Positions 1-52,869 of a stretch of DNA of 52,869 nucleotides are shown here, piece by piece. The stretch comes from Candidatus Obscuribacterales bacterium (GTDB lineage Bacteria; Cyanobacteriota; Vampirovibrionia; Obscuribacterales; Obscuribacteraceae), in NCBI GenBank assembly GCA_020050685.1, contig JAGVKG010000054.1:1-52869 (forward strand), written 5' to 3'. Under the pieces are notes generated by a model that worked only from the letters and a program-made list of their open reading frames with translations, made no database searches and was not told the origin of the DNA. The number at the start of each line of letters is the position of its first letter. Position 1 is the stretch's first letter. The position numbers and the translations under genes were made by a program.

Positions 1-87
1 ATCATCTACGTCAAAAAGGAGAAATATCATGGATACGAAGACTTTGTGGAGCGAGCAATGATTGCGTTTCACATTGGGATTCTATAG
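1..87 (+). CDS. possible 3' end of a gene cut by the window edge
   Basis: The first frame is open from the window edge to a TAG at 85-87 and encodes 28 residues, with a mixed hydrophilic and aromatic composition (it contains KYHGYEDFVERA). This is plausible as the C-terminus of a protein starting upstream. A very short alternative ORF of 10 codons with a good AAGGAG starts at 30 in another frame, so the assignment is weak. No function can be given. Confidence 0.3.
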   Translation: MIYVKKEKYHGYEDFVERAMIAFHIGIL

Positions 88-166
88 GTGTGTGGTTTGA
101 TCAATGTGTGCATAGGCTTGGGACCATAAGCTGAACGCAATTGGTTCGCTCAATGAACATGATTGT

Positions 167-193
167 GTCCTGATCGAGTGTAACGGTCAGGAC
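167..193 (+). other. leader hairpin before the NuiA-like gene
   Basis: A perfect 7-bp inverted repeat GTCCTGA (167-173) / TCAGGAC (187-193) lies about 90 nt before the start codon at 284. No T-run follows, so it is a poor intrinsic terminator. It is the first of many hairpins found in this position relative to small genes in the window. Confidence 0.45.
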
Positions 194-283
194 TCAGTGC
201 ATGTTCGAGACCAATAATTAGATTCGAGTTGGGTGACTTGGGTGTGTATATGGATTCGTAGTTTGAAATCAAGGAGTATGCAA

Positions 284-685
284 ATGAGTAAGCGAAAGGG
301 AAACGACAGCAAAATCTCGAAGGTCTTGGACGAACTGAAGGAAAAGTCGAAAGACGTCCTTTATTATAGCGAGGCCGAGTATCCAATGGAGGTTTTCTCC
401 GTTAAGCAATTGCGCCACGAGACGCTAGAGGAGACAATCCGGCATGGGTACAAGCACAAGTTGCCCACGTTGGTCCATATCTCCAACCTCTCAATAGATG
501 ACAACCAGGAACCAGAAGAGTCCGAAGAAGACAAGAAATGGAATCTGCTCCTCGCGGTTCTGGGAAACAACCTGAGTGATTTGAAAGTTGCGCGGTTCGG
601 TGACGAACCCGAAATCAAAGTGTTTTTCGTCGGTACGCTGGACGGTTGGCTCATTGGGCTGTCCACAACTTCGATTGAGACATAG
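284..685 (+). CDS. nuclease A inhibitor-like protein (NuiA family)
   Basis: This is a 133-residue acidic protein resembling Anabaena NuiA, the cytosolic inhibitor of the non-specific nuclease NucA. Family-like blocks are LYYSEAEYP near residues 27-34, NNLSDLKVARFG near 95-106 and IKVFFVG...GLS near 111-127. It ends in Glu-Thr; in NuiA the C-terminal Thr reaches into the nuclease active site (family knowledge). ATG at 284 is chosen because AAGGAG lies 7 nt upstream; the frame stays open further upstream without a ribosome site. It stands alone between a leader hairpin and a terminator. No nuclease target is encoded in the window, so the partner is unknown. Eukaryotic-type and other NuiA-fold proteins of different function exist, so inhibition is inferred. 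Confidence 0.65.
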   Translation: MSKRKGNDSKISKVLDELKEKSKDVLYYSEAEYPMEVFSVKQLRHETLEETIRHGYKHKLPTLVHISNLSIDDNQEPEESEEDKKWNLLLAVLGNNLSDLKVARFGDEPEIKVFFVGTLDGWLIGLSTTSIET

Positions 686-737
686 AAGTTGCGTTAGGTT
701 CCTGTAGCAACCAAGCGCTAGAAGGGACCCAGCTTTG

Positions 738-774
738 ACAGGCGCCGTACATTATACGGTGCCTGTTCTTTTTG
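738..774 (+). terminator. intrinsic terminator of the NuiA-like gene
   Basis: A 12-bp stem with one G-T pair (ACAGGCGCCGTA / TACGGTGCCTGT) is followed by TTCTTTTT. It lies 52 nt after the stop codon at 685. Confidence 0.8.
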
Positions 775-943
775 TCCCTACTACTACTACTGCAAGTAGC
801 ATGCACGGTGACATAAATTAAGAGTTCTTCAGCCGGCTGCCCAAGTCCTACAAATCGTACGGTGATATTTCCATGTTTTGCTGACTTTTTATTTGGTACT
901 AAACGTCGACACTCTGGCGTTTAGTACCGGAGTCTATACCTAC

Positions 944-1366
944 TTACTTCATTTGATCTGGCTTGATTCGTTCGAACGTCAGTTTGTCCGCGCGTCTGTA
1001 AATATCGAAATCGGAATCAAGACTAACAATTTGCGCTATGCGTAGTTTTTCGGAAGTGACTATGAGCGTCAAGTCGGCAAAGTCAGCGGGGACATCCTTA
1101 TATTTCTCATTTAGTACAGCAATACGCTGATAATCGGATGCGATGAGCGGTTCGCAACGATAAATGCCCAACGCCAAATGGGAAAGAAATGAACGTTGCA
1201 CACGTCGATCCTGATTCAAAAGCCAGAGTGTTTCCGTTACACATGGCTCAGTTGTTATCAACTTGCCTTTAAAGTGCGAAAAAAATTTGACCATGAATTT
1301 GTGATGAGGTTCAGAGGCAGAGTAAAAGGATATAAGCGCGCTTGCATCGATTAATACAGACTTCAT
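944..1366 (-). CDS. PIN-domain ribonuclease toxin (VapC-like)
   Basis: This is a 140-residue PIN-domain protein, a Mg-dependent RNase of the VapC type. The acidic residues expected for the active site are visible: Asp7 in VLIDAS, Glu45 in VTETLWLL, Asp98 in ADFADLT, and Asp117/Asp119 in SLDSDF. Its ATG overlaps the stop of the upstream antitoxin gene by four bases (ATGA), indicating translational coupling. PIN toxins typically cleave tRNA or rRNA when freed from the antitoxin; the target here is unknown. The assignment to PIN is firm; the toxin role rests on the paired antitoxin. Confidence 0.85.
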   Translation of the reverse strand: MKSVLIDASALISFYSASEPHHKFMVKFFSHFKGKLITTEPCVTETLWLLNQDRRVQRSFLSHLALGIYRCEPLIASDYQRIAVLNEKYKDVPADFADLTLIVTSEKLRIAQIVSLDSDFDIYRRADKLTFERIKPDQMK

Positions 1367-1635
1367 TTTTTCTTATTCTTGGACGTTCGCAAAGATAGAT
1401 ACTCAGCAATTTTCCGGCGCTTGACGGTTTTATCGGAAAGACGCTCAGCCGATTTCAGCAAATGTTTGGGTACACCACCCATTTGCTCGATTATAGTTTC
1501 AGAGGCATTGGTTTCGGACCAATACTTCTTGATCAGGTGTTTGATCAGCGCAGACCGATTCGGAGACTTGGTATGTGATACCAGGTCATCCAGATAAGAC
1601 TCTGTGGTTGGGTCAAGCCGCACACTGAATACCAT
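1363..1635 (-). CDS. ribbon-helix-helix antitoxin of the PIN pair
   Basis: A 90-residue protein whose N-terminus (VFSVRLDPTTESYLDDL) has the strand-helix-helix pattern of CopG/RHH regulators, followed by a Lys-rich tail ending KNKKK. It precedes and overlaps the PIN gene, the standard antitoxin-first order. AGGAG lies 6 nt before the ATG. RHH antitoxins bind operators near their own promoter and neutralise the toxin with the C-terminal part; an operator candidate with two 8-bp direct repeats is seen at 1671-1687. Confidence 0.75.
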   Translation of the reverse strand: MVFSVRLDPTTESYLDDLVSHTKSPNRSALIKHLIKKYWSETNASETIIEQMGGVPKHLLKSAERLSDKTVKRRKIAEYLSLRTSKNKKK

Positions 1636-1670
1636 GGTTTCTCCTAAAATGGCTTCTCAAATAAGAATAC

Positions 1671-1713
1671 GTCATACATGTCATACAATACCATAAAAAT
1701 TTTTGCTTGACAA
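1671..1713 (-). promoter_or_regulatory. promoter and repeat operator of the RHH/PIN operon
   Basis: On the minus strand a -35-like TTGTCA (1708-1713) and -10-like TATTGT (1685-1690) are spaced by 17 nt. Two copies of GTCATACA (1671-1678 and 1680-1687, period 9) overlap the -10 and its downstream side. Short direct repeats of this kind are typical RHH half-sites, so autorepression is likely. Confidence 0.55.
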
Positions 1714-1735
1714 GTGCGCATGATGAATGCGAGCG

Positions 1736-1773
1736 AAGGACCTCGCGTGTTCATAGAAAACACGGAGGTCCTT
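1736..1773. repeat. hairpin sharing the dispersed AAGGACCTC motif
   Basis: AAGGACCTC (1736-1744) pairs with GAGGTCCTT (1765-1773), with a further CGTGTT/AACACG pairing inside. The AAGGACCTC word recurs in the dispersed repeats at 13011, 21411 and 32915. It sits just past the stop of the 541-aa gene on the minus strand and may serve as its terminator, although there is no T-run. Confidence 0.55.
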
Positions 1774-1807
1774 GCATCGCAGCGAAGTGCGCTGGTGACG
1801 TTGTTGA

Positions 1808-3433
1808 TCACCAACCCATGGCTTGCTTGTGGAGCAAACTCTTCTTCAGACCGTAGAGTGCAAGCAGCAACATGGCAATTGGCCATTGCAGCGGATTGTT
1901 GATGTTTGCTTTGCGTTGACCGGTTGCCGGATCGACTATCCAGGATTCGGGCATGTTACCTTCAGCATCGATGCAACCAATTGTGCGGTTCAGATGTAAT
2001 ATCTGTTCCTGCAGCAATTGTTCGTCACCGTCACTGTTAATATACATGTCGCCGAAGATGAATGAGAGCATCGGATCGCCGAGCGTCCATTCCGCTTCTT
2101 CACCGGGAATATGGTTCGGGTTATTGGTCTGCCCGTTCCATATGTCTCCGAGGTATCGGCGAATGCCGATTGCTCCCATGAGATATTGCCTGGTGAAGTT
2201 GATGATCTGGCGCTTCATCGGGTCATCGATAACGTGACGTCCCGATATCGCTCCCATGACTAACGGAATCAGTAAGCTCAGATCATACGCTCTGGTGTCA
2301 CCTCTTTCCGATCTGACGAATTCATTCGGCAGTTGGGTGTACGCATGCTCTCGGCAGAGTTGCAGCAAATGCGAGATGCGGCCGGCTGTGACTTCGTATC
2401 GTCTGCCGTCTTCTTCCACTTCGATTGGACCGTGCTTGCGAACGAATATGCCTTGCTCGATCAGGAATTGCGCGACTGTCAGAATTGATGTCGAATGTTT
2501 GGCAAGAAAATCTTCCCAAGCACTGAAATCGTAATCTTCGTACACGCGCACCTTTTCGAAATACGGCACGAGCAGTCCGCCGAGCGTTCTCGCCATGGGC
2601 TGCAATTCACTTGAATCCCAGGTGAGCCAGGGTTGTCCATCCGGACGAACACTGTTCAAATGGTAGAACAAATTGAATCCCATCAAGCCGAGCGCATCAT
2701 TTTGTGCGTAGCCCCACTTCTTGTCCATTTCGGCAAGAGTGATGCCGTCGTACATGATGTGCGGACGGTAGTCGTAGTCGAAGCCGGTCCTGCGATTCTC
2801 GATGATGTCGGTGAACCGATACCTGTAGTCATAGTGGTGCTTCATGCAGGAGAACAAACCACGCTTCCAGTTATCGGTCGGAAGGCCGAACATGGAAGCC
2901 ATGGTCGGATCGAGCACTGCTACTGTTTCACCAAGTGATACCAGATTGGTATCGCGGTCCCAAGATGCAAGCATGCCATTTTCTGCTGCCGCTTCCAGCC
3001 CAGGCTTGATGTGTTTCAAACCGAGAGCGCAGCAAACGCATTGTCCACTCTTTAGAGCGTTGGCTAAGAACGGTCGCAGCGCCGGCAGTGCTTTCGATAC
3101 AAGCTTATTGCCGATACCATTGTCGCTGGAATCGGAACGATTGTGGCCGAGCTGCATCAGTTGTTTCAGCTCTTTGCTGGTTAGCCCAAGCGCAGACTTG
3201 AGCGTGCGGCCTCTTTCGAACTCTTCTTGCAACTGTGGTCCCAGATCAGGACGCACGGCAGGAACAGCACCTGAACTCCAGTGGAAGATTTTGCAAACTC
3301 CCAATTGTGCGATTTCGTTCATCAACCGCTCAAGCGAATCGAGCGTGTAGGATGATTTGACGAAGCGGGCAAGCCTTTCGTTATGAATAACGGGAGCCGC
3401 CCATTTGTACTTATCGTTGTTGTGTTTGTGCAT
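1808..3433 (-). CDS. unrecognised 541-residue protein
   Basis: A large, probably cytoplasmic protein of 541 residues that I cannot place in a family. It starts MHKHNNDKYKW, has a CVCC cluster about 165 residues in, and is rich in Trp, Tyr and His; no signal peptide or membrane segment is seen. The ATG at 3433 is preferred over a longer reading to 3541 because AAAGGAG lies 8 nt upstream. The extension would pass through a hairpin in the leader. That hairpin overlaps the ribosome site, so translation may be structure-controlled. The gene is isolated: the acyltransferase gene upstream is divergent. Confidence 0.75.
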   Translation of the reverse strand: MHKHNNDKYKWAAPVIHNERLARFVKSSYTLDSLERLMNEIAQLGVCKIFHWSSGAVPAVRPDLGPQLQEEFERGRTLKSALGLTSKELKQLMQLGHNRSDSSDNGIGNKLVSKALPALRPFLANALKSGQCVCCALGLKHIKPGLEAAAENGMLASWDRDTNLVSLGETVAVLDPTMASMFGLPTDNWKRGLFSCMKHHYDYRYRFTDIIENRRTGFDYDYRPHIMYDGITLAEMDKKWGYAQNDALGLMGFNLFYHLNSVRPDGQPWLTWDSSELQPMARTLGGLLVPYFEKVRVYEDYDFSAWEDFLAKHSTSILTVAQFLIEQGIFVRKHGPIEVEEDGRRYEVTAGRISHLLQLCREHAYTQLPNEFVRSERGDTRAYDLSLLIPLVMGAISGRHVIDDPMKRQIINFTRQYLMGAIGIRRYLGDIWNGQTNNPNHIPGEEAEWTLGDPMLSFIFGDMYINSDGDEQLLQEQILHLNRTIGCIDAEGNMPESWIVDPATGQRKANINNPLQWPIAMLLLALYGLKKSLLHKQAMGW

Positions 3434-3445
3434 GAAGGTAACTCC

Positions 3446-3483
3446 TTTCAACAGGGCCGCCTGCCCTGCGTGTCTCGTTGAAA
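3446..3483 (-). promoter_or_regulatory. leader hairpin overlapping the ribosome site
   Basis: TTTCAAC (3446-3452) pairs with GTTGAAA (3477-3483), enclosing CAGGGC (3452-3457) / GCCCTG (3463-3468). On the minus strand the Shine-Dalgarno AAAGGAG begins inside the outer stem, 8 nt before the ATG at 3433. The next gene upstream is divergent, so this is not a terminator. Confidence 0.6.
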
Positions 3484-3979
3484 TTCCCGATTTCTGATGC
3501 GCTAGGCGCGCAAAGTTTGTCTTAGTAACAGGGCGCACCAAAACACAGCGGCTCGGAAAGGAGCTGCTGAAGTGGTTGGATGATTGCTCTGTTTGTGTTT
3601 GCGGTGCGTTGTGTCTGGAACTGAAGTTTTAAGCTACTTATCTAAGTTATGAAGAATGAGGGAACAGAAACAAGCATTGTGAAACAGTTTGAAACAGTAT
3701 TAGTAATTGACGCTTGGCACCGCTTCGCTAGCAAAGAGATAAAGTTCGCAGCGTTCGCGCGAAGCACGACACAATAGATATTATGATCTCCAATTCACCT
3801 TGGAATTCTTGATTACACTAATAGTAAATTGCTAGGTTCGAATTAGTAATTCAATTGGAATTTGCGGAAAGAAAACCAACCCCAAAAGCAGTTATTCCAT
3901 AGTTTTTTAGTAACGGACTGAGCAGAAATGCCCAGCCGGCAATTTATTCACTGTTATCTCATGCACAAGGAGGTGTCGC
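3484..3979. other. divergent intergenic region, about 500 nt
   Basis: This holds the promoters of the divergent 541-aa and acyltransferase genes. It is A/T-rich with near-repeats GAAACAGT TTGAAACAGT around 3679-3697 and several ATTAGTAATT-like words between 3700 and 3860. I see no open frame with a ribosome site and no clear RNA gene. Confidence 0.4.
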
Positions 3980-5026
3980 ATGGACATTTCGGTTAGGCTA
4001 ATTTTTGTCGCACTGGGAATTCTATTTCTCGACAGTGTCTTCGGGCGCCTTTTCGACAAATGGAATTCTTGGAGACAAAGTAAAGCGCAAGAAGTTGAAC
4101 AACTTCGCGGCGGCGCATATCTTCCGCCTAAGCCATCTTGGTTTGGTGCGCTCGTCATGTTTCGTCTCTGCCGGCTGGCGCGATTTTTGCTGGCAGGTCC
4201 GACGACATTTTACGGGCTCGATAGAGTGCGTGGTTTGAAGGGCTGCAAAATGCTCGCGCTCAAACACACCGATCCCGCAGATGTTGGCGCATTGGATCGG
4301 CTCTTGCTGGCCATTGCCGACATCGGTTTCTTCGGGCTAATCAAACGCATAATCTTCAATCGCAAGGACATACCGGTATCGCGCTATATGATCGACACGA
4401 ACGTGTTGAAAGGATGGTTCGGCTGGTTTGCACTAATCACTGGTGCGATTGCCGTTTTCAAAGAAGACGACGCTCTTCGCGCAAAGTCTGCGGCCAATGC
4501 AATCAAAGCGCTGAAGGAAGACGGCCCGGATGCGACTTTGGAAGTGTTCTACGAGGGAACTCTCGTAGAAGATCAACAAGTTCATGAGGAGCTCATCAAA
4601 ATGGGTTTCCTCCTCATCGCCAAAAAGTTCGTGCATGATGAAAAGAAGCCCATGGAAATTATTCCTGTGGGATTCCACGATCTGCGCGAGCCGCAAGATG
4701 CAACGCTGTTTCATCGGGCGGTAATGGTTGCTTTCCTTCAGGTCTTGCGTTGGCGCTCATTGCTCTATCGCATCGGTCTGAAGAAAGTCCTTTGGCAGCT
4801 CAGTAAGTTCCGAAGAATGTGTGGTTATCGCAACTACGGAATGATTGTCGTCGTTGGTAAACCACTCACGTTTGCCGGCAAAGACACCAAAGCAGAGCAA
4901 GTTTTACGTGGGACTGCACTCCCGTCTGAACTCAAAGAAGCTCTGGCAATTTTCATTCGCAAGGCGAAGATTCTGCAAAGGACCGCTAAGCGAATCGGTG
5001 ATCGGAAACGAAAGCTCCGGAAGTAA
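3980..5026 (+). CDS. PlsC-like membrane acyltransferase
   Basis: A 348-residue protein with an N-terminal hydrophobic segment (residues 5-21) and motifs of glycerolipid acyltransferases: an HX4D box HTDPAD at 96-101 and a YEGT box at 191-194 that matches the family's EGT motif. Such enzymes transfer acyl chains to lysophospholipids or related acceptors at the inner membrane. AAGGAGG precedes the ATG by 6 nt. The C-terminal third is very basic (KRIGDRKRKLRK at the end), suggesting contact with acidic lipid head groups. The substrate cannot be told. Spacing between boxes is close to the family norm; overall similarity looks remote. Confidence 0.6.
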   Translation: MDISVRLIFVALGILFLDSVFGRLFDKWNSWRQSKAQEVEQLRGGAYLPPKPSWFGALVMFRLCRLARFLLAGPTTFYGLDRVRGLKGCKMLALKHTDPADVGALDRLLLAIADIGFFGLIKRIIFNRKDIPVSRYMIDTNVLKGWFGWFALITGAIAVFKEDDALRAKSAANAIKALKEDGPDATLEVFYEGTLVEDQQVHEELIKMGFLLIAKKFVHDEKKPMEIIPVGFHDLREPQDATLFHRAVMVAFLQVLRWRSLLYRIGLKKVLWQLSKFRRMCGYRNYGMIVVVGKPLTFAGKDTKAEQVLRGTALPSELKEALAIFIRKAKILQRTAKRIGDRKRKLRK

Positions 5027-5048
5027 TTAGGTATCACGTTCCAGACAA

Positions 5049-5105
5049 TTGCACATCAAATGGGGCTAGCACCACCTGTGGTGCCAAGCTCCGTTTGATG
5101 TGCAA
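5049..5105 (+). terminator. long hairpin between acyltransferase and lipoprotein genes
   Basis: A perfect 12-bp outer stem TTGCACATCAAA (5049-5060) / TTTGATGTGCAA (5094-5105) encloses a second stem GCACCAC/GTGGTGC. It lies 23 nt after one stop and 19 nt before the next start. It has no T-run, so it could equally be a leader structure of the lipoprotein gene. Confidence 0.55.
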
Positions 5106-5123
5106 TGACACGAGGTAGAAAAA

Positions 5124-6704
5124 ATGGAAATAGGAAAAAATGTTCACCGGGTGATAGCGAGTGTGCTTGCCACCTGTGCGACTATGTTCATGCTTTCCGC
5201 GTGCGGCAGCGCACCGAAGCCGGAGATAGAGTTGCCAGCACAACCGGCGCGCATGTCTCATCCGTACGGACCGTTCCGCCAAATGAAGCTTGACGAGGAA
5301 ATCGGTCAGCGCGTGGTTACTGCAACGCCAGTGCCAGGCAGTCCGACGCTTGAACTGACGAGCACACACAAGTATGGATACGAGGACGACAAGAACAAGG
5401 TGTCTTATCCTGTTCTTCGCAAGTACCCGGCTCGACGTGTGCCAGAGCGCAAATCGTGGATCGGTTTTGTCGAAGGTGCCGATCAGTACAGTGACCTCTA
5501 CGAGGTTACGGATGACGGAACCGTGCAGCAATTAAGCGGCGGCAAACCGGTAATCGATCTGGATCAATATCCAGATAAGAGACCGAGCCAAAAACTCGAC
5601 GACAGCGATGGGCGAATTCAAACTGTTGTCATCCGCGGCCTTGGTGCAGATGGTGATAACGGCAGCATGGCTCTCACGCGATATTACCTGCACGACTTTG
5701 ATGTCGTGAAGGGACAATATTCGTTAGACGCCAGGGCTCAAGGTACATACGTCAAACGCCAGAGTGGCTTCATGGCGTGGATCGACGGTTCGCTCTATAA
5801 GATGTCCGGTAGCGATGAGCCAAGGCGTCTTTCCGCCAAGCCGGTTGAACCGATTGGTCTGAGTGAGGTTAAGCTATCTGCCGAAGATACTTTCCTGGTT
5901 CAAAAGTTCAAGATCGTTCGCGATTTTGGACAGAGCCGCCTCGGTCAGATTCAGAACTACTTCAATCACGAACTGACTTTCGAAACCGAGCAGTATTATC
6001 TGTTTGGTGGCGAGGTGCTTTCAGAGTTTGTGCCCGAGGTTCGAGAATGGATGTTCCGCATCAGCAACGGGTTCTTGCTTGGTTATAGCTATTATCGTGT
6101 CAACGATGATCTGTCTATATCGCAACATGCCACCAAACCAGTCGTTTTCTCTTCTGAAGTGTTTGCCGACACAAAGTCTCTTGCAGACGACGAGTACAGC
6201 GATAGCGACAGAGAGTTCAAAGTGCTGGGTTGGACTTTCGATGGTGACAGAATGATCCTGCGCGTTAAGCGCCACTGGAAAAATTCTGGAACCTACGTCA
6301 ACGTAATCTACTGGACACAGGAAGATGGTTTTGCCGCATACAGCGGTACACCTGGCGTGTGGTTGTACACACTTGGTGACATCACCTATGTGTTCGACGT
6401 TGATGACTCTGGTGGCTATTCCGGTTCGAGATACAGACGAATACCTGTTCCTTCGGATGTTAGAAACAAGAATCGGTCACACAAGCACCGCCGCCGTGAT
6501 TCTGTTGATGATCGCCCGAAGAACGTGTCATCACCAAGAGATGATCGTCCGAAGAATACTTCATCGGACAACGACCGTCCAAAGAACACCGCATCGGACA
6601 ACGATCGCCCGACGAATCAGTCTGCTGATAGTTCGAGCGATAAATCGTCATCCAAAAGGAAAAAGCGTCGGTCGTCTAACGACAGACCAGGCAATTCCGA
6701 TTAG
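5124..6704 (+). CDS. lipoprotein with C-terminal DRPKN repeats
   Basis: A 526-residue predicted lipoprotein. A basic, hydrophobic N-terminus ends in a lipobox LSAC with Cys27 as the lipidation site. The large middle part is rich in alternating Tyr/Trp/Asp and looks beta-rich, possibly propeller-like, but no family is recognised. The last 80 residues are a low-complexity tail of repeated units such as DDRPKNVSS and DNDRPKNTAS, then a basic KRKKRR stretch. GAGG lies 8 nt before the ATG. It is probably anchored at the cell surface or in the periplasm; the repeat tail could bind polyanions or cell wall. Function unknown. Confidence 0.75.
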   Translation: MEIGKNVHRVIASVLATCATMFMLSACGSAPKPEIELPAQPARMSHPYGPFRQMKLDEEIGQRVVTATPVPGSPTLELTSTHKYGYEDDKNKVSYPVLRKYPARRVPERKSWIGFVEGADQYSDLYEVTDDGTVQQLSGGKPVIDLDQYPDKRPSQKLDDSDGRIQTVVIRGLGADGDNGSMALTRYYLHDFDVVKGQYSLDARAQGTYVKRQSGFMAWIDGSLYKMSGSDEPRRLSAKPVEPIGLSEVKLSAEDTFLVQKFKIVRDFGQSRLGQIQNYFNHELTFETEQYYLFGGEVLSEFVPEVREWMFRISNGFLLGYSYYRVNDDLSISQHATKPVVFSSEVFADTKSLADDEYSDSDREFKVLGWTFDGDRMILRVKRHWKNSGTYVNVIYWTQEDGFAAYSGTPGVWLYTLGDITYVFDVDDSGGYSGSRYRRIPVPSDVRNKNRSHKHRRRDSVDDRPKNVSSPRDDRPKNTSSDNDRPKNTASDNDRPTNQSADSSSDKSSSKRKKRRSSNDRPGNSD

Positions 6705-6729
6705 GCAATCGCCTAAGTGAACCACCCAA

Positions 6730-6783
6730 TGCAGCAAAGTTTTGCGGCGCAATGCCACACGCGTTGCGTCGCAGCTTGCTGCA
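6730..6783 (+). other. large leader/intergenic hairpin
   Basis: TGCAGCAA (6730-6737) pairs with TTGCTGCA (6776-6783), and TTGCG..CGCAA-type pairs continue inside. It lies 25 nt after the lipoprotein stop and 47 nt before the next start. No T-run follows. Confidence 0.5.
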
Positions 6784-6830
6784 ACCACAGTTTTCGAAAT
6801 CACTTTCAACCCGATCTGGAGGTTACATCT

Positions 6831-7295
6831 ATGAGTCAAGAGATAATGAATGGTCTTCTCGGTCACGCCGAAGACGACGTAGTGAAGGAAGCGCTCGAAG
6901 TTCGCGAAGGCGTTGCTAACGCCGGACTTTCCCTCTGGCAATGTCACGGCCACCGCCCGTCATTCGCCACCATCGACATAATTGCCGAAGCCCGCGATCG
7001 CAACGGCACGGTCTACACGCTCGATTTGCCCGGCAACTCAATTGCTGATCGGAACAGTTATCCGAGCGATCGGACATTTGTGAATCTCGATCAAGTCACG
7101 GTCGCCGCTGAAGGACTTGCCGCACGAATCGAAGAGTGTTTGGCCCGCATCAGTCGTGGCTACAAGGTATGGGTAACCATTCGCATGGCCCCCAACGACG
7201 GTCGACCGCGCGACATCGTCGGCAAAGCCTACTTCGATGGTGACGAAGCACTCGGCGAAGCCAAAGAACAACCCTACGATCCGGACGTTCAATAG
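6831..7295 (+). CDS. unrecognised 154-residue protein
   Basis: A soluble acidic protein of 154 residues with no family I can name. ATG at 6831 is chosen because GGAGGT lies 6 nt upstream; the frame is open further upstream but runs through the hairpin at 6730-6783. An HGHRPSFATIDIIAEARD segment near residues 38-55 and KVWVTIRMAP near 115-125 look like strands of a compact alpha/beta fold. It has no signal peptide. It is bracketed by hairpins on both sides, so it is probably transcribed on its own. Confidence 0.7.
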   Translation: MSQEIMNGLLGHAEDDVVKEALEVREGVANAGLSLWQCHGHRPSFATIDIIAEARDRNGTVYTLDLPGNSIADRNSYPSDRTFVNLDQVTVAAEGLAARIEECLARISRGYKVWVTIRMAPNDGRPRDIVGKAYFDGDEALGEAKEQPYDPDVQ

Positions 7296-7327
7296 AATGA
7301 ACGTGTCACTTAACTAAGTGATGCTCA

Positions 7328-7373
7328 ATCGGGCAGTGGCCGTGTGCACTTTCGCATGCGGCTGTTGCCCGAT
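7328..7373 (+). other. hairpin between two small genes
   Basis: ATCGGGCA (7328-7335) pairs with TGCCCGAT (7366-7373), extended by GTGGCCG/CGGCTGT-type pairing. It is 33 nt after a stop and 77 nt before the next start. There is no T-run. Confidence 0.5.
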
Positions 7374-7449
7374 ATTCAAATTTAAGTAGCGCTTTACCAA
7401 TCCGAGCAATTTATTCACTCTAGATCCGCAATCGCGGAAGGAGGTAAAA

Positions 7450-7920
7450 ATGTATGCAACAGTAGACCCAAGACCAAACACAAAAACAATTTCGCTTAGG
7501 CAACTCAAGTACTTTCCCCTCTATATCGTCGGCACATTGCTGGTGGCAATGCTGGCGATTGATCTGTTGATGATCGCCGGCTGTGTTGTCATAAGCGTCT
7601 TTCCTTTTGCCCGGCCCGTGTTGAACGCCTGGGAACAGCAAATCATGCCACGACCACAGCCATCGGTTCAGGCCAATCAAGGTGCACTTGATGCTCCGCC
7701 GTCGTGTCCGGTTGCTCCCGAACCAGCAACCGAGAATCCTTGCAAGTACATGCCAAACTGTACGACCACCGGTGGTTCAGACTTCGGCAGGATGCGTCAA
7801 TATTCTGATTATTCCGGGTATTCACCGGGCTATTCATCCGGTTATGCTCCTAGTCCGCTGCCTGATTTACGCGGATGTACGACCACGGGCACCTGTATGC
7901 CACCATCGCAACAGTATTAA
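7450..7920 (+). CDS. small membrane protein with Tyr/Gly/Ser-rich tail
   Basis: A 156-residue protein with one hydrophobic segment of about 30 residues (positions 22-52), followed by a Pro-rich linker and a Cys-containing tail with repeats of the type YSGYSPGYSSGY. AAGGAGGT lies 5 nt before the ATG. The tail resembles low-complexity surface-exposed or adhesive segments, but no family is recognised. It lies between strong hairpins in a row of same-strand small genes. Confidence 0.7.
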   Translation: MYATVDPRPNTKTISLRQLKYFPLYIVGTLLVAMLAIDLLMIAGCVVISVFPFARPVLNAWEQQIMPRPQPSVQANQGALDAPPSCPVAPEPATENPCKYMPNCTTTGGSDFGRMRQYSDYSGYSPGYSSGYAPSPLPDLRGCTTTGTCMPPSQQY

Positions 7921-7939
7921 TTCGTCCCACGCTGTCTTT

Positions 7940-7988
7940 CTGAGCAGTTCTTTCCAGGCAGATTCTGCTTGGCACCATAACTGCTCAG
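7940..7988 (+). other. two-tier leader hairpin before the Dabb gene
   Basis: CTGAGCAGTT (7940-7949) pairs with AACTGCTCAG (7979-7988), and CCAGGCAGA/TGCTTGG forms an inner stem. It lies 19 nt after one stop and about 100 nt before the chosen start at 8089. Confidence 0.55.
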
Positions 7989-8088
7989 GAGGCTGGCACG
8001 GAATTGACTTGCCGCTTACTAAGACTTGTATGTCACCTTCCATATATAAGGAATGGCCACACCAACCCAACCTCAAGAGGTAAATGAA

Positions 8089-8463
8089 ATGTCTCAAGAA
8101 ACCAATTCAAATAAACTCAGCGCCGCGCGCGGTCCCCTCGTGGTCCTGCGCGTGCTTCGCTTCAAATTTCTGCCTTCCGTTTCTCAGGCTAAGGCGCAGT
8201 CGATCATGACCGCGTTCGAGGCGCTGCGTGTCAAAATCGATCAGATCGCCAAGTTCGAAGGCGGACCAACTTTGCCCAGCCAGCTTGGCACAGCAGAGTA
8301 CATGTACATTGTCGGATTTTGCAGCAAACAGGACCTGGAAGAATACGAGTCGCACCCTGCGCACCTCGCATTTGTCGAGCTTCTGAAAGACGAAACCGGC
8401 AACTTCCTCCTCGATGGTCCTGCCGGCTCATCTGTCGATGACGTCCGTGTTGAAGTTGGCTAA
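8089..8463 (+). CDS. Dabb (stress-responsive A/B barrel) domain protein
   Basis: A 124-residue protein matching the Dabb dimeric alpha/beta barrel family: LRFKFLPSVSQAKAQ near the N-terminus, a middle strand YIVGFCSKQDLEEY and the family signature HPAHLAFV. Members range from stress-response proteins to polyketide cyclases, so the reaction, if any, cannot be inferred. ATG at 8089 has AAGAGG 8 nt upstream; an earlier ATG at 8053 with a weaker AAGGA is possible and would add 12 residues. It is preceded by a strong hairpin. Confidence 0.72.
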   Translation: MSQETNSNKLSAARGPLVVLRVLRFKFLPSVSQAKAQSIMTAFEALRVKIDQIAKFEGGPTLPSQLGTAEYMYIVGFCSKQDLEEYESHPAHLAFVELLKDETGNFLLDGPAGSSVDDVRVEVG

Positions 8464-8488
8464 CCACAAATGACGTAGCTTATGTTCT

Positions 8489-8526
8489 GGCTGGAAGGGG
8501 AAAGATAGTCTCTACCCCTTCCAGCC
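8489..8526 (+). terminator. terminator-like hairpin after the Dabb gene
   Basis: A perfect 12-bp stem GGCTGGAAGGGG (8489-8500) / CCCCTTCCAGCC (8515-8526) lies 26 nt past the stop. The T-rich stretch is displaced (AAGTTTTCCC about 5 nt later). Confidence 0.6.
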
Positions 8527-8627
8527 GGTACTAAGTTTTCCCTTGAACATTGATCTACTACGGAAAGTCGGAGAAAAAGTTCAAAACGTAAATGAAAGTG
8601 TCACCACATTTGCTAACTGCATGTGCA

Positions 8628-8668
8628 CACAGTGCGGGATTGTGGCTTTCGCCTGGTCCCGCACTGTG
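8628..8668 (-). terminator. terminator-like hairpin at the end of the HTH gene
   Basis: A perfect 12-bp stem CACAGTGCGGGA (8628-8639) / TCCCGCACTGTG (8657-8668), 19 nt beyond the minus-strand stop at 8687. It lacks a T-run on either strand. Confidence 0.5.
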
Positions 8669-8686
8669 GTTCACACGCTTTGGTGC

Positions 8687-9703
8687 TTATTCAGTCGGCA
8701 AGCTGGACTTAGCCATGATCACCAGGATGATCGCTGCCAGTCTACCGGCGAAGAACGGGAAATAAACATTCCCTTCGTTCCAATTGTAGACAGTACGCGG
8801 CGAAACACCGAGTACTTTTGCCATGTTTCGCACGTTCAGTCCCAAAGCTTCCTGGCACATCTCGGTCTGGATATGCAGAACCTCTTCGGCCGAAATTTGC
8901 CTGGTTTGTTCCGGCTCTTCGGTTTGAGCGCGTTTGACAACAACTTTCAAAGTGCGTAATCTGGCACACAGTGACAAAAGCGCTCTGGATGCCGGTCGAA
9001 TACCGTGCCGTGCAGCCTCGGTGCTTGCCTTAAATGACACACGCGACAGCGAGCCAATCGCATTGCTCATTTGCAGTCTTACAGACTTGTGCACAAGCAC
9101 TGTAATTCGTGCGTACTTGCGGAGCTTCCGCACTTCCAAGCCGAAGTAGAGGCCGCCGAGAGCATGCTTCAGCAGATTGCCGAGCAACTTGGCGCGCGCA
9201 TCCGCAGCTTCTTTCAACGGATCATCCAGAAGCTTGACCATTGCTGCCAGCTCTTTCAAATCCGGTTCTTGTCCGGTACTGAAATCGAAGTGGTGCACTT
9301 CGCGGTCTTTCATGATGGTCGTCGAGATTTTCAGCGTCTTGGTCATGACGGCATCGCCACCAACCACTTGTGTGAACTCAAATTCCAGTCCTGAATAGAC
9401 ATCGGTGAAGTATTCGCGCTTGGGTGTAAGCACGGCAAACACTTGTGTCCTGTCGGGCGTGGCATACTCATCCAGCGGGTTTTCAGCACTCGGCATTTCC
9501 ATGTCGAAATACTTTTCGAAACCCTTGAGTGCGCTCAGCGCGAAGCCGCCAAAATTCAGCGCGTTGACGAGCACAACGATGGGCTGTTCGGTATGTATTT
9601 TTCTTTCGCGCCCACGATAATAGTTCAATCTCTCCCAGAATTTGGCAGACGCCAGTTCTTCATCCGCATTAATGTATACGGCTTCTAGTTTCTTATTCTC
9701 CAC
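8687..9703 (-). CDS. protein with C-terminal helix-turn-helix
   Basis: A 338-residue protein starting at GTG (9703), with AGAGGT 8 nt upstream. The N-terminal 250 residues are unrecognised. The C-terminus carries an Xre/homeodomain-like helix-turn-helix, NVRNMAKVLGVSPRTVYNW, so DNA binding is likely. No membrane segment or signal peptide is evident, although the last 20 residues are hydrophobic. The gene is convergent with the Dabb gene and divergent from the VWA gene. Its leader contains a hairpin that cannot be a terminator for any neighbour. It may be a regulator with a sensor or enzymatic N-terminal domain. Confidence 0.7.
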   Translation of the reverse strand: MENKKLEAVYINADEELASAKFWERLNYYRGRERKIHTEQPIVVLVNALNFGGFALSALKGFEKYFDMEMPSAENPLDEYATPDRTQVFAVLTPKREYFTDVYSGLEFEFTQVVGGDAVMTKTLKISTTIMKDREVHHFDFSTGQEPDLKELAAMVKLLDDPLKEAADARAKLLGNLLKHALGGLYFGLEVRKLRKYARITVLVHKSVRLQMSNAIGSLSRVSFKASTEAARHGIRPASRALLSLCARLRTLKVVVKRAQTEEPEQTRQISAEEVLHIQTEMCQEALGLNVRNMAKVLGVSPRTVYNWNEGNVYFPFFAGRLAAIILVIMAKSSLPTE

Positions 9704-9765
9704 GGTCCTTTACCTCTAAAGTTTTTACCGCTAAGTCTCACCAAATATTTCTGCAAGCTGAGTTG

Positions 9766-9792
9766 CTCCTTTCGACCACTGGGCGAAAGGAG
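9766..9792 (-). promoter_or_regulatory. leader hairpin in a divergent intergenic region
   Basis: CTCCTTTCG (9766-9774) pairs perfectly with CGAAAGGAG (9784-9792). It lies 63 nt before the GTG start at 9703, between two divergent genes, so it does not terminate any gene seen here. Confidence 0.55.
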
Positions 9793-10088
9793 ATGCGTGA
9801 ATTTCTAAGCTAGCTGAGTTTTTCGGGTAGACCTGGGGGTAGTTGGTGTCTTACATTACACCTAACCCTAGCAAGGCTGATCCTTCGAAATAAACTTTTG
9901 TTTGCCACGTTTAATCGAATTTCGAATCTCTTTATCAAACCTAGCGCAGCGTCACCAATTCGGTGGTGAATAGGCTGGCACTTGCTTTAAATGCCCGAGC
10001 TATACTGGTGGAAGGAACCTTAATGCTCGATACGCGTCTCTAAAAGTAGTCCAATATTAAATGCCAGTGGCAGCGGGAACTGGGCAGT
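9793..10088. other. rest of the divergent region before the VWA gene
   Basis: About 300 nt without a plausible gene. It contains a short CACCAATTCGGTGGTG palindrome near 9953-9968 and presumably the promoter of the VWA gene. The VWA gene has no clear Shine-Dalgarno sequence, unlike its neighbours. Confidence 0.35.
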
Positions 10089-11054
10089 ATGAGCAACATT
10101 AATGGAATAACAAAACTTTGGAGCGGCACACTCATAGTGTGTTGCTTGGCTGCGTTGTCTGCAGCTTTTGCGGCTGAGCCAACCACTCGGCTCCGACCCC
10201 TTCAGGGGCAAGTGAGCAAACAAGGCGGTTTTCGCATTCCTCGCATGGATAATTCCATGCAAGGAAATGTGAATACCAGAGGAGCTTTTGAGCAAGGGGT
10301 CTTTGATAAAGAGCCGCGTAATTTGTCCGGCTCGAGTGCAGTCCTTGATCTTGGCGATCAGAGGTTTACACTGAAAGATCAATTGGACATCTTATCTAGG
10401 CGCAATGTTGCTGTTGTTGTTGATCGCTCAACTTCTATGAAAGAGGACGATTGTCCTGGTGATACGAGTCGTTGGGAATGGTGTCAAAACCAAGCGCAAT
10501 TCTTCACACGTCAGACTGCAGGCGTTTTGAACAATGGTATCACTCTGGCACTCTTCTCTCGGGATTACGATATTTATCCCAATGTGACAGTCGATCAAGT
10601 TCGTAATATTTTCTCGCGCACTAAGTGCAAAATGGGCACCAAGCCGGAGCGTCCTTTGCGGGCAATACTGGGATCGTATCTCAGTGGACCAATGTCAAAG
10701 CCGCTTTCCATTGCGGTTGTTAGCGATGGTGAACCGAATGATCCAGAAGACTTAGCGCAGTTAATTACGGAAACAACCTGGCGCATGAATAATCCAGACC
10801 AGATTTCCATTACGTTCTTGCAAGTTGGCACAGAACATGATGGCACTAAGATCCTGAACGCACTCGATAATCACTTGGTCCGTCAAGGCGCCAAGTACGA
10901 CATTGTCGATTACAAAAACTTTTACGATCTGCAGCGCATGGGTTTGATGGGCGCCATCGTTGCCTCTGTGCATGAAGCTGCACCGGTGCCAAAGTTCGTT
11001 AAGAATGCACCGGCTCGCAAGAGGGCTAATAGCCCATCCCAACGTAGCAGATAA
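10089..11054 (+). CDS. secreted von Willebrand factor A-domain protein
   Basis: A 321-residue protein with a signal peptide (hydrophobic stretch 10-28, AFA before Ala29). The VWA fold starts near residue 104 (RRNVAVVVDRSTSM), where Asp112, Ser114 and Ser116 form the DxSxS metal-site motif. A later SDGEPND loop supplies a second metal-site Asp. Such domains bind ligands through a divalent cation, usually in adhesion or complex assembly. The tail is basic (ARKRANSPSQRSR). No clear ribosome site precedes the ATG. It stands alone upstream of the HicAB-like pair, and its partner is unknown. Confidence 0.72.
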   Translation: MSNINGITKLWSGTLIVCCLAALSAAFAAEPTTRLRPLQGQVSKQGGFRIPRMDNSMQGNVNTRGAFEQGVFDKEPRNLSGSSAVLDLGDQRFTLKDQLDILSRRNVAVVVDRSTSMKEDDCPGDTSRWEWCQNQAQFFTRQTAGVLNNGITLALFSRDYDIYPNVTVDQVRNIFSRTKCKMGTKPERPLRAILGSYLSGPMSKPLSIAVVSDGEPNDPEDLAQLITETTWRMNNPDQISITFLQVGTEHDGTKILNALDNHLVRQGAKYDIVDYKNFYDLQRMGLMGAIVASVHEAAPVPKFVKNAPARKRANSPSQRSR

Positions 11055-11060
11055 ATTCTT

Positions 11061-11115
11061 CTAGATTAATTGAACTTTTTGGCCCCCTCGAGCGTCTATA
11101 TATATGTAGGCGAGG
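11061..11115 (+). promoter_or_regulatory. element shared with the second HicAB module
   Basis: CTAGATTAAT, then TGAACTTTTT, then a stem CGTCT (11093-11097) / AGGCG (11108-11112) inside C/T- and G/A-rich flanks. The same blocks in the same order occur at 47058-47122 ahead of the other hicAB genes. It ends 33 nt before the ATG at 11149. It could be an operator, a leader RNA or a remnant of common ancestry. Confidence 0.55.
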
Positions 11116-11148
11116 ATTGATTGTTTGTAACAAGTATTCTATAATTCA

Positions 11149-11388
11149 ATGTATAAGCCAATGAAACTCAGAGACTACATGGCCTTAATTGGTAACGTTG
11201 GCTGGCGCCTGGAAAAGGGAAAGATTGATTGGATTCTAAGAGACAAAGAGGGAAAGTACTTGTGCACAATAAAGATTAGCCACCCTGGTGCCAGAGAAGT
11301 TGTGGCTAGTAGTGTAAAGAAGACAACGAGGTTGCTTGAGGGAAAAGGACAATTGCCAAATGACAAACAAACTGAGAAAAAGCAATAG
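11149..11388 (+). CDS. HicA-like protein lacking the GSH motif
   Basis: A 79-residue protein with a HicA/YcfA-like layout: MKLRDYMALIGNVGWRL helix and first strand, then DWILRD and YLCTIKI strands, then a C-terminal helix. Classical HicA toxins carry a catalytic His in a GSH motif after the first strand; here the corresponding place reads KGKIDW, so mRNA cleavage by the usual mechanism is doubtful. A His-Pro appears later (SHPGAREVV). No good ribosome site is seen; an alternative ATG lies at 11161. It overlaps the following HicB-like gene by 29 nt. Confidence 0.5.
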   Translation: MYKPMKLRDYMALIGNVGWRLEKGKIDWILRDKEGKYLCTIKISHPGAREVVASSVKKTTRLLEGKGQLPNDKQTEKKQ

Positions 11389-11776
11389 TGCATTTGAAAT
11401 AGAAATAGACAGTCATTTGAAAATCGCCTTGCAAGAAATTGGTCATATTAAGCCCTGGTTTGACAAAGAGACTGATGAGTGGATCTTTGAGCATCCCTTA
11501 TATCCAGAGTCATGCAGTGGTGATACCAAGCAAGAGGTGATCGAAAAATATCCCCTCTATCTTCGCCAGTTCATCGAGCATCGCTTAAAGAACCAATTGG
11601 CACCATGGATTGAAAAGAAAACAGGAGGTCGCGGAGGGAAGAGAGCTGGTGCCGGCAGACCGAAGGGTACGGTTAAGAATCCTACGCGTGTTGTGCGATT
11701 ACCAGAGGATATTGCAGTATGGCTGCAAGAAAACCCTGCCAGGATTGCGCGCATCAGACATATGATGCGCGGATAA
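11360..11776 (+). CDS. HicB-like partner with basic GRPKG region
   Basis: A 138-residue protein. The first half resembles the partial RNase-H fold of HicB antitoxins (EWIFEHPLYPESCSGDT followed by a helix). The second half has a basic GGKRAGAGRPKG linker and a strand-helix TRVVRLPEDIAVWL that could be a ribbon-helix-helix DNA-binding part. ATG at 11360 has AAGGA 10 nt upstream; the frame also reads from a TTG at 11336. HicB proteins bind HicA and repress the operon. The pair is divergent in sequence from the second HicAB at 47192, yet both share an upstream element. Confidence 0.5.
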   Translation: MTNKLRKSNSAFEIEIDSHLKIALQEIGHIKPWFDKETDEWIFEHPLYPESCSGDTKQEVIEKYPLYLRQFIEHRLKNQLAPWIEKKTGGRGGKRAGAGRPKGTVKNPTRVVRLPEDIAVWLQENPARIARIRHMMRG

Positions 11777-11797
11777 ACAGTCGGCAGTCAAATGATT

Positions 11798-12157
11798 TTA
11801 GTTGGCACGCCCATAATCGTCTGAATAGCGAACGATGTCTTCTTCTGGGAAAGCATCACCAACTTGTACTTCGATAATTTCTACCGGCTCTTTGCCCTCA
11901 CAAGCAATACGATGCTTGGTGCCACGCGGTACAAATATATGTTGGCCATAGCCGAATTTGCTGGTTGTTTCATTCAGTGTAACAGTAGCTTCGCCGCGCA
12001 CCACAACCCAATGTTCATCGCGATGCTCATGGCTCTGCAGGCTGAGTCGTTGTCCCGGATTTACCAAAAGACGTTTGACCTTGGTATATGCCAAATCATC
12101 GAGAACAAAAAAGCTGCCCCAAGGTCTGTCTGTTCTATTGCCGTTTCCGTCTGCCAT
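11798..12157 (-). CDS. cupin, phosphomannose isomerase type II-like
   Basis: A 119-residue single-domain cupin matching the C-terminal isomerase domain of bifunctional mannose-1-phosphate guanylyltransferase/mannose-6-phosphate isomerases. Signatures are RPWGSF, VNPGQRLSLQSH, HRDEHWVVV and a final EEDIVRYSDDYGR. The His/Glu metal ligands of the cupin motif (SHEH...EH and KHRI) are present. It probably converts mannose-6-phosphate and fructose-6-phosphate for surface polysaccharides, or acts as a nucleotide-sugar cupin. ATG 12157 begins the conserved part; the 15-residue extension upstream overlaps the preceding gene. It is 13 nt after that gene's stop, so the two are likely co-transcribed. 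Confidence 0.8.
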   Translation of the reverse strand: MADGNGNRTDRPWGSFFVLDDLAYTKVKRLLVNPGQRLSLQSHEHRDEHWVVVRGEATVTLNETTSKFGYGQHIFVPRGTKHRIACEGKEPVEIIEVQVGDAFPEEDIVRYSDDYGRAN

Positions 12158-12170
12158 GTTTGTTTCTCGC

Positions 12171-13004
12171 TTAGTACGGAATTGTTGCAGGACCACCGGC
12201 AAATTGTGGTGCTTGCGGATAAGGTGGTACCGTATTCTGTACGGGCGACATTTGACCTGCCGGCATTCTTAATGCTTGAGCTAGACTTTGAATCTTGGTT
12301 TGGGGATCAAGTGCCGGATGTTGTAAAATCCCGCGCATTTGCTCAATGTTTTCCGGGTTGAGGTTGACATCAAACAGATCGTCATTGCCAACCAATCCCA
12401 TTGATCTTGCCCATTGGCGAGTATTGGGATCAAACAGGGCTTGCGAGATATTGCCACCATATTTATTGTTGACAAAATTGATGAAAGTGCCAGGGTCTGT
12501 CGGGTAGATTGGCATGACATTTGCAGCATACTGCGACGGCACATTCATTGGCTGTGAATATGGCGGTGGTGGCACATCTCTTGTTGTCTGTACCGGCTGC
12601 TTGTTGGCAGAATAATGCTTTTTGTTTTTTGGTTGTGGCTCGGACTGTGATTGATATTGATCGATGTAAGGTGTTTTGTACGGTGCAACATATGGTGGTG
12701 GGTATTGTTGACCGGCAGTGCCGTAGTTATCGTAGTAACCATATTGATTGCGATGCATGCTAATTGGATAAGCCGGTGGATAGCCATAATACTTGTTGGC
12801 GCGAACGCTGGCTCCGATGAGCGATGTTACAGGCCAAGCCAATGAGCCAATCATGCTAGCTGGCCAGTACCAACCATTGGTGTAGCCGTTGCCGTAATTC
12901 CAAGGACCGTACCAGTAAGCGTTGGCTTCAGGTGCAGCAATGCCGATTGTGGCTGCAAGGCTAATGATCGTGGTGAGAATTTTTCTTGTGGTTTTTTTGT
13001 TCAT
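12171..13004 (-). CDS. secreted Pro/Tyr/Gln-rich protein
   Basis: A 277-residue protein with a signal peptide (basic start, hydrophobic 10-23, PEANA before Tyr30). The mature N-terminal half is very rich in Tyr, Pro, Trp and Gly (YWYGPWNYGNGY type), then a Pro/Gln-rich linker. The C-terminal third has a more regular composition. It may be a surface or matrix protein; no family is recognised. The dispersed repeat at 13011-13053 lies immediately upstream and no clear Shine-Dalgarno is seen. The cupin gene follows at once. Confidence 0.65.
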   Translation of the reverse strand: MNKKTTRKILTTIISLAATIGIAAPEANAYWYGPWNYGNGYTNGWYWPASMIGSLAWPVTSLIGASVRANKYYGYPPAYPISMHRNQYGYYDNYGTAGQQYPPPYVAPYKTPYIDQYQSQSEPQPKNKKHYSANKQPVQTTRDVPPPPYSQPMNVPSQYAANVMPIYPTDPGTFINFVNNKYGGNISQALFDPNTRQWARSMGLVGNDDLFDVNLNPENIEQMRGILQHPALDPQTKIQSLAQALRMPAGQMSPVQNTVPPYPQAPQFAGGPATIPY

Positions 13005-13010
13005 GGCGTC

Positions 13011-13053
13011 TATGAGAGGTCCTTCGTCGTCGCGTTGCTCCTCCTCAGGATGA
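13011..13053 (-). repeat. dispersed repeat copy (GTCATCC...AAGGACCTCTCAT)
   Basis: On the minus strand this reads GTCATCCTGAGG, a variable middle, then ACGAAGGACCTCTCATA. The same two ends are found at 21411-21450 and 32915-32970. It lies in the leader of the secreted Pro/Tyr-rich protein gene. Confidence 0.6.
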
Positions 13054-13143
13054 CAATGTGGGGCGCGACATAGGTAGTAAATATCAGAAAATAAGTAATA
13101 GATCTAGGGCAATTAGTTTATGCAGATAATCTAATGTACTATT

Positions 13144-13198
13144 TAGATAGAAGTTCTAGGCCGGATCGAAATTCTAGGCCGGATCGAAATTCTAGGAA
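13144..13198. repeat. short tandem repeat, 18-nt unit
   Basis: The word TTCTAGGCCGGATCGAAA occurs twice in a row, followed by a third partial TTCTAGG and preceded by a truncated start. It abuts the stop codon end of the zinc-ribbon gene at 13192. It may be polymorphic in length. Confidence 0.65.
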
Positions 13199-13557
13199 AG
13201 AATGTCGAACGATTGTTCGCCTGGTTTGTGAGTAGTTGCTTGGGCTTGGATGATCACATCGTCTTCGATTGTGATCAAGGCTTCCTGTACTTCGGGAAAA
13301 CAATCGTGCCAGGTTGAACAACTGGGATTGTCGCATTCAAAATACCCGATAGTCTTGAAGCTTCCTGCTTGTGGACGCGTCTGGGGGTGGAGGTTTGGGC
13401 CTTGCCAGTTCAATTTCTCGCCGAGCTGATATTTGGCTTGGCAGACGGAGCCGGCGCGGAATCCCACGCCGGAACTCACAGTGCGCCCACATTGTGGACA
13501 GGCAAGTTCGGCGTATAACGTATTGAACCCTTTTTTGCTCACCAGCCTGACACTCAC
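13192..13557 (-). CDS. small zinc-ribbon-like protein
   Basis: A 121-residue protein with two Cys pairs, CPQCG near residue 20 and CDNPSC near 75, spaced like a zinc ribbon. The rest is hydrophilic. The ATG overlaps the leucine dehydrogenase stop codon by four bases, so it is translationally coupled to that gene. No family is recognised and its role may be unrelated to the dehydrogenase. It could bind nucleic acid or simply hold zinc. Confidence 0.65.
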   Translation of the reverse strand: MSVRLVSKKGFNTLYAELACPQCGRTVSSGVGFRAGSVCQAKYQLGEKLNWQGPNLHPQTRPQAGSFKTIGYFECDNPSCSTWHDCFPEVQEALITIEDDVIIQAQATTHKPGEQSFDILS

Positions 13558-14624
13558 GACGTTACTTTCATGCGCTTGCTGTTTTTGCCTTCAGCCAAAT
13601 GCAGCTCAGCAATACGATCGGCAGCCACATGCGGCGGAATGCTTTGCTGAATTGAGTGAGTCAGAATATCGGAAATTGTATTGTAGATCTGGCTGACTTT
13701 GCCCAGCACAATTTCCTTATTGTAGCCATCCAACTCTGCAGAAACATTGATCAAACCGCCAGCATTGATTGCATAATCTGGCGCGTAAATAATGCCGCGC
13801 TTGAACAAATCAAAGCCGTTGGCTTCTGTCTCCAACTGATTATTGGCAGCACCAGCAATAACTTTGCAGGTAAGCGTTGGAATTGTTTTGGCATTGAGAA
13901 TTGCGCCCAATGCACACGGTGCAAAGACATCACAATCGACTGCATAAATTGCATCCGGTGCTACTTCGGTTGCGCCGAATTCTTGCACCACTCGCTCAAT
14001 CTGATTTGGATAAATGTCTGTAACAATTAGTTTGGCGCCGGCATTTGAGAGGTAACTGCAAAGGTGATAACCAACGTTACCCACACCTTGAACAGCAACA
14101 CGAATTCCTTCGAAGCTGTCGCCCACACCAGCCGCTTTAATTGCTGCCTTCATTCCTTGGAAGACACCAAACGCAGTCATGATCGAAGGATCGCCTGAGC
14201 CACCCTCGTTGGATCCGCCGACGGCATGCTTGGTTTGTGTGCGCATGATGTCCACATCTTGCACTTTGATGCCCACATCTTCTGCACTGATATAGCGTCC
14301 ACCCAAATATTCAACTGCGCGACCAAAAGCTCTCAATAGCTCCGGTGTTTTTTGCGTGCGCGAGTCACCAAGAATTACCGCTTTGCCGCCACCCAATTTA
14401 AGGTTGGCAACCGCTGCTTTATAAGTCATTCCGCGTGAGAGTCTGAGCACATCTTTCAGTGCTGCCGCTTCATCGGTGTAATTCCACATTCTGCAACCAC
14501 CAAGCGATGGTCCCAAAACTGTACTATGTATGCCGATTATTGCTTTCAGCCCGCTGTCTTTGTCTTGAAAAAACGAAACTTGCTCGTGACCGTAAGTGTC
14601 TACTTCGGGAAAAACTCCCACCAT
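13554..14624 (-). CDS. leucine/valine/phenylalanine dehydrogenase
   Basis: A 356-residue NAD-dependent amino-acid dehydrogenase of the Glu/Leu/Phe/Val family, which oxidatively deaminates branched-chain or aromatic amino acids to 2-oxo acids. The N-terminal catalytic domain has LGPSLGGCRMW, MTYKAAVANLKLGGGK with the two catalytic lysines (Lys69 and Lys81), and the C-terminal domain a GVGNVG Rossmann loop. The length fits leucine dehydrogenase (about 350-365). AAGGAG lies 8 nt before the ATG. It heads a two-gene operon with the zinc-ribbon protein. It feeds branched-chain oxo acids to acyl-CoA and methylmalonyl-CoA routes, for which two other enzymes occur in the window. Confidence 0.9.
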   Translation of the reverse strand: MVGVFPEVDTYGHEQVSFFQDKDSGLKAIIGIHSTVLGPSLGGCRMWNYTDEAAALKDVLRLSRGMTYKAAVANLKLGGGKAVILGDSRTQKTPELLRAFGRAVEYLGGRYISAEDVGIKVQDVDIMRTQTKHAVGGSNEGGSGDPSIMTAFGVFQGMKAAIKAAGVGDSFEGIRVAVQGVGNVGYHLCSYLSNAGAKLIVTDIYPNQIERVVQEFGATEVAPDAIYAVDCDVFAPCALGAILNAKTIPTLTCKVIAGAANNQLETEANGFDLFKRGIIYAPDYAINAGGLINVSAELDGYNKEIVLGKVSQIYNTISDILTHSIQQSIPPHVAADRIAELHLAEGKNSKRMKVTS

Positions 14625-14897
14625 GAGCGGATCTCCTTATATGCTTCCGAGCGGTGTGTTACATTGCACAAAGCACGAACATTGCCACCACTCGGCGCTC
14701 AAGAATATTTTACAGCCTTCTAACTGTCAATGCTTATATAGAAGAATAGTCGGGCGAAACCGTAAAAGTGTTCTAACTGAGCTGGAACGTTCATGGGCAA
14801 GCTCATTGCCTGAATTCACGGATTATTAATGGTGCGAGAGCAAGGGCATGGAACGCAACAATCCCCGCGGCATTTTGAGGTGGTTGCGAAGGGGCTG

Positions 14898-15323
14898 TTA
14901 CTTTCTCAAGGGGAGGACGCGCATTCTTTTGATGCCGGCTCCGGCTGATGCGTCCATCACTGCTACTACATATTTTTGCAAGGCATCGGCATCTGCTGAC
15001 AAATTGAGCGGAATATCCGGCGTGCCAGCCTTTTGTTGTTCGGTCTGAATTGCTGCCTGTATGTGCACTGTATCCGGCGGATTGATTGCGACGTTATTGA
15101 TCAATACTTGACCAGCCGCTGTTACGCTCGCGTCAATTTTCGGACCATGTTCCGGCTCCGGTTTTGCCTGACTTGAAGCTACCGGCGGGTCAACTTTCAA
15201 AACCGACATATTGACCAGTGGCGCCACCAAAATCATGATGACAAGAAGCACGAGAAACACATCGGTTAGCGGTGTAACGTTGATGTCGGTGAATACCTGA
15301 CCGACCTTACCACCCATTGCCAT
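14898..15323 (-). CDS. ExbD/TolR family proton-channel subunit
   Basis: A 141-residue inner-membrane protein with a short cytoplasmic start, one transmembrane helix and a periplasmic domain. The family signature NVTPLTDVFLVLL is present, with the membrane Asp21 that takes part in proton flow. ExbD/TolR work with ExbB/TolQ to energise TonB or Tol systems, implying an outer membrane. No exbB/tolQ or tonB is in the window, so the gene is an orphan here. GGGAGG lies 9 nt before the ATG. Confidence 0.88.
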   Translation of the reverse strand: MAMGGKVGQVFTDINVTPLTDVFLVLLVIMILVAPLVNMSVLKVDPPVASSQAKPEPEHGPKIDASVTAAGQVLINNVAINPPDTVHIQAAIQTEQQKAGTPDIPLNLSADADALQKYVVAVMDASAGAGIKRMRVLPLRK

Positions 15324-15486
15324 AGCTCAGTTCCTCCCAGCTCCTCAAAACTATCTTCCGTTAATCTTAGCAACTTTGAAACAATTCAGCTAGAAGCTCT
15401 TGGGCTAAGCACAGCCAATAAAAATGGCCAATTCAAAATGGTCCAGATTCCATTTCTTTGTCATTCCAAATTCTGACCTATGTTTT

Positions 15487-15504
15487 GTCATCATATTTCA
15501 TGAC
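15487..15504. promoter_or_regulatory. palindromic operator candidate, copy 1
   Basis: GTCATCATATTTCATGAC, an imperfect 18-nt palindrome with arms GTCAT/ATGAC. The word TGACTCTG follows in both copies. The spacing to copy 2 is exactly 100 nt. Confidence 0.5.
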
Positions 15505-15586
15505 TCTGCTCATTTTGTTGCTCCTCTGAGAATCGAAGCTGGGCACGGCTTTTCGGACAACGGTCTCTTTGATGCTTTGATTAATT

Positions 15587-15604
15587 GTCATCAAATTTGA
15601 TGAC
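15587..15604. promoter_or_regulatory. palindromic operator candidate, copy 2
   Basis: GTCATCAAATTTGATGAC, a perfect 18-nt palindrome. It matches copy 1 at 15487 in all but two positions. Both lie between divergent genes and may bind one dimeric regulator. Confidence 0.55.
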
Positions 15605-15655
15605 TCTGGCCTAGGGAGAAAATCAGAGCGGGCAAGAGGCTAAAACAAGTTGACT

Positions 15656-15684
15656 TGGCCATAGCGCGGCTTGCGCTATGGCCA
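15656..15684. other. strong isolated hairpin
   Basis: A 12-bp perfect stem TGGCCATAGCGC (15656-15667) / GCGCTATGGCCA (15673-15684) with a 5-nt loop. It is more than 330 nt from the nearest coding ends in a divergent region and has no T-run. Confidence 0.55.
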
Positions 15685-16043
15685 GGGCTGTCGTGCCGAC
15701 AATCGCTCTGTCAAAAAATCGTGAGCAGCCAGCGCAAGCTGCGCTATTGAATATTATGCCTAAAGACTATTTCTAAGTGAGATGTTAACCACGCGCGAAT
15801 ATATTCTTATAAGAGAAAACCAAATGCATTGAGATTCTTAAGTTCAATTTGCTAGGTTCAGTTTGTATTAGACATACCCGTTCAAGCAACTGAGACTTCC
15901 AACTCTACAAACAGGCACTGTACACAATCACAAAGAGAATTCTGAGGTCCTGAGACCTTTGGGTGTTGTGCTGGGTTTGTTGAGCTGCCAGTCGGTCTTG
16001 AACATGAATCATCAAAGTACTAAACAATAGAGGGAGTCTCACA

Positions 16044-16625
16044 ATGAAACGTACTATAGCCATAGCATTGCTACTTGTCGGTCTTGCGGGAAGTGCTGCT
16101 CAAGCAAAACTGCCAAGCGTTTGTAAAGGCGCAAGTGAATGCCAGTCCACACAAACCAAAGCGCCAACCAAAGAAGAGTTTGCGCGTCTCAAACGCGACA
16201 TTCGCCGGGCACGCTCGGCGGCGCAAATATTAGAGCGCGCGTCTTCGTCGCACGTGTTTGTGCCATTGGCGCAAAAGCCGATTTATAAGTTCACTGTCGA
16301 CCAACAGTTGGCCCAAATGCAATCGTCGCTCCAGTCTGCTGAATGCATCGTCTGTGCTCACAAGCACGAGCGGCATCAAGTGCCGAGCGTTCAACAGCTC
16401 ATGCGAAAGAAGTGGGCGCAAGTTGACTACATGCTTGTGCAAGCCAAGAATAAGCTGCATCTCTTGCAACTGTTTGAAGACACTATTACTCCGAGCAAGC
16501 AATCCGAAGAAGAATTCAATTTCAACTTGGAAGAGTACGGCAGGAAAGCGGCTCAATTTCAAGAGCTATTGGAAGAGGTAAATGTGCAAATTGCTATCAT
16601 CGAAGCTCTCGGTCAGTTGCAATAA
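16044..16625 (+). CDS. secreted helical protein, unrecognised
   Basis: A 193-residue protein with a clean signal peptide (MKRTIAIALLLVGLAGSAAQA, cleaved after AQA near residue 21). The mature part is almost wholly helical and charged, with Cys at CKGASEC and CIVC. It probably resides in the periplasm. GGGAG lies 7 nt before the ATG. It shares a general plan (signal peptide, about 195 residues, helical, few Cys) with the gene at 36976, but I cannot show homology. Function unknown. Confidence 0.7.
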   Translation: MKRTIAIALLLVGLAGSAAQAKLPSVCKGASECQSTQTKAPTKEEFARLKRDIRRARSAAQILERASSSHVFVPLAQKPIYKFTVDQQLAQMQSSLQSAECIVCAHKHERHQVPSVQQLMRKKWAQVDYMLVQAKNKLHLLQLFEDTITPSKQSEEEFNFNLEEYGRKAAQFQELLEEVNVQIAIIEALGQLQ

Positions 16626-16660
16626 CCAACAACTGCCACCAGATTGCATGGTCATCAACT

Positions 16661-16686
16661 GGGCGCTGCCACCGCTGGTGGTGCCC
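16661..16686 (+). other. intergenic hairpin before the 194-aa gene
   Basis: CCACC/GGTGG (16669-16673/16677-16681) lies inside GGGC/GCCC (16661-16664/16683-16686). It is 36 nt after a stop and 67 nt before the chosen start at 16754. It may be terminator, leader structure or both. Confidence 0.5.
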
Positions 16687-16753
16687 GGCTTACTAGCCCT
16701 CATGTGTCGATGGGGGCAGTGTCTACTGTTCAGTAATGTTTGAGGAAAAACTA

Positions 16754-17338
16754 ATGAGTGAATCAACGGATTATCTAAAGCGCCAACCTCAGTTGGAGCA
16801 AAAGGAATCGCTGAAAGACGGCGAGGACCTGCTCACCGTAATTCTGGCTCCGATAGCCGCGCTTGGATTTGGGAAGTTTCAGGTCGAGGTGCAGAATCTC
16901 GATGGTGATGTGGCTGAACAATTCGGCAAACAATTGCGAACCTTCGCATTGAGCAAGGAGCGTATTCCCGGCCACGTGATCACGAGAGACTCTCATTACA
17001 GCATTGAGGGATTGAATGTGATTGTAGCTGATGCCAGCATCCAGCATGCGCTGAATGCTTACAACGCTGCACAGAAAAAACCGCTCGATCCTAAGGCTGA
17101 ACAAAAGCGCCTGGAAAATGACGGCTTTCCTTTCAGCATCGTGCAAGAGCATGGCTGTGAACAATTGTTCAATCATCTCGTCGGCAAATGCGGATTTGAA
17201 TACGTGCAGAGCGCCAGTCGGGGCAAGAATGGGGAAATCTCGTTCATTCTCGGTGAACCACTAAGCCGTGATCCGGAAGACGAAGACGCGTTTGCTACAT
17301 GCATTGTGCTAATGCTCTCGATGCAAGGGCAACAGTAA
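16754..17338 (+). CDS. unrecognised 194-residue soluble protein
   Basis: A soluble acidic protein of 194 residues. ATG at 16754 is chosen since TGAGG lies 8 nt upstream; an in-frame ATG at 16736 precedes that ribosome site and is unlikely. No signal peptide or membrane segment is seen. The segment VQNLDGDVAEQFGKQLRTFAL near residue 45 suggests an alpha/beta fold. I do not recognise the family. It sits between a hairpin and a terminator and is probably monocistronic. Confidence 0.68.
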   Translation: MSESTDYLKRQPQLEQKESLKDGEDLLTVILAPIAALGFGKFQVEVQNLDGDVAEQFGKQLRTFALSKERIPGHVITRDSHYSIEGLNVIVADASIQHALNAYNAAQKKPLDPKAEQKRLENDGFPFSIVQEHGCEQLFNHLVGKCGFEYVQSASRGKNGEISFILGEPLSRDPEDEDAFATCIVLMLSMQGQQ

Positions 17339-17360
17339 AAAATAAATGACTTGAGAATTT

Positions 17361-17396
17361 GCAGGAGCGAATAATGCACTCGCTCCTGCATTTTTC
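17361..17396 (+). terminator. intrinsic terminator of the 194-aa gene
   Basis: A perfect 10-bp stem GCAGGAGCGA (17361-17370) / TCGCTCCTGC (17380-17389) is followed by ATTTTTCTC. A second small stem AATTGC/GCAATT (17400-17416) follows, in the leader of the next gene. Confidence 0.75.
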
Positions 17397-17448
17397 TCAA
17401 TTGCTAGTTCGCAATTACTAGATAAATTTTTCGTGGAGGGAATAAATT

Positions 17449-17961
17449 ATGACAAGTAGTCATAGGTGTGGTTCGAATCAAACTCTAAATGCAAAGTTGG
17501 CCAAGGATCTTAAATCGTTGTGCCGCAAAATTGAATCAATGCACGAAGGCGCTAAAGTAGCACTTGCCGTGGTGGAGATTCGCAATTGGTCTTTCGGCTC
17601 GGCTCGGCTAATCTATAAAATCAATGCGCAAGAATCAAACGTCCCTTGCGCCAAGCCAAATTCGCCAGCCGATCTACCCAGGATTGAAGCTGACGCTCAA
17701 ATCGATGCTCTCGTTCAATATATTGAACAGGCTTATAATGAAGTGCGAGGCGTGTGTTCAAGCGATCACGGTGTATGTGTGCGCGTCGCAGTGATTGATT
17801 CACCAATGCCGTCCTTTGGCTATGTTCTGGAAGCAAATGCTAACTGGCAGCTATGGGGCGATGGATCTGTTCCGGCTATTACTTACAAGCAACCAGCCCA
17901 GATTGGCACCAGTTGCCCGCTAGAGGCAGATGATTCCGATGAGGATGACCAACCATGGTGA
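17449..17961 (+). CDS. unrecognised 170-residue protein
   Basis: A soluble protein of 170 residues with an acidic C-terminus (ADDSDEDDQPW). It has Cys at several places but no paired zinc motif. GGAGGG lies 8 nt before the ATG. It is followed after 40 nt by another gene with its own strong ribosome site and no hairpin between, so the two probably share a transcript. No family is recognised. Confidence 0.68.
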   Translation: MTSSHRCGSNQTLNAKLAKDLKSLCRKIESMHEGAKVALAVVEIRNWSFGSARLIYKINAQESNVPCAKPNSPADLPRIEADAQIDALVQYIEQAYNEVRGVCSSDHGVCVRVAVIDSPMPSFGYVLEANANWQLWGDGSVPAITYKQPAQIGTSCPLEADDSDEDDQPW

Positions 17962-18001
17962 TAGAGCAACTATCTGCTGCACAAATAAGGAGGTGATAGC
18001 G

Positions 18002-18634
18002 ATGGAAGACAAAGTGTATTTGTTTCACGGAAGGGATCTCGATGAGGTCGCTTACGATATTGTTCTACCGAACAAAGAGCATCCGCACAATCCGGATCAA
18101 ATTCCGAAATACAAATGGCTGGAAAAGGAAATTGGTTTCTGGCCGCTTTGGCTTGCGGTCGGTAGCCGCAAGGCAGCCTACTTCACTCGTTATCACTATA
18201 ACTGGACATCCGGTTATGGTTGGAATGAGAAAGGCCATTTGGACTGGAAGCCATGGAAAAATGGTGAAGCGCCAAATCGGGTCATGTTCATCTTTGAGCC
18301 TGATACCATAGATGGTGCCTTCATCGATTATTCTGCGTGGCTAGATCTTGGAGCCAAGTTGATTCGCTCTGAGCCGTCGCCAGTTGAAGATCGGTTGCGC
18401 AATCGCCTATTGCTTTCCGGCATGACGAGGGAAGAGAAATTGCGGTACAGCTACGAGCATCCGCTTGATCTCAACTACGTCACGCCCGGTTTGGATTTGC
18501 GCAAAGCCATTGTGGTTTGGTGCCGCGATGAAGAGACAAAGCTCAAGCTCGAGAAAATGGGCTTCACCAATGTGCAAGTTGTTCTCATACTGGCAGATCC
18601 GGAAAAGTTCACTTCTCCGCCAACCATCGAGTGA
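18002..18634 (+). CDS. unrecognised 210-residue protein
   Basis: A soluble protein of 210 residues, rich in Trp and Tyr (YHYNWTSGYGWNEKGHLDW). ATG 18002 has AAGGAGGT 7 nt upstream; the frame is open upstream into the previous gene but without another ribosome site. The start VYLFHGRDLDE is reminiscent of small-molecule or ADP-ribose handling proteins, but the evidence is too thin to assign one. It is second in a two-gene unit that ends with the hairpin at 18648-18688. Confidence 0.68.
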   Translation: MEDKVYLFHGRDLDEVAYDIVLPNKEHPHNPDQIPKYKWLEKEIGFWPLWLAVGSRKAAYFTRYHYNWTSGYGWNEKGHLDWKPWKNGEAPNRVMFIFEPDTIDGAFIDYSAWLDLGAKLIRSEPSPVEDRLRNRLLLSGMTREEKLRYSYEHPLDLNYVTPGLDLRKAIVVWCRDEETKLKLEKMGFTNVQVVLILADPEKFTSPPTIE

Positions 18635-18647
18635 CACTTGTCCAAAT

Positions 18648-18688
18648 AAATAGGAGGTATGGAACGCAATTGTCCATACCTCCTATTT
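18648..18688. terminator. perfect 16-bp bidirectional terminator hairpin
   Basis: AAATAGGAGGTATGGA (18648-18663) pairs perfectly with TCCATACCTCCTATTT (18673-18688), between convergent genes. A/T-rich flanks on both sides supply short T-runs (TATTTG). Confidence 0.7.
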
Positions 18689-18719
18689 GAAATTACAGTT
18701 CTCGGACAGCCAAGAAAAA

Positions 18720-18974
18720 CTACATTGGGCCGCCGGAGCCACCGCCGCCGCCACCATCACCGCCGCCACTACCACCTGCTGCGGTGTTGATTGAGCTAAG
18801 TTGCGAGGTTATGGTTGAGAAAGATTGAGACACCGCTGCGTGAAACGAGCCATTGGCAAAAGCAAAAACTGCTGCCACGATGATTCCCACCATGGCCAAT
18901 ACTGCGCCGTATTCAGTCATTCCTTGGCCGGACTCGTCGAAAGTCAAAGAAGAATCTAGTTTTCTAAAACGCAT
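18720..18974 (-). CDS. Flp-type pilin
   Basis: An 84-residue type IVb Flp/Fap prepilin. A short basic leader ends at Gly16, and the cleavage context ESG/QGMTEYG has the conserved Glu and Tyr at +5 and +6, followed by a hydrophobic assembly helix (AVLAMVGIIVAAVFAF). The mature C-terminus ends in a Gly-rich tail (GGSGGGDGGGGG), unusual for the family. Flp pili mediate tight adherence and need a prepilin peptidase and Tad machinery, none of which is in the window. The gene stands alone. Confidence 0.88.
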   Translation of the reverse strand: MRFRKLDSSLTFDESGQGMTEYGAVLAMVGIIVAAVFAFANGSFHAAVSQSFSTITSQLSSINTAAGGSGGGDGGGGGGSGGPM

Positions 18975-19175
18975 AGCACAACACCTCTAAAAATCCATCG
19001 CCTCAAAACCAGAATCTAGCCACGCCCACATATTCAATCAAGAGTGTATAGCATAGTATAAAGACCTGGCTACTAAATTCTTTACAACTATCTGGTGGTT
19101 CCACGTAGTAAGGCGAATTTGGCAAATCGGCAAGTACGCGGTAGGATGGACAACACTAGATTGAAATCAACTCAT

Positions 19176-20228
19176 ATGATTACTGCCGACATTATTCGTC
19201 AAATGCCCAAGGTCTTGCTTCACGAGCACCTTGACTGCTCGCTCAGAACCAGCACCATGCTGCGTCTTTGGGAAAAGCGCGGCTTCGATTCCGGGGAAAG
19301 TGATTTCCCAAAAACCGTGCTCATGCTCTGGCAAAAGGGTGAGCGGGAAGCCGCGGCTGATGCGTTCCAAGACTATTTGGCTGCTGAGGCAAGCAGGTCG
19401 CTTACTGGCTACATAAATGCCATTAACCACTTTGTTGTGCCCCTGTTGCAGACGGAAGAAAATATCCGTTTGGTTACACAAGAGCGTATTGCCGATGCGG
19501 TTGCCGATGGTGTTTCCGCCATGGAATTGCGTTATGCACCTCAGTTGAGTACGATCGAGGGCTTGTCGCTGGCTAAGGTAATGGATGCGATTGTTGAAGG
19601 CGTTGAATCCTCACCGATTCCGGTCAACCTGACTTTGTGTTGCTTGCGCCATGAAAATGGGCAGGTGGCAAAATCGCTTGCTGATATTGCTTTGAGTTAC
19701 AAGCAAGTGACCGCGTTTGATTTGGCGGCTGATGAATCTGCATTTCCTGGTGTTCTCGATTGGTGGCTCAAGGAAGCCGATCGTGTGCGCGAGCATGGTA
19801 TCACTCCCACGATTCATCTTGGTGAAACCAATTCGGTGAGTGATGCCGATATTCAAAAACTTATTGACCATAAAATTGGTCGCATTGGACACGGCATTAG
19901 AATTCTGGAAAATCAGGATGAAGGCAACTATTGTTTTGAAGTTTGCCCGACATCCAATGTCACAACCGGTCAAGTGAAAGACTTGAGCCAGCATCCCGTC
20001 AATCGCCATTTACAAGAAGGACGCCGCGTTGCATTGAGCACGGATGGAACTTTGTTCAACAAAACAAACCTTACCAATGAATATTGGAAGATGCATCAAA
20101 CTTTTGCCTGGGGCATGCCTGAGTTTCAGAAGATTCTTGGTAATGCTATTGATGCATCGACATTCGATCAGAATGAAAAGCAACGCTTGCACAAAGCGGT
20201 GACAGAATTTTGTTCTGTAACTAAATAG
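19176..20228 (+). CDS. adenosine deaminase family enzyme
   Basis: A 350-residue metal-dependent deaminase of the adenosine/AMP deaminase family, likely converting adenosine to inosine in purine salvage. Visible are HEHLDCSL with the metal His16 and His18, THLGE (catalytic Glu in the HxGE motif), GRIGHGIR, CPTSN and STDGTLFNKTNLTNEY. In canonical ADAs the last motif is STDDP; the second Asp, which contacts substrate, is Gly here, so specificity may differ. Three starts are possible (GTG 19095, ATG 19146, ATG 19176), none with a clear ribosome site; 19176 matches the usual length before the first motif. A terminator follows. Confidence 0.82.
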   Translation: MITADIIRQMPKVLLHEHLDCSLRTSTMLRLWEKRGFDSGESDFPKTVLMLWQKGEREAAADAFQDYLAAEASRSLTGYINAINHFVVPLLQTEENIRLVTQERIADAVADGVSAMELRYAPQLSTIEGLSLAKVMDAIVEGVESSPIPVNLTLCCLRHENGQVAKSLADIALSYKQVTAFDLAADESAFPGVLDWWLKEADRVREHGITPTIHLGETNSVSDADIQKLIDHKIGRIGHGIRILENQDEGNYCFEVCPTSNVTTGQVKDLSQHPVNRHLQEGRRVALSTDGTLFNKTNLTNEYWKMHQTFAWGMPEFQKILGNAIDASTFDQNEKQRLHKAVTEFCSVTK

Positions 20229-20249
20229 CGCAAGCAAAAACATCTTACT

Positions 20250-20283
20250 AACGGAGCGACTAACAAGTTGCTCCGTTTTTCTT
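20250..20283 (+). terminator. intrinsic terminator of adenosine deaminase
   Basis: AACGGAGC (20250-20257) pairs with GCTCCGTT (20270-20277), followed by TTTTC. It lies 22 nt after the stop. Confidence 0.78.
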
Positions 20284-20316
20284 CGTCCTTATTTCCCAAC
20301 ACGTGAGGTGACAACT

Positions 20317-20637
20317 ATGCTGACTGCATTAGCGTATTTCTCTTTGGTTATTTATCCCTTTCTCGGCATTGTGACGCAGAGAGCTTCCAAGCAATTCCTG
20401 CCGGACAATGCGTACAAATTCATTGGCTCGTTTGTAGCCAAACCGCTCGCGGTACTCTTGCCTTTGGCAGCAATCGCCATGGGCATATCAACCGCAATGG
20501 GCGCGGCACACTTTGACTTGTTGCAAATTGTGCACACCGGTGCTGCTGGCTTGGCAGCGTTGTTTCACGCATGGCTGTACATGGCCGATCAAGGCGAGGC
20601 TGCGCGTATTTACAAACTAGTAAAGAAGAAGAGGTGA
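20317..20637 (+). CDS. small multi-pass membrane protein
   Basis: A 106-residue inner-membrane protein with about three hydrophobic segments (residues 1-17, 37-62, 68-90) and a basic end KLVKKKR. ATG at 20317 has GAGG 8 nt upstream; a GTG at 20308 is in frame but lies inside the ribosome site. The next gene begins 5 nt later, so the two are co-translated neighbours. Function unknown. Confidence 0.7.
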   Translation: MLTALAYFSLVIYPFLGIVTQRASKQFLPDNAYKFIGSFVAKPLAVLLPLAAIAMGISTAMGAAHFDLLQIVHTGAAGLAALFHAWLYMADQGEAARIYKLVKKKR

Positions 20638-20641
20638 AGAA

Positions 20642-20881
20642 ATGGAAAATCAGAATAGCAATCAAGGCTCGATGGCAATAATGGCCATCATTGGCGCAGT
20701 GGTGATTGGGTTAATGGCTGTTGTGTGCGGCTTCGCGGCAATGAACAGACCCAACAACATGGAGAATGTGTCGCCAGCCTGTCCGGGCTACTACAACGGA
20801 CTGAACTATATGTCAGATCCGGCCGGTGGCGCGACAACCGGCAAAACATCTGCAGTGGATTCTCAGCCAGCAAACAAATAA
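20642..20881 (+). CDS. single-pass membrane protein, 79 residues
   Basis: A short protein with one transmembrane segment (residues 11-33) and a Gly/Thr/Asn-rich tail containing CPGYYNGLNY. GAGGTG precedes the ATG by 5-6 nt and overlaps the stop codon of the preceding gene, which indicates an operon of two small membrane proteins. No family is recognised. Confidence 0.65.
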   Translation: MENQNSNQGSMAIMAIIGAVVIGLMAVVCGFAAMNRPNNMENVSPACPGYYNGLNYMSDPAGGATTGKTSAVDSQPANK

Positions 20882-20939
20882 ATCGGCAATGCCAGAGTTC
20901 TCTGGAGTTGTGGTTCGGCTGAATGGTGATGATGGTGGC

Positions 20940-20974
20940 AGAGTCCTGCTCGATTGCAGAGCAGGGCTCTTTTG
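20940..20974 (+). terminator. terminator-like hairpin
   Basis: AGAGTCCTGCTC (20940-20951) pairs with GAGCAGGGCTCT (20959-20970) with one G-T pair, followed by TTTTG. It ends the membrane-protein pair and also sits about 30 nt before the next start. Confidence 0.7.
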
Positions 20975-21003
20975 TTGGAAAAATTGAATAAGAGGATAGA
21001 GTC

Positions 21004-21360
21004 ATGAACGAAATGGAAAACACAAAACGCGATGTTCCGGAAGGTTGCATTGAGATATTGTTTGCGGATCAACATTCAGAATATGTACCGGCAAACAGGC
21101 CGCTCGACATTACGCTCGATATGGACTACGCCACCATTTATGAGCCGCGCGGCAGCCGAAACGACTTCAGACCGCAGGAGCTCAAGGGCAAGGAAGTCGA
21201 AGTCGTGGCATACGACGATACGGCATTCGAGTACAGGAAGCTTCTTGACGGTGGATTTCGCCTGATTCTCAAAGACGAAATTCCGACCGGCGGACAGCTC
21301 AGGACGGAATTCGCTGTCGATGGTCAGCGTATCTTCGTGCTATTCATTCCAATTGAATAG
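21004..21360 (+). CDS. unrecognised 118-residue protein
   Basis: A soluble, beta-rich-looking protein of 118 residues that ends in a hydrophobic strand (RIFVLFIPIE). GAGG lies 8 nt before the ATG. No signal peptide, no Cys pairs and no recognisable motif beyond a DFRPQELKGKEVEVVAYDD segment. It lies alone between a terminator-like hairpin and a dispersed repeat. Confidence 0.65.
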   Translation: MNEMENTKRDVPEGCIEILFADQHSEYVPANRPLDITLDMDYATIYEPRGSRNDFRPQELKGKEVEVVAYDDTAFEYRKLLDGGFRLILKDEIPTGGQLRTEFAVDGQRIFVLFIPIE

Positions 21361-21410
21361 TCAGATTGCCTTTGTGCGTGGCAACACCCAATGACAAACC
21401 CACCCACTTT

Positions 21411-21450
21411 GTCATCCTGAGCGAGCTAAGCGAGCGAAGGACCTCTCATG
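21411..21450 (+). repeat. dispersed repeat copy (GTCATCC...AAGGACCTCTCAT)
   Basis: GTCATCCTGAGCGAG, a short spacer, then GAGCGAAGGACCTCTCAT. Both ends match the copies at 13011 and 32915. It lies 50 nt after a stop codon. Confidence 0.6.
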
Positions 21451-21504
21451 AGGCACCTCTCGCATGCTCGGGATAAACTAGCCACCGCTAACGGCTCAAC
21501 TATG

Positions 21505-21549
21505 GGACCAGCCCGTGCCGCAAGTTGCATTGCTGCTACAGGCTGGTCC
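21505..21549 (+). other. leader hairpin before the amidase
   Basis: GGACCAGCC (21505-21513) pairs with GGCTGGTCC (21541-21549), enclosing a smaller stem. It is 93 nt upstream of the amidase start and 145 nt after the previous stop, with the dispersed repeat in between, so it belongs more naturally to the amidase leader. Confidence 0.55.
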
Positions 21550-21641
21550 TTTCAGTCAACCTTGTTTCACACCAGCAAATTACTAACGCAGCACTCGACC
21601 AAGTGGTGAGTGCGCTTATCTTCATTTGGGAGGAAAGGAGT

Positions 21642-22625
21642 ATGAAAAAGAGAAAGTTCACGTCTACTAAGTTTAGTTCCGCCATCGTCGGTTCAGTGCA
21701 AGTTGTTTCCACGGTCGCGGTCATCGCTGCTGCTGCAATGTCCGTTCCCGGTGTTCAACCGGCCGTGCAGAAAAAGATATCTCAAGTCTTCAAGACGTCT
21801 CCTGCCAAGCTCGATAAAATCGAGATGCCACCATGCAGTAACGCCAATCTTTGTGCGAAGGACTTTGATCCGATCTTCATTGCACTGCTTGATGCCGGTC
21901 ATGCATTGACTGGTGGCGATCCTGGTGCTGAACGGGACGGCGTGCAGGAAGCGAAACTGACTCAGCAAATCACTGACAAGGTCATGATTGAGCTGAGCAA
22001 GCGCGGCATTCATCCGTTTCCGCTCAATCCGGCTGGTGCTCATAAAGAGCTCAACTTTCGCACTGTGCTTGCCAGAATCATGAACATGGTAAAGAACTAC
22101 AGCGTTGATGGTAAGAAGAGCTTCGTTGCCGTAGTTCCCATGATTTCCATTCACATAAACTCCCTTCCGAAGAAACAAGACAACAACAACATTTCTGGTG
22201 TTGAGTCCTTCTTTTGGGATGAGGAGAGCAAGGTGTTGGCTGGTTACTTGCAAAAGTCTTTGGTGGAAACCTTGAAGGCCGAGGATCACGGCATTCACAA
22301 AGGCGATCTTCACGTTATAAGGAACAGCCCACCGCCGGCCGTTCTTTTGGAAGTGGGGTTCATCACCAACAAAAAAGAGCGCGAGCTTTTGCAAACGCCG
22401 GAGTATCAGCAAAAAATTGCTGAGGCAATTGCTGATGGTTTGGTTAAGTACTTTGCCGCCAAGTACAAGAAAGGTGGCAACACCAAACCCCAACCGCCTG
22501 TCGAAAAACAGCCAGTGGAAGGGGACGAAGTGGATCGTGCGCAAGTGACAATGCCCGAACCGGCAGAGCCGCCCGTTGCACAACCGCTAGCACCACCTGC
22601 GGTGCCCACACCAAAACAAAACTAG
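21642..22625 (+). CDS. N-acetylmuramoyl-L-alanine amidase (Amidase_3)
   Basis: A 327-residue zinc amidase that cleaves the bond between muramic acid and the stem peptide of peptidoglycan. An N-terminal hydrophobic stretch (13-33) exports or anchors it. The Amidase_3 domain has LLDAGH (His87), GGDPGAERDGVQEAKL with the ligand Glu103, SIHINS with His171, and AVLLEVGFITN with catalytic Glu237. A Pro-rich tail follows (PQPPVEKQPVEG). ATG 21642 has GGAGG 8 nt upstream. It probably acts in cell separation or wall turnover. No AMIN or SH3 targeting domain is fused. Confidence 0.9.
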   Translation: MKKRKFTSTKFSSAIVGSVQVVSTVAVIAAAAMSVPGVQPAVQKKISQVFKTSPAKLDKIEMPPCSNANLCAKDFDPIFIALLDAGHALTGGDPGAERDGVQEAKLTQQITDKVMIELSKRGIHPFPLNPAGAHKELNFRTVLARIMNMVKNYSVDGKKSFVAVVPMISIHINSLPKKQDNNNISGVESFFWDEESKVLAGYLQKSLVETLKAEDHGIHKGDLHVIRNSPPPAVLLEVGFITNKKERELLQTPEYQQKIAEAIADGLVKYFAAKYKKGGNTKPQPPVEKQPVEGDEVDRAQVTMPEPAEPPVAQPLAPPAVPTPKQN

Positions 22626-22652
22626 CGCTTCCGCAAGGAGGAGTTTCCTGAA

Positions 22653-22693
22653 GACGGGAGCGATGCATCGATTCATCGAACATCGTTCCCGTC
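22653..22693 (+). other. hairpin after the amidase, before a membrane protein
   Basis: GACGGGAGCGATG (22653-22665) pairs with CATCGTTCCCGTC (22681-22693) with one mismatch-tolerant G-T pair. It is 27 nt after a stop and 75 nt before the next start; no T-run follows. Confidence 0.55.
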
Positions 22694-22768
22694 ACGAGTT
22701 CAACCAATTCACTGGAGAAGATCTATGTCTTTACGTATCTGGCTTTTATGCTATGAGGAAAACAATAT

Positions 22769-23617
22769 ATGAATGAAGAGATCATTGTAAGGAGTACGGG
22801 TGCCGTAATTGCGCGCAAGGCCCGGAACTTAGTTTTTTGGAGTCGACTGCGCGCTGAAATTCGGCGATATCCTAATGATTCTTATGGATGGTTCCTATTG
22901 TGCAGTACAGTTATCTCTGTATGCGCATTGACGTATGGATATTACCTTCACCAGTCGGGTTCATGCGTCGTGCCGGGTGTTTATTATCCGGTGTGTGCAG
23001 TGTTAACTGTTGTTTCTTGGATCGTTGGATTGTGGGCCTGTCGCAAAAAACGTGATTGTCCTCTAGCAGACGCAATGAAGCAATTGAAATCAGCAATTTC
23101 TTCTTGTTCCAAACACGACTGTCAATTTCTACTCGACGATGTGAAACAAAACGCGCGCAAGAATCCTTCATGGAAGCGTCTGAGACATAGGTCATTGATG
23201 CTTGATCTGGATCTCCTGGAAGAACGCCTGCATGTACTAGAATCAGCGTATGATTTTGCTTGTTGCAAAAACCAAGAGCACTCTGAGTGTATGTCGCATT
23301 GTCGCAAGAAGCTGACGATAGCATACGAAAAGTTGGCAGAGGTCAGCGAACGGCTCACGCCACACGAGATCAAAGAGAAGGAGGCTTTTGATCGCGAGTT
23401 TGATGAGCACAAGCAACGAATTGAGCGAGAACGGCAACCGCAATGGCAACTGACTCAACTGGTAATACAAGAAGCACAACAAGCAATTGCCAGAGAAGAG
23501 AGAGATGCCGGCAAACTGAAAATGTTGCAGGCTAAATTGCGAGCCCAAGGATTGTCCGACGAGCAACTAGGAATCGTCAGCGATGACAATTTCGATAAGC
23601 TGCTCAATCAAATGTAA
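22769..23617 (+). CDS. membrane protein with long coiled-coil tail
   Basis: A 282-residue protein with two transmembrane segments (about 40-60 and 70-92) and a long charged helical C-terminal part (residues 130-270, rich in Glu, Lys, Arg, Gln) likely to be coiled coil. Cys residues are frequent around 110-175. GAGG is 10 nt before the ATG. The tail is probably cytoplasmic. No family recognised; a role in scaffolding or sensing at the membrane would be a guess. Confidence 0.65.
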   Translation: MNEEIIVRSTGAVIARKARNLVFWSRLRAEIRRYPNDSYGWFLLCSTVISVCALTYGYYLHQSGSCVVPGVYYPVCAVLTVVSWIVGLWACRKKRDCPLADAMKQLKSAISSCSKHDCQFLLDDVKQNARKNPSWKRLRHRSLMLDLDLLEERLHVLESAYDFACCKNQEHSECMSHCRKKLTIAYEKLAEVSERLTPHEIKEKEAFDREFDEHKQRIERERQPQWQLTQLVIQEAQQAIAREERDAGKLKMLQAKLRAQGLSDEQLGIVSDDNFDKLLNQM

Positions 23618-23684
23618 ATAACGTACTAAAGTCAGCGCGTGCGAAATTCACGATCGCCACATGCCTAACCGGAGACCAATGACT

Positions 23685-24062
23685 ATGTTGATTCAAACAA
23701 TACTAAATTTAGCTACACAGTACCCACTGCCTATACTGGCCGCCATTGTGATATTCGCTATATCGCTTCTGCCGAGTGCGCCGGAATTGGTGAGGGACGT
23801 TGCATACGGAATGGCACCGTTTGTATTCGGCGGGCTGGCAATTGGTGCAAGCGCAGCTGTTTACACCTGCTATGGGCAGGCAATACCTGCCGACCAGCGG
23901 TATTTGCTCGGCTTTGTTGCTGCTCTCGTAGCGACAGCAATGGTGGTATCAATTGTTGTACGCTGCAAGCACCGCGAAATTTGGACTAACCCTGCGAGCA
24001 TGATTGCAGGTTCGCTGCCAATCTTCTGTTTCGGGCTCGCCGCTGGTTTGCTTTCCGGCTAA
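23685..24062 (+). CDS. four-helix membrane protein, unrecognised
   Basis: A 125-residue hydrophobic protein with about four transmembrane segments and few charged residues. ATG 23685 is preferred because GGAG lies 10 nt upstream, the same spacing as in neighbours; ATG 23679 and 23661 are in frame. It begins a series of three small genes on the plus strand, each with its own leader. Function unknown. Confidence 0.6.
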   Translation: MLIQTILNLATQYPLPILAAIVIFAISLLPSAPELVRDVAYGMAPFVFGGLAIGASAAVYTCYGQAIPADQRYLLGFVAALVATAMVVSIVVRCKHREIWTNPASMIAGSLPIFCFGLAAGLLSG

Positions 24063-24115
24063 GCATCCGGGCTTAAACAATGCGCCTTGTCCAATTTGTA
24101 TTACACATGCATATG

Positions 24116-24159
24116 GCGATTGAGAATAGATACCTCTAAAGATGCCTGGTCTCAATCGC
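24116..24159 (+). other. leader hairpin close to a start codon
   Basis: A perfect 10-bp stem GCGATTGAGA (24116-24125) / TCTCAATCGC (24150-24159), ending 27 nt before the ATG at 24187 and 53 nt after the previous stop. The loop is 24 nt. No T-run follows. Confidence 0.55.
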
Positions 24160-24186
24160 TGTGTGCTACAACAAAGGAACGTCACT

Positions 24187-24639
24187 ATGGAAAACAAATT
24201 AAGCCCTTTAGGTGCTGGTTATTATGGCTATGTGGCCGGTATATTTGTTAGCTTAGCTGCCTTCATTCTGGTATTGAATCATCAGTTAGCAGTTGTTTTG
24301 GCAATGGCTGGTTGCGCGGCCGTTGTCGGAGTTATTGTTGGCGCTCTCAACTTCACTTCCGTATCTGATAGTAATGTCTATGTTCGAGAGGATTCTTTAG
24401 TTGCTAACGCCTTGGTTGGATTTCTCCTGGGTGGTGTGGTTTTGGGACTTCTCTGTGGACTGGCTGTTAGTGGCGAGCTTGGCAAAGCCAACCCACTGGG
24501 GATCGACTTTGCAGCCCTGATTGTGGTCACCTTTATGGTGACTAGCATTCCTGGTTGCGTGTTCGCAGGATTCCTCACTTCGATTATGGTTAGAAATTGG
24601 ATAAACAACAAACTGAGCGCTCACAAAGTCCAACAATAA
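24187..24639 (+). CDS. four-helix membrane protein, 150 residues
   Basis: A hydrophobic protein with about four transmembrane segments (20-40, 41-60, 80-102, 112-135) and a short polar end. AAGGA lies 9 nt before the ATG at 24187; an extension to 24142 would pass through the leader hairpin. It resembles the preceding gene in size and topology, but no sequence similarity is obvious by eye. No family recognised. Confidence 0.62.
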   Translation: MENKLSPLGAGYYGYVAGIFVSLAAFILVLNHQLAVVLAMAGCAAVVGVIVGALNFTSVSDSNVYVREDSLVANALVGFLLGGVVLGLLCGLAVSGELGKANPLGIDFAALIVVTFMVTSIPGCVFAGFLTSIMVRNWINNKLSAHKVQQ

Positions 24640-24685
24640 GGATTTGATCCGAGACCACAAAGTACTACACCGATGCATGTAGCTA

Positions 24686-24724
24686 TTGAACTCAGGTAAT
24701 AACTCATAAGTTACCTAAGTTCAA
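24686..24724 (+). other. leader hairpin before a 66-aa gene
   Basis: TTGAACT (24686-24692) pairs with AGTTCAA (24718-24724), with GGTAA/TTACC inside. It ends 49 nt before the ATG at 24774. No T-run follows. Confidence 0.55.
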
Positions 24725-24773
24725 GCAGCGCGTGCACCAATGAACCTATACAAATCTATTGGAGACCACGATT

Positions 24774-24974
24774 ATGACCGAAGAAGAGAAAATACTGCAG
24801 GCAGTTACAGCATGGGGCAAATCCGAAGAAGGTAAGCGCGCTATAAAAGAAGGGTTTGACGAAATAATAGAAGAGGCAGACCAAGAGCGACGTACAGAGC
24901 AAAGACAAAAAACTCATAGACGTCATCGATGCACTTGCTGGGACTGTTGGCGGCGTATGCGTGTCACTATTTAA
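24774..24974 (+). CDS. small charged protein, possibly frameshifted
   Basis: A 66-residue protein. The first 45 residues are charged and helical (TEEEKILQAVTAWGKSEEGK), the rest is Arg- and Cys-rich (CTCWDCWRRMR). GGAG lies 9 nt before the ATG. The +1 frame stays open from about 24865 to a TGA at 25063 and encodes a more protein-like stretch (LIDVIDALAGTVGGVCVSLF), so either a frameshift mutation or ribosomal frameshifting near the six-A run at about 24904-24911 is possible. Function unknown. Confidence 0.5.
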   Translation: MTEEEKILQAVTAWGKSEEGKRAIKEGFDEIIEEADQERRTEQRQKTHRRHRCTCWDCWRRMRVTI

Positions 24975-25044
24975 ACAATGCGTCGGAAAAATTGTTCGAC
25001 ATCCGAGCCCGCTTGTCGTTAGGCAAGTGGGCTTTTCCGATTCT

Positions 25045-26184
25045 TCAACTGGCGCTCAAACCTGAGAGAAATTCACCGGCAGGCACAATGGAAATGCCAT
25101 CCCTTAAGAGTTTTTCTTTTCCTCTATACAACAAAATTCTTTTCGCTTGCGGATAGTCCTGGCCGAATGACTTTAGTGATCGAAGATCTTGGGGATGTAC
25201 GGTGGCGGAGTTTTTCACCTCTATCGCTTGGAACACTTCTTTGCCATATACTACAAAATCCACCTCAGAGCCGGCACTGGTGCGGAAGTAAAAGAGCGTG
25301 CAGCTCGGATGAAAATAGTCTATCCATGCTCTTAGATGTTGAGCAACAAGCCCCTCAAGTGCGGCGCCGGATTTTTCTTCAACACGATCCAAGGGACCGG
25401 ATGGGCGCACAACGTTGAAAATTCCGGCATCAAAGAAATAAAATTTTGGATGGGAAGCAACAGCCCGCTTAGCTCTTTTGGTAAATACGGGCAGCCTGAA
25501 TGCCAATAGTAAATCTTCCAAAATATTGATGTAGCCTTCTACAAGCTTGCGTTCGATTTGGCATTCACGAGCCACATTGCTTATATTGAGAAGAGCACCG
25601 TGAGAAAAGCTTACTGATTCAAGAAATCGGGAAAAGTTACCTATGTTTCTGGTCAGACCCTCCATTTGCACTTCTTCCCTGAGGTACAGATCAACATACG
25701 CTTGAAGCGTCGGCAACGGAGCCGTACTATTAAACACAAGTGGTATCATGCCCAGCTGCAAAGCCTCGTCTAGATCGAACAGGTCCTTAAGTTCGGCAGC
25801 CATAAAGGGGTGCATGTGTTGCATCAGCAGGCGACCGCCAAGCAAGTTGACGCCGGCTCGTCTAAGTTTTCGAGCACTGGAGCCGGTCAGGATAAACTGG
25901 ATTCCTCGCTTCTCTTCAATCAGGTTATGGACAACCTCTAGCAGCTCCGGAACCTTCTGAATCTCATCAATGATTACAGTCTTCTTGCCCCTTTCCGCAT
26001 GCACTACTTCTCGTAATCTCTCTGGACGAGCTGCGTAATTTCTGAATACATCCGGAAGCAGAAGGTCTATATAGAGTGCATTAGGAAATTGCTTTTTCAC
26101 AAGAGTAGATTTGCCTGTTCCTCTTGGACCCAGCAAAAAACTGCTCTGTTTGCCGAGCTTGAGAAATCTGCTTATCGTTTCCAT
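25045..26184 (-). CDS. AAA ATPase with DUF4143 nuclease-like domain (1)
   Basis: A 379-residue protein of the AAA_14/DUF4143 family. Walker A GPRGTGKST lies at 19-27, Walker B VIIDEIQ near 70, and ILTGSSARKLRR is the sensor region. The C-terminal DUF4143 part has GSEVDFVV and AIEVKNS, which match PD-(D/E)XK nuclease-like active-site residues. Family members are widespread, mobile and of unclear role. Two paralogues occur in this window (29802 and 50814). A TCCAAATTTGGA palindrome lies 7 nt before the ATG. The 3' end overlaps the open +1 frame of the gene at 24774. Confidence 0.88.
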   Translation of the reverse strand: METISRFLKLGKQSSFLLGPRGTGKSTLVKKQFPNALYIDLLLPDVFRNYAARPERLREVVHAERGKKTVIIDEIQKVPELLEVVHNLIEEKRGIQFILTGSSARKLRRAGVNLLGGRLLMQHMHPFMAAELKDLFDLDEALQLGMIPLVFNSTAPLPTLQAYVDLYLREEVQMEGLTRNIGNFSRFLESVSFSHGALLNISNVARECQIERKLVEGYINILEDLLLAFRLPVFTKRAKRAVASHPKFYFFDAGIFNVVRPSGPLDRVEEKSGAALEGLVAQHLRAWIDYFHPSCTLFYFRTSAGSEVDFVVYGKEVFQAIEVKNSATVHPQDLRSLKSFGQDYPQAKRILLYRGKEKLLRDGISIVPAGEFLSGLSAS

Positions 26185-26190
26185 AATTGG

Positions 26191-26202
26191 TCCAAATTTG
26201 GA
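26191..26202. promoter_or_regulatory. palindrome before DUF4143 gene 1
   Basis: TCCAAATTTGGA, a perfect 12-nt palindrome 6 nt before the start codon at 26184 on the minus strand. It may be an autoregulatory site; it differs from the palindrome ahead of DUF4143 gene 2. Confidence 0.4.
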
Positions 26203-26590
26203 AGTTTCATATCCATATTTTAAGAGATCAAGTCGAGATTGTCAACGGACGCCAACCCTTAAATTGCCCACTATTGGTGCGTTTTTGGGCAATCCCACAT
26301 AAGTATAAGAAGAATCCCGCAGCCCCCGGCTTGATAAGGCCTGCCTGGTGTGCAATAAGTGTGTACACGATTGTGGCACGCTCTATTTTGGATTTTGCAA
26401 ATGCGATCTGTGTTGGCTAAGCAGAATTACCAGAGAAACTTTCTCACAGCTAGGATATTCACCACGTGTAGCCTGTCTTGGTGCCAAATTCAAGACTAAT
26501 CTCGATGAGAAGTTTTGGGATGCCTTCTATGTCGCTGGCATCCCTATGTCCATTACTTATTACTACAAGACTCTAAAAGGAGGTGCAATT
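26203..26590. other. divergent region with leader hairpin
   Basis: Between DUF4143 gene 1 and the DUF1304 pair. The frame upstream of the first DUF1304 gene is open from 26348 and Cys-rich at first, but without a ribosome site, so I do not call it. The only structure seen is the hairpin at 26517-26544. Confidence 0.35.
26517..26544 (+). other. leader hairpin before DUF1304 gene 1
   Basis: GGGATGCC (26517-26524) pairs perfectly with GGCATCCC (26537-26544), 46 nt before the ATG at 26591. The upstream neighbour is divergent, so this is not a terminator of a known gene. Confidence 0.55.
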
Positions 26591-26971
26591 ATGATTGTGC
26601 TTGCTCGTTTATTGCTGCTTATGGTGGCACTGGAACATCTCGGTCTTCTAGTGTTTCAAACGTTTCTTTGGCAGTCGCCGCTTGCGTTGCAACTCTTTCA
26701 CCAAACGGCAGCGCAAGCGGCAGATTCTGCTGTGCTTGCTGCCAATCAAGGAGTGCACAATGGTCTGCTTGCAATTGGTTTGCTCGTCGGTTTGGTTGGT
26801 AAAGACCGGAGATTTTGCCTTTTCTTTCTCGGTTTTGCAATTGTGGTTGGCATGTTTGCAGCGTTAACTTCTGATGGCAGAGTTTTCTTTCTGCAGACGG
26901 TACCGGCTATGGTGGCACTATTGTTGTTCTTGCAAGATAGAAAGGGCACCAAGGCACACACTAAAAACTAA
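26591..26971 (+). CDS. DUF1304 membrane protein, copy 1
   Basis: A 126-residue four-helix membrane protein of the DUF1304 family. The family landmarks are present: an N-terminal helix with EHLGLLVFQTFLW, a middle AANQGVHNGLLAIGLL and a third and fourth helix. The function of the family is unknown. AAGGAGGT lies 6 nt before the ATG; the longer open frame upstream is rejected. It is followed after 18 nt by a paralogue, so the pair arose by tandem duplication and forms an operon. Confidence 0.75.
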   Translation: MIVLARLLLLMVALEHLGLLVFQTFLWQSPLALQLFHQTAAQAADSAVLAANQGVHNGLLAIGLLVGLVGKDRRFCLFFLGFAIVVGMFAALTSDGRVFFLQTVPAMVALLLFLQDRKGTKAHTKN

Positions 26972-26989
26972 ACTATTGAGGTAAAAATC

Positions 26990-27376
26990 ATGGCAACGCT
27001 TGTTAGGATCATGCTATTGTTCGTCGCCCTTCAGCACATTGGCTTCATGTTGCTTGAAACGGTTTTTTGGCAAACGCCTTTTGCCTTGCAACTCTTTCAT
27101 CTAACCGCAGCACAAGCAGCAACACCGCCGGTGCCGACTCTGGCTGCCAATCAAGGAATCTATAATGGTTTCCTTGCAGTTGGACTTATCTTGGGATTGG
27201 CACGCGGTAACAAAGGATTGTCCCGGCTGTTTCTCAGCTTCGTAGTTGTCGCTGGAGTTTTTGGTGCGCTTACCGCAGATCCGAAAATTCTCTTTGTGCA
27301 AGCAGCGCCCGCTGCATTTGCACTGCTCGCGTCATTCTGTCCGCGGGCAGCCGCAGCTTTCAAGAGTGCTGACTAG
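26990..27376 (+). CDS. DUF1304 membrane protein, copy 2
   Basis: A 128-residue paralogue of the preceding gene, colinear over the full length: QHIGFMLLETVFWQTPFALQLFH here against EHLGLLVFQTFLWQSPLALQLFH in copy 1 (quoted in parts), and AANQGIYNGFLAVGL against AANQGVHNGLLAIGL. GAGG lies 8 nt before the ATG. The C-terminus diverges most. The two may form a heterodimer in the inner membrane. Confidence 0.75.
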   Translation: MATLVRIMLLFVALQHIGFMLLETVFWQTPFALQLFHLTAAQAATPPVPTLAANQGIYNGFLAVGLILGLARGNKGLSRLFLSFVVVAGVFGALTADPKILFVQAAPAAFALLASFCPRAAAAFKSAD

Positions 27377-27425
27377 TTTTGTTGAGCTTATAACGTTCAT
27401 TCTTGACCACAGCTTCAATGACATT

Positions 27426-27450
27426 CGAGGAGTCCGTGTTGGACTCTTCG
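27426..27450 (+). other. hairpin before the 467-aa gene
   Basis: CGAGGAGTCC (27426-27435) pairs with GGACTCTTCG (27441-27450) with one G-T pair and a 5-nt loop. It lies 50 nt both from the previous stop and to the next start. Confidence 0.6.
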
Positions 27451-27499
27451 ATCGTCGTTGAAATATTCAGATTTCAACTGGTTAATGGAGATCAGTCCA

Positions 27500-28903
27500 A
27501 TGACAATTCATTACATCAACCGGATAGCGGTTGGACAAAAAATAGCATCTTTGCGCACCGCTTCTTTCCTCGAAGCGTTGAAAGCGGCTCTCGGAAATGC
27601 TGCGAAGGACGAGGAAAACAAGGAACATGTGGCGGTCGTGGCGGCATCAATGAAGGAGCGGAACTTTAGTCAGGAGTCCGTCGGTTTACTGGCGGTGAAA
27701 ACTAAGGTGACGATTCGCAATTCCGATAAACAGGATTGCTCGCTGGAACGGTTTGTTGAACAGGTGCTCTGGAAAAATATTCTCCAACCTTCGCTCGATC
27801 AACTCCTCTCGGTGACGGAACAGCCGGAAAACGATGGGCGAAGGATTGAGGTGAGCCTTCCGTCAGACGAACCTTGTTTGGAGATCGCTGGCGATAATTG
27901 GGCAGTCACAATCGAAAGCAGTGCCAGCTTTGAAGTACAAAAAAATGTGCAGTTGATTTCGTCTCCTGATGAATGGGACGAATCATCCGAAAGTTTCCGG
28001 AAGAAAACCTATGCACACTGGATTGGTGAATTTTGGAGTGATGCTCAGCAAAAGGTGTTGCAGCGATCCGTTGACGGTATCGTTTCGCGATTCCTGAGCC
28101 AGGTGGAACCCAAAGTCTTGTTCATGGATGAGATCAACGAAATGTTGCCCCTGTCCATGGAAAAGCTGCAACCATTGATAGAGCAGTATGAGGCCAATCG
28201 GCTGCCGTGGTATCAAACCATCCGGACAAACTTGCCTGATGTTGAATGGCGTCGCCGGGACTTCAATCTGATGCTTCAATCTGAGTATCAGTTCACAGTT
28301 GATCGCATCAAGACAGAATTGATTGCTTCGGCTGCTGATTCGAATGGTGTGGTCGAAAGTGAAACTGTTCTGCCAAGCCTCGCAGTCAACTTGCACAATC
28401 AAATTCTCGAGCAATTGACTTGGCTTCTTCCAGGACTGGAGGAAGGCAGAAGCGGTGGCGGTGCGATAATTCGGTTCGCCGGATTAGTGGCCGCAGATGG
28501 TCAGTACAAACATATAAATGTGCGAGCGGAAATTGTATCTATGATTTCCACCTTCATCAATGTGTATGTTGATCTGGATCGCATACTTGGAACATGTGGG
28601 ATGGACAGCGGATGGACCGGTTCATTTGACCGGCTGGTAGAAATGTTGGCTGGCAAGCACGTGGTACTTCACACCTATAGTGATGATGCCTCCGTCTTGC
28701 AACCGCTACAACCGTTGGTCGCCAATGCTAAGTGGGTTGAAGTCCATCAGATTCAAGATCCGGAAATCGGAGAATGGATCGCGCTCGGACCCGACGACAT
28801 CTTAATCCATGGTGTCAAACAATCAGCCGAAGGAGCTCAAGTAGCAGTTCAGGTACGCTCCACCGGAAATGCGAGGAGCCAGTTAAAAGCGCTTGCTCGC
28901 TAA
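27500..28903 (+). CDS. unrecognised 467-residue protein
   Basis: A large soluble acidic protein. The first 120 residues include AAKDEENKEHVAVVAASM and may form a helical N-domain; the middle (residues 200-330) is helical with many Gln/Glu; the end contains short strands. No signal peptide or nucleotide-binding motif is seen. ATG 27500 has GGAG 9 nt upstream; ATG 27485 and TTG 27458 are in frame but lie before that site. It is alone between a leader hairpin and paired hairpins at 28919-28978. No family recognised. Confidence 0.7.
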   Translation: MTIHYINRIAVGQKIASLRTASFLEALKAALGNAAKDEENKEHVAVVAASMKERNFSQESVGLLAVKTKVTIRNSDKQDCSLERFVEQVLWKNILQPSLDQLLSVTEQPENDGRRIEVSLPSDEPCLEIAGDNWAVTIESSASFEVQKNVQLISSPDEWDESSESFRKKTYAHWIGEFWSDAQQKVLQRSVDGIVSRFLSQVEPKVLFMDEINEMLPLSMEKLQPLIEQYEANRLPWYQTIRTNLPDVEWRRRDFNLMLQSEYQFTVDRIKTELIASAADSNGVVESETVLPSLAVNLHNQILEQLTWLLPGLEEGRSGGGAIIRFAGLVAADGQYKHINVRAEIVSMISTFINVYVDLDRILGTCGMDSGWTGSFDRLVEMLAGKHVVLHTYSDDASVLQPLQPLVANAKWVEVHQIQDPEIGEWIALGPDDILIHGVKQSAEGAQVAVQVRSTGNARSQLKALAR

Positions 28904-28918
28904 TGATCATAAATGCAC

Positions 28919-28978
28919 GACTGTAAGAAATCACAGTCTGCTTGTAGAAGACAGCGGTATGGTTTGACTGTGCCGCTG
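28919..28978 (+). terminator. paired terminator-like hairpins
   Basis: GACTGT/ACAGTC (28919-28924/28933-28938) and CAGCGG/CCGCTG (28952-28957/28973-28978) lie 15-75 nt after the stop of the 467-aa gene. Neither has a proper T-run (TGCCTTTCCC follows the second). Confidence 0.45.
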
Positions 28979-29100
28979 CCTTTCCCTTACGGCGCTGAAC
29001 GGATCTGGTAAATCGGTTTAAGTCACTGCCCTCAACGAGGTAAACAATGATGTCGGCTTTTGCTGAACGATAGGGAATTCCAGTTTTTTATTGCCTGTGG

Positions 29101-29132
29101 GTATAACGAATGGTATGAAAATATGTTATACT
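29101..29132 (+). promoter_or_regulatory. promoter and inverted-repeat operator of mazEF-like operon
   Basis: GTATAAC (29101-29107) and GTTATAC (29125-29131) form a 7-bp inverted repeat with a 17-nt spacer. The right arm overlaps a -10-like TATACT (29127-29132), 34 nt before the GTG start. Binding of the antitoxin here would block RNA polymerase. Confidence 0.55.
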
Positions 29133-29166
29133 AAGGGTTGTTTGGCGTTTTAAAAGGTATGCGACC

Positions 29167-29424
29167 GTGGCTCAAGCAAAGACAGCAATATCGCTCGATC
29201 AATCCGTTTATAAGCAGATGGATAAGTTGGCTCGCAGTTTGCGCATATCGCGCAGTCGTGCTTTTGAGCTTGCAGCTAAACAATTCTTGCGCAGTCATAA
29301 AGATGCAGATATCACACAAAGGCTTAATCAAGTATACGGAGAGGACGAATTCTCCGAGGAAGAGGAAATTGCTTCGCGCATGAAGCCGCGCCTGCGAAAA
29401 GTAGTTGATAAAGAGGCTTGGTAA
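29167..29424 (+). CDS. antitoxin of the MazF pair (RHH type)
   Basis: An 85-residue protein starting at GTG with AAGGT 8 nt upstream. The N-terminal TAISLDQSVYKQMDKLA strand-helix is typical of ribbon-helix-helix antitoxins, and the C-terminal half is acidic then basic (EDEFSEEEEIASRMK), the part that wraps toxins. It is 6 nt upstream of the MazF gene. It should bind the inverted repeat at 29101-29131. Confidence 0.75.
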   Translation: MAQAKTAISLDQSVYKQMDKLARSLRISRSRAFELAAKQFLRSHKDADITQRLNQVYGEDEFSEEEEIASRMKPRLRKVVDKEAW

Positions 29425-29430
29425 AAATCA

Positions 29431-29778
29431 GTGATCAAGCAGGGCGACATTTTTTGGCTTGATTTGGGAAAGCCTTCTGGATCGGAGCCAGGCTTTCGGC
29501 GTCCGGCGGTTGTGGTTCAGGGCAATCGGTTTAACGATAGCGCCATTAAGACGATTGTTATTTGCGTGATCACCAGCAATCTAACAAGGGCGGATGCTCC
29601 CGGCAATGTTATGCTTCAACGCCGTGAAGGTGGACTCAAGAAGCAAAGTGTAGTCAATGTCTCACAGTTGTACACGGTGAATAAAAGTCAACTGACCGAA
29701 AAGATTGGCAAACTTTCGCCTGCGCGCGTTGTTGAGATAGTTGCCGGAATTAAGTTAGTACTTGCGCCGTCATTGTGA
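29431..29778 (+). CDS. MazF/PemK-family mRNA interferase
   Basis: A 115-residue toxin of the MazF/PemK family, a sequence-specific endoribonuclease. The first strands match: GDIFWLDLGKP, then FRRPAVVVQGNRFN, with the catalytic Arg in FRRP, and later SVVNVSQLYTV. The start is GTG, 6 nt after the antitoxin stop. The sequence TAGGRES-type positions usual at the Thr active site are replaced by CVITSNLTRAD. Cleavage target unknown. Confidence 0.88.
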   Translation: MIKQGDIFWLDLGKPSGSEPGFRRPAVVVQGNRFNDSAIKTIVICVITSNLTRADAPGNVMLQRREGGLKKQSVVNVSQLYTVNKSQLTEKIGKLSPARVVEIVAGIKLVLAPSL

Positions 29779-29801
29779 CGCAAAGCAAACAAATGGTATT
29801 G

Positions 29802-30962
29802 CTATCGAATCAACTCACCGCTCCAAAGACGCTTGGCAAATTCTGAATAGGTCATGATATCTATTCCATCATCCGATCTTCGTGATCGGCTTTCTAGCGA
29901 CACCAAAATTCTTCGCTTCACTTTGGGATGGTCTTTTGCCAGTTCACGTAATCCGCGCAAATGATCGTGAGTAATCTTGGCGCTGGACTTTGCCTCGATA
30001 GCTAGTTCCATATCATTAACAATGAAATCGACTTCTGTGCCACTTGCTAGGCGCCAATAGGATAAGTCAAAATACAATTCGCTATAAACTCTGTATGCGT
30101 TGAGTTCATGGAATACCCAATTCTCAAAAGCCTTGCCAAAGAGTTCCGAGCCGGGTTGCAGTTTGCCCCTTTTTGCCAGGTGGTTGACGACGCCCACATC
30201 TGAGAAGTAGACCTTTGATGCTCCAATTACACGCCGTTTTGGCCTCTTTTGATATGATTCCAAAAAGCTAGCAAGCATGGTATCAACAAGGATCTGGAAG
30301 TATTCTTTTACGGCTGGACTAGAGACGCCACATTCTCTTGCAATGGTTGAGTAGTTTAATAACTCAGTGTCGGAGAGGGCTGCCGCTCGTAAGAATTGAG
30401 AAAAAGCCGGAAGATTGCGTACCAAGGCTTCCGCTGCAATTTCTTCTTTGAGGTAGTCGTTTATGTATGAGCGTAACAAGTTTTCGTAAGACCGACTCAG
30501 ATAATGACGGGGAAGGTAACCATGGTTGATCATTTGTACTAGATCAAAATCCTTCTTTAGTTCTGCAGAAACAAATCCGAACAATTCATGCCGAATGGCG
30601 CGCCCCCCAAGCAGGTTTGCATGTCCTCTCCTAACCTTACGCGCGCTTGATCCGCATAGAGCAAACGCAAATTTGGTATTCTCGATTAGCCAATGCACTT
30701 CATCGAGTAGCTGTGGAATCTTTTGGATTTCATCAATGACGACAATATTTGATCCGGCATTATCGCCCTCATATAAGAGCTCTTCGCGAAGCAAGCTTGG
30801 TCTCTCCGCTAACCGCACGTAAAGATCCGTCTTGAGCAGGTCGTACCAACGGGCATTTGGATAGGTAGATTTGAGGAGCATGCTTTTCCCGCATTGGCGC
30901 GGGCCCCAGAGAAAGAAACTCTCCTTTGGTTGTGCTGGCAGCTCAAGCAATCGTTTAATCAT
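29802..30962 (-). CDS. AAA ATPase with DUF4143 domain (2)
   Basis: A 386-residue paralogue of the gene at 25045. Walker A GPRQCGKSM near residue 20, Walker B VVIDEIQKIPQ, then CGSSARKVRRG, and in the DUF4143 part GTEVDFIVND and AIEAKSS. The ATG at 30962 matches the start of the paralogues; the frame is open to 31517 but would overlap the wecB gene and lacks a ribosome site. A near-perfect 28-nt palindrome lies 3 nt upstream. It is convergent with the mazF-like gene, 23 nt apart. Confidence 0.88.
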   Translation of the reverse strand: MIKRLLELPAQPKESFFLWGPRQCGKSMLLKSTYPNARWYDLLKTDLYVRLAERPSLLREELLYEGDNAGSNIVVIDEIQKIPQLLDEVHWLIENTKFAFALCGSSARKVRRGHANLLGGRAIRHELFGFVSAELKKDFDLVQMINHGYLPRHYLSRSYENLLRSYINDYLKEEIAAEALVRNLPAFSQFLRAAALSDTELLNYSTIARECGVSSPAVKEYFQILVDTMLASFLESYQKRPKRRVIGASKVYFSDVGVVNHLAKRGKLQPGSELFGKAFENWVFHELNAYRVYSELYFDLSYWRLASGTEVDFIVNDMELAIEAKSSAKITHDHLRGLRELAKDHPKVKRRILVSLESRSRRSDDGIDIMTYSEFAKRLWSGELIR

Positions 30963-30964
30963 AT

Positions 30965-30992
30965 ACTTTAATTTATCATGATAAACTAAAGT
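30965..30992. promoter_or_regulatory. 28-nt palindromic operator of DUF4143 gene 2
   Basis: Arms ACTTTAATTTATCA (30965-30978) and TGATAAACTAAAGT (30979-30992) are complementary at 13 of 14 positions. It lies 3 nt before the start at 30962, on or next to the promoter. Such long A/T-rich palindromes are typical of dimeric repressor sites. Confidence 0.6.
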
Positions 30993-31100
30993 TGTCCATT
31001 GGATTATCAGAAGCTGTGTTTTGTTGCCGACTGCTTTGCAAAGCCTGGATTGGAATAAAACTGTTACCAGCTCCGTCTTTGTGATGTAAAATAGGCAGCT

Positions 31101-32258
31101 ATGAAAAAGAAAGTCATGTGCGTCTTTGGGACGCGACCGGAAGCAGTAAAGTTGGCGCCAGTAGTGCATGCACTGCGGGAATCCAAGGACTTGGAACCGG
31201 TTGTGGTGCTTTCCGGCCAGCATCGCGAAATGTTGGATCAAATGATCAAGTGGTTCGAGTTGGAACCGCAACACGATCTTGATGTCATGCAGCATGGGCA
31301 AAGTTTGGCTGAGCTTACGGCGAAAGTGCTTGTCGGTATTGATGAACTTTTGACAAAAGCAGAGCCCGACATGTTGCTTGTGCAAGGTGATACCGTCACG
31401 GTAATGGCGGCCGGACTTGCTGCTTTCTATCGCAAAGTTCCAGTTGGACATGTGGAAGCTGGTTTGCGCACAGAAGATCGCTACAATCCTTTTCCGGAAG
31501 AAATGTCGCGCCGCCAAACCGGGCGCATTGCCACTCTACATTTTGCGCCAACATCAGGTGCTGTAGAAAACCTTCGACGTGAAGGAATTACAGAGCATGT
31601 TTATATGACGGGTAACACTGTCATTGATGCGTTGAATGACACCGTTAGCCGCTTGCAAAAATCTCCACTGAGCGCAGATGTGCTGCGTCAACACTTTGAC
31701 AAAGTTGATTTTGTCGGCAAGCGTGTGATTCTTGTTACCGCGCACCGTCGCGAGAATTGGGGCGAACCAATGGAAAACATTGCTCGCGCGCTTAGGCAAA
31801 TTGCGGAAGAATTTGAAGACGTACAAATTCTTTATCCGATTCATCGCAATCCGATTGTGCGCGAATCGATTGAACCGGTTTTCGGTGATCATCCCCGATT
31901 GATTCTCGTTGAGCCTCTGGACTATGTACCCTTTGTTCATGCGATGCACAATTGCCATTTTGTACTCACCGATTCTGGTGGCGTTCAGGAAGAGGCACCA
32001 ACTTTGGGCAAGCCAGTTCTTGTGATGCGCACTAACACGGAACGCCCGGAAGCAGTGCAAGCCGGCACAGCCAAGTTGGTCGGTGCGACTCAAAAGGGAA
32101 TTGTTGATGCGGCAAGAAAGCTTTTGACCGATGAGAACGAGTACAAGAAAATGGCTGGCGCGCACAATCCATTTGGCGATGGGCATGCCTCTGAACGCAT
32201 CGTCAAAGCCATCGAAGGATTTCTGTCGATCAGACCACTTATAGAAAATAGAATATGA
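31101..32258 (+). CDS. wecB: UDP-N-acetylglucosamine 2-epimerase (non-hydrolysing)
   Basis: A 385-residue enzyme interconverting UDP-GlcNAc and UDP-ManNAc for surface polysaccharides. Family motifs are CVFGTRPEAVKLAPV at the start, LVQGDTVT, GHVEAGLRT, PFPEEMSRR, HRRENWGEP and DSGGVQEEAPTLGKPVLVMR. The length is standard. The stop overlaps the ATG of a DUF4258 gene by four bases, which ties this housekeeping gene to a toxin-antitoxin-like pair in one operon. No other polysaccharide gene is adjacent, but a mannose-type cupin lies at 11798. Confidence 0.93.
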   Translation: MKKKVMCVFGTRPEAVKLAPVVHALRESKDLEPVVVLSGQHREMLDQMIKWFELEPQHDLDVMQHGQSLAELTAKVLVGIDELLTKAEPDMLLVQGDTVTVMAAGLAAFYRKVPVGHVEAGLRTEDRYNPFPEEMSRRQTGRIATLHFAPTSGAVENLRREGITEHVYMTGNTVIDALNDTVSRLQKSPLSADVLRQHFDKVDFVGKRVILVTAHRRENWGEPMENIARALRQIAEEFEDVQILYPIHRNPIVRESIEPVFGDHPRLILVEPLDYVPFVHAMHNCHFVLTDSGGVQEEAPTLGKPVLVMRTNTERPEAVQAGTAKLVGATQKGIVDAARKLLTDENEYKKMAGAHNPFGDGHASERIVKAIEGFLSIRPLIENRI

Positions 32259-32533
32259 AGATTGTTTTCAAAAGGCATGCCCTACACCGTATGGCGGAGC
32301 GGGATATTAATGAGGATGCGGTTAGATTGGTACTAGCTTCGGGTAAAATTATTGAGGAATATCTTGATGACAAACCATACGCAAGTCGCCTTATAATAGG
32401 ATTTAGTGGCTCTCGTCCCATACATGTGGTTGCTGCAGATAATGTAATTGATGGAGAGACATATATTTTGACCGTTTACGAGCCGTCCATATTCGAATGG
32501 GACGATAACTACAGCAGGAGGAAAAGGCAATGA
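32255..32533 (+). CDS. DUF4258 toxin-like protein
   Basis: A 92-residue protein with the DUF4258 pattern: KRHALHRMAERDI near the N-terminus, then ASGKIIEEY, RLIIGFSGSRPIHVVAAD and a final TVYEP. DUF4258 proteins are often paired with YgiT-type zinc proteins and resemble the MqsR/RelE-type toxin fold. Both ends overlap neighbours by four bases (ATGA), so expression is coupled to wecB and to the YgiT gene. RNase activity is inferred only from the pairing. Confidence 0.75.
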   Translation: MKIVFKRHALHRMAERDINEDAVRLVLASGKIIEEYLDDKPYASRLIIGFSGSRPIHVVAADNVIDGETYILTVYEPSIFEWDDNYSRRKRQ

Positions 32534-32757
32534 AGTGCCTTACTTGCAAAAATGGGGAACCGACATACGGAACGACTACTTTTACAGCCGATCGTGATGG
32601 CGTGATTGTTGTTGTAAGGCATGTTCCCGCTCGAATTTGCAACATATGCGGTGAAGAGTATTTTGACGAGGATGTTTCTGCGAGAGTATTGCAACAAGTG
32701 AAGGAAGCGGCAAAGGCTGGCGGCGAGGTTAGTATTAAGGAATTTGCTGCCGCTTGA
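32530..32757 (+). CDS. YgiT-type zinc finger antitoxin
   Basis: A 75-residue protein with two CxxC pairs, Cys3/Cys6 in CLTC and Cys37/Cys40 in CNIC, and the family segment GEEYFDEDVS. It corresponds to the zinc domain of MqsA without the C-terminal HTH. It is translationally coupled to the DUF4258 gene and is its likely antitoxin. Without an HTH it may not regulate the promoter by itself. Confidence 0.8.
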   Translation: MKCLTCKNGEPTYGTTTFTADRDGVIVVVRHVPARICNICGEEYFDEDVSARVLQQVKEAAKAGGEVSIKEFAAA

Positions 32758-32828
32758 GAGGTATTGATCGAGCACCCGAGGAACACGTGTCAAGAGGCGC
32801 CTCTTCTCCTTCTTCCTGTAAAAATTAG

Positions 32829-32881
32829 CCGAGTCTTAAAAACTCGACTCTGACGAAGCTCAAAGCCGCTCGTAAAAGCGG
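32829..32881 (+). terminator. two small hairpins after the YgiT gene
   Basis: CGAGT/ACTCG (32830-32834/32842-32846) and CCGCT/AGCGG (32866-32870/32877-32881). They are weak individually and lack T-runs; together they may end the wecB transcript. Confidence 0.35.
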
Positions 32882-32914
32882 TATGATCATGGTGCACGCT
32901 GGTGCAATTAAGTT

Positions 32915-32970
32915 GTCATCCGTAGGGGTGAGGCATGCCTCACCCGCATTACGACGAAGGACCTCTCATA
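32915..32970 (+). repeat. composite dispersed repeat with 20-nt palindrome
   Basis: GTCATCCGTAGG, then the perfect palindrome GGGTGAGGCATGCCTCACCC (32926-32945), then ACGACGAAGGACCTCTCATA. It joins the ends seen at 13011 and 21411 to the palindrome seen at 34223. It lies in the leader of the acyl-CoA dehydrogenase gene. Confidence 0.7.
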
Positions 32971-32998
32971 AACGACGAGAAATACAGGAGATCTGAAA

Positions 32999-34174
32999 TT
33001 GGCTTCCACAGTTACCGAAAAGAACATTCAGCCCTACGGCGAATTTTTGACTGACGAACACCACGCGATTCGCGAAATGGTGCGCGATTTTGCTACCAAG
33101 GAAATTGCCCCAAAAGCAGCAGAAGCAGATCGCGACGCTAAATTTCAAGTCGAGAATTTCAAGAAGCTCGGTCAATTAGATCTCCTCGGTCTGCCGATTG
33201 GCTCCGAGTATGGTGGCGCCGGCGCTGACTACCGCAGCTATGTAATTGCTGTTGAAGAAATCGGTCGCGCTTGTGGATCAACTGGTTTGAGCTACGCTGC
33301 TCATGTCTCTCTCGGCACAAACCCAATTTACAAATTCGGTACTGAAGAACAAAAGAAAAAATGGGTACCGAAACTGTGCTCGGGTGAATACATAGGTTGC
33401 TGGGCCTTGACCGAACCTGGTACTGGTTCTGATGCTGCAGCCCAAAAAACTACAGCCAAGCGCGAAGGCGATCATTGGGTTTTGAACGGCACCAAGCAAT
33501 TCATCACCAATGCTACTCACGCCGATGTTGCCATCATCATGGCGATGACCGATCAAGCTGCGGGCAAAAAAGGAATTTCTTCATTCGTTGTTGAAAAAGG
33601 CACACCGGGATTTTGGGTGAGCAAAGTAGAAAAGAAACTCGGTATGCGCGGCTCGCCGACAGCCAGTTTGACTATGGAAGATTGCAAAATTCCAGCTGGC
33701 AATATTATTGGCGCACCAGGCGAAGGTTACAAACAAGCATTAGCAACACTGGAAGGCGGACGCCTTTCAATTGGTGCACTTGCACTTGGTATTGGTCAAG
33801 CAGCATTTGATGCCGCGATTACTTATGCCAAACAGCGCGAGGCCTTTGGTCAATCAATTGGTAAATTCCAAATGATCCAAACTTTCTTGGCAAATATGGC
33901 CACGGAATTAAGCGCTGCTCGCTTGCTTCTGTATCATGCTGCTTGGATGAAAGATCACGGACAACGCGTCACCATGGAAGGCTCGCAAGCTAAGCTGTAC
34001 GCTTCGGAAGTTGCGTCACGTGTTGCCAATTGGTGTGTGCAAATTCACGGTGGCTATGGCTACATTGAAGATTTCCCAGCTGAGCGTTTTCTGCGCGATG
34101 CAAAACTTTGCGAAATCGGCGAAGGCACATCTGAAATTCAACGCTTGCTCATCGCTCGCCAACTCGGATTCTAA
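32999..34174 (+). CDS. acyl-CoA dehydrogenase
   Basis: A 391-residue FAD enzyme that introduces the alpha-beta double bond into acyl-CoA, in fatty-acid or branched-chain amino-acid breakdown. It shows the family blocks CWALTEPGTGSDAAA, GTKQFITNA, ERFLRDAKL, and GEGTSEIQRLLIARQL with Glu375 at the catalytic position of short-chain and isovaleryl-type enzymes. QIHGGYGYIEDFP is also typical. The start is TTG at 32999 with GGAG 8 nt upstream. Palindromic repeats flank the gene on both sides. With leucine dehydrogenase and methylmalonyl-CoA epimerase it fits branched-chain and odd-chain catabolism. Confidence 0.93.
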   Translation: MASTVTEKNIQPYGEFLTDEHHAIREMVRDFATKEIAPKAAEADRDAKFQVENFKKLGQLDLLGLPIGSEYGGAGADYRSYVIAVEEIGRACGSTGLSYAAHVSLGTNPIYKFGTEEQKKKWVPKLCSGEYIGCWALTEPGTGSDAAAQKTTAKREGDHWVLNGTKQFITNATHADVAIIMAMTDQAAGKKGISSFVVEKGTPGFWVSKVEKKLGMRGSPTASLTMEDCKIPAGNIIGAPGEGYKQALATLEGGRLSIGALALGIGQAAFDAAITYAKQREAFGQSIGKFQMIQTFLANMATELSAARLLLYHAAWMKDHGQRVTMEGSQAKLYASEVASRVANWCVQIHGGYGYIEDFPAERFLRDAKLCEIGEGTSEIQRLLIARQLGF

Positions 34175-34212
34175 CGCGAGCTTGCATAGCTAGCGCGAGC
34201 TACAAATAGGTG

Positions 34213-34250
34213 GTCTCCGTAGGGGCGAGGCATGCCTCGCCCGCACCATG
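34213..34250 (+). repeat. dispersed palindromic repeat, second copy
   Basis: CTCCGTAGG then the perfect palindrome GGGCGAGGCATGCCTCGCCC (34223-34242). Against the copy at 32926 one base pair has changed on both arms (T-A to C-G), so pairing is kept. Confidence 0.7.
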
Positions 34251-34481
34251 ACGATCGTATGTCGTTATGAGAGCAGCTTTAGCAATAAGTACTTTATTTG
34301 GCGCATGTGTATTTGTTAGGTTGAACTTGTAAATCAATTACATTTTCAATCGGTCGAACAACTAGAAAGCTCATCCATCCACACGATTAAGTAAATTCTC
34401 CAGCCAATTGAGCTGTGAGGACAAAATCGTGTCTGGCTGAATGGGTTGTCTGTTCGCGCTCGGAAAACCAAATCATTTCGT

Positions 34482-34507
34482 GGGAGCAATGTTCAATCAT
34501 CGCTCCT
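34482..34507 (+). other. leader hairpin before the 162-aa gene
   Basis: GGGAGC-AATG pairs with CATC-GCTCC around a 6-nt loop, ending 34 nt before the ATG at 34541. The preceding gene ends more than 300 nt upstream, so this is not its terminator. Confidence 0.55.
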
Positions 34508-34540
34508 GCTTGTTTGCAACTTCTTGTGGAGAATTTAGAG

Positions 34541-35029
34541 ATGGACGAATTTAATGAAATGGCAACAAAAATCTTTGATGCAATCGCAGACGGCCTCGAT
34601 AGCTACGAGGGAGAGCCGGGTGAGACGATGGTGCTCAGAGAACAAATACTTGTCGTGCACATAGGATCCGGCAAGAGACCGGAGCTTGAAAATGTGAGAA
34701 CCGATTGCTTCGGTATTGGTGGCAGCCGCATGCCAATCCACGTGAAGCGGTATTTGAATTTCTCAGGCGATGTTAAGGCCGCGCTTTACAAATTCGAAGA
34801 CGACCAAGTTGTGGGCGGTTTGCGGTACGTTGAAGTGGACGAAGCCACCGAGATGTTGGCTAAATACCTTAGGGAGCTGCTCGGAGATAAGCCGAGTACG
34901 CAAGTGGACTGGCCTGACTGGCCTGAAAAGGCAATCATTGTTGCCTTCAGGAGCAATCCCGGCAACATGATTCTGGCAATGGTTTCCCCATCTTTGTTTG
35001 GCACATTGAGTAGACACCAAGTCTGGTAG
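34541..35029 (+). CDS. unrecognised 162-residue protein
   Basis: A soluble acidic protein of 162 residues with no family I can name. ATG 34541 has GGAG 9 nt upstream. Visible segments are YEGEPGETMVLREQILVVHIG near the start, a helix EVDEATEMLAKYLRELLG and a Trp-containing DWPDWPEKAIIVAF. It is alone between two hairpins. Confidence 0.66.
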   Translation: MDEFNEMATKIFDAIADGLDSYEGEPGETMVLREQILVVHIGSGKRPELENVRTDCFGIGGSRMPIHVKRYLNFSGDVKAALYKFEDDQVVGGLRYVEVDEATEMLAKYLRELLGDKPSTQVDWPDWPEKAIIVAFRSNPGNMILAMVSPSLFGTLSRHQVW

Positions 35030-35080
35030 CGCAATACCTGCAGCGACCTGAACGCCGCACGCGGTGCATTTGAGCAGGAC

Positions 35081-35113
35081 AGCGGTGTGTCACCACTATG
35101 GTGGCACACCGCT
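35081..35113 (+). terminator. strong hairpin between orphan genes
   Basis: AGCGGTGTG-CACCA pairs with TGGTG-CACACCGCT around a 3-nt loop (14 pairs with one mismatch), followed by CTTTGTCTTGC. It is 52 nt after a stop and 51 nt before the next start; it may serve as terminator, leader structure or both. Confidence 0.65.
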
Positions 35114-35163
35114 CTTTGTCTTGCTTACTAGCAAACTGAATTGTTATTGGTGGAGGTTGAATT

Positions 35164-35271
35164 ATGGAAGAGATGATTTATTTTGCGATCGCCATGGTGT
35201 TCCTTGGCGTTGTGATTGTCGGTCCAATAGTTGTTGCAATGTACAACGGTGATACAAAAGCGGGAGGTTGA
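35164..35271 (+). CDS. 35-residue single-pass membrane peptide
   Basis: A very short gene with a textbook ribosome site (GGAGGT, 6 nt before ATG). The peptide starts MEEMIYFAIAMVFLG and is one hydrophobic helix with a short polar end (NGDTKAGG). The next gene starts 5 nt after the stop and uses GGGAGG inside this gene's last codons, so the two are coupled. Small membrane peptides of this size include regulators of transporters and type I toxins; nothing here decides between them. Confidence 0.65.
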   Translation: MEEMIYFAIAMVFLGVVIVGPIVVAMYNGDTKAGG

Positions 35272-35275
35272 ACAT

Positions 35276-35653
35276 ATGTTTGACAAGCAGCCAGAACATC
35301 AGTCCTGGCAAAAAGAGACTGAACAAATAATGTCCAACCGCTGTGCTGGTGCAATTAGTACAGGTGATAGGACATTGAAGAAAATCGAAGCAGTTGTCAC
35401 TCTGTCTAATGATGGTGTGCAAACCGAACTCTTGACGGCAGAGACACCAGTATCCGCGAGTGCAACAGAAGCGCTGTCTATGCCCGAAACACAAAAGCGA
35501 CTGATGACGCTTGCCCAAACAATCGTTGACGATCTGAAAGCAGAGCTGTCCGGTTCATTTGATGTGAGCGTTCGGTTTACGGAAACAAAGCAGGAAGGAA
35601 ATTCACCGCCGCAAGAAGTCAGTTATGACGGCAGTGCCCTCAATGACGAGTAA
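35276..35653 (+). CDS. unrecognised 125-residue protein
   Basis: A soluble acidic protein of 125 residues, Ser/Thr/Glu-rich with a helical middle (TQKRLMTLAQTIVDDLKAELSG). It has no signal peptide. Its ribosome site overlaps the end of the 35-aa membrane peptide gene. ATG 35276 is clear, with GGGAGGT 7 nt upstream. No family is recognised. Confidence 0.66.
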   Translation: MFDKQPEHQSWQKETEQIMSNRCAGAISTGDRTLKKIEAVVTLSNDGVQTELLTAETPVSASATEALSMPETQKRLMTLAQTIVDDLKAELSGSFDVSVRFTETKQEGNSPPQEVSYDGSALNDE

Positions 35654-35731
35654 ATGAAAAATCGTCTGAAAGTTTTGGGCAGAAGTGCCCGCACCGTGTC
35701 TTGCTTAGCAAGGCACATGTTTAACACAACA

Positions 35732-35774
35732 AGGCGAGCTTAAGGGTGATCACGTTGGTTATCCCTGCTTGCCT
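35732..35774 (+). other. hairpin before the duplicated 331-aa gene
   Basis: AGGCGAGC (35732-35739) pairs with GCTTGCCT (35767-35774) with one G-T pair, and GGGT/ATCCC pair inside. It ends 27 nt before the ATG at 35801. Confidence 0.5.
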
Positions 35775-35800
35775 GCATTCTGACCAAGGGAGGTCAAATA

Positions 35801-36796
35801 ATGAGCAGAAAGAGCAAATTGGAAAAGCGATTGTCAGCACAGATCGAAAGGCGCTCCGCTGATCTCAAGACGCTGATTGCAATCGTCGAGCGACAGCTCA
35901 CCAGTTATGATCTGCAGCGCGTTGAAGACATCGCGCAAAAGATCAACGTAAAAGATCCTCTGGCCAAAAATGAGATCGACACACTTGAAGCGGCAATTGG
36001 CGATCCCGAAAAGGACAGAGAAGACACGAGAGAGTTTCTGCGGGTTGCTACCAAGATTGTCGTTACGCTTGGCTCAATGTGGGTAACCAAAAAGAATCCC
36101 AATGCCAAACTTAGCGATGAAGCCAGAAAGCGCTTGGAGGCTCTCCTTCAAGATGCTTTCAAGGAAATTCAGGACTCTGCAGTCTACTTGATCGCAGACT
36201 ATGAACGCGTCGGCTTGGCCCTTGCGCTCATGGCCTTCGGTCCTGATACGCTTGCCTCACTGAAGAGCCTGATGGAGACAAGAGCAAAGCAAGAAAGTTA
36301 TTTCTCTTGGCTGACCGCTGAAATTGAAGAAGCCAAGCAAGATGCACTGGCTGCAATTGCCGTGCTTGCTCCGCATATCAGCGAGTACAATCTAGAAGAC
36401 GTATACGAATTGGCGCAGATGCTGGTTCTTGATCCGGGCAATCCCCAGGTCAAGCCAATGCAAGATGCACTCAATGCAGCGGTTGGCGATGTCCTGAAAG
36501 ATCAAGCCGATGCTCGCAAGATCCTCGGGCTAGCTGTAAAGGCGGCAGTAATTATTGGTGCTGCTTATGTGGCCGTGAAAGGCACCACCGATGACGAGGC
36601 CGTCGCTGGTCTTTTAACCGCAGAGGAGCGCAAAGCAATCGAGACGCAATTCGAGCAAGCCAAAGACGAAGTTGACGCAGCCGCCAAAGAACTAGGCGAC
36701 TACGAAAAGCTGAGCTTGGCTGCGGTGCTCTGCATCGACGGACCATATCTGGAAGAAGCCGTTGCCGAAATGGCAGCAGACGCAGACATCCGGTAG
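35801..36796 (+). CDS. 331-residue helical protein with internal duplication
   Basis: A soluble, mostly helical protein built of two related halves of about 145 residues (roughly 22-150 and 185-330). Matching blocks include LTSYDLQRVEDIAQKINVKDP against ISEYNLEDVYELAQMLVLDP (first part), AAIGDPEKDREDTREFL against AAVGDVLKDQADARKIL, and LSDEARKRLEALLQDAFKE against LTAEERKAIETQFEQAKDE. Each half has a hydrophobic helix after the second block. GGGAGGT lies 6 nt before the ATG, and a strong terminator follows. No family is recognised; the two-repeat layout suggests a pseudo-dimeric scaffold or pore-associated protein. Confidence 0.72.
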   Translation: MSRKSKLEKRLSAQIERRSADLKTLIAIVERQLTSYDLQRVEDIAQKINVKDPLAKNEIDTLEAAIGDPEKDREDTREFLRVATKIVVTLGSMWVTKKNPNAKLSDEARKRLEALLQDAFKEIQDSAVYLIADYERVGLALALMAFGPDTLASLKSLMETRAKQESYFSWLTAEIEEAKQDALAAIAVLAPHISEYNLEDVYELAQMLVLDPGNPQVKPMQDALNAAVGDVLKDQADARKILGLAVKAAVIIGAAYVAVKGTTDDEAVAGLLTAEERKAIETQFEQAKDEVDAAAKELGDYEKLSLAAVLCIDGPYLEEAVAEMAADADIR

Positions 36797-36805
36797 ATTC
36801 GAAAG

Positions 36806-36857
36806 AGCAAGTGGTGAGTTCCTCTGATAGGGAACTCACCCACTGCTTTCTTTTTTG
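36806..36857 (+). terminator. intrinsic terminator of the 331-aa gene
   Basis: A long stem GTGGTGAGTTCC / GGAACTCACCCAC with AGC/GCT at the base is followed by TTTCTTTTTT. It is one of the clearest terminators in the window. Confidence 0.82.
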
Positions 36858-36916
36858 ATGAACGAATCTACTAGTACCAATCGTAGAAAAAGAAAAAAGT
36901 AAAATAGGAATAAGAG

Positions 36917-36943
36917 AGGAGAGCACCATTGGTGGTGCCCTCC
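36917..36943 (-). terminator. terminator of the minus-strand secreted protein gene
   Basis: AGGAG-GCACCA pairs with TGGTGC-CTCCT around a short loop, 33 nt beyond the stop at 36976. On the minus strand an A/T-rich tract with a TTTTTT follows. Confidence 0.55.
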
Positions 36944-36975
36944 TCCTCTGAAGCCATTGAAAACGCGATTAATCG

Positions 36976-37569
36976 TTAGTGATTGCGCAGTGCCTCGCGA
37001 GCTTTGTCTAGTTCGTAGACGGCGTCAGCGTAGAACATTGCCTGTGAGCCGAATGTCTTATCGGCAGCCTCCTTCTCTTCTTCTGTCTTGAGCTCTGCAC
37101 TGTAAGAGCCCGAGAGTTTTTGCAGAGCGGTTGCCGCGATCGTGGCTTGCTCATGAATCGTCTTCCAAGTCTTTTGTGTTTCTACGGAGCAATTGGCTTC
37201 TTTGCTTTCCGCTAGAATCAGAATCTTGCCCATATTCTTTTGCAGCATAGGCAACTTGGTTTTCACCAATGCCATGCGCTCGACACGCAGCACATCCTCG
37301 CTGACCTGCTCCTTCGGCTCGGCACCATCAATGCTTACTCCCTGGGCCAGAGTAAGCGCACGCCAGAGTTGATACATCAGTTCGTACGAACCAGCTTTGG
37401 CGAGGAGCATCGGGCGACCAAGCTTTCTGTGCGCGCTAATGCCTCGGACGCTTCTCTTGTGAAAATGATCAGCCTCGCACGCTGATTGTGGCGAAGCAGT
37501 TGCTTGCATGGGGGTCAGTCCAAGCATCAGAGCTCCCAGTGCAAATGCTGTGATTACAAACGTTCTCAT
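36976..37569 (-). CDS. secreted helical protein, unrecognised
   Basis: A 197-residue protein with a signal peptide (hydrophobic 5-18, QATA/SPQ near residue 26). The mature part is helical and charged, with two Cys (SACEAD and ANCSVE) that could form one disulfide. AGAGGT lies 7 nt before the ATG. It is probably periplasmic. The plan is similar to the protein at 16044, without convincing sequence match. No function can be assigned. Confidence 0.68.
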   Translation of the reverse strand: MRTFVITAFALGALMLGLTPMQATASPQSACEADHFHKRSVRGISAHRKLGRPMLLAKAGSYELMYQLWRALTLAQGVSIDGAEPKEQVSEDVLRVERMALVKTKLPMLQKNMGKILILAESKEANCSVETQKTWKTIHEQATIAATALQKLSGSYSAELKTEEEKEAADKTFGSQAMFYADAVYELDKAREALRNH

Positions 37570-37606
37570 CCTAATTACCTCTCTATCGTGAATTGAATGT
37601 CAGAGA

Positions 37607-37639
37607 AGAAAGGCACCAGTCACACGACTGATGCCTTCT
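37607..37639 (-). other. hairpin between two minus-strand genes
   Basis: AGAAAGGCA-CAGTC pairs with GACTG-TGCCTTCT around a 4-nt loop. It is 24 nt after the stop of the upstream minus-strand gene and 38 nt before the next start. It could serve either gene. Confidence 0.6.
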
Positions 37640-37662
37640 AACAAACTTCTGGTTGCGATGGC

Positions 37663-38028
37663 TTATTGCGTATTCACGCTCAGGTAGACAATCGAAGTTT
37701 GTCCCTTCGAAAAGTCACCTGTGCCATCGGGTCCATATTCTTTTGTCGTGATTAGCCGTATGTGGGCTGTTCCGACGACATCATTTTTTGGCGTGAAATA
37801 AATCCACGTCCACTGCGGGTCTGGAGCGGGTCTGCCTTCCGGTTTTTCATCGGCAAGATCGTCCGGTCTGTCTTCAATCGACCAGAGTCGTCCGTCTCTT
37901 TGGTCGAGGACCAGCTTGAGCCGCTGTCCCTTTTTGAGCTCGGCAGAGTAATCTTTACCGGGCTTAACTTTTACAACGACTTCTGTAATGTCGTCGGTAG
38001 GTTTAGCTTGGTTGTTTGTGTCATCCAT
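37663..38028 (-). CDS. beta-rich 121-residue protein, chagasin-like at best
   Basis: A soluble protein of 121 residues with alternating strands. The run VKVKPGKDYSAELKKGQRL, then LWSIEDRPD and WTWIYFTPKNDVVGTAHIRL loosely recalls the inhibitor I42 (chagasin) fold of cysteine-protease inhibitors, but the NPTTGY loop is missing, so this is only a suggestion. ATG 38028 has GAGG 8 nt upstream. There is no signal peptide with this start. It is on the same strand as the secreted helical protein downstream. Confidence 0.62.
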   Translation of the reverse strand: MDDTNNQAKPTDDITEVVVKVKPGKDYSAELKKGQRLKLVLDQRDGRLWSIEDRPDDLADEKPEGRPAPDPQWTWIYFTPKNDVVGTAHIRLITTKEYGPDGTGDFSKGQTSIVYLSVNTQ

Positions 38029-38649
38029 GATTGACGCCTCGTTGGTTTGAGTTAGTAGAAATGCGCCGCAGAGTATTTGCCGGTGGTGGCACACAGCAAT
38101 ACACGCAGGTCCACTTGGAACTGTGTTGTTTCTTGTTTGAAGGGCTGTGTCTTGTTTGCGGCTGTTCTAAATGGAAATGCTTGATGGAAATACGAATACT
38201 ATGAACCTAACAATCTTCAGCCGATCAATTCAAGTTTGCCGGCTTACATAGTGCTCACAAAATCTGCAATCCCGGCATAATTTCGCTGTTTTTCACTCTT
38301 TGACCTACCTAGCGTGAGTTGCGCCATGCGCAATTAGTGAAAATGTTGCACTTGAGAACCCCTTTGCCGTGTATTTCAGTGTTCGCTGATTCACATTCAT
38401 TCACGCGATCTGGAAATCGGCTACTGATTTTTGCTAGTCATAGTTGTTATCCAAATTCCCACTCAACCAACAAAGACCCAAAAGCACTACGACCAAGCTA
38501 GATACCCCATAGCCAGCAATTCCTTCAGTCGCAATGACTGGCGGCAAATTGTTGCTTTGTTGGTCGTCGGCTTTGTGGTTTTTGTCTATTGGTCTTGAGT
38601 GGAGTTGTGTTCGCTTAGCGGTAATTGAGTAATAAAAAGGAGACAGCAC
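38029..38649. other. 620-nt divergent intergenic region
   Basis: It holds promoters for the divergent genes at 38028 and 38650. An ACACAG/CTGTGT-type pairing is seen near 38093-38128 on the minus side. The rest is unremarkable; no ORF with a ribosome site was found. Confidence 0.35.
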
Positions 38650-39087
38650 ATGTCGACACGTGATGAATTAGAACAGAGAGCTATACGGGAGCTAGCCGTC
38701 GAGAACTTCGACGCAGCCATCAGAGATCTGCAATCAATAGCATACTTGGGTTATCCACCACCCACAGCAAGAATCAACGCTGCACTGAACGGGATCAGCA
38801 ATGTGCGTTTGTGGGAAGGCACTCCCAGCCAGGTGAGCACAAATGGGCCGCACGGTGGTGGTTGTGACATTACATATCCGATGGGAATTTGGCGTGAGAA
38901 CGCGACGGTGAACGAAAGACAATTCGACTATGTCATCAAAGTTCGCTGGGATCGCGATGGACGGTTTGGTGTGCTCCGCCATCATGCCGCGCGCGGTGTC
39001 GTCAGCTTGATCGTCAACAAGATCGCGCCTCACACCACCGTCCAAATTGCGAAGCGCATCGGCATCATCGGCAAGAGCCGGTCGTAA
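38650..39087 (+). CDS. unrecognised 145-residue protein
   Basis: A soluble protein of 145 residues with a helical N-terminus (RDELEQRAIRELAVENFDAAI) and a beta-rich middle (DYVIKVRWDRDGRFGVLRHH). AAGGAG lies 7 nt before the ATG. It contains GGGCDITYP with a single Cys. No family is recognised. A terminator-like hairpin follows at 39113. Confidence 0.66.
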   Translation: MSTRDELEQRAIRELAVENFDAAIRDLQSIAYLGYPPPTARINAALNGISNVRLWEGTPSQVSTNGPHGGGCDITYPMGIWRENATVNERQFDYVIKVRWDRDGRFGVLRHHAARGVVSLIVNKIAPHTTVQIAKRIGIIGKSRS

Positions 39088-39112
39088 TCGCTGGCGCACG
39101 AGTGTATGCAAA

Positions 39113-39144
39113 AGCTGTTCCGCTACTTCGGTGGCGGAACAGCT
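39113..39144 (+). terminator. terminator-like hairpin
   Basis: AGCTGTTCCGC (39113-39123) pairs perfectly with GCGGAACAGCT (39134-39144), followed by CTTTGCTTAG. It is 25 nt after a stop and 43 nt before the next start. Confidence 0.65.
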
Positions 39145-39187
39145 CTTTGCTTAGTACTGGATTCATAAGTCATAGGAGATCGAAGAA

Positions 39188-39730
39188 ATGTCCGAACAAA
39201 CATTCAATTTGAGAGATGAAAACGTCATCAGACAAGCGGCCATGGCGCTTGAGGCAGCTTGCCGAGAAAACATATGTGGCGTGCACGAGACTAAAGTAAT
39301 TGAGAGCGACGACGCAGACAGGCGGCCGCGGATTCAATTGCGGACAACGGAGAGCAACAAAGTTGACAAAATGCTTTTTGAATTGTTACCGCCTGTTCTT
39401 GCCAAGCAAAAGGAAATCCTGGATTATTCTCAGCTTCTTCTACAAGAGCGGCTTGAAGTCAAAGAATATGGCGAAGATTGGGCCAAGCACATAAAGACCA
39501 GCAAGGAAGCTGCCTTTCTTGGTTCCTATCTCACCAAGTATTACGAGAACCCCTGGGTCAAATTGGATCCCGTAATCGTTCACACGACTGACGACAGCAC
39601 GATGTATGCCGTGTTTGATTTCACTCGCATTCGCCAAGAAGATCTCGAGACGGCTGTAAATACACTTGCGGCAATACTCACTTCCCGCAATTCATACTTG
39701 ATCGACGTTGAGATTCTTGAAGAGGAATAG
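39188..39730 (+). CDS. unrecognised 180-residue protein
   Basis: A soluble acidic protein of 180 residues ending in EEE. The N-terminal part is helical (VIRQAAMALEAACRENI), the end has strands and a helix (MYAVFDFTRIRQEDLETAV). AGGAGA lies 8 nt before the ATG. It is bracketed by hairpins. No family is recognised. Confidence 0.66.
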   Translation: MSEQTFNLRDENVIRQAAMALEAACRENICGVHETKVIESDDADRRPRIQLRTTESNKVDKMLFELLPPVLAKQKEILDYSQLLLQERLEVKEYGEDWAKHIKTSKEAAFLGSYLTKYYENPWVKLDPVIVHTTDDSTMYAVFDFTRIRQEDLETAVNTLAAILTSRNSYLIDVEILEEE

Positions 39731-39750
39731 ACAACCGCGGGTACTTTTGC

Positions 39751-39786
39751 AATTGGGGGAAGTGATACCACATCGCCTCCCCTAAT
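39751..39786 (+). terminator. terminator-like hairpin with A/T-rich base
   Basis: ATTGGGG...GTGAT pairs with ATCGC...CCCCTAAT around a short loop, followed by TTGTTGG. It is 20 nt after a stop and 44 nt before the next start. Confidence 0.55.
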
Positions 39787-39829
39787 TTGTTGGAGTGCGG
39801 AATATCCATTTATTACATGGAGGTAAACT

Positions 39830-40321
39830 ATGTACAAACTATTCTGTATATTTGGGACAAGCTTGTTTCTCTTTCTCTGCGTCTATTGTTTCTCCGTGCA
39901 CTTCAACCTAGACAATCCGGTTTCCGCTCGTGTAAGGGAAATGGTAGGTCGCATTGGGGTTGACCCAGAAGTGCTTACATTCTCGCCCGCCGGTGAATTG
40001 ATGGAAGTCCGTAATGGGCAGGAAAGGAAAGCGCCGCGCACGATTAACGTCAAGCTCTGGCAAGAAGTGGATTTCTTGCACGATGCAAATCATGCGGACT
40101 ATGTCGTGGACCGGTCGACATCGCAGGACGTCTTTCTTCAATATCAAGGCACCGAACAACGCGGTGATGTTCTCGTTGAGAAGTACGAGGTTTGCAATTA
40201 CGCCAACAATACTACGTTCTACCTGCACGTAGATGTGAATGCTATGGGGCGCAAATTGCGCAAAGCCATTCCGTTCCAAGTCGAAGCTGATACGCCTATG
40301 CGCCACCTGTCGCCACGCTGA
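39830..40321 (+). CDS. membrane-anchored 163-residue protein
   Basis: A protein with an N-terminal hydrophobic segment (residues 4-24, LFCIFGTSLFLFLCVYCF) acting as signal anchor or signal peptide, followed by a soluble domain with strands (VEKYEVCNYANNTTFYLHV). GGAGGT lies 5 nt before the ATG. It probably faces the periplasm. No family is recognised. A bidirectional terminator separates it from the next, convergent gene. Confidence 0.66.
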   Translation: MYKLFCIFGTSLFLFLCVYCFSVHFNLDNPVSARVREMVGRIGVDPEVLTFSPAGELMEVRNGQERKAPRTINVKLWQEVDFLHDANHADYVVDRSTSQDVFLQYQGTEQRGDVLVEKYEVCNYANNTTFYLHVDVNAMGRKLRKAIPFQVEADTPMRHLSPR

Positions 40322-40430
40322 TATCGTGCGTAGTTGCTAACTAAGGAAGACGCATCTTGTGATTGAATCCACATGCTGCGTTTCCCTTTTGCAATGCTTA
40401 CTAGGGGCGGTAGTAACAAATAGAATTTCA

Positions 40431-40478
40431 AAAAGGCAAAGAGGGAACTTGCGCCCCCTCTTTGTCTGAAAATATTTT
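40431..40478. terminator. bidirectional intrinsic terminator
   Basis: CAAAGAGGG (40437-40445) pairs perfectly with CCCTCTTTG (40456-40464). T-rich tracts follow on both strands (TATTTTTG on plus, CCTTTTTG on minus). It serves the convergent genes ending at 40321 and 40501. Confidence 0.78.
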
Positions 40479-40500
40479 TGTTCGTTCCTGCCCTGCGAAA

Positions 40501-40833
40501 TTACGGAGTCCACTGCGGTTCGTCCGGTTCTGGTTGAACAAGACTAATTCGATCAACTGCAGAGGAAACTTGCTCGGGCACAACAAGCTGAGTGCTTGTG
40601 CATCCAAATGCTTCGCCGGCATAATGCTTCACCCCAATTTTGGGAGGAATGTTCTCTTGAAATAGTACGCGTTTCCCTTTGATATAAATGCCATACTTTG
40701 TTGTCTTTGTTTCAAAGCCGAGTGCATTGAAAAAACTCACGGTATGATCGAATTGCGAGGAATTGGGATTCTTCAGCTCAACATATGCTGAAATTTTCTG
40801 TTCATCCTCGCTATGTGAATTGTTGGTGTTCAT
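40501..40833 (-). CDS. unrecognised 110-residue protein
   Basis: A small soluble protein of 110 residues. ATG 40833 has GGAG 9 nt upstream. The middle (SFFNALGFETKTTKYGIYIKG) is reminiscent of a half glyoxalase/VOC unit, but the length and lack of metal ligands do not support an assignment. The C-terminus is Pro/Glu-rich. It has a hairpin in its leader at 40870. Confidence 0.6.
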   Translation of the reverse strand: MNTNNSHSEDEQKISAYVELKNPNSSQFDHTVSFFNALGFETKTTKYGIYIKGKRVLFQENIPPKIGVKHYAGEAFGCTSTQLVVPEQVSSAVDRISLVQPEPDEPQWTP

Positions 40834-41146
40834 TTGTATTGTCTCCAGTGTAATGTACGGGCGAAAAGGGAGCCGCACATACGTGCGACTCGATATTTCA
40901 ATTGCTCTGTGTGTTCAGTAGAAAACCACAAAGCTAAAATAGCCTTGTGATAATTGCTCGAATTGGTTTACTTGTGCGGGTCTTTCTGTTGTTTGTATGT
41001 CCTGGGCAGTTCAGTGCAAAATATGTATTTGATGTAATCAACCTACAAACTTGCAGATGGCCGATTCAGGTTAGTTGAAGGATTCGTTACAGAACTTCAA
41101 AATGTTCTGCTAGCCAAGCTCGGTTAGCTTTGCTAGCTGTCAGAGC
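40834..41146. other. 313-nt region with leader hairpin
   Basis: Between two minus-strand genes. It contains GAG-CGCAC / GTGCG-CTC (40870-40891) with a 4-nt loop, 37 nt before the start at 40833 and 255 nt after the NUDIX stop, so it belongs to the leader of the 110-aa gene. The rest is A/T-rich with no ORF. Confidence 0.45.
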
Positions 41147-41710
41147 CTAGACCGACGTGATTCTATCTAAAGGATAGAAAGGTTCCAGGGTCGAGCCGTT
41201 ATTGCTTTCAAAAAACTTGGCGATCATTTTGCGGTGCAAGTCGAAGGCGAGCTTTTCCGGCAGCGTGTCGCGGGTGAAAATCCCGACGTCCGAAGCATCG
41301 TCCCCTGGTTCGGGAGTCCCGCTTGCCGGTTTGGCTAAATAGAAAAGGATGACGACATTTATGCCTCGTCCGGGGGAGCCGGCGCCTAAAAGGCGATGCA
41401 GCTCGACATTCAGACCGGTTTCTTCCATGACCTCGCGAATTGCCGACTCTTCCGGGTGTTCGTGGGGTTCCATGAACCCGCCCGGCAGGCACCACCAATC
41501 TATAAAAGGTTCGAATTTCCGCTTAACCAGGACCAAGCCGCTCTCCATCGGCACCAAAGTCGCGGTTACTGGCTTGGGGTTGTCCCAATGGACAAACTCG
41601 CAGGCAGGACACGCCGCACGCTCCCGACCGCCGATTTCCACGGTCGTCAAGGGACTGGCACAGAGGGGGCAGGTATTCACGTTGGCAAATTTAGCACGTT
41701 CAGAGATCAC
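41147..41710 (-). CDS. NUDIX hydrolase with N-terminal zinc ribbon
   Basis: A 187-residue NUDIX hydrolase. Residues 14-37 form a zinc ribbon (CPLC and CPAC), then a WDNPKP linker and the NUDIX box GFMEPHEHPEESAIREVMEE, matching GX5EX7REUXEEXGU. This architecture resembles NADH pyrophosphatase-like and ADP-ribose-type enzymes that cleave nucleoside diphosphates linked to another group. The conserved WWCLPGG precedes the box. The start is GTG 41710; no ribosome site is seen. Substrate unknown. Confidence 0.88.
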   Translation of the reverse strand: MISERAKFANVNTCPLCASPLTTVEIGGRERAACPACEFVHWDNPKPVTATLVPMESGLVLVKRKFEPFIDWWCLPGGFMEPHEHPEESAIREVMEETGLNVELHRLLGAGSPGRGINVVILFYLAKPASGTPEPGDDASDVGIFTRDTLPEKLAFDLHRKMIAKFFESNNGSTLEPFYPLDRITSV

Positions 41711-42102
41711 GGGATATCACTTATCAAGCGCAGATAAAACATTACTATTGTTATTCAATCATATGTTAGCCGGCAGACGTTTGCAAATCTTGCGAGCCCA
41801 GAGCTAAATCCTGCAAAAATGCCACCGGCAGCGGTGTCACGCCGCAGTGTGTTTCGAAGCAAAATGTTAAGGCTGGATGCCCTCTTAACCTTGCCTTAAA
41901 CAATCTGGAATTAAATGATAAATTGCTTTTGCATAATTGATCTGGTGCTGTTAATATGTCGGCAAAGTTTCGATTGGATATCAAAACGTAATAATTTGAT
42001 GTTTTAACCGGAACCTTTTTCGAAACCGACGGTCTATGTAATTGACGAAAGTTTTTTGGGCATAACGTTTGGGCGTACGGCAGGGAACCAGGAGACACTA
42101 AA
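41711..42102. other. 392-nt leader region of the 59-aa peptide gene
   Basis: Divergent region between the NUDIX gene (minus) and the peptide gene (plus). A TTGACG near 42040 could be a -35 box, with a TAACG-type -10 about 16 nt later. A minus-strand ORF at 41766-42098 lacks a ribosome site and has poor composition, so it is rejected. Confidence 0.35.
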
Positions 42103-42282
42103 ATGAACCCGCAACATATCGCGGATACTCAACAGGGACAGGTAGTTCACGAGCAGACTAAGAATAACGTCTTGCAATTTTCGCTAGAGCCGCCAAAGGA
42201 ACAAGAGCAAGAAGATATGTGTGGTGGCGGTGTCTGCCAAGTAAACTGGAAACCATTCCGTGCTGGCATCCCAACCGGTTAG
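42103..42282 (+). CDS. 59-residue Cys-containing peptide, RiPP-like
   Basis: A short gene with AGGAGA 7 nt before the ATG and its own terminator 14 nt after the stop. The N-terminal 39 residues are hydrophilic and Gln/Glu-rich; the last 20 are different in character, MCGGGVCQVNWKPFRAGIPT then Gly. This leader-and-core look, with two Cys separated by four residues in a Gly run, is like precursors of ribosomally made modified peptides or a small metal/redox motif. No maturase or transporter lies nearby, so the role is open. Confidence 0.6.
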   Translation: MNPQHIADTQQGQVVHEQTKNNVLQFSLEPPKEQEQEDMCGGGVCQVNWKPFRAGIPTG

Positions 42283-42295
42283 TAACTACAAAATA

Positions 42296-42330
42296 AAAGA
42301 CGCCACCAAATTTGGTGACGTCTTTATTGT
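42296..42330. terminator. bidirectional terminator of peptide gene and aldolase
   Basis: AAAGACG-CACCAAA (42296-42310) pairs with TTTGGTG-CGTCTTT (42311-42325) with one mismatch; T-runs follow on plus (TTTATTG) and minus (TTTTATTTTG). It lies between convergent genes. Confidence 0.78.
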
Positions 42331-42345
42331 TTGCTTTATTTGTAT

Positions 42346-43413
42346 CTATGCAATTGTGATGTCTTTGCAAAGGTACACATCTTGAATGGCGTTCAACAAA
42401 GCGACACCATCCTTCATCGGTTTTTGGAAAGCCTTGCGTCCCGAAATTAATCCGGTGCCGCCAGCGCGCTTGTTAATCACGGCTGTTGTTACTGCTTCAT
42501 CCAAATCGTTTTGTCCTGACGGACCGCCGGAATTGATCAAGCCGGCACGTCCCATGTAGCAGTTAGCTACCTGGTAGCGGGTGAGATCGATTGGGTGGTC
42601 GGTGGTCAATTCGGAATAAACACGCGAATCGGTTTTGCCGAACTTCAAGGCATTGTAACCGCCGTTGTTTTCCGGCAGCTTCTGCTTGATGATGTCGGCT
42701 TGAATTGTCACGCCCAAGTGGTTGGCTTGACCGGTCAAATCTGCTGAAACGTGATAATCGGTATCGCCAACTTTGAACGCGGAATTTCTCAAATAGCACC
42801 AGAGAATTGTGGCCATGCCCAGTTCATGTGCATGTTGGAATGCTTCTGCTACTTCTTGAATTTGACGGTGCGATTCTTCCGAACCAAAGTAAATGGTGGC
42901 ACCGACAGCAACCGCTCCCATTTCCCAAGCTTCGCGAATATTGCCAAAAGAAATTTGGTCGAATGTATTCGGGTAGCTCAAAAATTCATTGTGGTTGAAT
43001 TTAACGATGAATGGAATCTTGTGCGCATATTTGCGTGCCACTGATCCCAAAACACCGTAGGTTGAGGCAACCGCGTTACAGCCACCTTCAATTGCTAACT
43101 TGACGATATTTCCGCCATCGAAATAAATTGGGTTTTTGGCAAACGATGCACCAGCTGAGTGCTCGATTCCTTGGTCAACTGGAAGGATGGACAAATATCC
43201 ACTTCCCCCCAAACGGCCATGGTTGAAAAGTGTTTGTAGCGATTGCAAAACGCGGGGCGAACGATCGCTTTGAGCCACTACGCGATCTACAAAGTCTGGT
43301 CCCGGCAAGTGCAGCATATCCTTAGATATGGTTTTGCACTGGTGCTCAAGGTAGTAGCCTGCCTTATTGCCAAGTGCTTTTTCGATGCTTGATTTTTCGG
43401 TCATAACTGGCAT
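42346..43413 (-). CDS. fbaB: class I fructose-bisphosphate aldolase (DhnA type)
   Basis: A 355-residue Schiff-base aldolase splitting fructose 1,6-bisphosphate in glycolysis and gluconeogenesis. It aligns with the bacterial DhnA/FbaB group: [17 protein letters not shown] near residue 75-91, [24 protein letters not shown] with Lys243 at the Schiff-base position, and [16 protein letters not shown] near the end. GGAGG lies 10 nt before ATG 43413; a second ATG is 3 codons in. It is separately transcribed. Confidence 0.92.
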
Positions 43414-43761
43414 TTGCTTGCTGCCTCCAAAAAAGGTGTGACGTGCCCTCTGGGCAAGTGATTAAGTGTTCGATACTTACATTAGCATGCTGTGCCCCCC
43501 CCTTGACCAGCTGCGCTAGCCACGATTCAGGTAAATCTGCTTCATATTGTCGAATTCTGAGCGTCGAGGACCAAGGCGTGCATTGATGGACGTGCATGAA
43601 ATTGAGTAGGGTGAATTGTATTTTTAGCGTTTGACCAATTCAGGAATTTCGAGACCAAGCCAGACAAAACAACAAAAATCAATTACTAGATTTCCAGCGC
43701 GTTGAGCGATGGAAAAGTCTGGTGCGTATCAACTTAAATAATTCGGATGAGGAACTGGACA
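43414..43761. other. 348-nt divergent region
   Basis: Between aldolase (minus) and a 57-aa gene (plus). It contains a GCCC/GGGC mini-hairpin at 43446-43456 near the aldolase start, a C-run at 43494-43501 and the two-tier hairpin at 43660-43722. Confidence 0.4.
43660..43722 (+). promoter_or_regulatory. two-tier leader hairpin between divergent genes
   Basis: CCAGAC (43660-43665) pairs with GTCTGG (43717-43722), and TTTCCA (43691-43696) with TGGAAA (43710-43715). It ends 39 nt before the ATG at 43762. The upstream gene is divergent, so it is not a terminator. Confidence 0.55.
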
Positions 43762-43935
43762 ATGAGTGACGACAAGAAATTCGATCAGCTTGAGAAAGCT
43801 GCTGAGCGCATCAACCAGGTTCGCCTCAAACTCTGCGGCACTCCCATTCATGCGGAGTACAACAAAGATCTCACAGGCGAGATCGCCGACGAAGAGGAAA
43901 ACGCCATGCTCAACAGCGTGTCAGACGAGTTCTAA
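43762..43935 (+). CDS. small acidic 57-residue protein
   Basis: A short, strongly acidic helical protein (FDQLEKAAERINQVRLKL, then EIADEEENAMLNSV) with one Cys. ATG 43762 has GAGG 9 nt upstream. It has its own leader hairpin and a strong terminator, so it is a complete transcription unit. No family is recognised. Confidence 0.62.
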   Translation: MSDDKKFDQLEKAAERINQVRLKLCGTPIHAEYNKDLTGEIADEEENAMLNSVSDEF

Positions 43936-43950
43936 TCCGCAGTTGATTGG

Positions 43951-43986
43951 AGTCGGGGTATCGCAAAGTGATGCCCCGACTTTTTC
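43951..43986 (+). terminator. intrinsic terminator of the 57-aa gene
   Basis: GTCGGGG (43952-43958) pairs with CCCCGAC (43974-43980) with further pairs inside, followed by TTTTTC. It lies 16 nt after the stop. Confidence 0.8.
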
Positions 43987-44053
43987 TGTTTTATTGTCCT
44001 TTATGCGTTGGTTGGGAACTGGAATCAGTACAACAAAAACGGAGTAACTGGCT

Positions 44054-44452
44054 ATGAATAAGCCTATCAATGTGTCCCAAATAGTTTCGAAAATAAGTGA
44101 ATCGGCAATCGCTGCATTTAAGCTGCTATTGCTTCGCCATCCGAATCTCAAACCCGGCGATTTGTTGCCGCCCCACTACGTGGGAAACACGCTCAAGACA
44201 ATCTGTACGCCAATACCGTTTCTGGCTGGCGCATATGATTCGAGTCCGGGCAACGTATTTATCGACGCTTCTGATCCGCAGGCGAAAGAGTTGATTGCGG
44301 CACTAAATAAAGCCGAGATCAAAGTTGCCTGGGGAATCACCATGTTCACTGAAATGTCTGCGGGAGAAAAGCGAATTCTTTCGATCGACGATAGCATGAA
44401 GATCCACCACGAGGAACTCATTGAGCTTCCTGGTGACTTCAATCCGCAATAG
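44054..44452 (+). CDS. unrecognised 132-residue protein
   Basis: A soluble protein of 132 residues. It has a helical start (QIVSKISESAIAAFKLLLL), a Pro-rich GDLLPPHYVG segment and an acidic end. GGAG lies 9 nt before the ATG. It is bounded by a terminator upstream and a long hairpin downstream. No family is recognised. Confidence 0.64.
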   Translation: MNKPINVSQIVSKISESAIAAFKLLLLRHPNLKPGDLLPPHYVGNTLKTICTPIPFLAGAYDSSPGNVFIDASDPQAKELIAALNKAEIKVAWGITMFTEMSAGEKRILSIDDSMKIHHEELIELPGDFNPQ

Positions 44453-44456
44453 AAAA

Positions 44457-44520
44457 TGCGCAGAGGAGAGCTAAGAAGCGGGTGGACATTTGTGCCATTT
44501 GCTTCTTTGCTCTCTGCGCA
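44457..44520 (+). terminator. long hairpin after the 132-aa gene
   Basis: TGCGCAGAG-AGAGC-AGAAGC pairs with GCTTCTTTGCTCTCTGCGCA (44501-44520) with small bulges. It starts 5 nt after the stop codon. No T-run follows. Confidence 0.6.
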
Positions 44521-44632
44521 CTGATGCGATACGTTTTGTGTTGCATATACGATATGAAGTAGTGGTACAACATTAGAATCTTTGCCTATGTGTGACATTA
44601 TGTGTAGAATAGGAAACAGAGGCTTACACAAA

Positions 44633-44833
44633 ATGGCTACAAACTTAAATATCGATGCCAAACTCCTTACTGAAGCGCAAAAGCTTGGTGGGAAGAAAAC
44701 CAAGCGCGAGACAGTAAATGAAGCCTTGGCGGAATACGTCCAACGACGTAAGCAAAAGAGTGTCTTGAAGTTATTCGGTACACTAAATCCCGATTTGGCC
44801 TACGATTACAAGGCTCTGCGGAGAAAGCGTTGA
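44633..44833 (+). CDS. vapB: VapB-type antitoxin
   Basis: A 66-residue antitoxin of the VapB group found with PIN toxins: MATNLNIDAKLLTEAQKLGG followed by KTKRETVNEALAEYV and an RRKQK stretch, the standard pattern of this family. GAGG lies 10 nt before the ATG at 44633. The stop overlaps the TTG start of the toxin gene. The N-terminus should bind DNA and the C-terminus the toxin. Confidence 0.85.
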   Translation: MATNLNIDAKLLTEAQKLGGKKTKRETVNEALAEYVQRRKQKSVLKLFGTLNPDLAYDYKALRRKR

Positions 44834-45234
44834 AGGTCCTTGTGGATACTTCTGTGTGGTTGCCGGCCCTGGCACGCAAAACCGGTCGGGCTAATGCTTC
44901 TGTTGAGAAATTAACAAGAATGATTTCCATGGAACAGAACATCCTGATATTGGGACTTATTTTGTTCGAGGTTCTACAGGGATTTAAAGGCGAAAAAGAA
45001 AAAAAGCAACTTGAGGCGGACCTTTCATTATTTCCTCTCTTGGAATTGACGAGAAACGATTATATTTATGCGGCTTCGCTCAGCGCCAACTGTAGAGCAA
45101 AGGGCGTAACTCCAGGAACAATAGACGCAATAATTGCGGCAGCAGCTATTCGCTACGATTGTTATCTTTTGACTGCGGACAAAGATTTCGAGCACATTGC
45201 CAAAGTTTCTCCTCTCAAGCTGCTTGCGGAATAG
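44830..45234 (+). CDS. vapC: VapC-type PIN-domain toxin
   Basis: A 134-residue PIN RNase. The active-site acids are Asp6 (VDTSVW), Glu48 (FEVLQG), Asp99 (GTIDAIIAA) and Asp117 (TADKDF). The start is TTG 44830 overlapping the antitoxin stop (TTGA), which couples translation. VapC enzymes typically cut tRNA or the rRNA sarcin-ricin loop. This pair is unrelated in its antitoxin type to the PIN pair at 944-1635. Confidence 0.88.
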   Translation: MKVLVDTSVWLPALARKTGRANASVEKLTRMISMEQNILILGLILFEVLQGFKGEKEKKQLEADLSLFPLLELTRNDYIYAASLSANCRAKGVTPGTIDAIIAAAAIRYDCYLLTADKDFEHIAKVSPLKLLAE

Positions 45235-45260
45235 GAGTTTTGCTCATGTTCCTCCCGAGG

Positions 45261-45288
45261 AGAGAGCCTGTTCTGTCAGGCTCTCTTG
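45261..45288 (+). terminator. terminator of vapBC
   Basis: AGAGAGCCTG (45261-45270) pairs perfectly with CAGGCTCTCT (45277-45286), 6-nt loop, followed by TGCTAG. The T-run is short. Confidence 0.6.
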
Positions 45289-45319
45289 CTAGTGGTACAC
45301 CTAAAGTTTGACTTTCGTT

Positions 45320-45544
45320 CTATTCATCCGGCAATAGCTCGTGAATCCACATTTCACCGTAGCCGGGAATGTCGACTTGATGTAGTCCTGGATGATAGTG
45401 ATACCAAGCCTTGATGTAGTGTCCATGGTAGTAGACTTCCACCGGCTCATCCGGAAATGGATGTGCAATTGCAGGCGTGCAGAACGCTGCAACAAGTGCA
45501 ACGATCATCGATAAACAGAAAACTAACGCGTTAGCTTTTTTCAT
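45320..45544 (-). CDS. small secreted His/Tyr-rich protein
   Basis: A 74-residue protein with a signal peptide (basic start, hydrophobic 6-25, PAIA/HPF). The 46-residue mature part is rich in His, Tyr and Trp (VYYHGHYIKAWYHYHPGLHQ), a composition that often binds metal ions. GGAGG lies 6 nt before the ATG. A strong leader hairpin lies upstream. No family is recognised. Confidence 0.66.
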   Translation of the reverse strand: MKKANALVFCLSMIVALVAAFCTPAIAHPFPDEPVEVYYHGHYIKAWYHYHPGLHQVDIPGYGEMWIHELLPDE

Positions 45545-45597
45545 AACAAACCTCCAGGTGTTTTCAAAATGTTGTAATTGTGTTGGTGGGCAACAAC

Positions 45598-45641
45598 GCA
45601 AAAGAAGGGGCAGGCAGTCAAACGTGCCCCTTCTCTTTGCG
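45598..45641 (-). other. hairpin before the His/Tyr-rich gene
   Basis: GCAAAAGAAGGGGCA (45598-45612) pairs with TGCCCCTTCTCTTTGC (45626-45641) with one bulge. It is 12 nt from the stop of the upstream minus-strand gene and 54 nt before the start at 45544. It could be terminator, leader structure or both. Confidence 0.6.
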
Positions 45642-45652
45642 GTGTTTTAGTT

Positions 45653-46276
45653 CTATATGAGCTTGGCGTCTACCATGCCTGCGAAGTTTGCTGAATTTGT
45701 CTGGTTCAGCGCGGAACCTTTGGCCACCACTTGCACGGTGCTGGTTTTGGCGATGCCATATTCAGGTGACTCTTTCGAGCGCACTTCAAAATCGAGCATG
45801 ATCCCTTGTGGGCTCTTCTCGGCCACCAATGAATCGCTGACGCTGAAGAACAAACGTGTCTCTTTATCTGTACGTTCGAGTTTCGTTTCCTTCAAGGTGT
45901 ATCGTGAGTAGGTCACCTTGAGCAACGTGATGTTGTCGGCTCGCGGAATGACCAGCGCCAATCCTTGAAAGTGCGGATCGGAGAAATCAATCTCCACGTG
46001 CAGCTTGTCGCCGGGCTTGACGGACACAGGCGTGATTGTTGTTTGCCCTGCAGAACAAGCCTGAGCGGAGACCCAGGCTTCTGCCACGGATGACAGAATG
46101 CTTTGTTTTTCGTCTTCCGTCAGCTCATCGCCAACTTTGGCGAAGGCTTTGTAGACACCGTCTTTGTCCGGTTTGATTTCGATCGTTTGTTTCTGGTTCT
46201 CGCCTAACCAACTTTTCGACTCGACTTCAATCGACATCGATACATTGGTGATTTTTGGAAGATCATTGGTGGCCAT
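45653..46276 (-). CDS. beta-rich 207-residue protein, unrecognised
   Basis: A soluble protein of 207 residues with many alternating strands (ITNVSMSIEVESKSW, VSVKPGDKLHVEIDF, GLALVIPRADNITLLKVTYSRY). ATG 46276 has GGAGGG 7 nt upstream. No signal peptide. The next minus-strand gene upstream is also beta-rich and of similar composition, so both may belong to one system. No family is recognised. Confidence 0.66.
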   Translation of the reverse strand: MATNDLPKITNVSMSIEVESKSWLGENQKQTIEIKPDKDGVYKAFAKVGDELTEDEKQSILSSVAEAWVSAQACSAGQTTITPVSVKPGDKLHVEIDFSDPHFQGLALVIPRADNITLLKVTYSRYTLKETKLERTDKETRLFFSVSDSLVAEKSPQGIMLDFEVRSKESPEYGIAKTSTVQVVAKGSALNQTNSANFAGMVDAKLI

Positions 46277-46339
46277 ACTTTTACCCTCCTCTGGGTGAGA
46301 TGACTGTGCAAGCACGAGTCGCTACAGTGAAATACGCCG

Positions 46340-46361
46340 GCTTGTCCCTTTGGGGACAAGC
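46340..46361 (-). other. hairpin between the two beta-rich genes
   Basis: GCTTGTCCC (46340-46348) pairs with GGGACAAGC (46353-46361), 4-nt loop. It lies 37 nt after the upstream minus-strand gene's stop and 64 nt before the start at 46276. Confidence 0.6.
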
Positions 46362-46397
46362 TAGTAATCGAGACGGATTGTGCTCCGTCTCTGCTGA

Positions 46398-46799
46398 TCA
46401 AATCGCTAATTGCACTTCCGGACAGTACGCCGTAACTTTAAAAGTACGGTGCTGTATGCTGTGGTCGTTTTTGTCGACACCGCGAAGGCGGAATGTGAGC
46501 GTGACCTCTCTGGCGAACGCAAGTGACATTGTTTCAAGAGCTTGGATAGTGAAGCTCATCGGTCTCTCGCGATAGTTTAGTTTCACTGGAACTTTGATTG
46601 GCAAACCAAGGTTCTGGAATGTCCAGCTTGCGACTGGATCTATCGAGATAAGTGTTGACTCCAGAGAATCGGGCAGGTGATTCGGTCCTGCCTTAAATGT
46701 CACTTTTGTTGATTTGCTGCCGGTCAGGATGATACTTTCGTCCTGATCTTTTTCGCTGGTAAAGACCAGCTGTTTTGGATTTTCTTTTTTGTCGCTCAT
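46398..46799 (-). CDS. beta-rich 133-residue protein, unrecognised
   Basis: A soluble protein of 133 residues with strands such as DESIILTGSKSTKVTFKAG and REVTLTFRLRGVD. ATG 46799 has GGGAGA 5 nt upstream; the longer open frame to 46859 is rejected. It is followed on the same strand by the 207-residue beta-rich protein. No family is recognised. Confidence 0.64.
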   Translation of the reverse strand: MSDKKENPKQLVFTSEKDQDESIILTGSKSTKVTFKAGPNHLPDSLESTLISIDPVASWTFQNLGLPIKVPVKLNYRERPMSFTIQALETMSLAFAREVTLTFRLRGVDKNDHSIQHRTFKVTAYCPEVQLAI

Positions 46800-47191
46800 G
46801 ATTGTCTCCCGCAAAGATCCAGCCAAAGCCCTTCCCTGATTTCGCGCCTGCCATTCCACACCACTTGTTGTGATGCTAAATCGTTTGCGATGACTTATGG
46901 GTCGGGGTTTTGGCGAATGCTTTGCTAAATATCTAAAGTAATCTATGAGTCAACCTAACATAGCTAACAGTTTCAATTTCAACTTGAATGTGAATTTGTG
47001 AGTGAATTATCACGGATCTGGTTTAACGCAGCTTGCGCGAGATTCCATTTTGCCGAGCTAGATTAATTCTGCTTTTTTGATTGAACTTTTTTGCCCCTTC
47101 GAACGTCTTTAATAAGGCGGGGTCCAAAGGCGGGTGAATAAAAGTGTCTAGGTGGCTAGACAGATTTATTCATGAAGGGCTAATATAGAAA
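46800..47191. other. 392-nt divergent region with shared hicAB element
   Basis: Between the beta-rich gene (minus) and hicA (plus). Apart from the shared element at 47058-47122 it holds short repeats of TTTCAATTTCAACTTGAATGTGAATTTGTGAGTG type near 46970-47003 (seen in fragments) and no ORF. Confidence 0.4.
47058..47122 (+). promoter_or_regulatory. element shared with the first HicAB module
   Basis: CTAGATTAATT, then ATTGAACTTTTTTGCCCC, then CGTCTT (47104-47109) / AAGGCG (47114-47119) with a 4-nt loop, and GGGG. Order and sequence match 11061-11115. It ends 69 nt before the hicA start. Confidence 0.55.
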
Positions 47192-47398
47192 GTGACAGCC
47201 AAAAATCTTCTGAAACTTTTACGTCAATTAGGCTGTTATATCGTTCGCCAGAAAGGCTCGCATGTGCGAGTGCGATGTGGCAAGTGCTCAACCATGATAC
47301 CTATGCACGCTGGTGAGGACCTTGGGCCTGGGCTTTTGCGGAAGATAGAACGAGATCTCGAACCGTGTTTGGGAGCCTACTGGATGACTAAGAAGTGA
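47192..47398 (+). CDS. hicA: HicA-type mRNA interferase
   Basis: A 68-residue toxin of the HicA family with the double-stranded-RNA-binding-like fold. The start NLLKLLRQLGCYIVRQKGSH contains the catalytic His in GSH, followed by VRVRCGKCSTMIPMHAGEDLGPGLLRKI, where GPGLLRKIERDL is the usual C-terminal helix (given in parts). HicA cuts mRNA and tmRNA when HicB is degraded. The start is GTG with no strong ribosome site. hicB follows immediately. Confidence 0.85.
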   Translation: MTAKNLLKLLRQLGCYIVRQKGSHVRVRCGKCSTMIPMHAGEDLGPGLLRKIERDLEPCLGAYWMTKK

Positions 47399-47408
47399 GT
47401 TGGAAAAA

Positions 47409-47792
47409 ATGAAGCGATACACAATAGTTTATGAGAGAGACGAAGATGGTTGGTGGGTGGCATCTGTCAAACAGATTGCCGGCTGTCACACGCAAGGTCG
47501 TTCAGTCGTTCAAGCCCGGAAGAGGATCAAAGAGGCAATAGCGCTATTTATTGATGATAGCCGCAACGTTGAATTTGTTGATCAAATCCTGCTTCCGGCG
47601 TACGCAAAGAAGGCAGTCGATCAATATAATTCCGCGCGGGCAAAGGCAAGTCTGGAAAAAGAACGGGTGCAGAAAATCGCGCACGGTACGGTTAGCCTGC
47701 TTGCGGAAAAGCTAAAGCTAAGCGTTCGCGATGTGGGCGAGATACTGGGATTGTCCCATCAGCGAATTCATCAATTGATTGAAGAATCGTAA
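47409..47792 (+). CDS. hicB: HicB-type antitoxin with C-terminal HTH
   Basis: A 127-residue antitoxin. The N-terminal domain (YTIVYERDEDGWWVASV, then GCHTQGRSVVQARKRI) is the HicB fold that covers HicA; the C-terminal part has a helix-turn-helix LLAEKLKLSVRDVGEILGLS that should bind the operon's promoter. ATG 47409 is chosen; a TTG at 47400 is 2 nt after hicA and in frame. The shared element upstream of hicA is a candidate binding site. Confidence 0.82.
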   Translation: MKRYTIVYERDEDGWWVASVKQIAGCHTQGRSVVQARKRIKEAIALFIDDSRNVEFVDQILLPAYAKKAVDQYNSARAKASLEKERVQKIAHGTVSLLAEKLKLSVRDVGEILGLSHQRIHQLIEES

Positions 47793-47799
47793 TCGCTAG

Positions 47800-48234
47800 T
47801 TACTTGTGCTCGGTGTTTGCCAGTTGTGAAAGCTCCAGTAAAACGCCGCCGGTTGCTTTGGGGTGGACGAAAGCGATTTGGGCTCCGCCGGCACCAATCT
47901 TGGGTGTCTCATCTATTAGACGCGTGCCTGCGTCTTTTAGGTTTTGCAGCTCTTGACAAATGTTGTTCACGCTTGTGCAAATGTGGTGCAAGCCTGGTCC
48001 GCGCTGAGCAATGAATTTGCCGACCGGCGTTTCAGGCGAAAGTGGTTCAAGCAATTCAATATGAGTATTGCCAAGATCTAATTTGGCAACACGCACACCT
48101 TGCTCTTGCACTACTTCTATATCAATCAGCGGCAAGTTGAATTGCTTTTGGTAAAAGGCAAGCGCCTCGTCCAAATTCGTGACGGCAATTGCCACGTGAT
48201 CTAGGCGAATGCGTTCGGAATCGTTGTTTGGCAT
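47800..48234 (-). CDS. mce: methylmalonyl-CoA epimerase
   Basis: A 144-residue VOC-fold metalloenzyme that interconverts the two epimers of methylmalonyl-CoA between propionyl-CoA carboxylase and methylmalonyl-CoA mutase. Two beta-alpha-beta halves are visible: LDHVAIAVTNLDEALAFY with metal ligand His13, HIELLEPL, GPGLHHIC with His83/84, and GVLLEL with Glu134. The length is standard. It is convergent with hicB, 8 nt apart. It links odd-chain and branched-chain breakdown to the TCA cycle; other genes of that route are not adjacent. Confidence 0.9.
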   Translation of the reverse strand: MPNNDSERIRLDHVAIAVTNLDEALAFYQKQFNLPLIDIEVVQEQGVRVAKLDLGNTHIELLEPLSPETPVGKFIAQRGPGLHHICTSVNNICQELQNLKDAGTRLIDETPKIGAGGAQIAFVHPKATGGVLLELSQLANTEHK

Positions 48235-48249
48235 TTTTGGAGATCCAAT

Positions 48250-48738
48250 TTATGGTCCGTAACCGGAGGCGCGCTCCCAGAACTTGTGCCAGCGATTGCA
48301 GATTCTTGCTTCTGAAAATTCATCATATTCCAGATAGGTCGGCATCAGCCTTGAGCCTTTCTCGACAATGCTGAATTGTTCATAGGGCGCCCAAATCTCG
48401 CCGCGCCAGGCCGGATCTAAATAAAAGGAATTAAGTATCTCGGTATAGTTGACCGTGATGTCTTGCATCAAATAATAAGGCTGGTCATCGAAGCGCAGCT
48501 GGTAATAGGGATTTTCCGACGGCGGGCGCACGAGGCGGTTGGTCGGTGGTGCATCCGGCATAGATTTTTTGTCCGGATTGGCGGCAAATAAGCGATCGGG
48601 AATGTCGTTGAAGGTGCGGGGCTTGCGTGCATCTGCAGACGGAGCAAGCAGTGGCGGCAAAACAGCCAGGCAAATCGCTATCATGCCAAGCAACTTGCAA
48701 GCTTTGTTCGCTTTGCGGTTCGGATTCGGGGCCACCAT
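48250..48738 (-). CDS. secreted 163-residue protein, unrecognised
   Basis: A protein with a signal peptide (basic NRKANKACK then hydrophobic LLGMIAICLAVLPPLLA, cleaved near ADA). The mature part is Pro-, Tyr- and Asp-rich (PSENPYYQLRFDDQPYYL) and ends with NRWHKFWERASGYGP. The ATG at 48738 is 17 codons inside a longer frame; AAGAGA lies 6 nt upstream. It follows 16 nt upstream of mce on the same strand and is probably co-transcribed, though functions are likely unrelated. Confidence 0.6.
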   Translation of the reverse strand: MVAPNPNRKANKACKLLGMIAICLAVLPPLLAPSADARKPRTFNDIPDRLFAANPDKKSMPDAPPTNRLVRPPSENPYYQLRFDDQPYYLMQDITVNYTEILNSFYLDPAWRGEIWAPYEQFSIVEKGSRLMPTYLEYDEFSEARICNRWHKFWERASGYGP

Positions 48739-48956
48739 GGATAGTCTCTTTCTAGATCTCTTCTTCAATCTGGCGTTGATTTTTGTCATGCTGGAAGCCA
48801 GGGAAGAACTATTTAAGGATTTATTCTCTCATAATACGACGCTTGGCTACTTTATAGCCAACATTTTTTGGCAAATTAAACTGAATTGGCGTGAAACGTG
48901 GACGGAAGTAAAGTAAACTAACGTGCTGGGGATAGCCTATGTTGGAGTGAATTCGC

Positions 48957-50735
48957 ATGAGTCGAAAAAACATTCGGGGATACGTTGGAATCGCAGGGTT
49001 GGCAAGCCTTATGGCTGCTCAAATGGCGATAGCAGATCCGGAAGCACAGGGTAGCTCGACACTTAACATCAAGAAGATATTTGTCGACAGCTCAAACCAA
49101 CTGGTAGTTGAGTTTGCGGCTAAGCCTGGTGTGTTTCCATCCGTTCCGCACGTGCTGGATTTGCCCGGCCCAAGTCATCGCGTAGTCTTTGACTTTGCCG
49201 ATGCTCAAGTCGACAAAGCCACCATGCCTGGCACCCAAGAGTTGACCTATGCCATCGGCAAGCAGCTCACTTATGTGACCGGCGTGCGTTATTCCGATTT
49301 AGTCAAGACTGCCAAGCCAACTGCTCGTGTGGTTTTCGATCTTCCTGAAACGGTCAAAGTAAAACCGCGGGTTGTCAAGCTCGAAGAAAGCGCTGTCACT
49401 ATTAACTTCGGTGTTGAAGGAAGTCCGGAAGTGTCCTCGGCGGGCACAACCAGTGCAGCCCCAACTGGTGGCACGGAAACAATTGCCACCAATAACGCTC
49501 CTGAACAAACCGCTCAGGCACAAGCGCCAGTTGCTCAAGCCACTGAAGTGCCAGCTCCTGCTGCTACACCAGCTACAGATGTTGCAAGCACCCAAGGTGA
49601 TTCAACTGAGGTTGCCACCACTGCTGCCGCACCAGCTACAAGCCCTGTACCAAACAATGGACAGCCTTTGGACTGGTCGCAAACTGATGCAGCAAACGCA
49701 ACTTCAACTCCAGCCGCAACTCCTGCAGTTGCTAACGCTGCAGATACACAAGTTGCAGATGCTGCCGCCCCTGTTGCTAGCGCAACGGATGCAGCGCCGA
49801 CCACGACCACAGCTACACCAACTACAGATGCAGCACCAACCACAACTGCAACTACACCAATTACAGACGCACCAGCAACACCAGAAGCCACTCAAGCAGC
49901 GGCTCCTGTATCAACTGATACCACCACAACGCCAAGCCTGAGACCGGAAATCACCACCAATGAAGGTAGTAATACCGCAGCTCCAGCCGGTGTTGAAAGT
50001 TCTGCTCCAGCTGATGCAACAGCCGGTGCCACCGGTGGTACTACAGCTGGTACTACAGAAGGTACTCCGGCAACGGAAGGCGGCACAAGCAATACTCAAA
50101 TTAAGTCGGACGCATCCGGTGCTTCTGATGCTAAGGCAAACAACATTGAAGCGGTCAAGCGTTACAACGCTGCTGTTGCTCTGCACTTGCAAGGCAAGTT
50201 AGCCGATGCAATTGTTGAATACCAAGCCGCTCTTGCTGCTAACCCGAATTTGTCAGAGGCATACAGCAATCTCGGACTTATCTATAACCAACAGCACAAT
50301 TACGCTCAAGCATTAGCTGAGTTCCGTAAAGCTTTGGCTGTTAATCCCAAGGATGCCATTACATATAATGGAATAGGCGCGGCCTTGCGTGCTGAGCGTG
50401 ACCTGGATGGTGCAATTAAGAACTGGCAAACAGCCGTTGAGCTTGATTCACACCTCGCTACCGCTCACTACAATCTTGGTACAGCATTCGAAATTCAAAA
50501 GAGTTACGAAAAGGCTGTGGATTGCTATCGCGAAGCAGTGAAGAATGACTATCGCTTGGGCGAAGCCTATTACAGAATGGGATTGATCATGGAGCGCAAG
50601 CATCGCAGTGACGATGCCGCGCAACAGTTCAGCCAGGCTCTGAAAGTCTCGACCAATTCCGAATATTCGGAAGATGCTCGTCAGCGCTTAGCTTATCTCA
50701 CCGGTGCTAAGAAAAAGACCGCTGAGAAGAAATAA
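48957..50735 (+). CDS. AMIN-domain protein with TPR repeats
   Basis: A 592-residue exported protein. A signal peptide (residues 1-26) is followed by an AMIN domain at about 35-150 (LNIKKIFVD, VVFDFADAQV, LTYVTGVRYSD, ARVVFDLP), a domain that binds cell wall or localises periplasmic proteins and is common in cyanobacteria. Residues 155-390 are a low-complexity Ala/Thr/Pro linker. Residues 395-585 hold five TPR units of 34 residues (for example AYSNLGLIYNQQHNYAQALA), a protein-binding superhelix. The C-terminus is Lys-rich. GGAG lies 9 nt before the ATG. It probably scaffolds a wall-bound complex. Confidence 0.85.
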   Translation: MSRKNIRGYVGIAGLASLMAAQMAIADPEAQGSSTLNIKKIFVDSSNQLVVEFAAKPGVFPSVPHVLDLPGPSHRVVFDFADAQVDKATMPGTQELTYAIGKQLTYVTGVRYSDLVKTAKPTARVVFDLPETVKVKPRVVKLEESAVTINFGVEGSPEVSSAGTTSAAPTGGTETIATNNAPEQTAQAQAPVAQATEVPAPAATPATDVASTQGDSTEVATTAAAPATSPVPNNGQPLDWSQTDAANATSTPAATPAVANAADTQVADAAAPVASATDAAPTTTTATPTTDAAPTTTATTPITDAPATPEATQAAAPVSTDTTTTPSLRPEITTNEGSNTAAPAGVESSAPADATAGATGGTTAGTTEGTPATEGGTSNTQIKSDASGASDAKANNIEAVKRYNAAVALHLQGKLADAIVEYQAALAANPNLSEAYSNLGLIYNQQHNYAQALAEFRKALAVNPKDAITYNGIGAALRAERDLDGAIKNWQTAVELDSHLATAHYNLGTAFEIQKSYEKAVDCYREAVKNDYRLGEAYYRMGLIMERKHRSDDAAQQFSQALKVSTNSEYSEDARQRLAYLTGAKKKTAEKK

Positions 50736-50813
50736 TCAAGCGATCGTCATTAAACGCGCATGAGGTGAAATACCTTCAGTGCGCAAAGCTCAAAAATTTG
50801 ACTATGCTGGCTG

Positions 50814-51980
50814 CTAAAGCTTCAGAAGTTCGGAGAGGATTCCAGGGAGTCCGATTGCATCGGTTTCGTCTGCTACGGCAAAGCGATCTTGCCCCGGGTA
50901 GACAACAAACTTTTTAGTTGGCAAAAGATCTTCGCAGCCATGAAAAAAGCCCCTTTCTGGTCGAGGTATAGCACTGCGTTTTATTTCTATTGCCCACAAA
51001 TGTCGAGGTGGAATTGAAAGAACCAAGTCGATTTCCGCTCCTCCTGCGGTTCTATAAAACCCAAATTCAGTTCCCCGAGGCGACATGGAAATAATGTTCT
51101 CACTAACGAATCCTTCAAAACTGCCACCAACCACAGGATGGCCGAGAAGCTCGTTCCAGTTGGGGATATTCAACAGTGCATGTGTTATGCCGCAATCTCT
51201 AACGAAGACTTTTGGTGACTTTACCAACCTTTTGCGTACATTGGGTAGCCACGGACGCAGTTGCCTAACCAACAGCAAATCACACAACAAATCAAGATAG
51301 CGCCCGACAGTTTGGCCGCTTATCCCTAAGCTTTGCCCGTAGCGCCCCGCATTAAATAGGCTGCCTTGGTTATGCGCTAACATTTGCCAAAATCTTCTCA
51401 ATGTTTCTGCAGGAATACGAGGGCCAAGCAGCGGCACATCTCTTTCCAGGTATGTTTGAATGAACAATTGTCTCCATTCTAGGCTTGCAAAGTCGTTGGT
51501 TGCCAGAAAGCTGCTGGGGAATCCGCCCCGGAGCCAAAGCTGATTTATCTCGGAGTCTTCTATTTCATTTGCAGATAGGGTATTAAGTTCGAGATAAGCA
51601 ATTCGTCCTGCCAAGCTTTCTGCCGATTGCTTTAACAAATCCGGTGAGGCAGAGCCCAGAATGAGATACATTCCAGCTGATTGACCTGCTCTGCGCCTGC
51701 GGTCGATAAAGGAACGCAGAATTTGGAATATGCCGGGCGCGCGATGGATTTCATCCAGGATAACCAGCTTGTCCAGATGGGACTCTAAAAAGATTTCCGG
51801 CTCGAATAATTTTGCGCGATCTGAGGGCAGCTCTAAATCCAGATAGACAGAAGGCCGTTTTTGGGAGATTTGAAATGCAAGCGTGGTCTTACCCACTTGC
51901 CGGGGACCAAGCAGTCCCACGGCGGCGTGGCGAGCTAGCAAATCTTCCAGTTGTTTGAGCCTGAAGCGCGGTATCATCAT
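50814..51980 (-). CDS. AAA ATPase with DUF4143 domain (3)
   Basis: A 388-residue third member of the family at 25045 and 29802. Walker A GPRQVGKTT, Walker B LVILDEIHRAPG, sensor LILGSASPDLLKQ, and in the C-terminal domain GGAEIDLVLSIP and AIEIKRS. It belongs to a different subgroup, lacking SSARK after the sensor. The ATG at 51980 may be preceded by an A/T-rich operator region. Function of the family is not established; mobility between genomes is common. Confidence 0.88.
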   Translation of the reverse strand: MMIPRFRLKQLEDLLARHAAVGLLGPRQVGKTTLAFQISQKRPSVYLDLELPSDRAKLFEPEIFLESHLDKLVILDEIHRAPGIFQILRSFIDRRRRAGQSAGMYLILGSASPDLLKQSAESLAGRIAYLELNTLSANEIEDSEINQLWLRGGFPSSFLATNDFASLEWRQLFIQTYLERDVPLLGPRIPAETLRRFWQMLAHNQGSLFNAGRYGQSLGISGQTVGRYLDLLCDLLLVRQLRPWLPNVRKRLVKSPKVFVRDCGITHALLNIPNWNELLGHPVVGGSFEGFVSENIISMSPRGTEFGFYRTAGGAEIDLVLSIPPRHLWAIEIKRSAIPRPERGFFHGCEDLLPTKKFVVYPGQDRFAVADETDAIGLPGILSELLKL

Positions 51981-52058
51981 ATATGTATTTATACCACAAT
52001 ATGGAAGAATTACATACTTGGTGATACTATGCGTAACAAACCCACTAAATCACAAACC

Positions 52059-52086
52059 GTCATCCTGTAGGGGCGGGGTCCCGCCC
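52059..52086 (+). repeat. dispersed palindromic repeat, third copy
   Basis: GTCATCCTGTA then GGGCGG-GGTC-CCGCCC (52071-52086). It keeps the GTCATCC start and a G/C palindrome but has a shorter core than the copies at 32926 and 34223. Confidence 0.55.
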
Positions 52087-52099
52087 AAATAGCAACTTA

Positions 52100-52139
52100 C
52101 TTTTCATCACAATTTTAGATAAAATAGTGATATGAAAAG
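52100..52139 (+). promoter_or_regulatory. interrupted palindrome over the start of the nucleotidyltransferase pair
   Basis: CTTTTCATCAC (52100-52110) is inversely repeated as GTGATATGAAAAG (52127-52139, with a 2-nt insertion), and ATTTTA/TAAAAT form a centre (52112-52125). The right arm covers the start codon at 52132, so repressor binding would block both transcription and initiation. Confidence 0.55.
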
Positions 52140-52332
52140 AGAAACACAGATCGCTAAAGTGGTGAATAAGCGCAACATTCATGAGCGAGAGCTTGATGTT
52201 GTTTATTGGCAATCAAAAGAGCCGGCAGATCGTCTTGAAGCCGTAGAGCAAATTCGCTGCGAGTACCATCAGTGGAGGTACGGTGCTCAACCAAGACTTC
52301 AGAGAGTTTATAAAGTCATTAAACGCGCATGA
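52132..52332 (+). CDS. small partner of the nucleotidyltransferase
   Basis: A 66-residue basic protein: KVVNKRNIHERELDVVYWQSKEPADRLEAVEQI, given in pieces, then QPRLQRVYKVIKRA. Short proteins with this DVVYW...ADRLEAVEQ...LQRVYKVIKR layout commonly precede nucleotidyltransferases in bacterial genomes (family knowledge). It overlaps the next gene by 50 nt, indicating tight coupling. An interrupted palindrome covers its start. Likely the regulatory half of a toxin-antitoxin-like pair. Confidence 0.65.
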   Translation: MKRETQIAKVVNKRNIHERELDVVYWQSKEPADRLEAVEQIRCEYHQWRYGAQPRLQRVYKVIKRA

Positions 52333-52720
52333 TGTGAGATACCTGGTGGTTGGCGGCTATGCAGTAGCCTTGCATGGGCACCCTCGCTACACAAAAGATC
52401 TCGATATTTGGATTGAGGCATCCAAGAGCAATGCTGAGCGACTAATCAAAGCACTCGTGGAATTTGGATTCGATTCTCTTGAACTGAGTATAGATGATTT
52501 CGTTACAGAAAATCAGGTGGTTCAGCTTGGTTACCCACCAACCAGAATTGATCTGGTCACGTCAGCCGACGGAATCGATTTTGCAGGCAGTTACCCCAAG
52601 CGAATGACCATCAATATTGATGGTCTGCCAATCAATTTTATCGATCTGGATAGCCTGAAGACAAATAAGAAGGCATCAGGACGCCTTCAAGATCTGGCGG
52701 ATCTAGAGGCACTCGGATAG
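52283..52720 (+). CDS. nucleotidyltransferase-fold protein
   Basis: A 145-residue protein of the nucleotidyltransferase superfamily. It has the VVGGYAVALHGHPRYTKDLDIW signature (quoted: GG, then hydrophobic residues and DLDIW), in which the two Asp of DLD bind metal. Related proteins act as toxins or antitoxins in MNT-HEPN and AbiE-like systems. The start is GTG 52283 with GGAGG 4 nt upstream, overlapping the small partner gene. No HEPN partner is seen. The stop directly abuts the minus-strand RHS tail. Confidence 0.78.
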   Translation: MLNQDFREFIKSLNAHDVRYLVVGGYAVALHGHPRYTKDLDIWIEASKSNAERLIKALVEFGFDSLELSIDDFVTENQVVQLGYPPTRIDLVTSADGIDFAGSYPKRMTINIDGLPINFIDLDSLKTNKKASGRLQDLADLEALG

Positions 52721-52869
52721 TTAAGGATATTCAGCAATTGTTTTTGTCCAGTAATCGACTCGTTCGGCAGCGTATTCTTCAATCCGTTGCAAGCCGGAAT
52801 AGAGATAACGCACGGTGTTAGAGCCGACGGATTTTTCGGCAAGCCTGCCGAAAGGGTCGTACTTGAAAT
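52721..52869 (-). CDS. C-terminal end of an RHS/YD-repeat protein (partial)
   Basis: The minus strand is open from the window edge to a TAA at 52721-52723 and encodes 48 residues. It starts FKYDPFGRLAEKSVG and continues VRYLYSGLQRIEEY, the pattern of an RHS/YD repeat (YDxxGR ... YxYxGxxRIxE). The protein ends 20 residues later (WTKTIAEYP). RHS proteins form large shells that deliver or hold toxins or carbohydrates at the surface. The rest lies outside the window. The gene was not in a long enough frame to judge length. Confidence 0.65.
   Translation of the reverse strand, partial: FKYDPFGRLAEKSVGSNTVRYLYSGLQRIEEYAAERVDYWTKTIAEYP

Follow-up and report, generated by a model that had tools for sequence, protein, structure and literature searches.

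The open reading frame at 42103-42282 of the window (the whole stretch of 52,869 nucleotides that was analysed) is a real gene. Its product belongs to a multi-copy, undescribed family of peptides that is under selection and is found almost only in Obscuribacterales, an order of non-photosynthetic cyanobacteria; this assignment is solid. The members share a C-terminal tail with the consensus C-x-[N/G/D]-G-V-C-x-[V/L/I]-x-W-K-P-x-[R/K]. We tentatively propose, giving the proposal somewhat less than an even chance, that the peptides could be cytoplasmic dithiol hairpin redox switches, possibly accepting oxidation from a peroxiredoxin. Searches of Pfam, NCBIfam, PHROGs, PADLOC and the PDB gave no matching family. 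A conserved multi-copy family of short proteins spans an entire bacterial order without an entry in the curated family libraries searched. The features of the locus are collected in Table 1.

Table 1 Peptide gene, its signals and its neighbours in the window
Feature	Position	Strand	Evidence and remarks
Peptide gene	42103..42282	+	59 codons plus TAG; product MNPQHIADTQQGQVVHEQTKNNVLQFSLEPPKEQEQEDMCGGGVCQVNWKPFRAGIPTG; read directly from the sequence
Ribosome-binding region	42084..42102	+	AGGAG, 8 nt 5' of the ATG; read directly from the sequence
Hypervariable hydrophilic N-terminal part, residues 1-39	42103..42219	+	Predicted disordered
Predicted two-cysteine hairpin C40-G-G-G-V-C45	42220..42237	+	AF2 EE--EE, pLDDT near 78
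Conserved tail CGGGVCQVNWKPFRA, residues 40-54	42220..42264	+	Profile; similar to the arm that bears the resolving cysteine in the order's 2-Cys peroxiredoxin
Intrinsic terminator hairpin	42296..42325		Shared between the peptide and aldolase genes
NUDIX hydrolase, divergent upstream neighbour	41147..41710	-	Pfam NUDIX E=1.8e-20; synteny; context only
DeoC/LacD-family aldolase, convergent downstream neighbour	42346..43413	-	Pfam E=5e-64; synteny; context only

The coordinates, the 59 codons and the sequence given for this gene in an earlier note on the same DNA hold as stated. The frame has a single ATG start, and upstream of the chosen ATG most relatives likewise show a GGAG- or AGG-type site. 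The earlier note had also described a ribosome site and, 14 nt after the stop codon, a terminator belonging to the peptide gene. Both signals are present: the stem begins at 42296, at that distance 3' of the stop, and consists of the hairpin GACGCCACC-AAAT-TTGGTGACGTC followed by T-rich DNA (folding z-score -2.9; equal stability in 1 of 200 shuffles). The terminator is bidirectional and also ends the convergent aldolase gene on the minus strand, for which its score is the higher one; it is therefore shared rather than the peptide gene's own. The window's genome carries one copy of the gene. Homologous small ORFs occur in 47 of the 53 genomes of the order, which places the peptide ORF far beyond chance.

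A tblastn-type search with the window peptide gave weak matches in 38 of 60 relatives. The matching stretches proved to be small ORFs that share one C-terminal motif but are unrelated in their N-terminal parts. As the only query in a scan of genome contigs the peptide found no match, and a degenerate DNA pattern encoding C-x2-G-[VI]-C-x3-W-K-P was required. This pattern matched in 43 of 53 Obscuribacterales genomes (reversed-pattern control, 0/53) and in none of 385 other genomes of the phylum (386-genome draw). A tighter pattern retrieved 50 stretches from 84,980 species genomes, 47 of them in Melainabacteria/Obscuribacterales-type assemblies, including Ca. Obscuribacter phosphatis; a few of the 47 are labelled otherwise yet match genomes placed in Obscuribacterales. 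The remaining three (Acidisphaera, Zoogloeaceae and Ruminococcus) lie in implausible ORFs and are probably chance matches; given the pattern's information content, we estimate that about four would arise by chance. With a profile of the tails (E<=1e-3), 113 members were found in 47 of the 53 Obscuribacterales genomes, with one to five per genome, and divergent members are present in two further genomes of the order. The median length of a member is 62 residues.

Column by column, the tails of 81 members (78 without three chance matches from other organisms that the set includes) read C, x, N/G/D/S, G, V/I, C, x, V/L/I, T/N/S, W, K, P, x, R/K, often followed by P-x-A-A. Some of these columns are fixed by the search expression, and an unconstrained profile search recovered the same residues. 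The Cys-Gly3-Val-Cys core noticed earlier is present in the window peptide, but the conserved unit is CxxGVCxxxWKP and not CGGGVC as such. Every member examined, even the most divergent, retains two cysteines at a distance of three to four residues (CSARVC-STTWKP, CGGHC-AIMWKP and CNGSC-ELHWKP), and Asn, Asp or Gly precedes the invariant glycine in 59 of 77 members. Two-residue hairpins classically turn on N-G, G-G or D-G, with cysteines one step outside the turn opposing each other across the strands; the cysteine pair is therefore predicted to be able to close a disulfide. In the AF2 model of the window peptide the first ~40 residues are disordered (pLDDT about 47-54) and a short hairpin forms at the cysteines, with a local pLDDT near 78. 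A second modelled member has bridges on either side of the same turn (local pLDDT 75-80), within whole models of low confidence (pLDDT 58-62). The tail is likely a redox-active dithiol hairpin, and the suggestion of a tiny metal or redox peptide, one branch of the earlier note, is supported by the presence of the cysteine pair in every member examined and on a predicted hairpin. As 76 of 78 members contain no hydrophobic segment, the family is probably cytoplasmic. The extreme C-terminus is alanine in 46 of 81 members and Ala-Ala in 29 of 81, the window member excepted, which recalls C-terminal degradation signals; an ssrA-like degradation end was not adopted, the window member ending in TG.

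Codon analysis of seven ortholog groups gave pN/pS of 0.06-0.24 for the twelve-residue motif and 0.32-0.78 for the N-terminal part. Selection was measured on relatives, the window gene having no same-genus copy for comparison. The tail is under strong purifying selection, and the ~40 residues N-terminal of it evolve fast and are predicted to be disordered. The earlier note had tied the gene to a third-position bias in relatives, and an excess of third-position change is seen in the seven ortholog groups. Since the tails show short similarity to a peroxiredoxin arm, they might be regarded as degenerate copies of the 3' end of the peroxiredoxin gene, or the ORF as a functionless product of chance. 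Such an origin is scarcely credible: it is contradicted by the codon analysis, with strong purifying selection on tails across genera, by the gene order around the NUDIX-linked copy, which is conserved at 15 loci, and by the first cysteine, which is an addition with no place in the enzyme.

The same pattern of conservation bears on the other branch of the earlier note, a RiPP precursor in which a leader of ~39 residues would precede a conserved C-terminal core modified in trans. Small size and a contrasting tail would suit such a precursor, as would the SPASM radical SAM proteins that 33 of 53 genomes encode (the window's genome has a single, marginal match). The supposed leader, however, is hypervariable even among orthologs, and the N-terminal parts do not align across groups. 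The 58 loci compared show no maturase-like neighbour, a radical-SAM CxxxCxxC site being seen next to a peptide gene in one spurious-looking match only. The genome-wide maturase search covered YcaO and SPASM. YcaO was detected in 6 of 53 genomes and is lacking in the other 47, the window's genome included, and the distribution of SPASM does not track that of the peptides: six genomes at least 92% complete (G002, G008, G013, G015, G021 and G027) encode peptides with no SPASM match, and near-complete G018 has SPASM and no peptide. In addition, CxxGVC is also embedded in large proteins. With copies lacking a linked maturase, YcaO absent here and SPASM not co-occurring, a RiPP precursor is very unlikely and was rejected as the main reading.

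A weak match to 1-cysPrx_C pointed to the AhpC-type 2-Cys peroxiredoxin of the order, an ortholog of which is present in nearly every Obscuribacterales genome. The C-terminus of this enzyme, TGGLC[QAG]A[DN]WKPGQKP, aligns with the GEVCPAGWKPG resolving-cysteine arm of solved 2-Cys peroxiredoxins. Side by side, the peroxiredoxin arm reads TGGLCQANWKPGQKP and the window tail CGGGVCQVNWKPFR; the window peptide and the arm in genomes of family f2 are 50% identical over 18 residues. When about 22,900 segments were ranked with an HMM of the peroxiredoxin arm, the window peptide came first among the non-peroxiredoxin ORFs (E=0.0075), and the next ranks were taken mostly by other family members. Conversely, with a peptide profile lacking the first cysteine, the peroxiredoxin was the best long protein after the family members. 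When the columns of the peptide profile were permuted, none of 200 versions scored as well on the peroxiredoxin, a test that concerns this protein alone and carries no correction for all other families one might compare. A PDB search with the peptide profiles retrieved no peroxiredoxins, and Pfam 1-cysPrx_C matched 1 of 59 tails (E=0.15). The likeness is suggestive, short and statistically modest, and would fit descent or mimicry alike; the tail is possibly a mimic of the peroxiredoxin arm.

The peptides and the arm of typical 2-Cys peroxiredoxins (AhpC/Prx1; PF10417 region) have in common a hydrophobic residue and the Cys-x3-Trp-Lys-Pro spacing, a preceding glycine, and a following basic residue and proline, with the order's own enzyme as the closest. 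This match to a [VL]CxxxWKP, PF10417-like arm is not detected by the Pfam and PDB profiles. Unlike the enzyme, the peptides are stand-alone and multi-copy, have unrelated N-terminal parts, and lack the thioredoxin fold and the peroxidatic cysteine; the AhpC-TSA fold (PF00578) with its PxxxTxxC peroxidatic cysteine has no match in the 59-residue, largely disordered window peptide. They also carry an extra cysteine, five residues upstream of the arm-like one, without a counterpart in the enzyme. Loss of the arm from the order's peroxiredoxin, considered as Pfam 1-cysPrx_C stays below its cut-off in 53 of 53 genomes, was rejected: the arm is present in a shortened form. As the enzyme retains its own resolving cysteine, its turnover needs no peptide, and the peroxiredoxin is also present in four genomes where no peptide was detected (G005, G018, G028 and G031). 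In the window's genome (contig C53, about 61.2-61.8 kb; L237) the first ~30 codons of the peroxiredoxin gene are out of frame with the rest, probably through an assembly indel; intact copies are present in nearly all relatives.

If the peptides do act as redox switches, their working part would lie at the C-terminus, with the dithiol hairpin C-x-[N/G/D]-G-V-C and, after it, the anchor x-[V/L/I]-x-W-K-P-x-[R/K], and the second cysteine together with the W-K-P anchor would copy the resolving-cysteine arm. Peroxide would oxidise the peroxidatic cysteine of the peroxiredoxin, and a peptide might then dock in place of the enzyme's own arm. Its second cysteine would form a mixed disulfide with the enzyme, which its first cysteine would resolve. 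The oxidised hairpin peptide would depart and later hand on the oxidation or alter a partner, and a thioredoxin-like reductase would reset it. Paralogs encoded next to sigma-factor, kinase, transporter or metabolic genes could take the signal to different places via their variable N-terminal parts. An arm that works in trans makes chemical sense in view of E. coli AhpC, in which one subunit's arm is folded across the active site of the adjacent subunit and its unfolding allows the resolving cysteine to attack (PMC5124861). Moreover, peroxiredoxins pass oxidation to dithiol pairs, e.g., in roGFP2 fused to a peroxiredoxin without its resolving cysteine (PMC13038412). Counting against the scheme, CxxGVC without W-K-P is present elsewhere in the order, and the role of the hairpin may be independent of the peroxiredoxin. 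Should the tails exchange disulfides with the enzyme, they would represent a genetically separate resolving-cysteine arm, and bacterial peroxide relays would become testable using a peptide of ~20 residues. Even without this link, the motif offers a clear signature for small proteins that are easily missed by gene callers.

Neighbours were compared at about 58 further loci, several of their names coming from sequence reading rather than a family search. The window copy is one of 15 with a divergent NUDIX gene upstream, and at eight loci (the window and seven others) a convergent aldolase gene lies downstream. Other copies follow ECF sigma-factor genes, are flanked by genes for a large sensor kinase and a response regulator, precede methionine synthase, or are near NCS1-type permeases or CusA-type metal efflux genes. 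At least six unrelated neighbourhoods are occupied, and one pathway cannot account for all of them; no copy was seen beside a peroxiredoxin gene in the loci read. At L144, L148 and L156 the peptide gene is directly 3' of an ECF sigma-factor gene, the place usual for anti-sigma factors, and at the latter two a second, similar sigma gene comes next.

The family could be read in two other ways, each of which we consider unlikely. The tail might be a short linear motif without a redox role that docks each peptide on one common order-specific partner, with the variable N-terminal parts tuning neighbouring genes, e.g., as anti-sigma-like or kinase-associated factors. The copies next to sigma-factor genes or between kinase and response regulator would agree with this, and docking motifs typically combine a conserved tail with a disordered chain; yet the two cysteines, at hairpin-pairing positions, are conserved more strongly than simple docking requires, and the neighbours are too diverse for a single regulatory role. 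The proximity of several paralogs to CusA-type efflux genes, together with the invariant cysteine pair on a hairpin, might instead indicate that the pair binds Zn, Cu(I) or a toxic soft metal and that the peptide buffers or senses the metal or pairs proteins. Four sulfurs would then come from two peptides, or from a peptide and a CxxGVC-bearing partner (response regulators and a protein of ~250 residues are possible ones), as in a zinc hook. However, each chain offers two ligands only, with no conserved histidine or third cysteine and with an N-terminal part free of cysteine in 62 of 78 members; a majority of the copies lie away from metal genes, and the invariant W-K-P would be left unexplained. 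Set beside zinc-hook or metallothionein-like peptides, the family offers two cysteines only, and the PDB search found no solved relative.

CP12, a redox switch protein of photosynthetic cyanobacteria, is also small and disordered and has a cysteine pair able to close a small disulfide loop, as predicted for the peptides; their motif differs, however, and is absent from the photosynthetic cyanobacteria scanned. The CP12 model of Pfam gave no match, a scan of the window peptide up to E=10 returning VanW only. The latter reflects a GGGVCQV-like string in the window member (E 0.14-0.18) and was rejected at 11.7-12.1 bits against a cut-off of 27 bits, as other family members lack the resemblance. 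With RiPP precursors of the PQQ and mycofactocin type the family shares a short ORF and conserved C-terminal residues, but it has several scattered copies per genome and neither a clustered maturase nor a conserved leader. A riboswitch or leader-peptide attenuation was dismissed: neither at the window nor around 20 copies does an Rfam match exceed the gathering score, and the conservation is in the protein sequence, not the DNA. Neither a phage origin (no PHROGs match; a lone IMG/VR match to a GC-rich contig, with an ill-fitting frame, was judged chance) nor a defence gene (no PADLOC match) was retained.

Response regulators are among the proteins of the order that carry CxxGVC without W-K-P; an enrichment scan across genomes for CxxGVC alone had too low a selectivity for interpretation. 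Extending the redox-switch proposal, there is perhaps a small chance of a lineage-specific redox network, in which stand-alone arm mimics with an added cysteine would relay peroxiredoxin oxidation to many targets, some of which (the response regulators and the ~250-residue protein) would carry CxxGVC as receivers. In the response regulators at L276, L280, L281 and L283, the C-terminal part contains C-x-[DG]-G-V-C-x-[VI]-[DE]-P, i.e., the cysteine hairpin of the peptides with no tryptophan, at a place where a LuxR-type helix-turn-helix is expected; L276 belongs to the window's own genome (contig C32, about 54.4-55.2 kb). The ~250-residue protein (L114, L116, L124, L277, L278 and L279) has CxxGVC inside an otherwise variable linker, and one member tested gave no Pfam match; at L114, L116 and L124 it is encoded within a few kb of a family peptide. 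An EF-hand-like repetitive protein of 909 residues at L282 (G030:C36) also has CKDGVCPVTPKF, which there follows a long PAETAK repeat.
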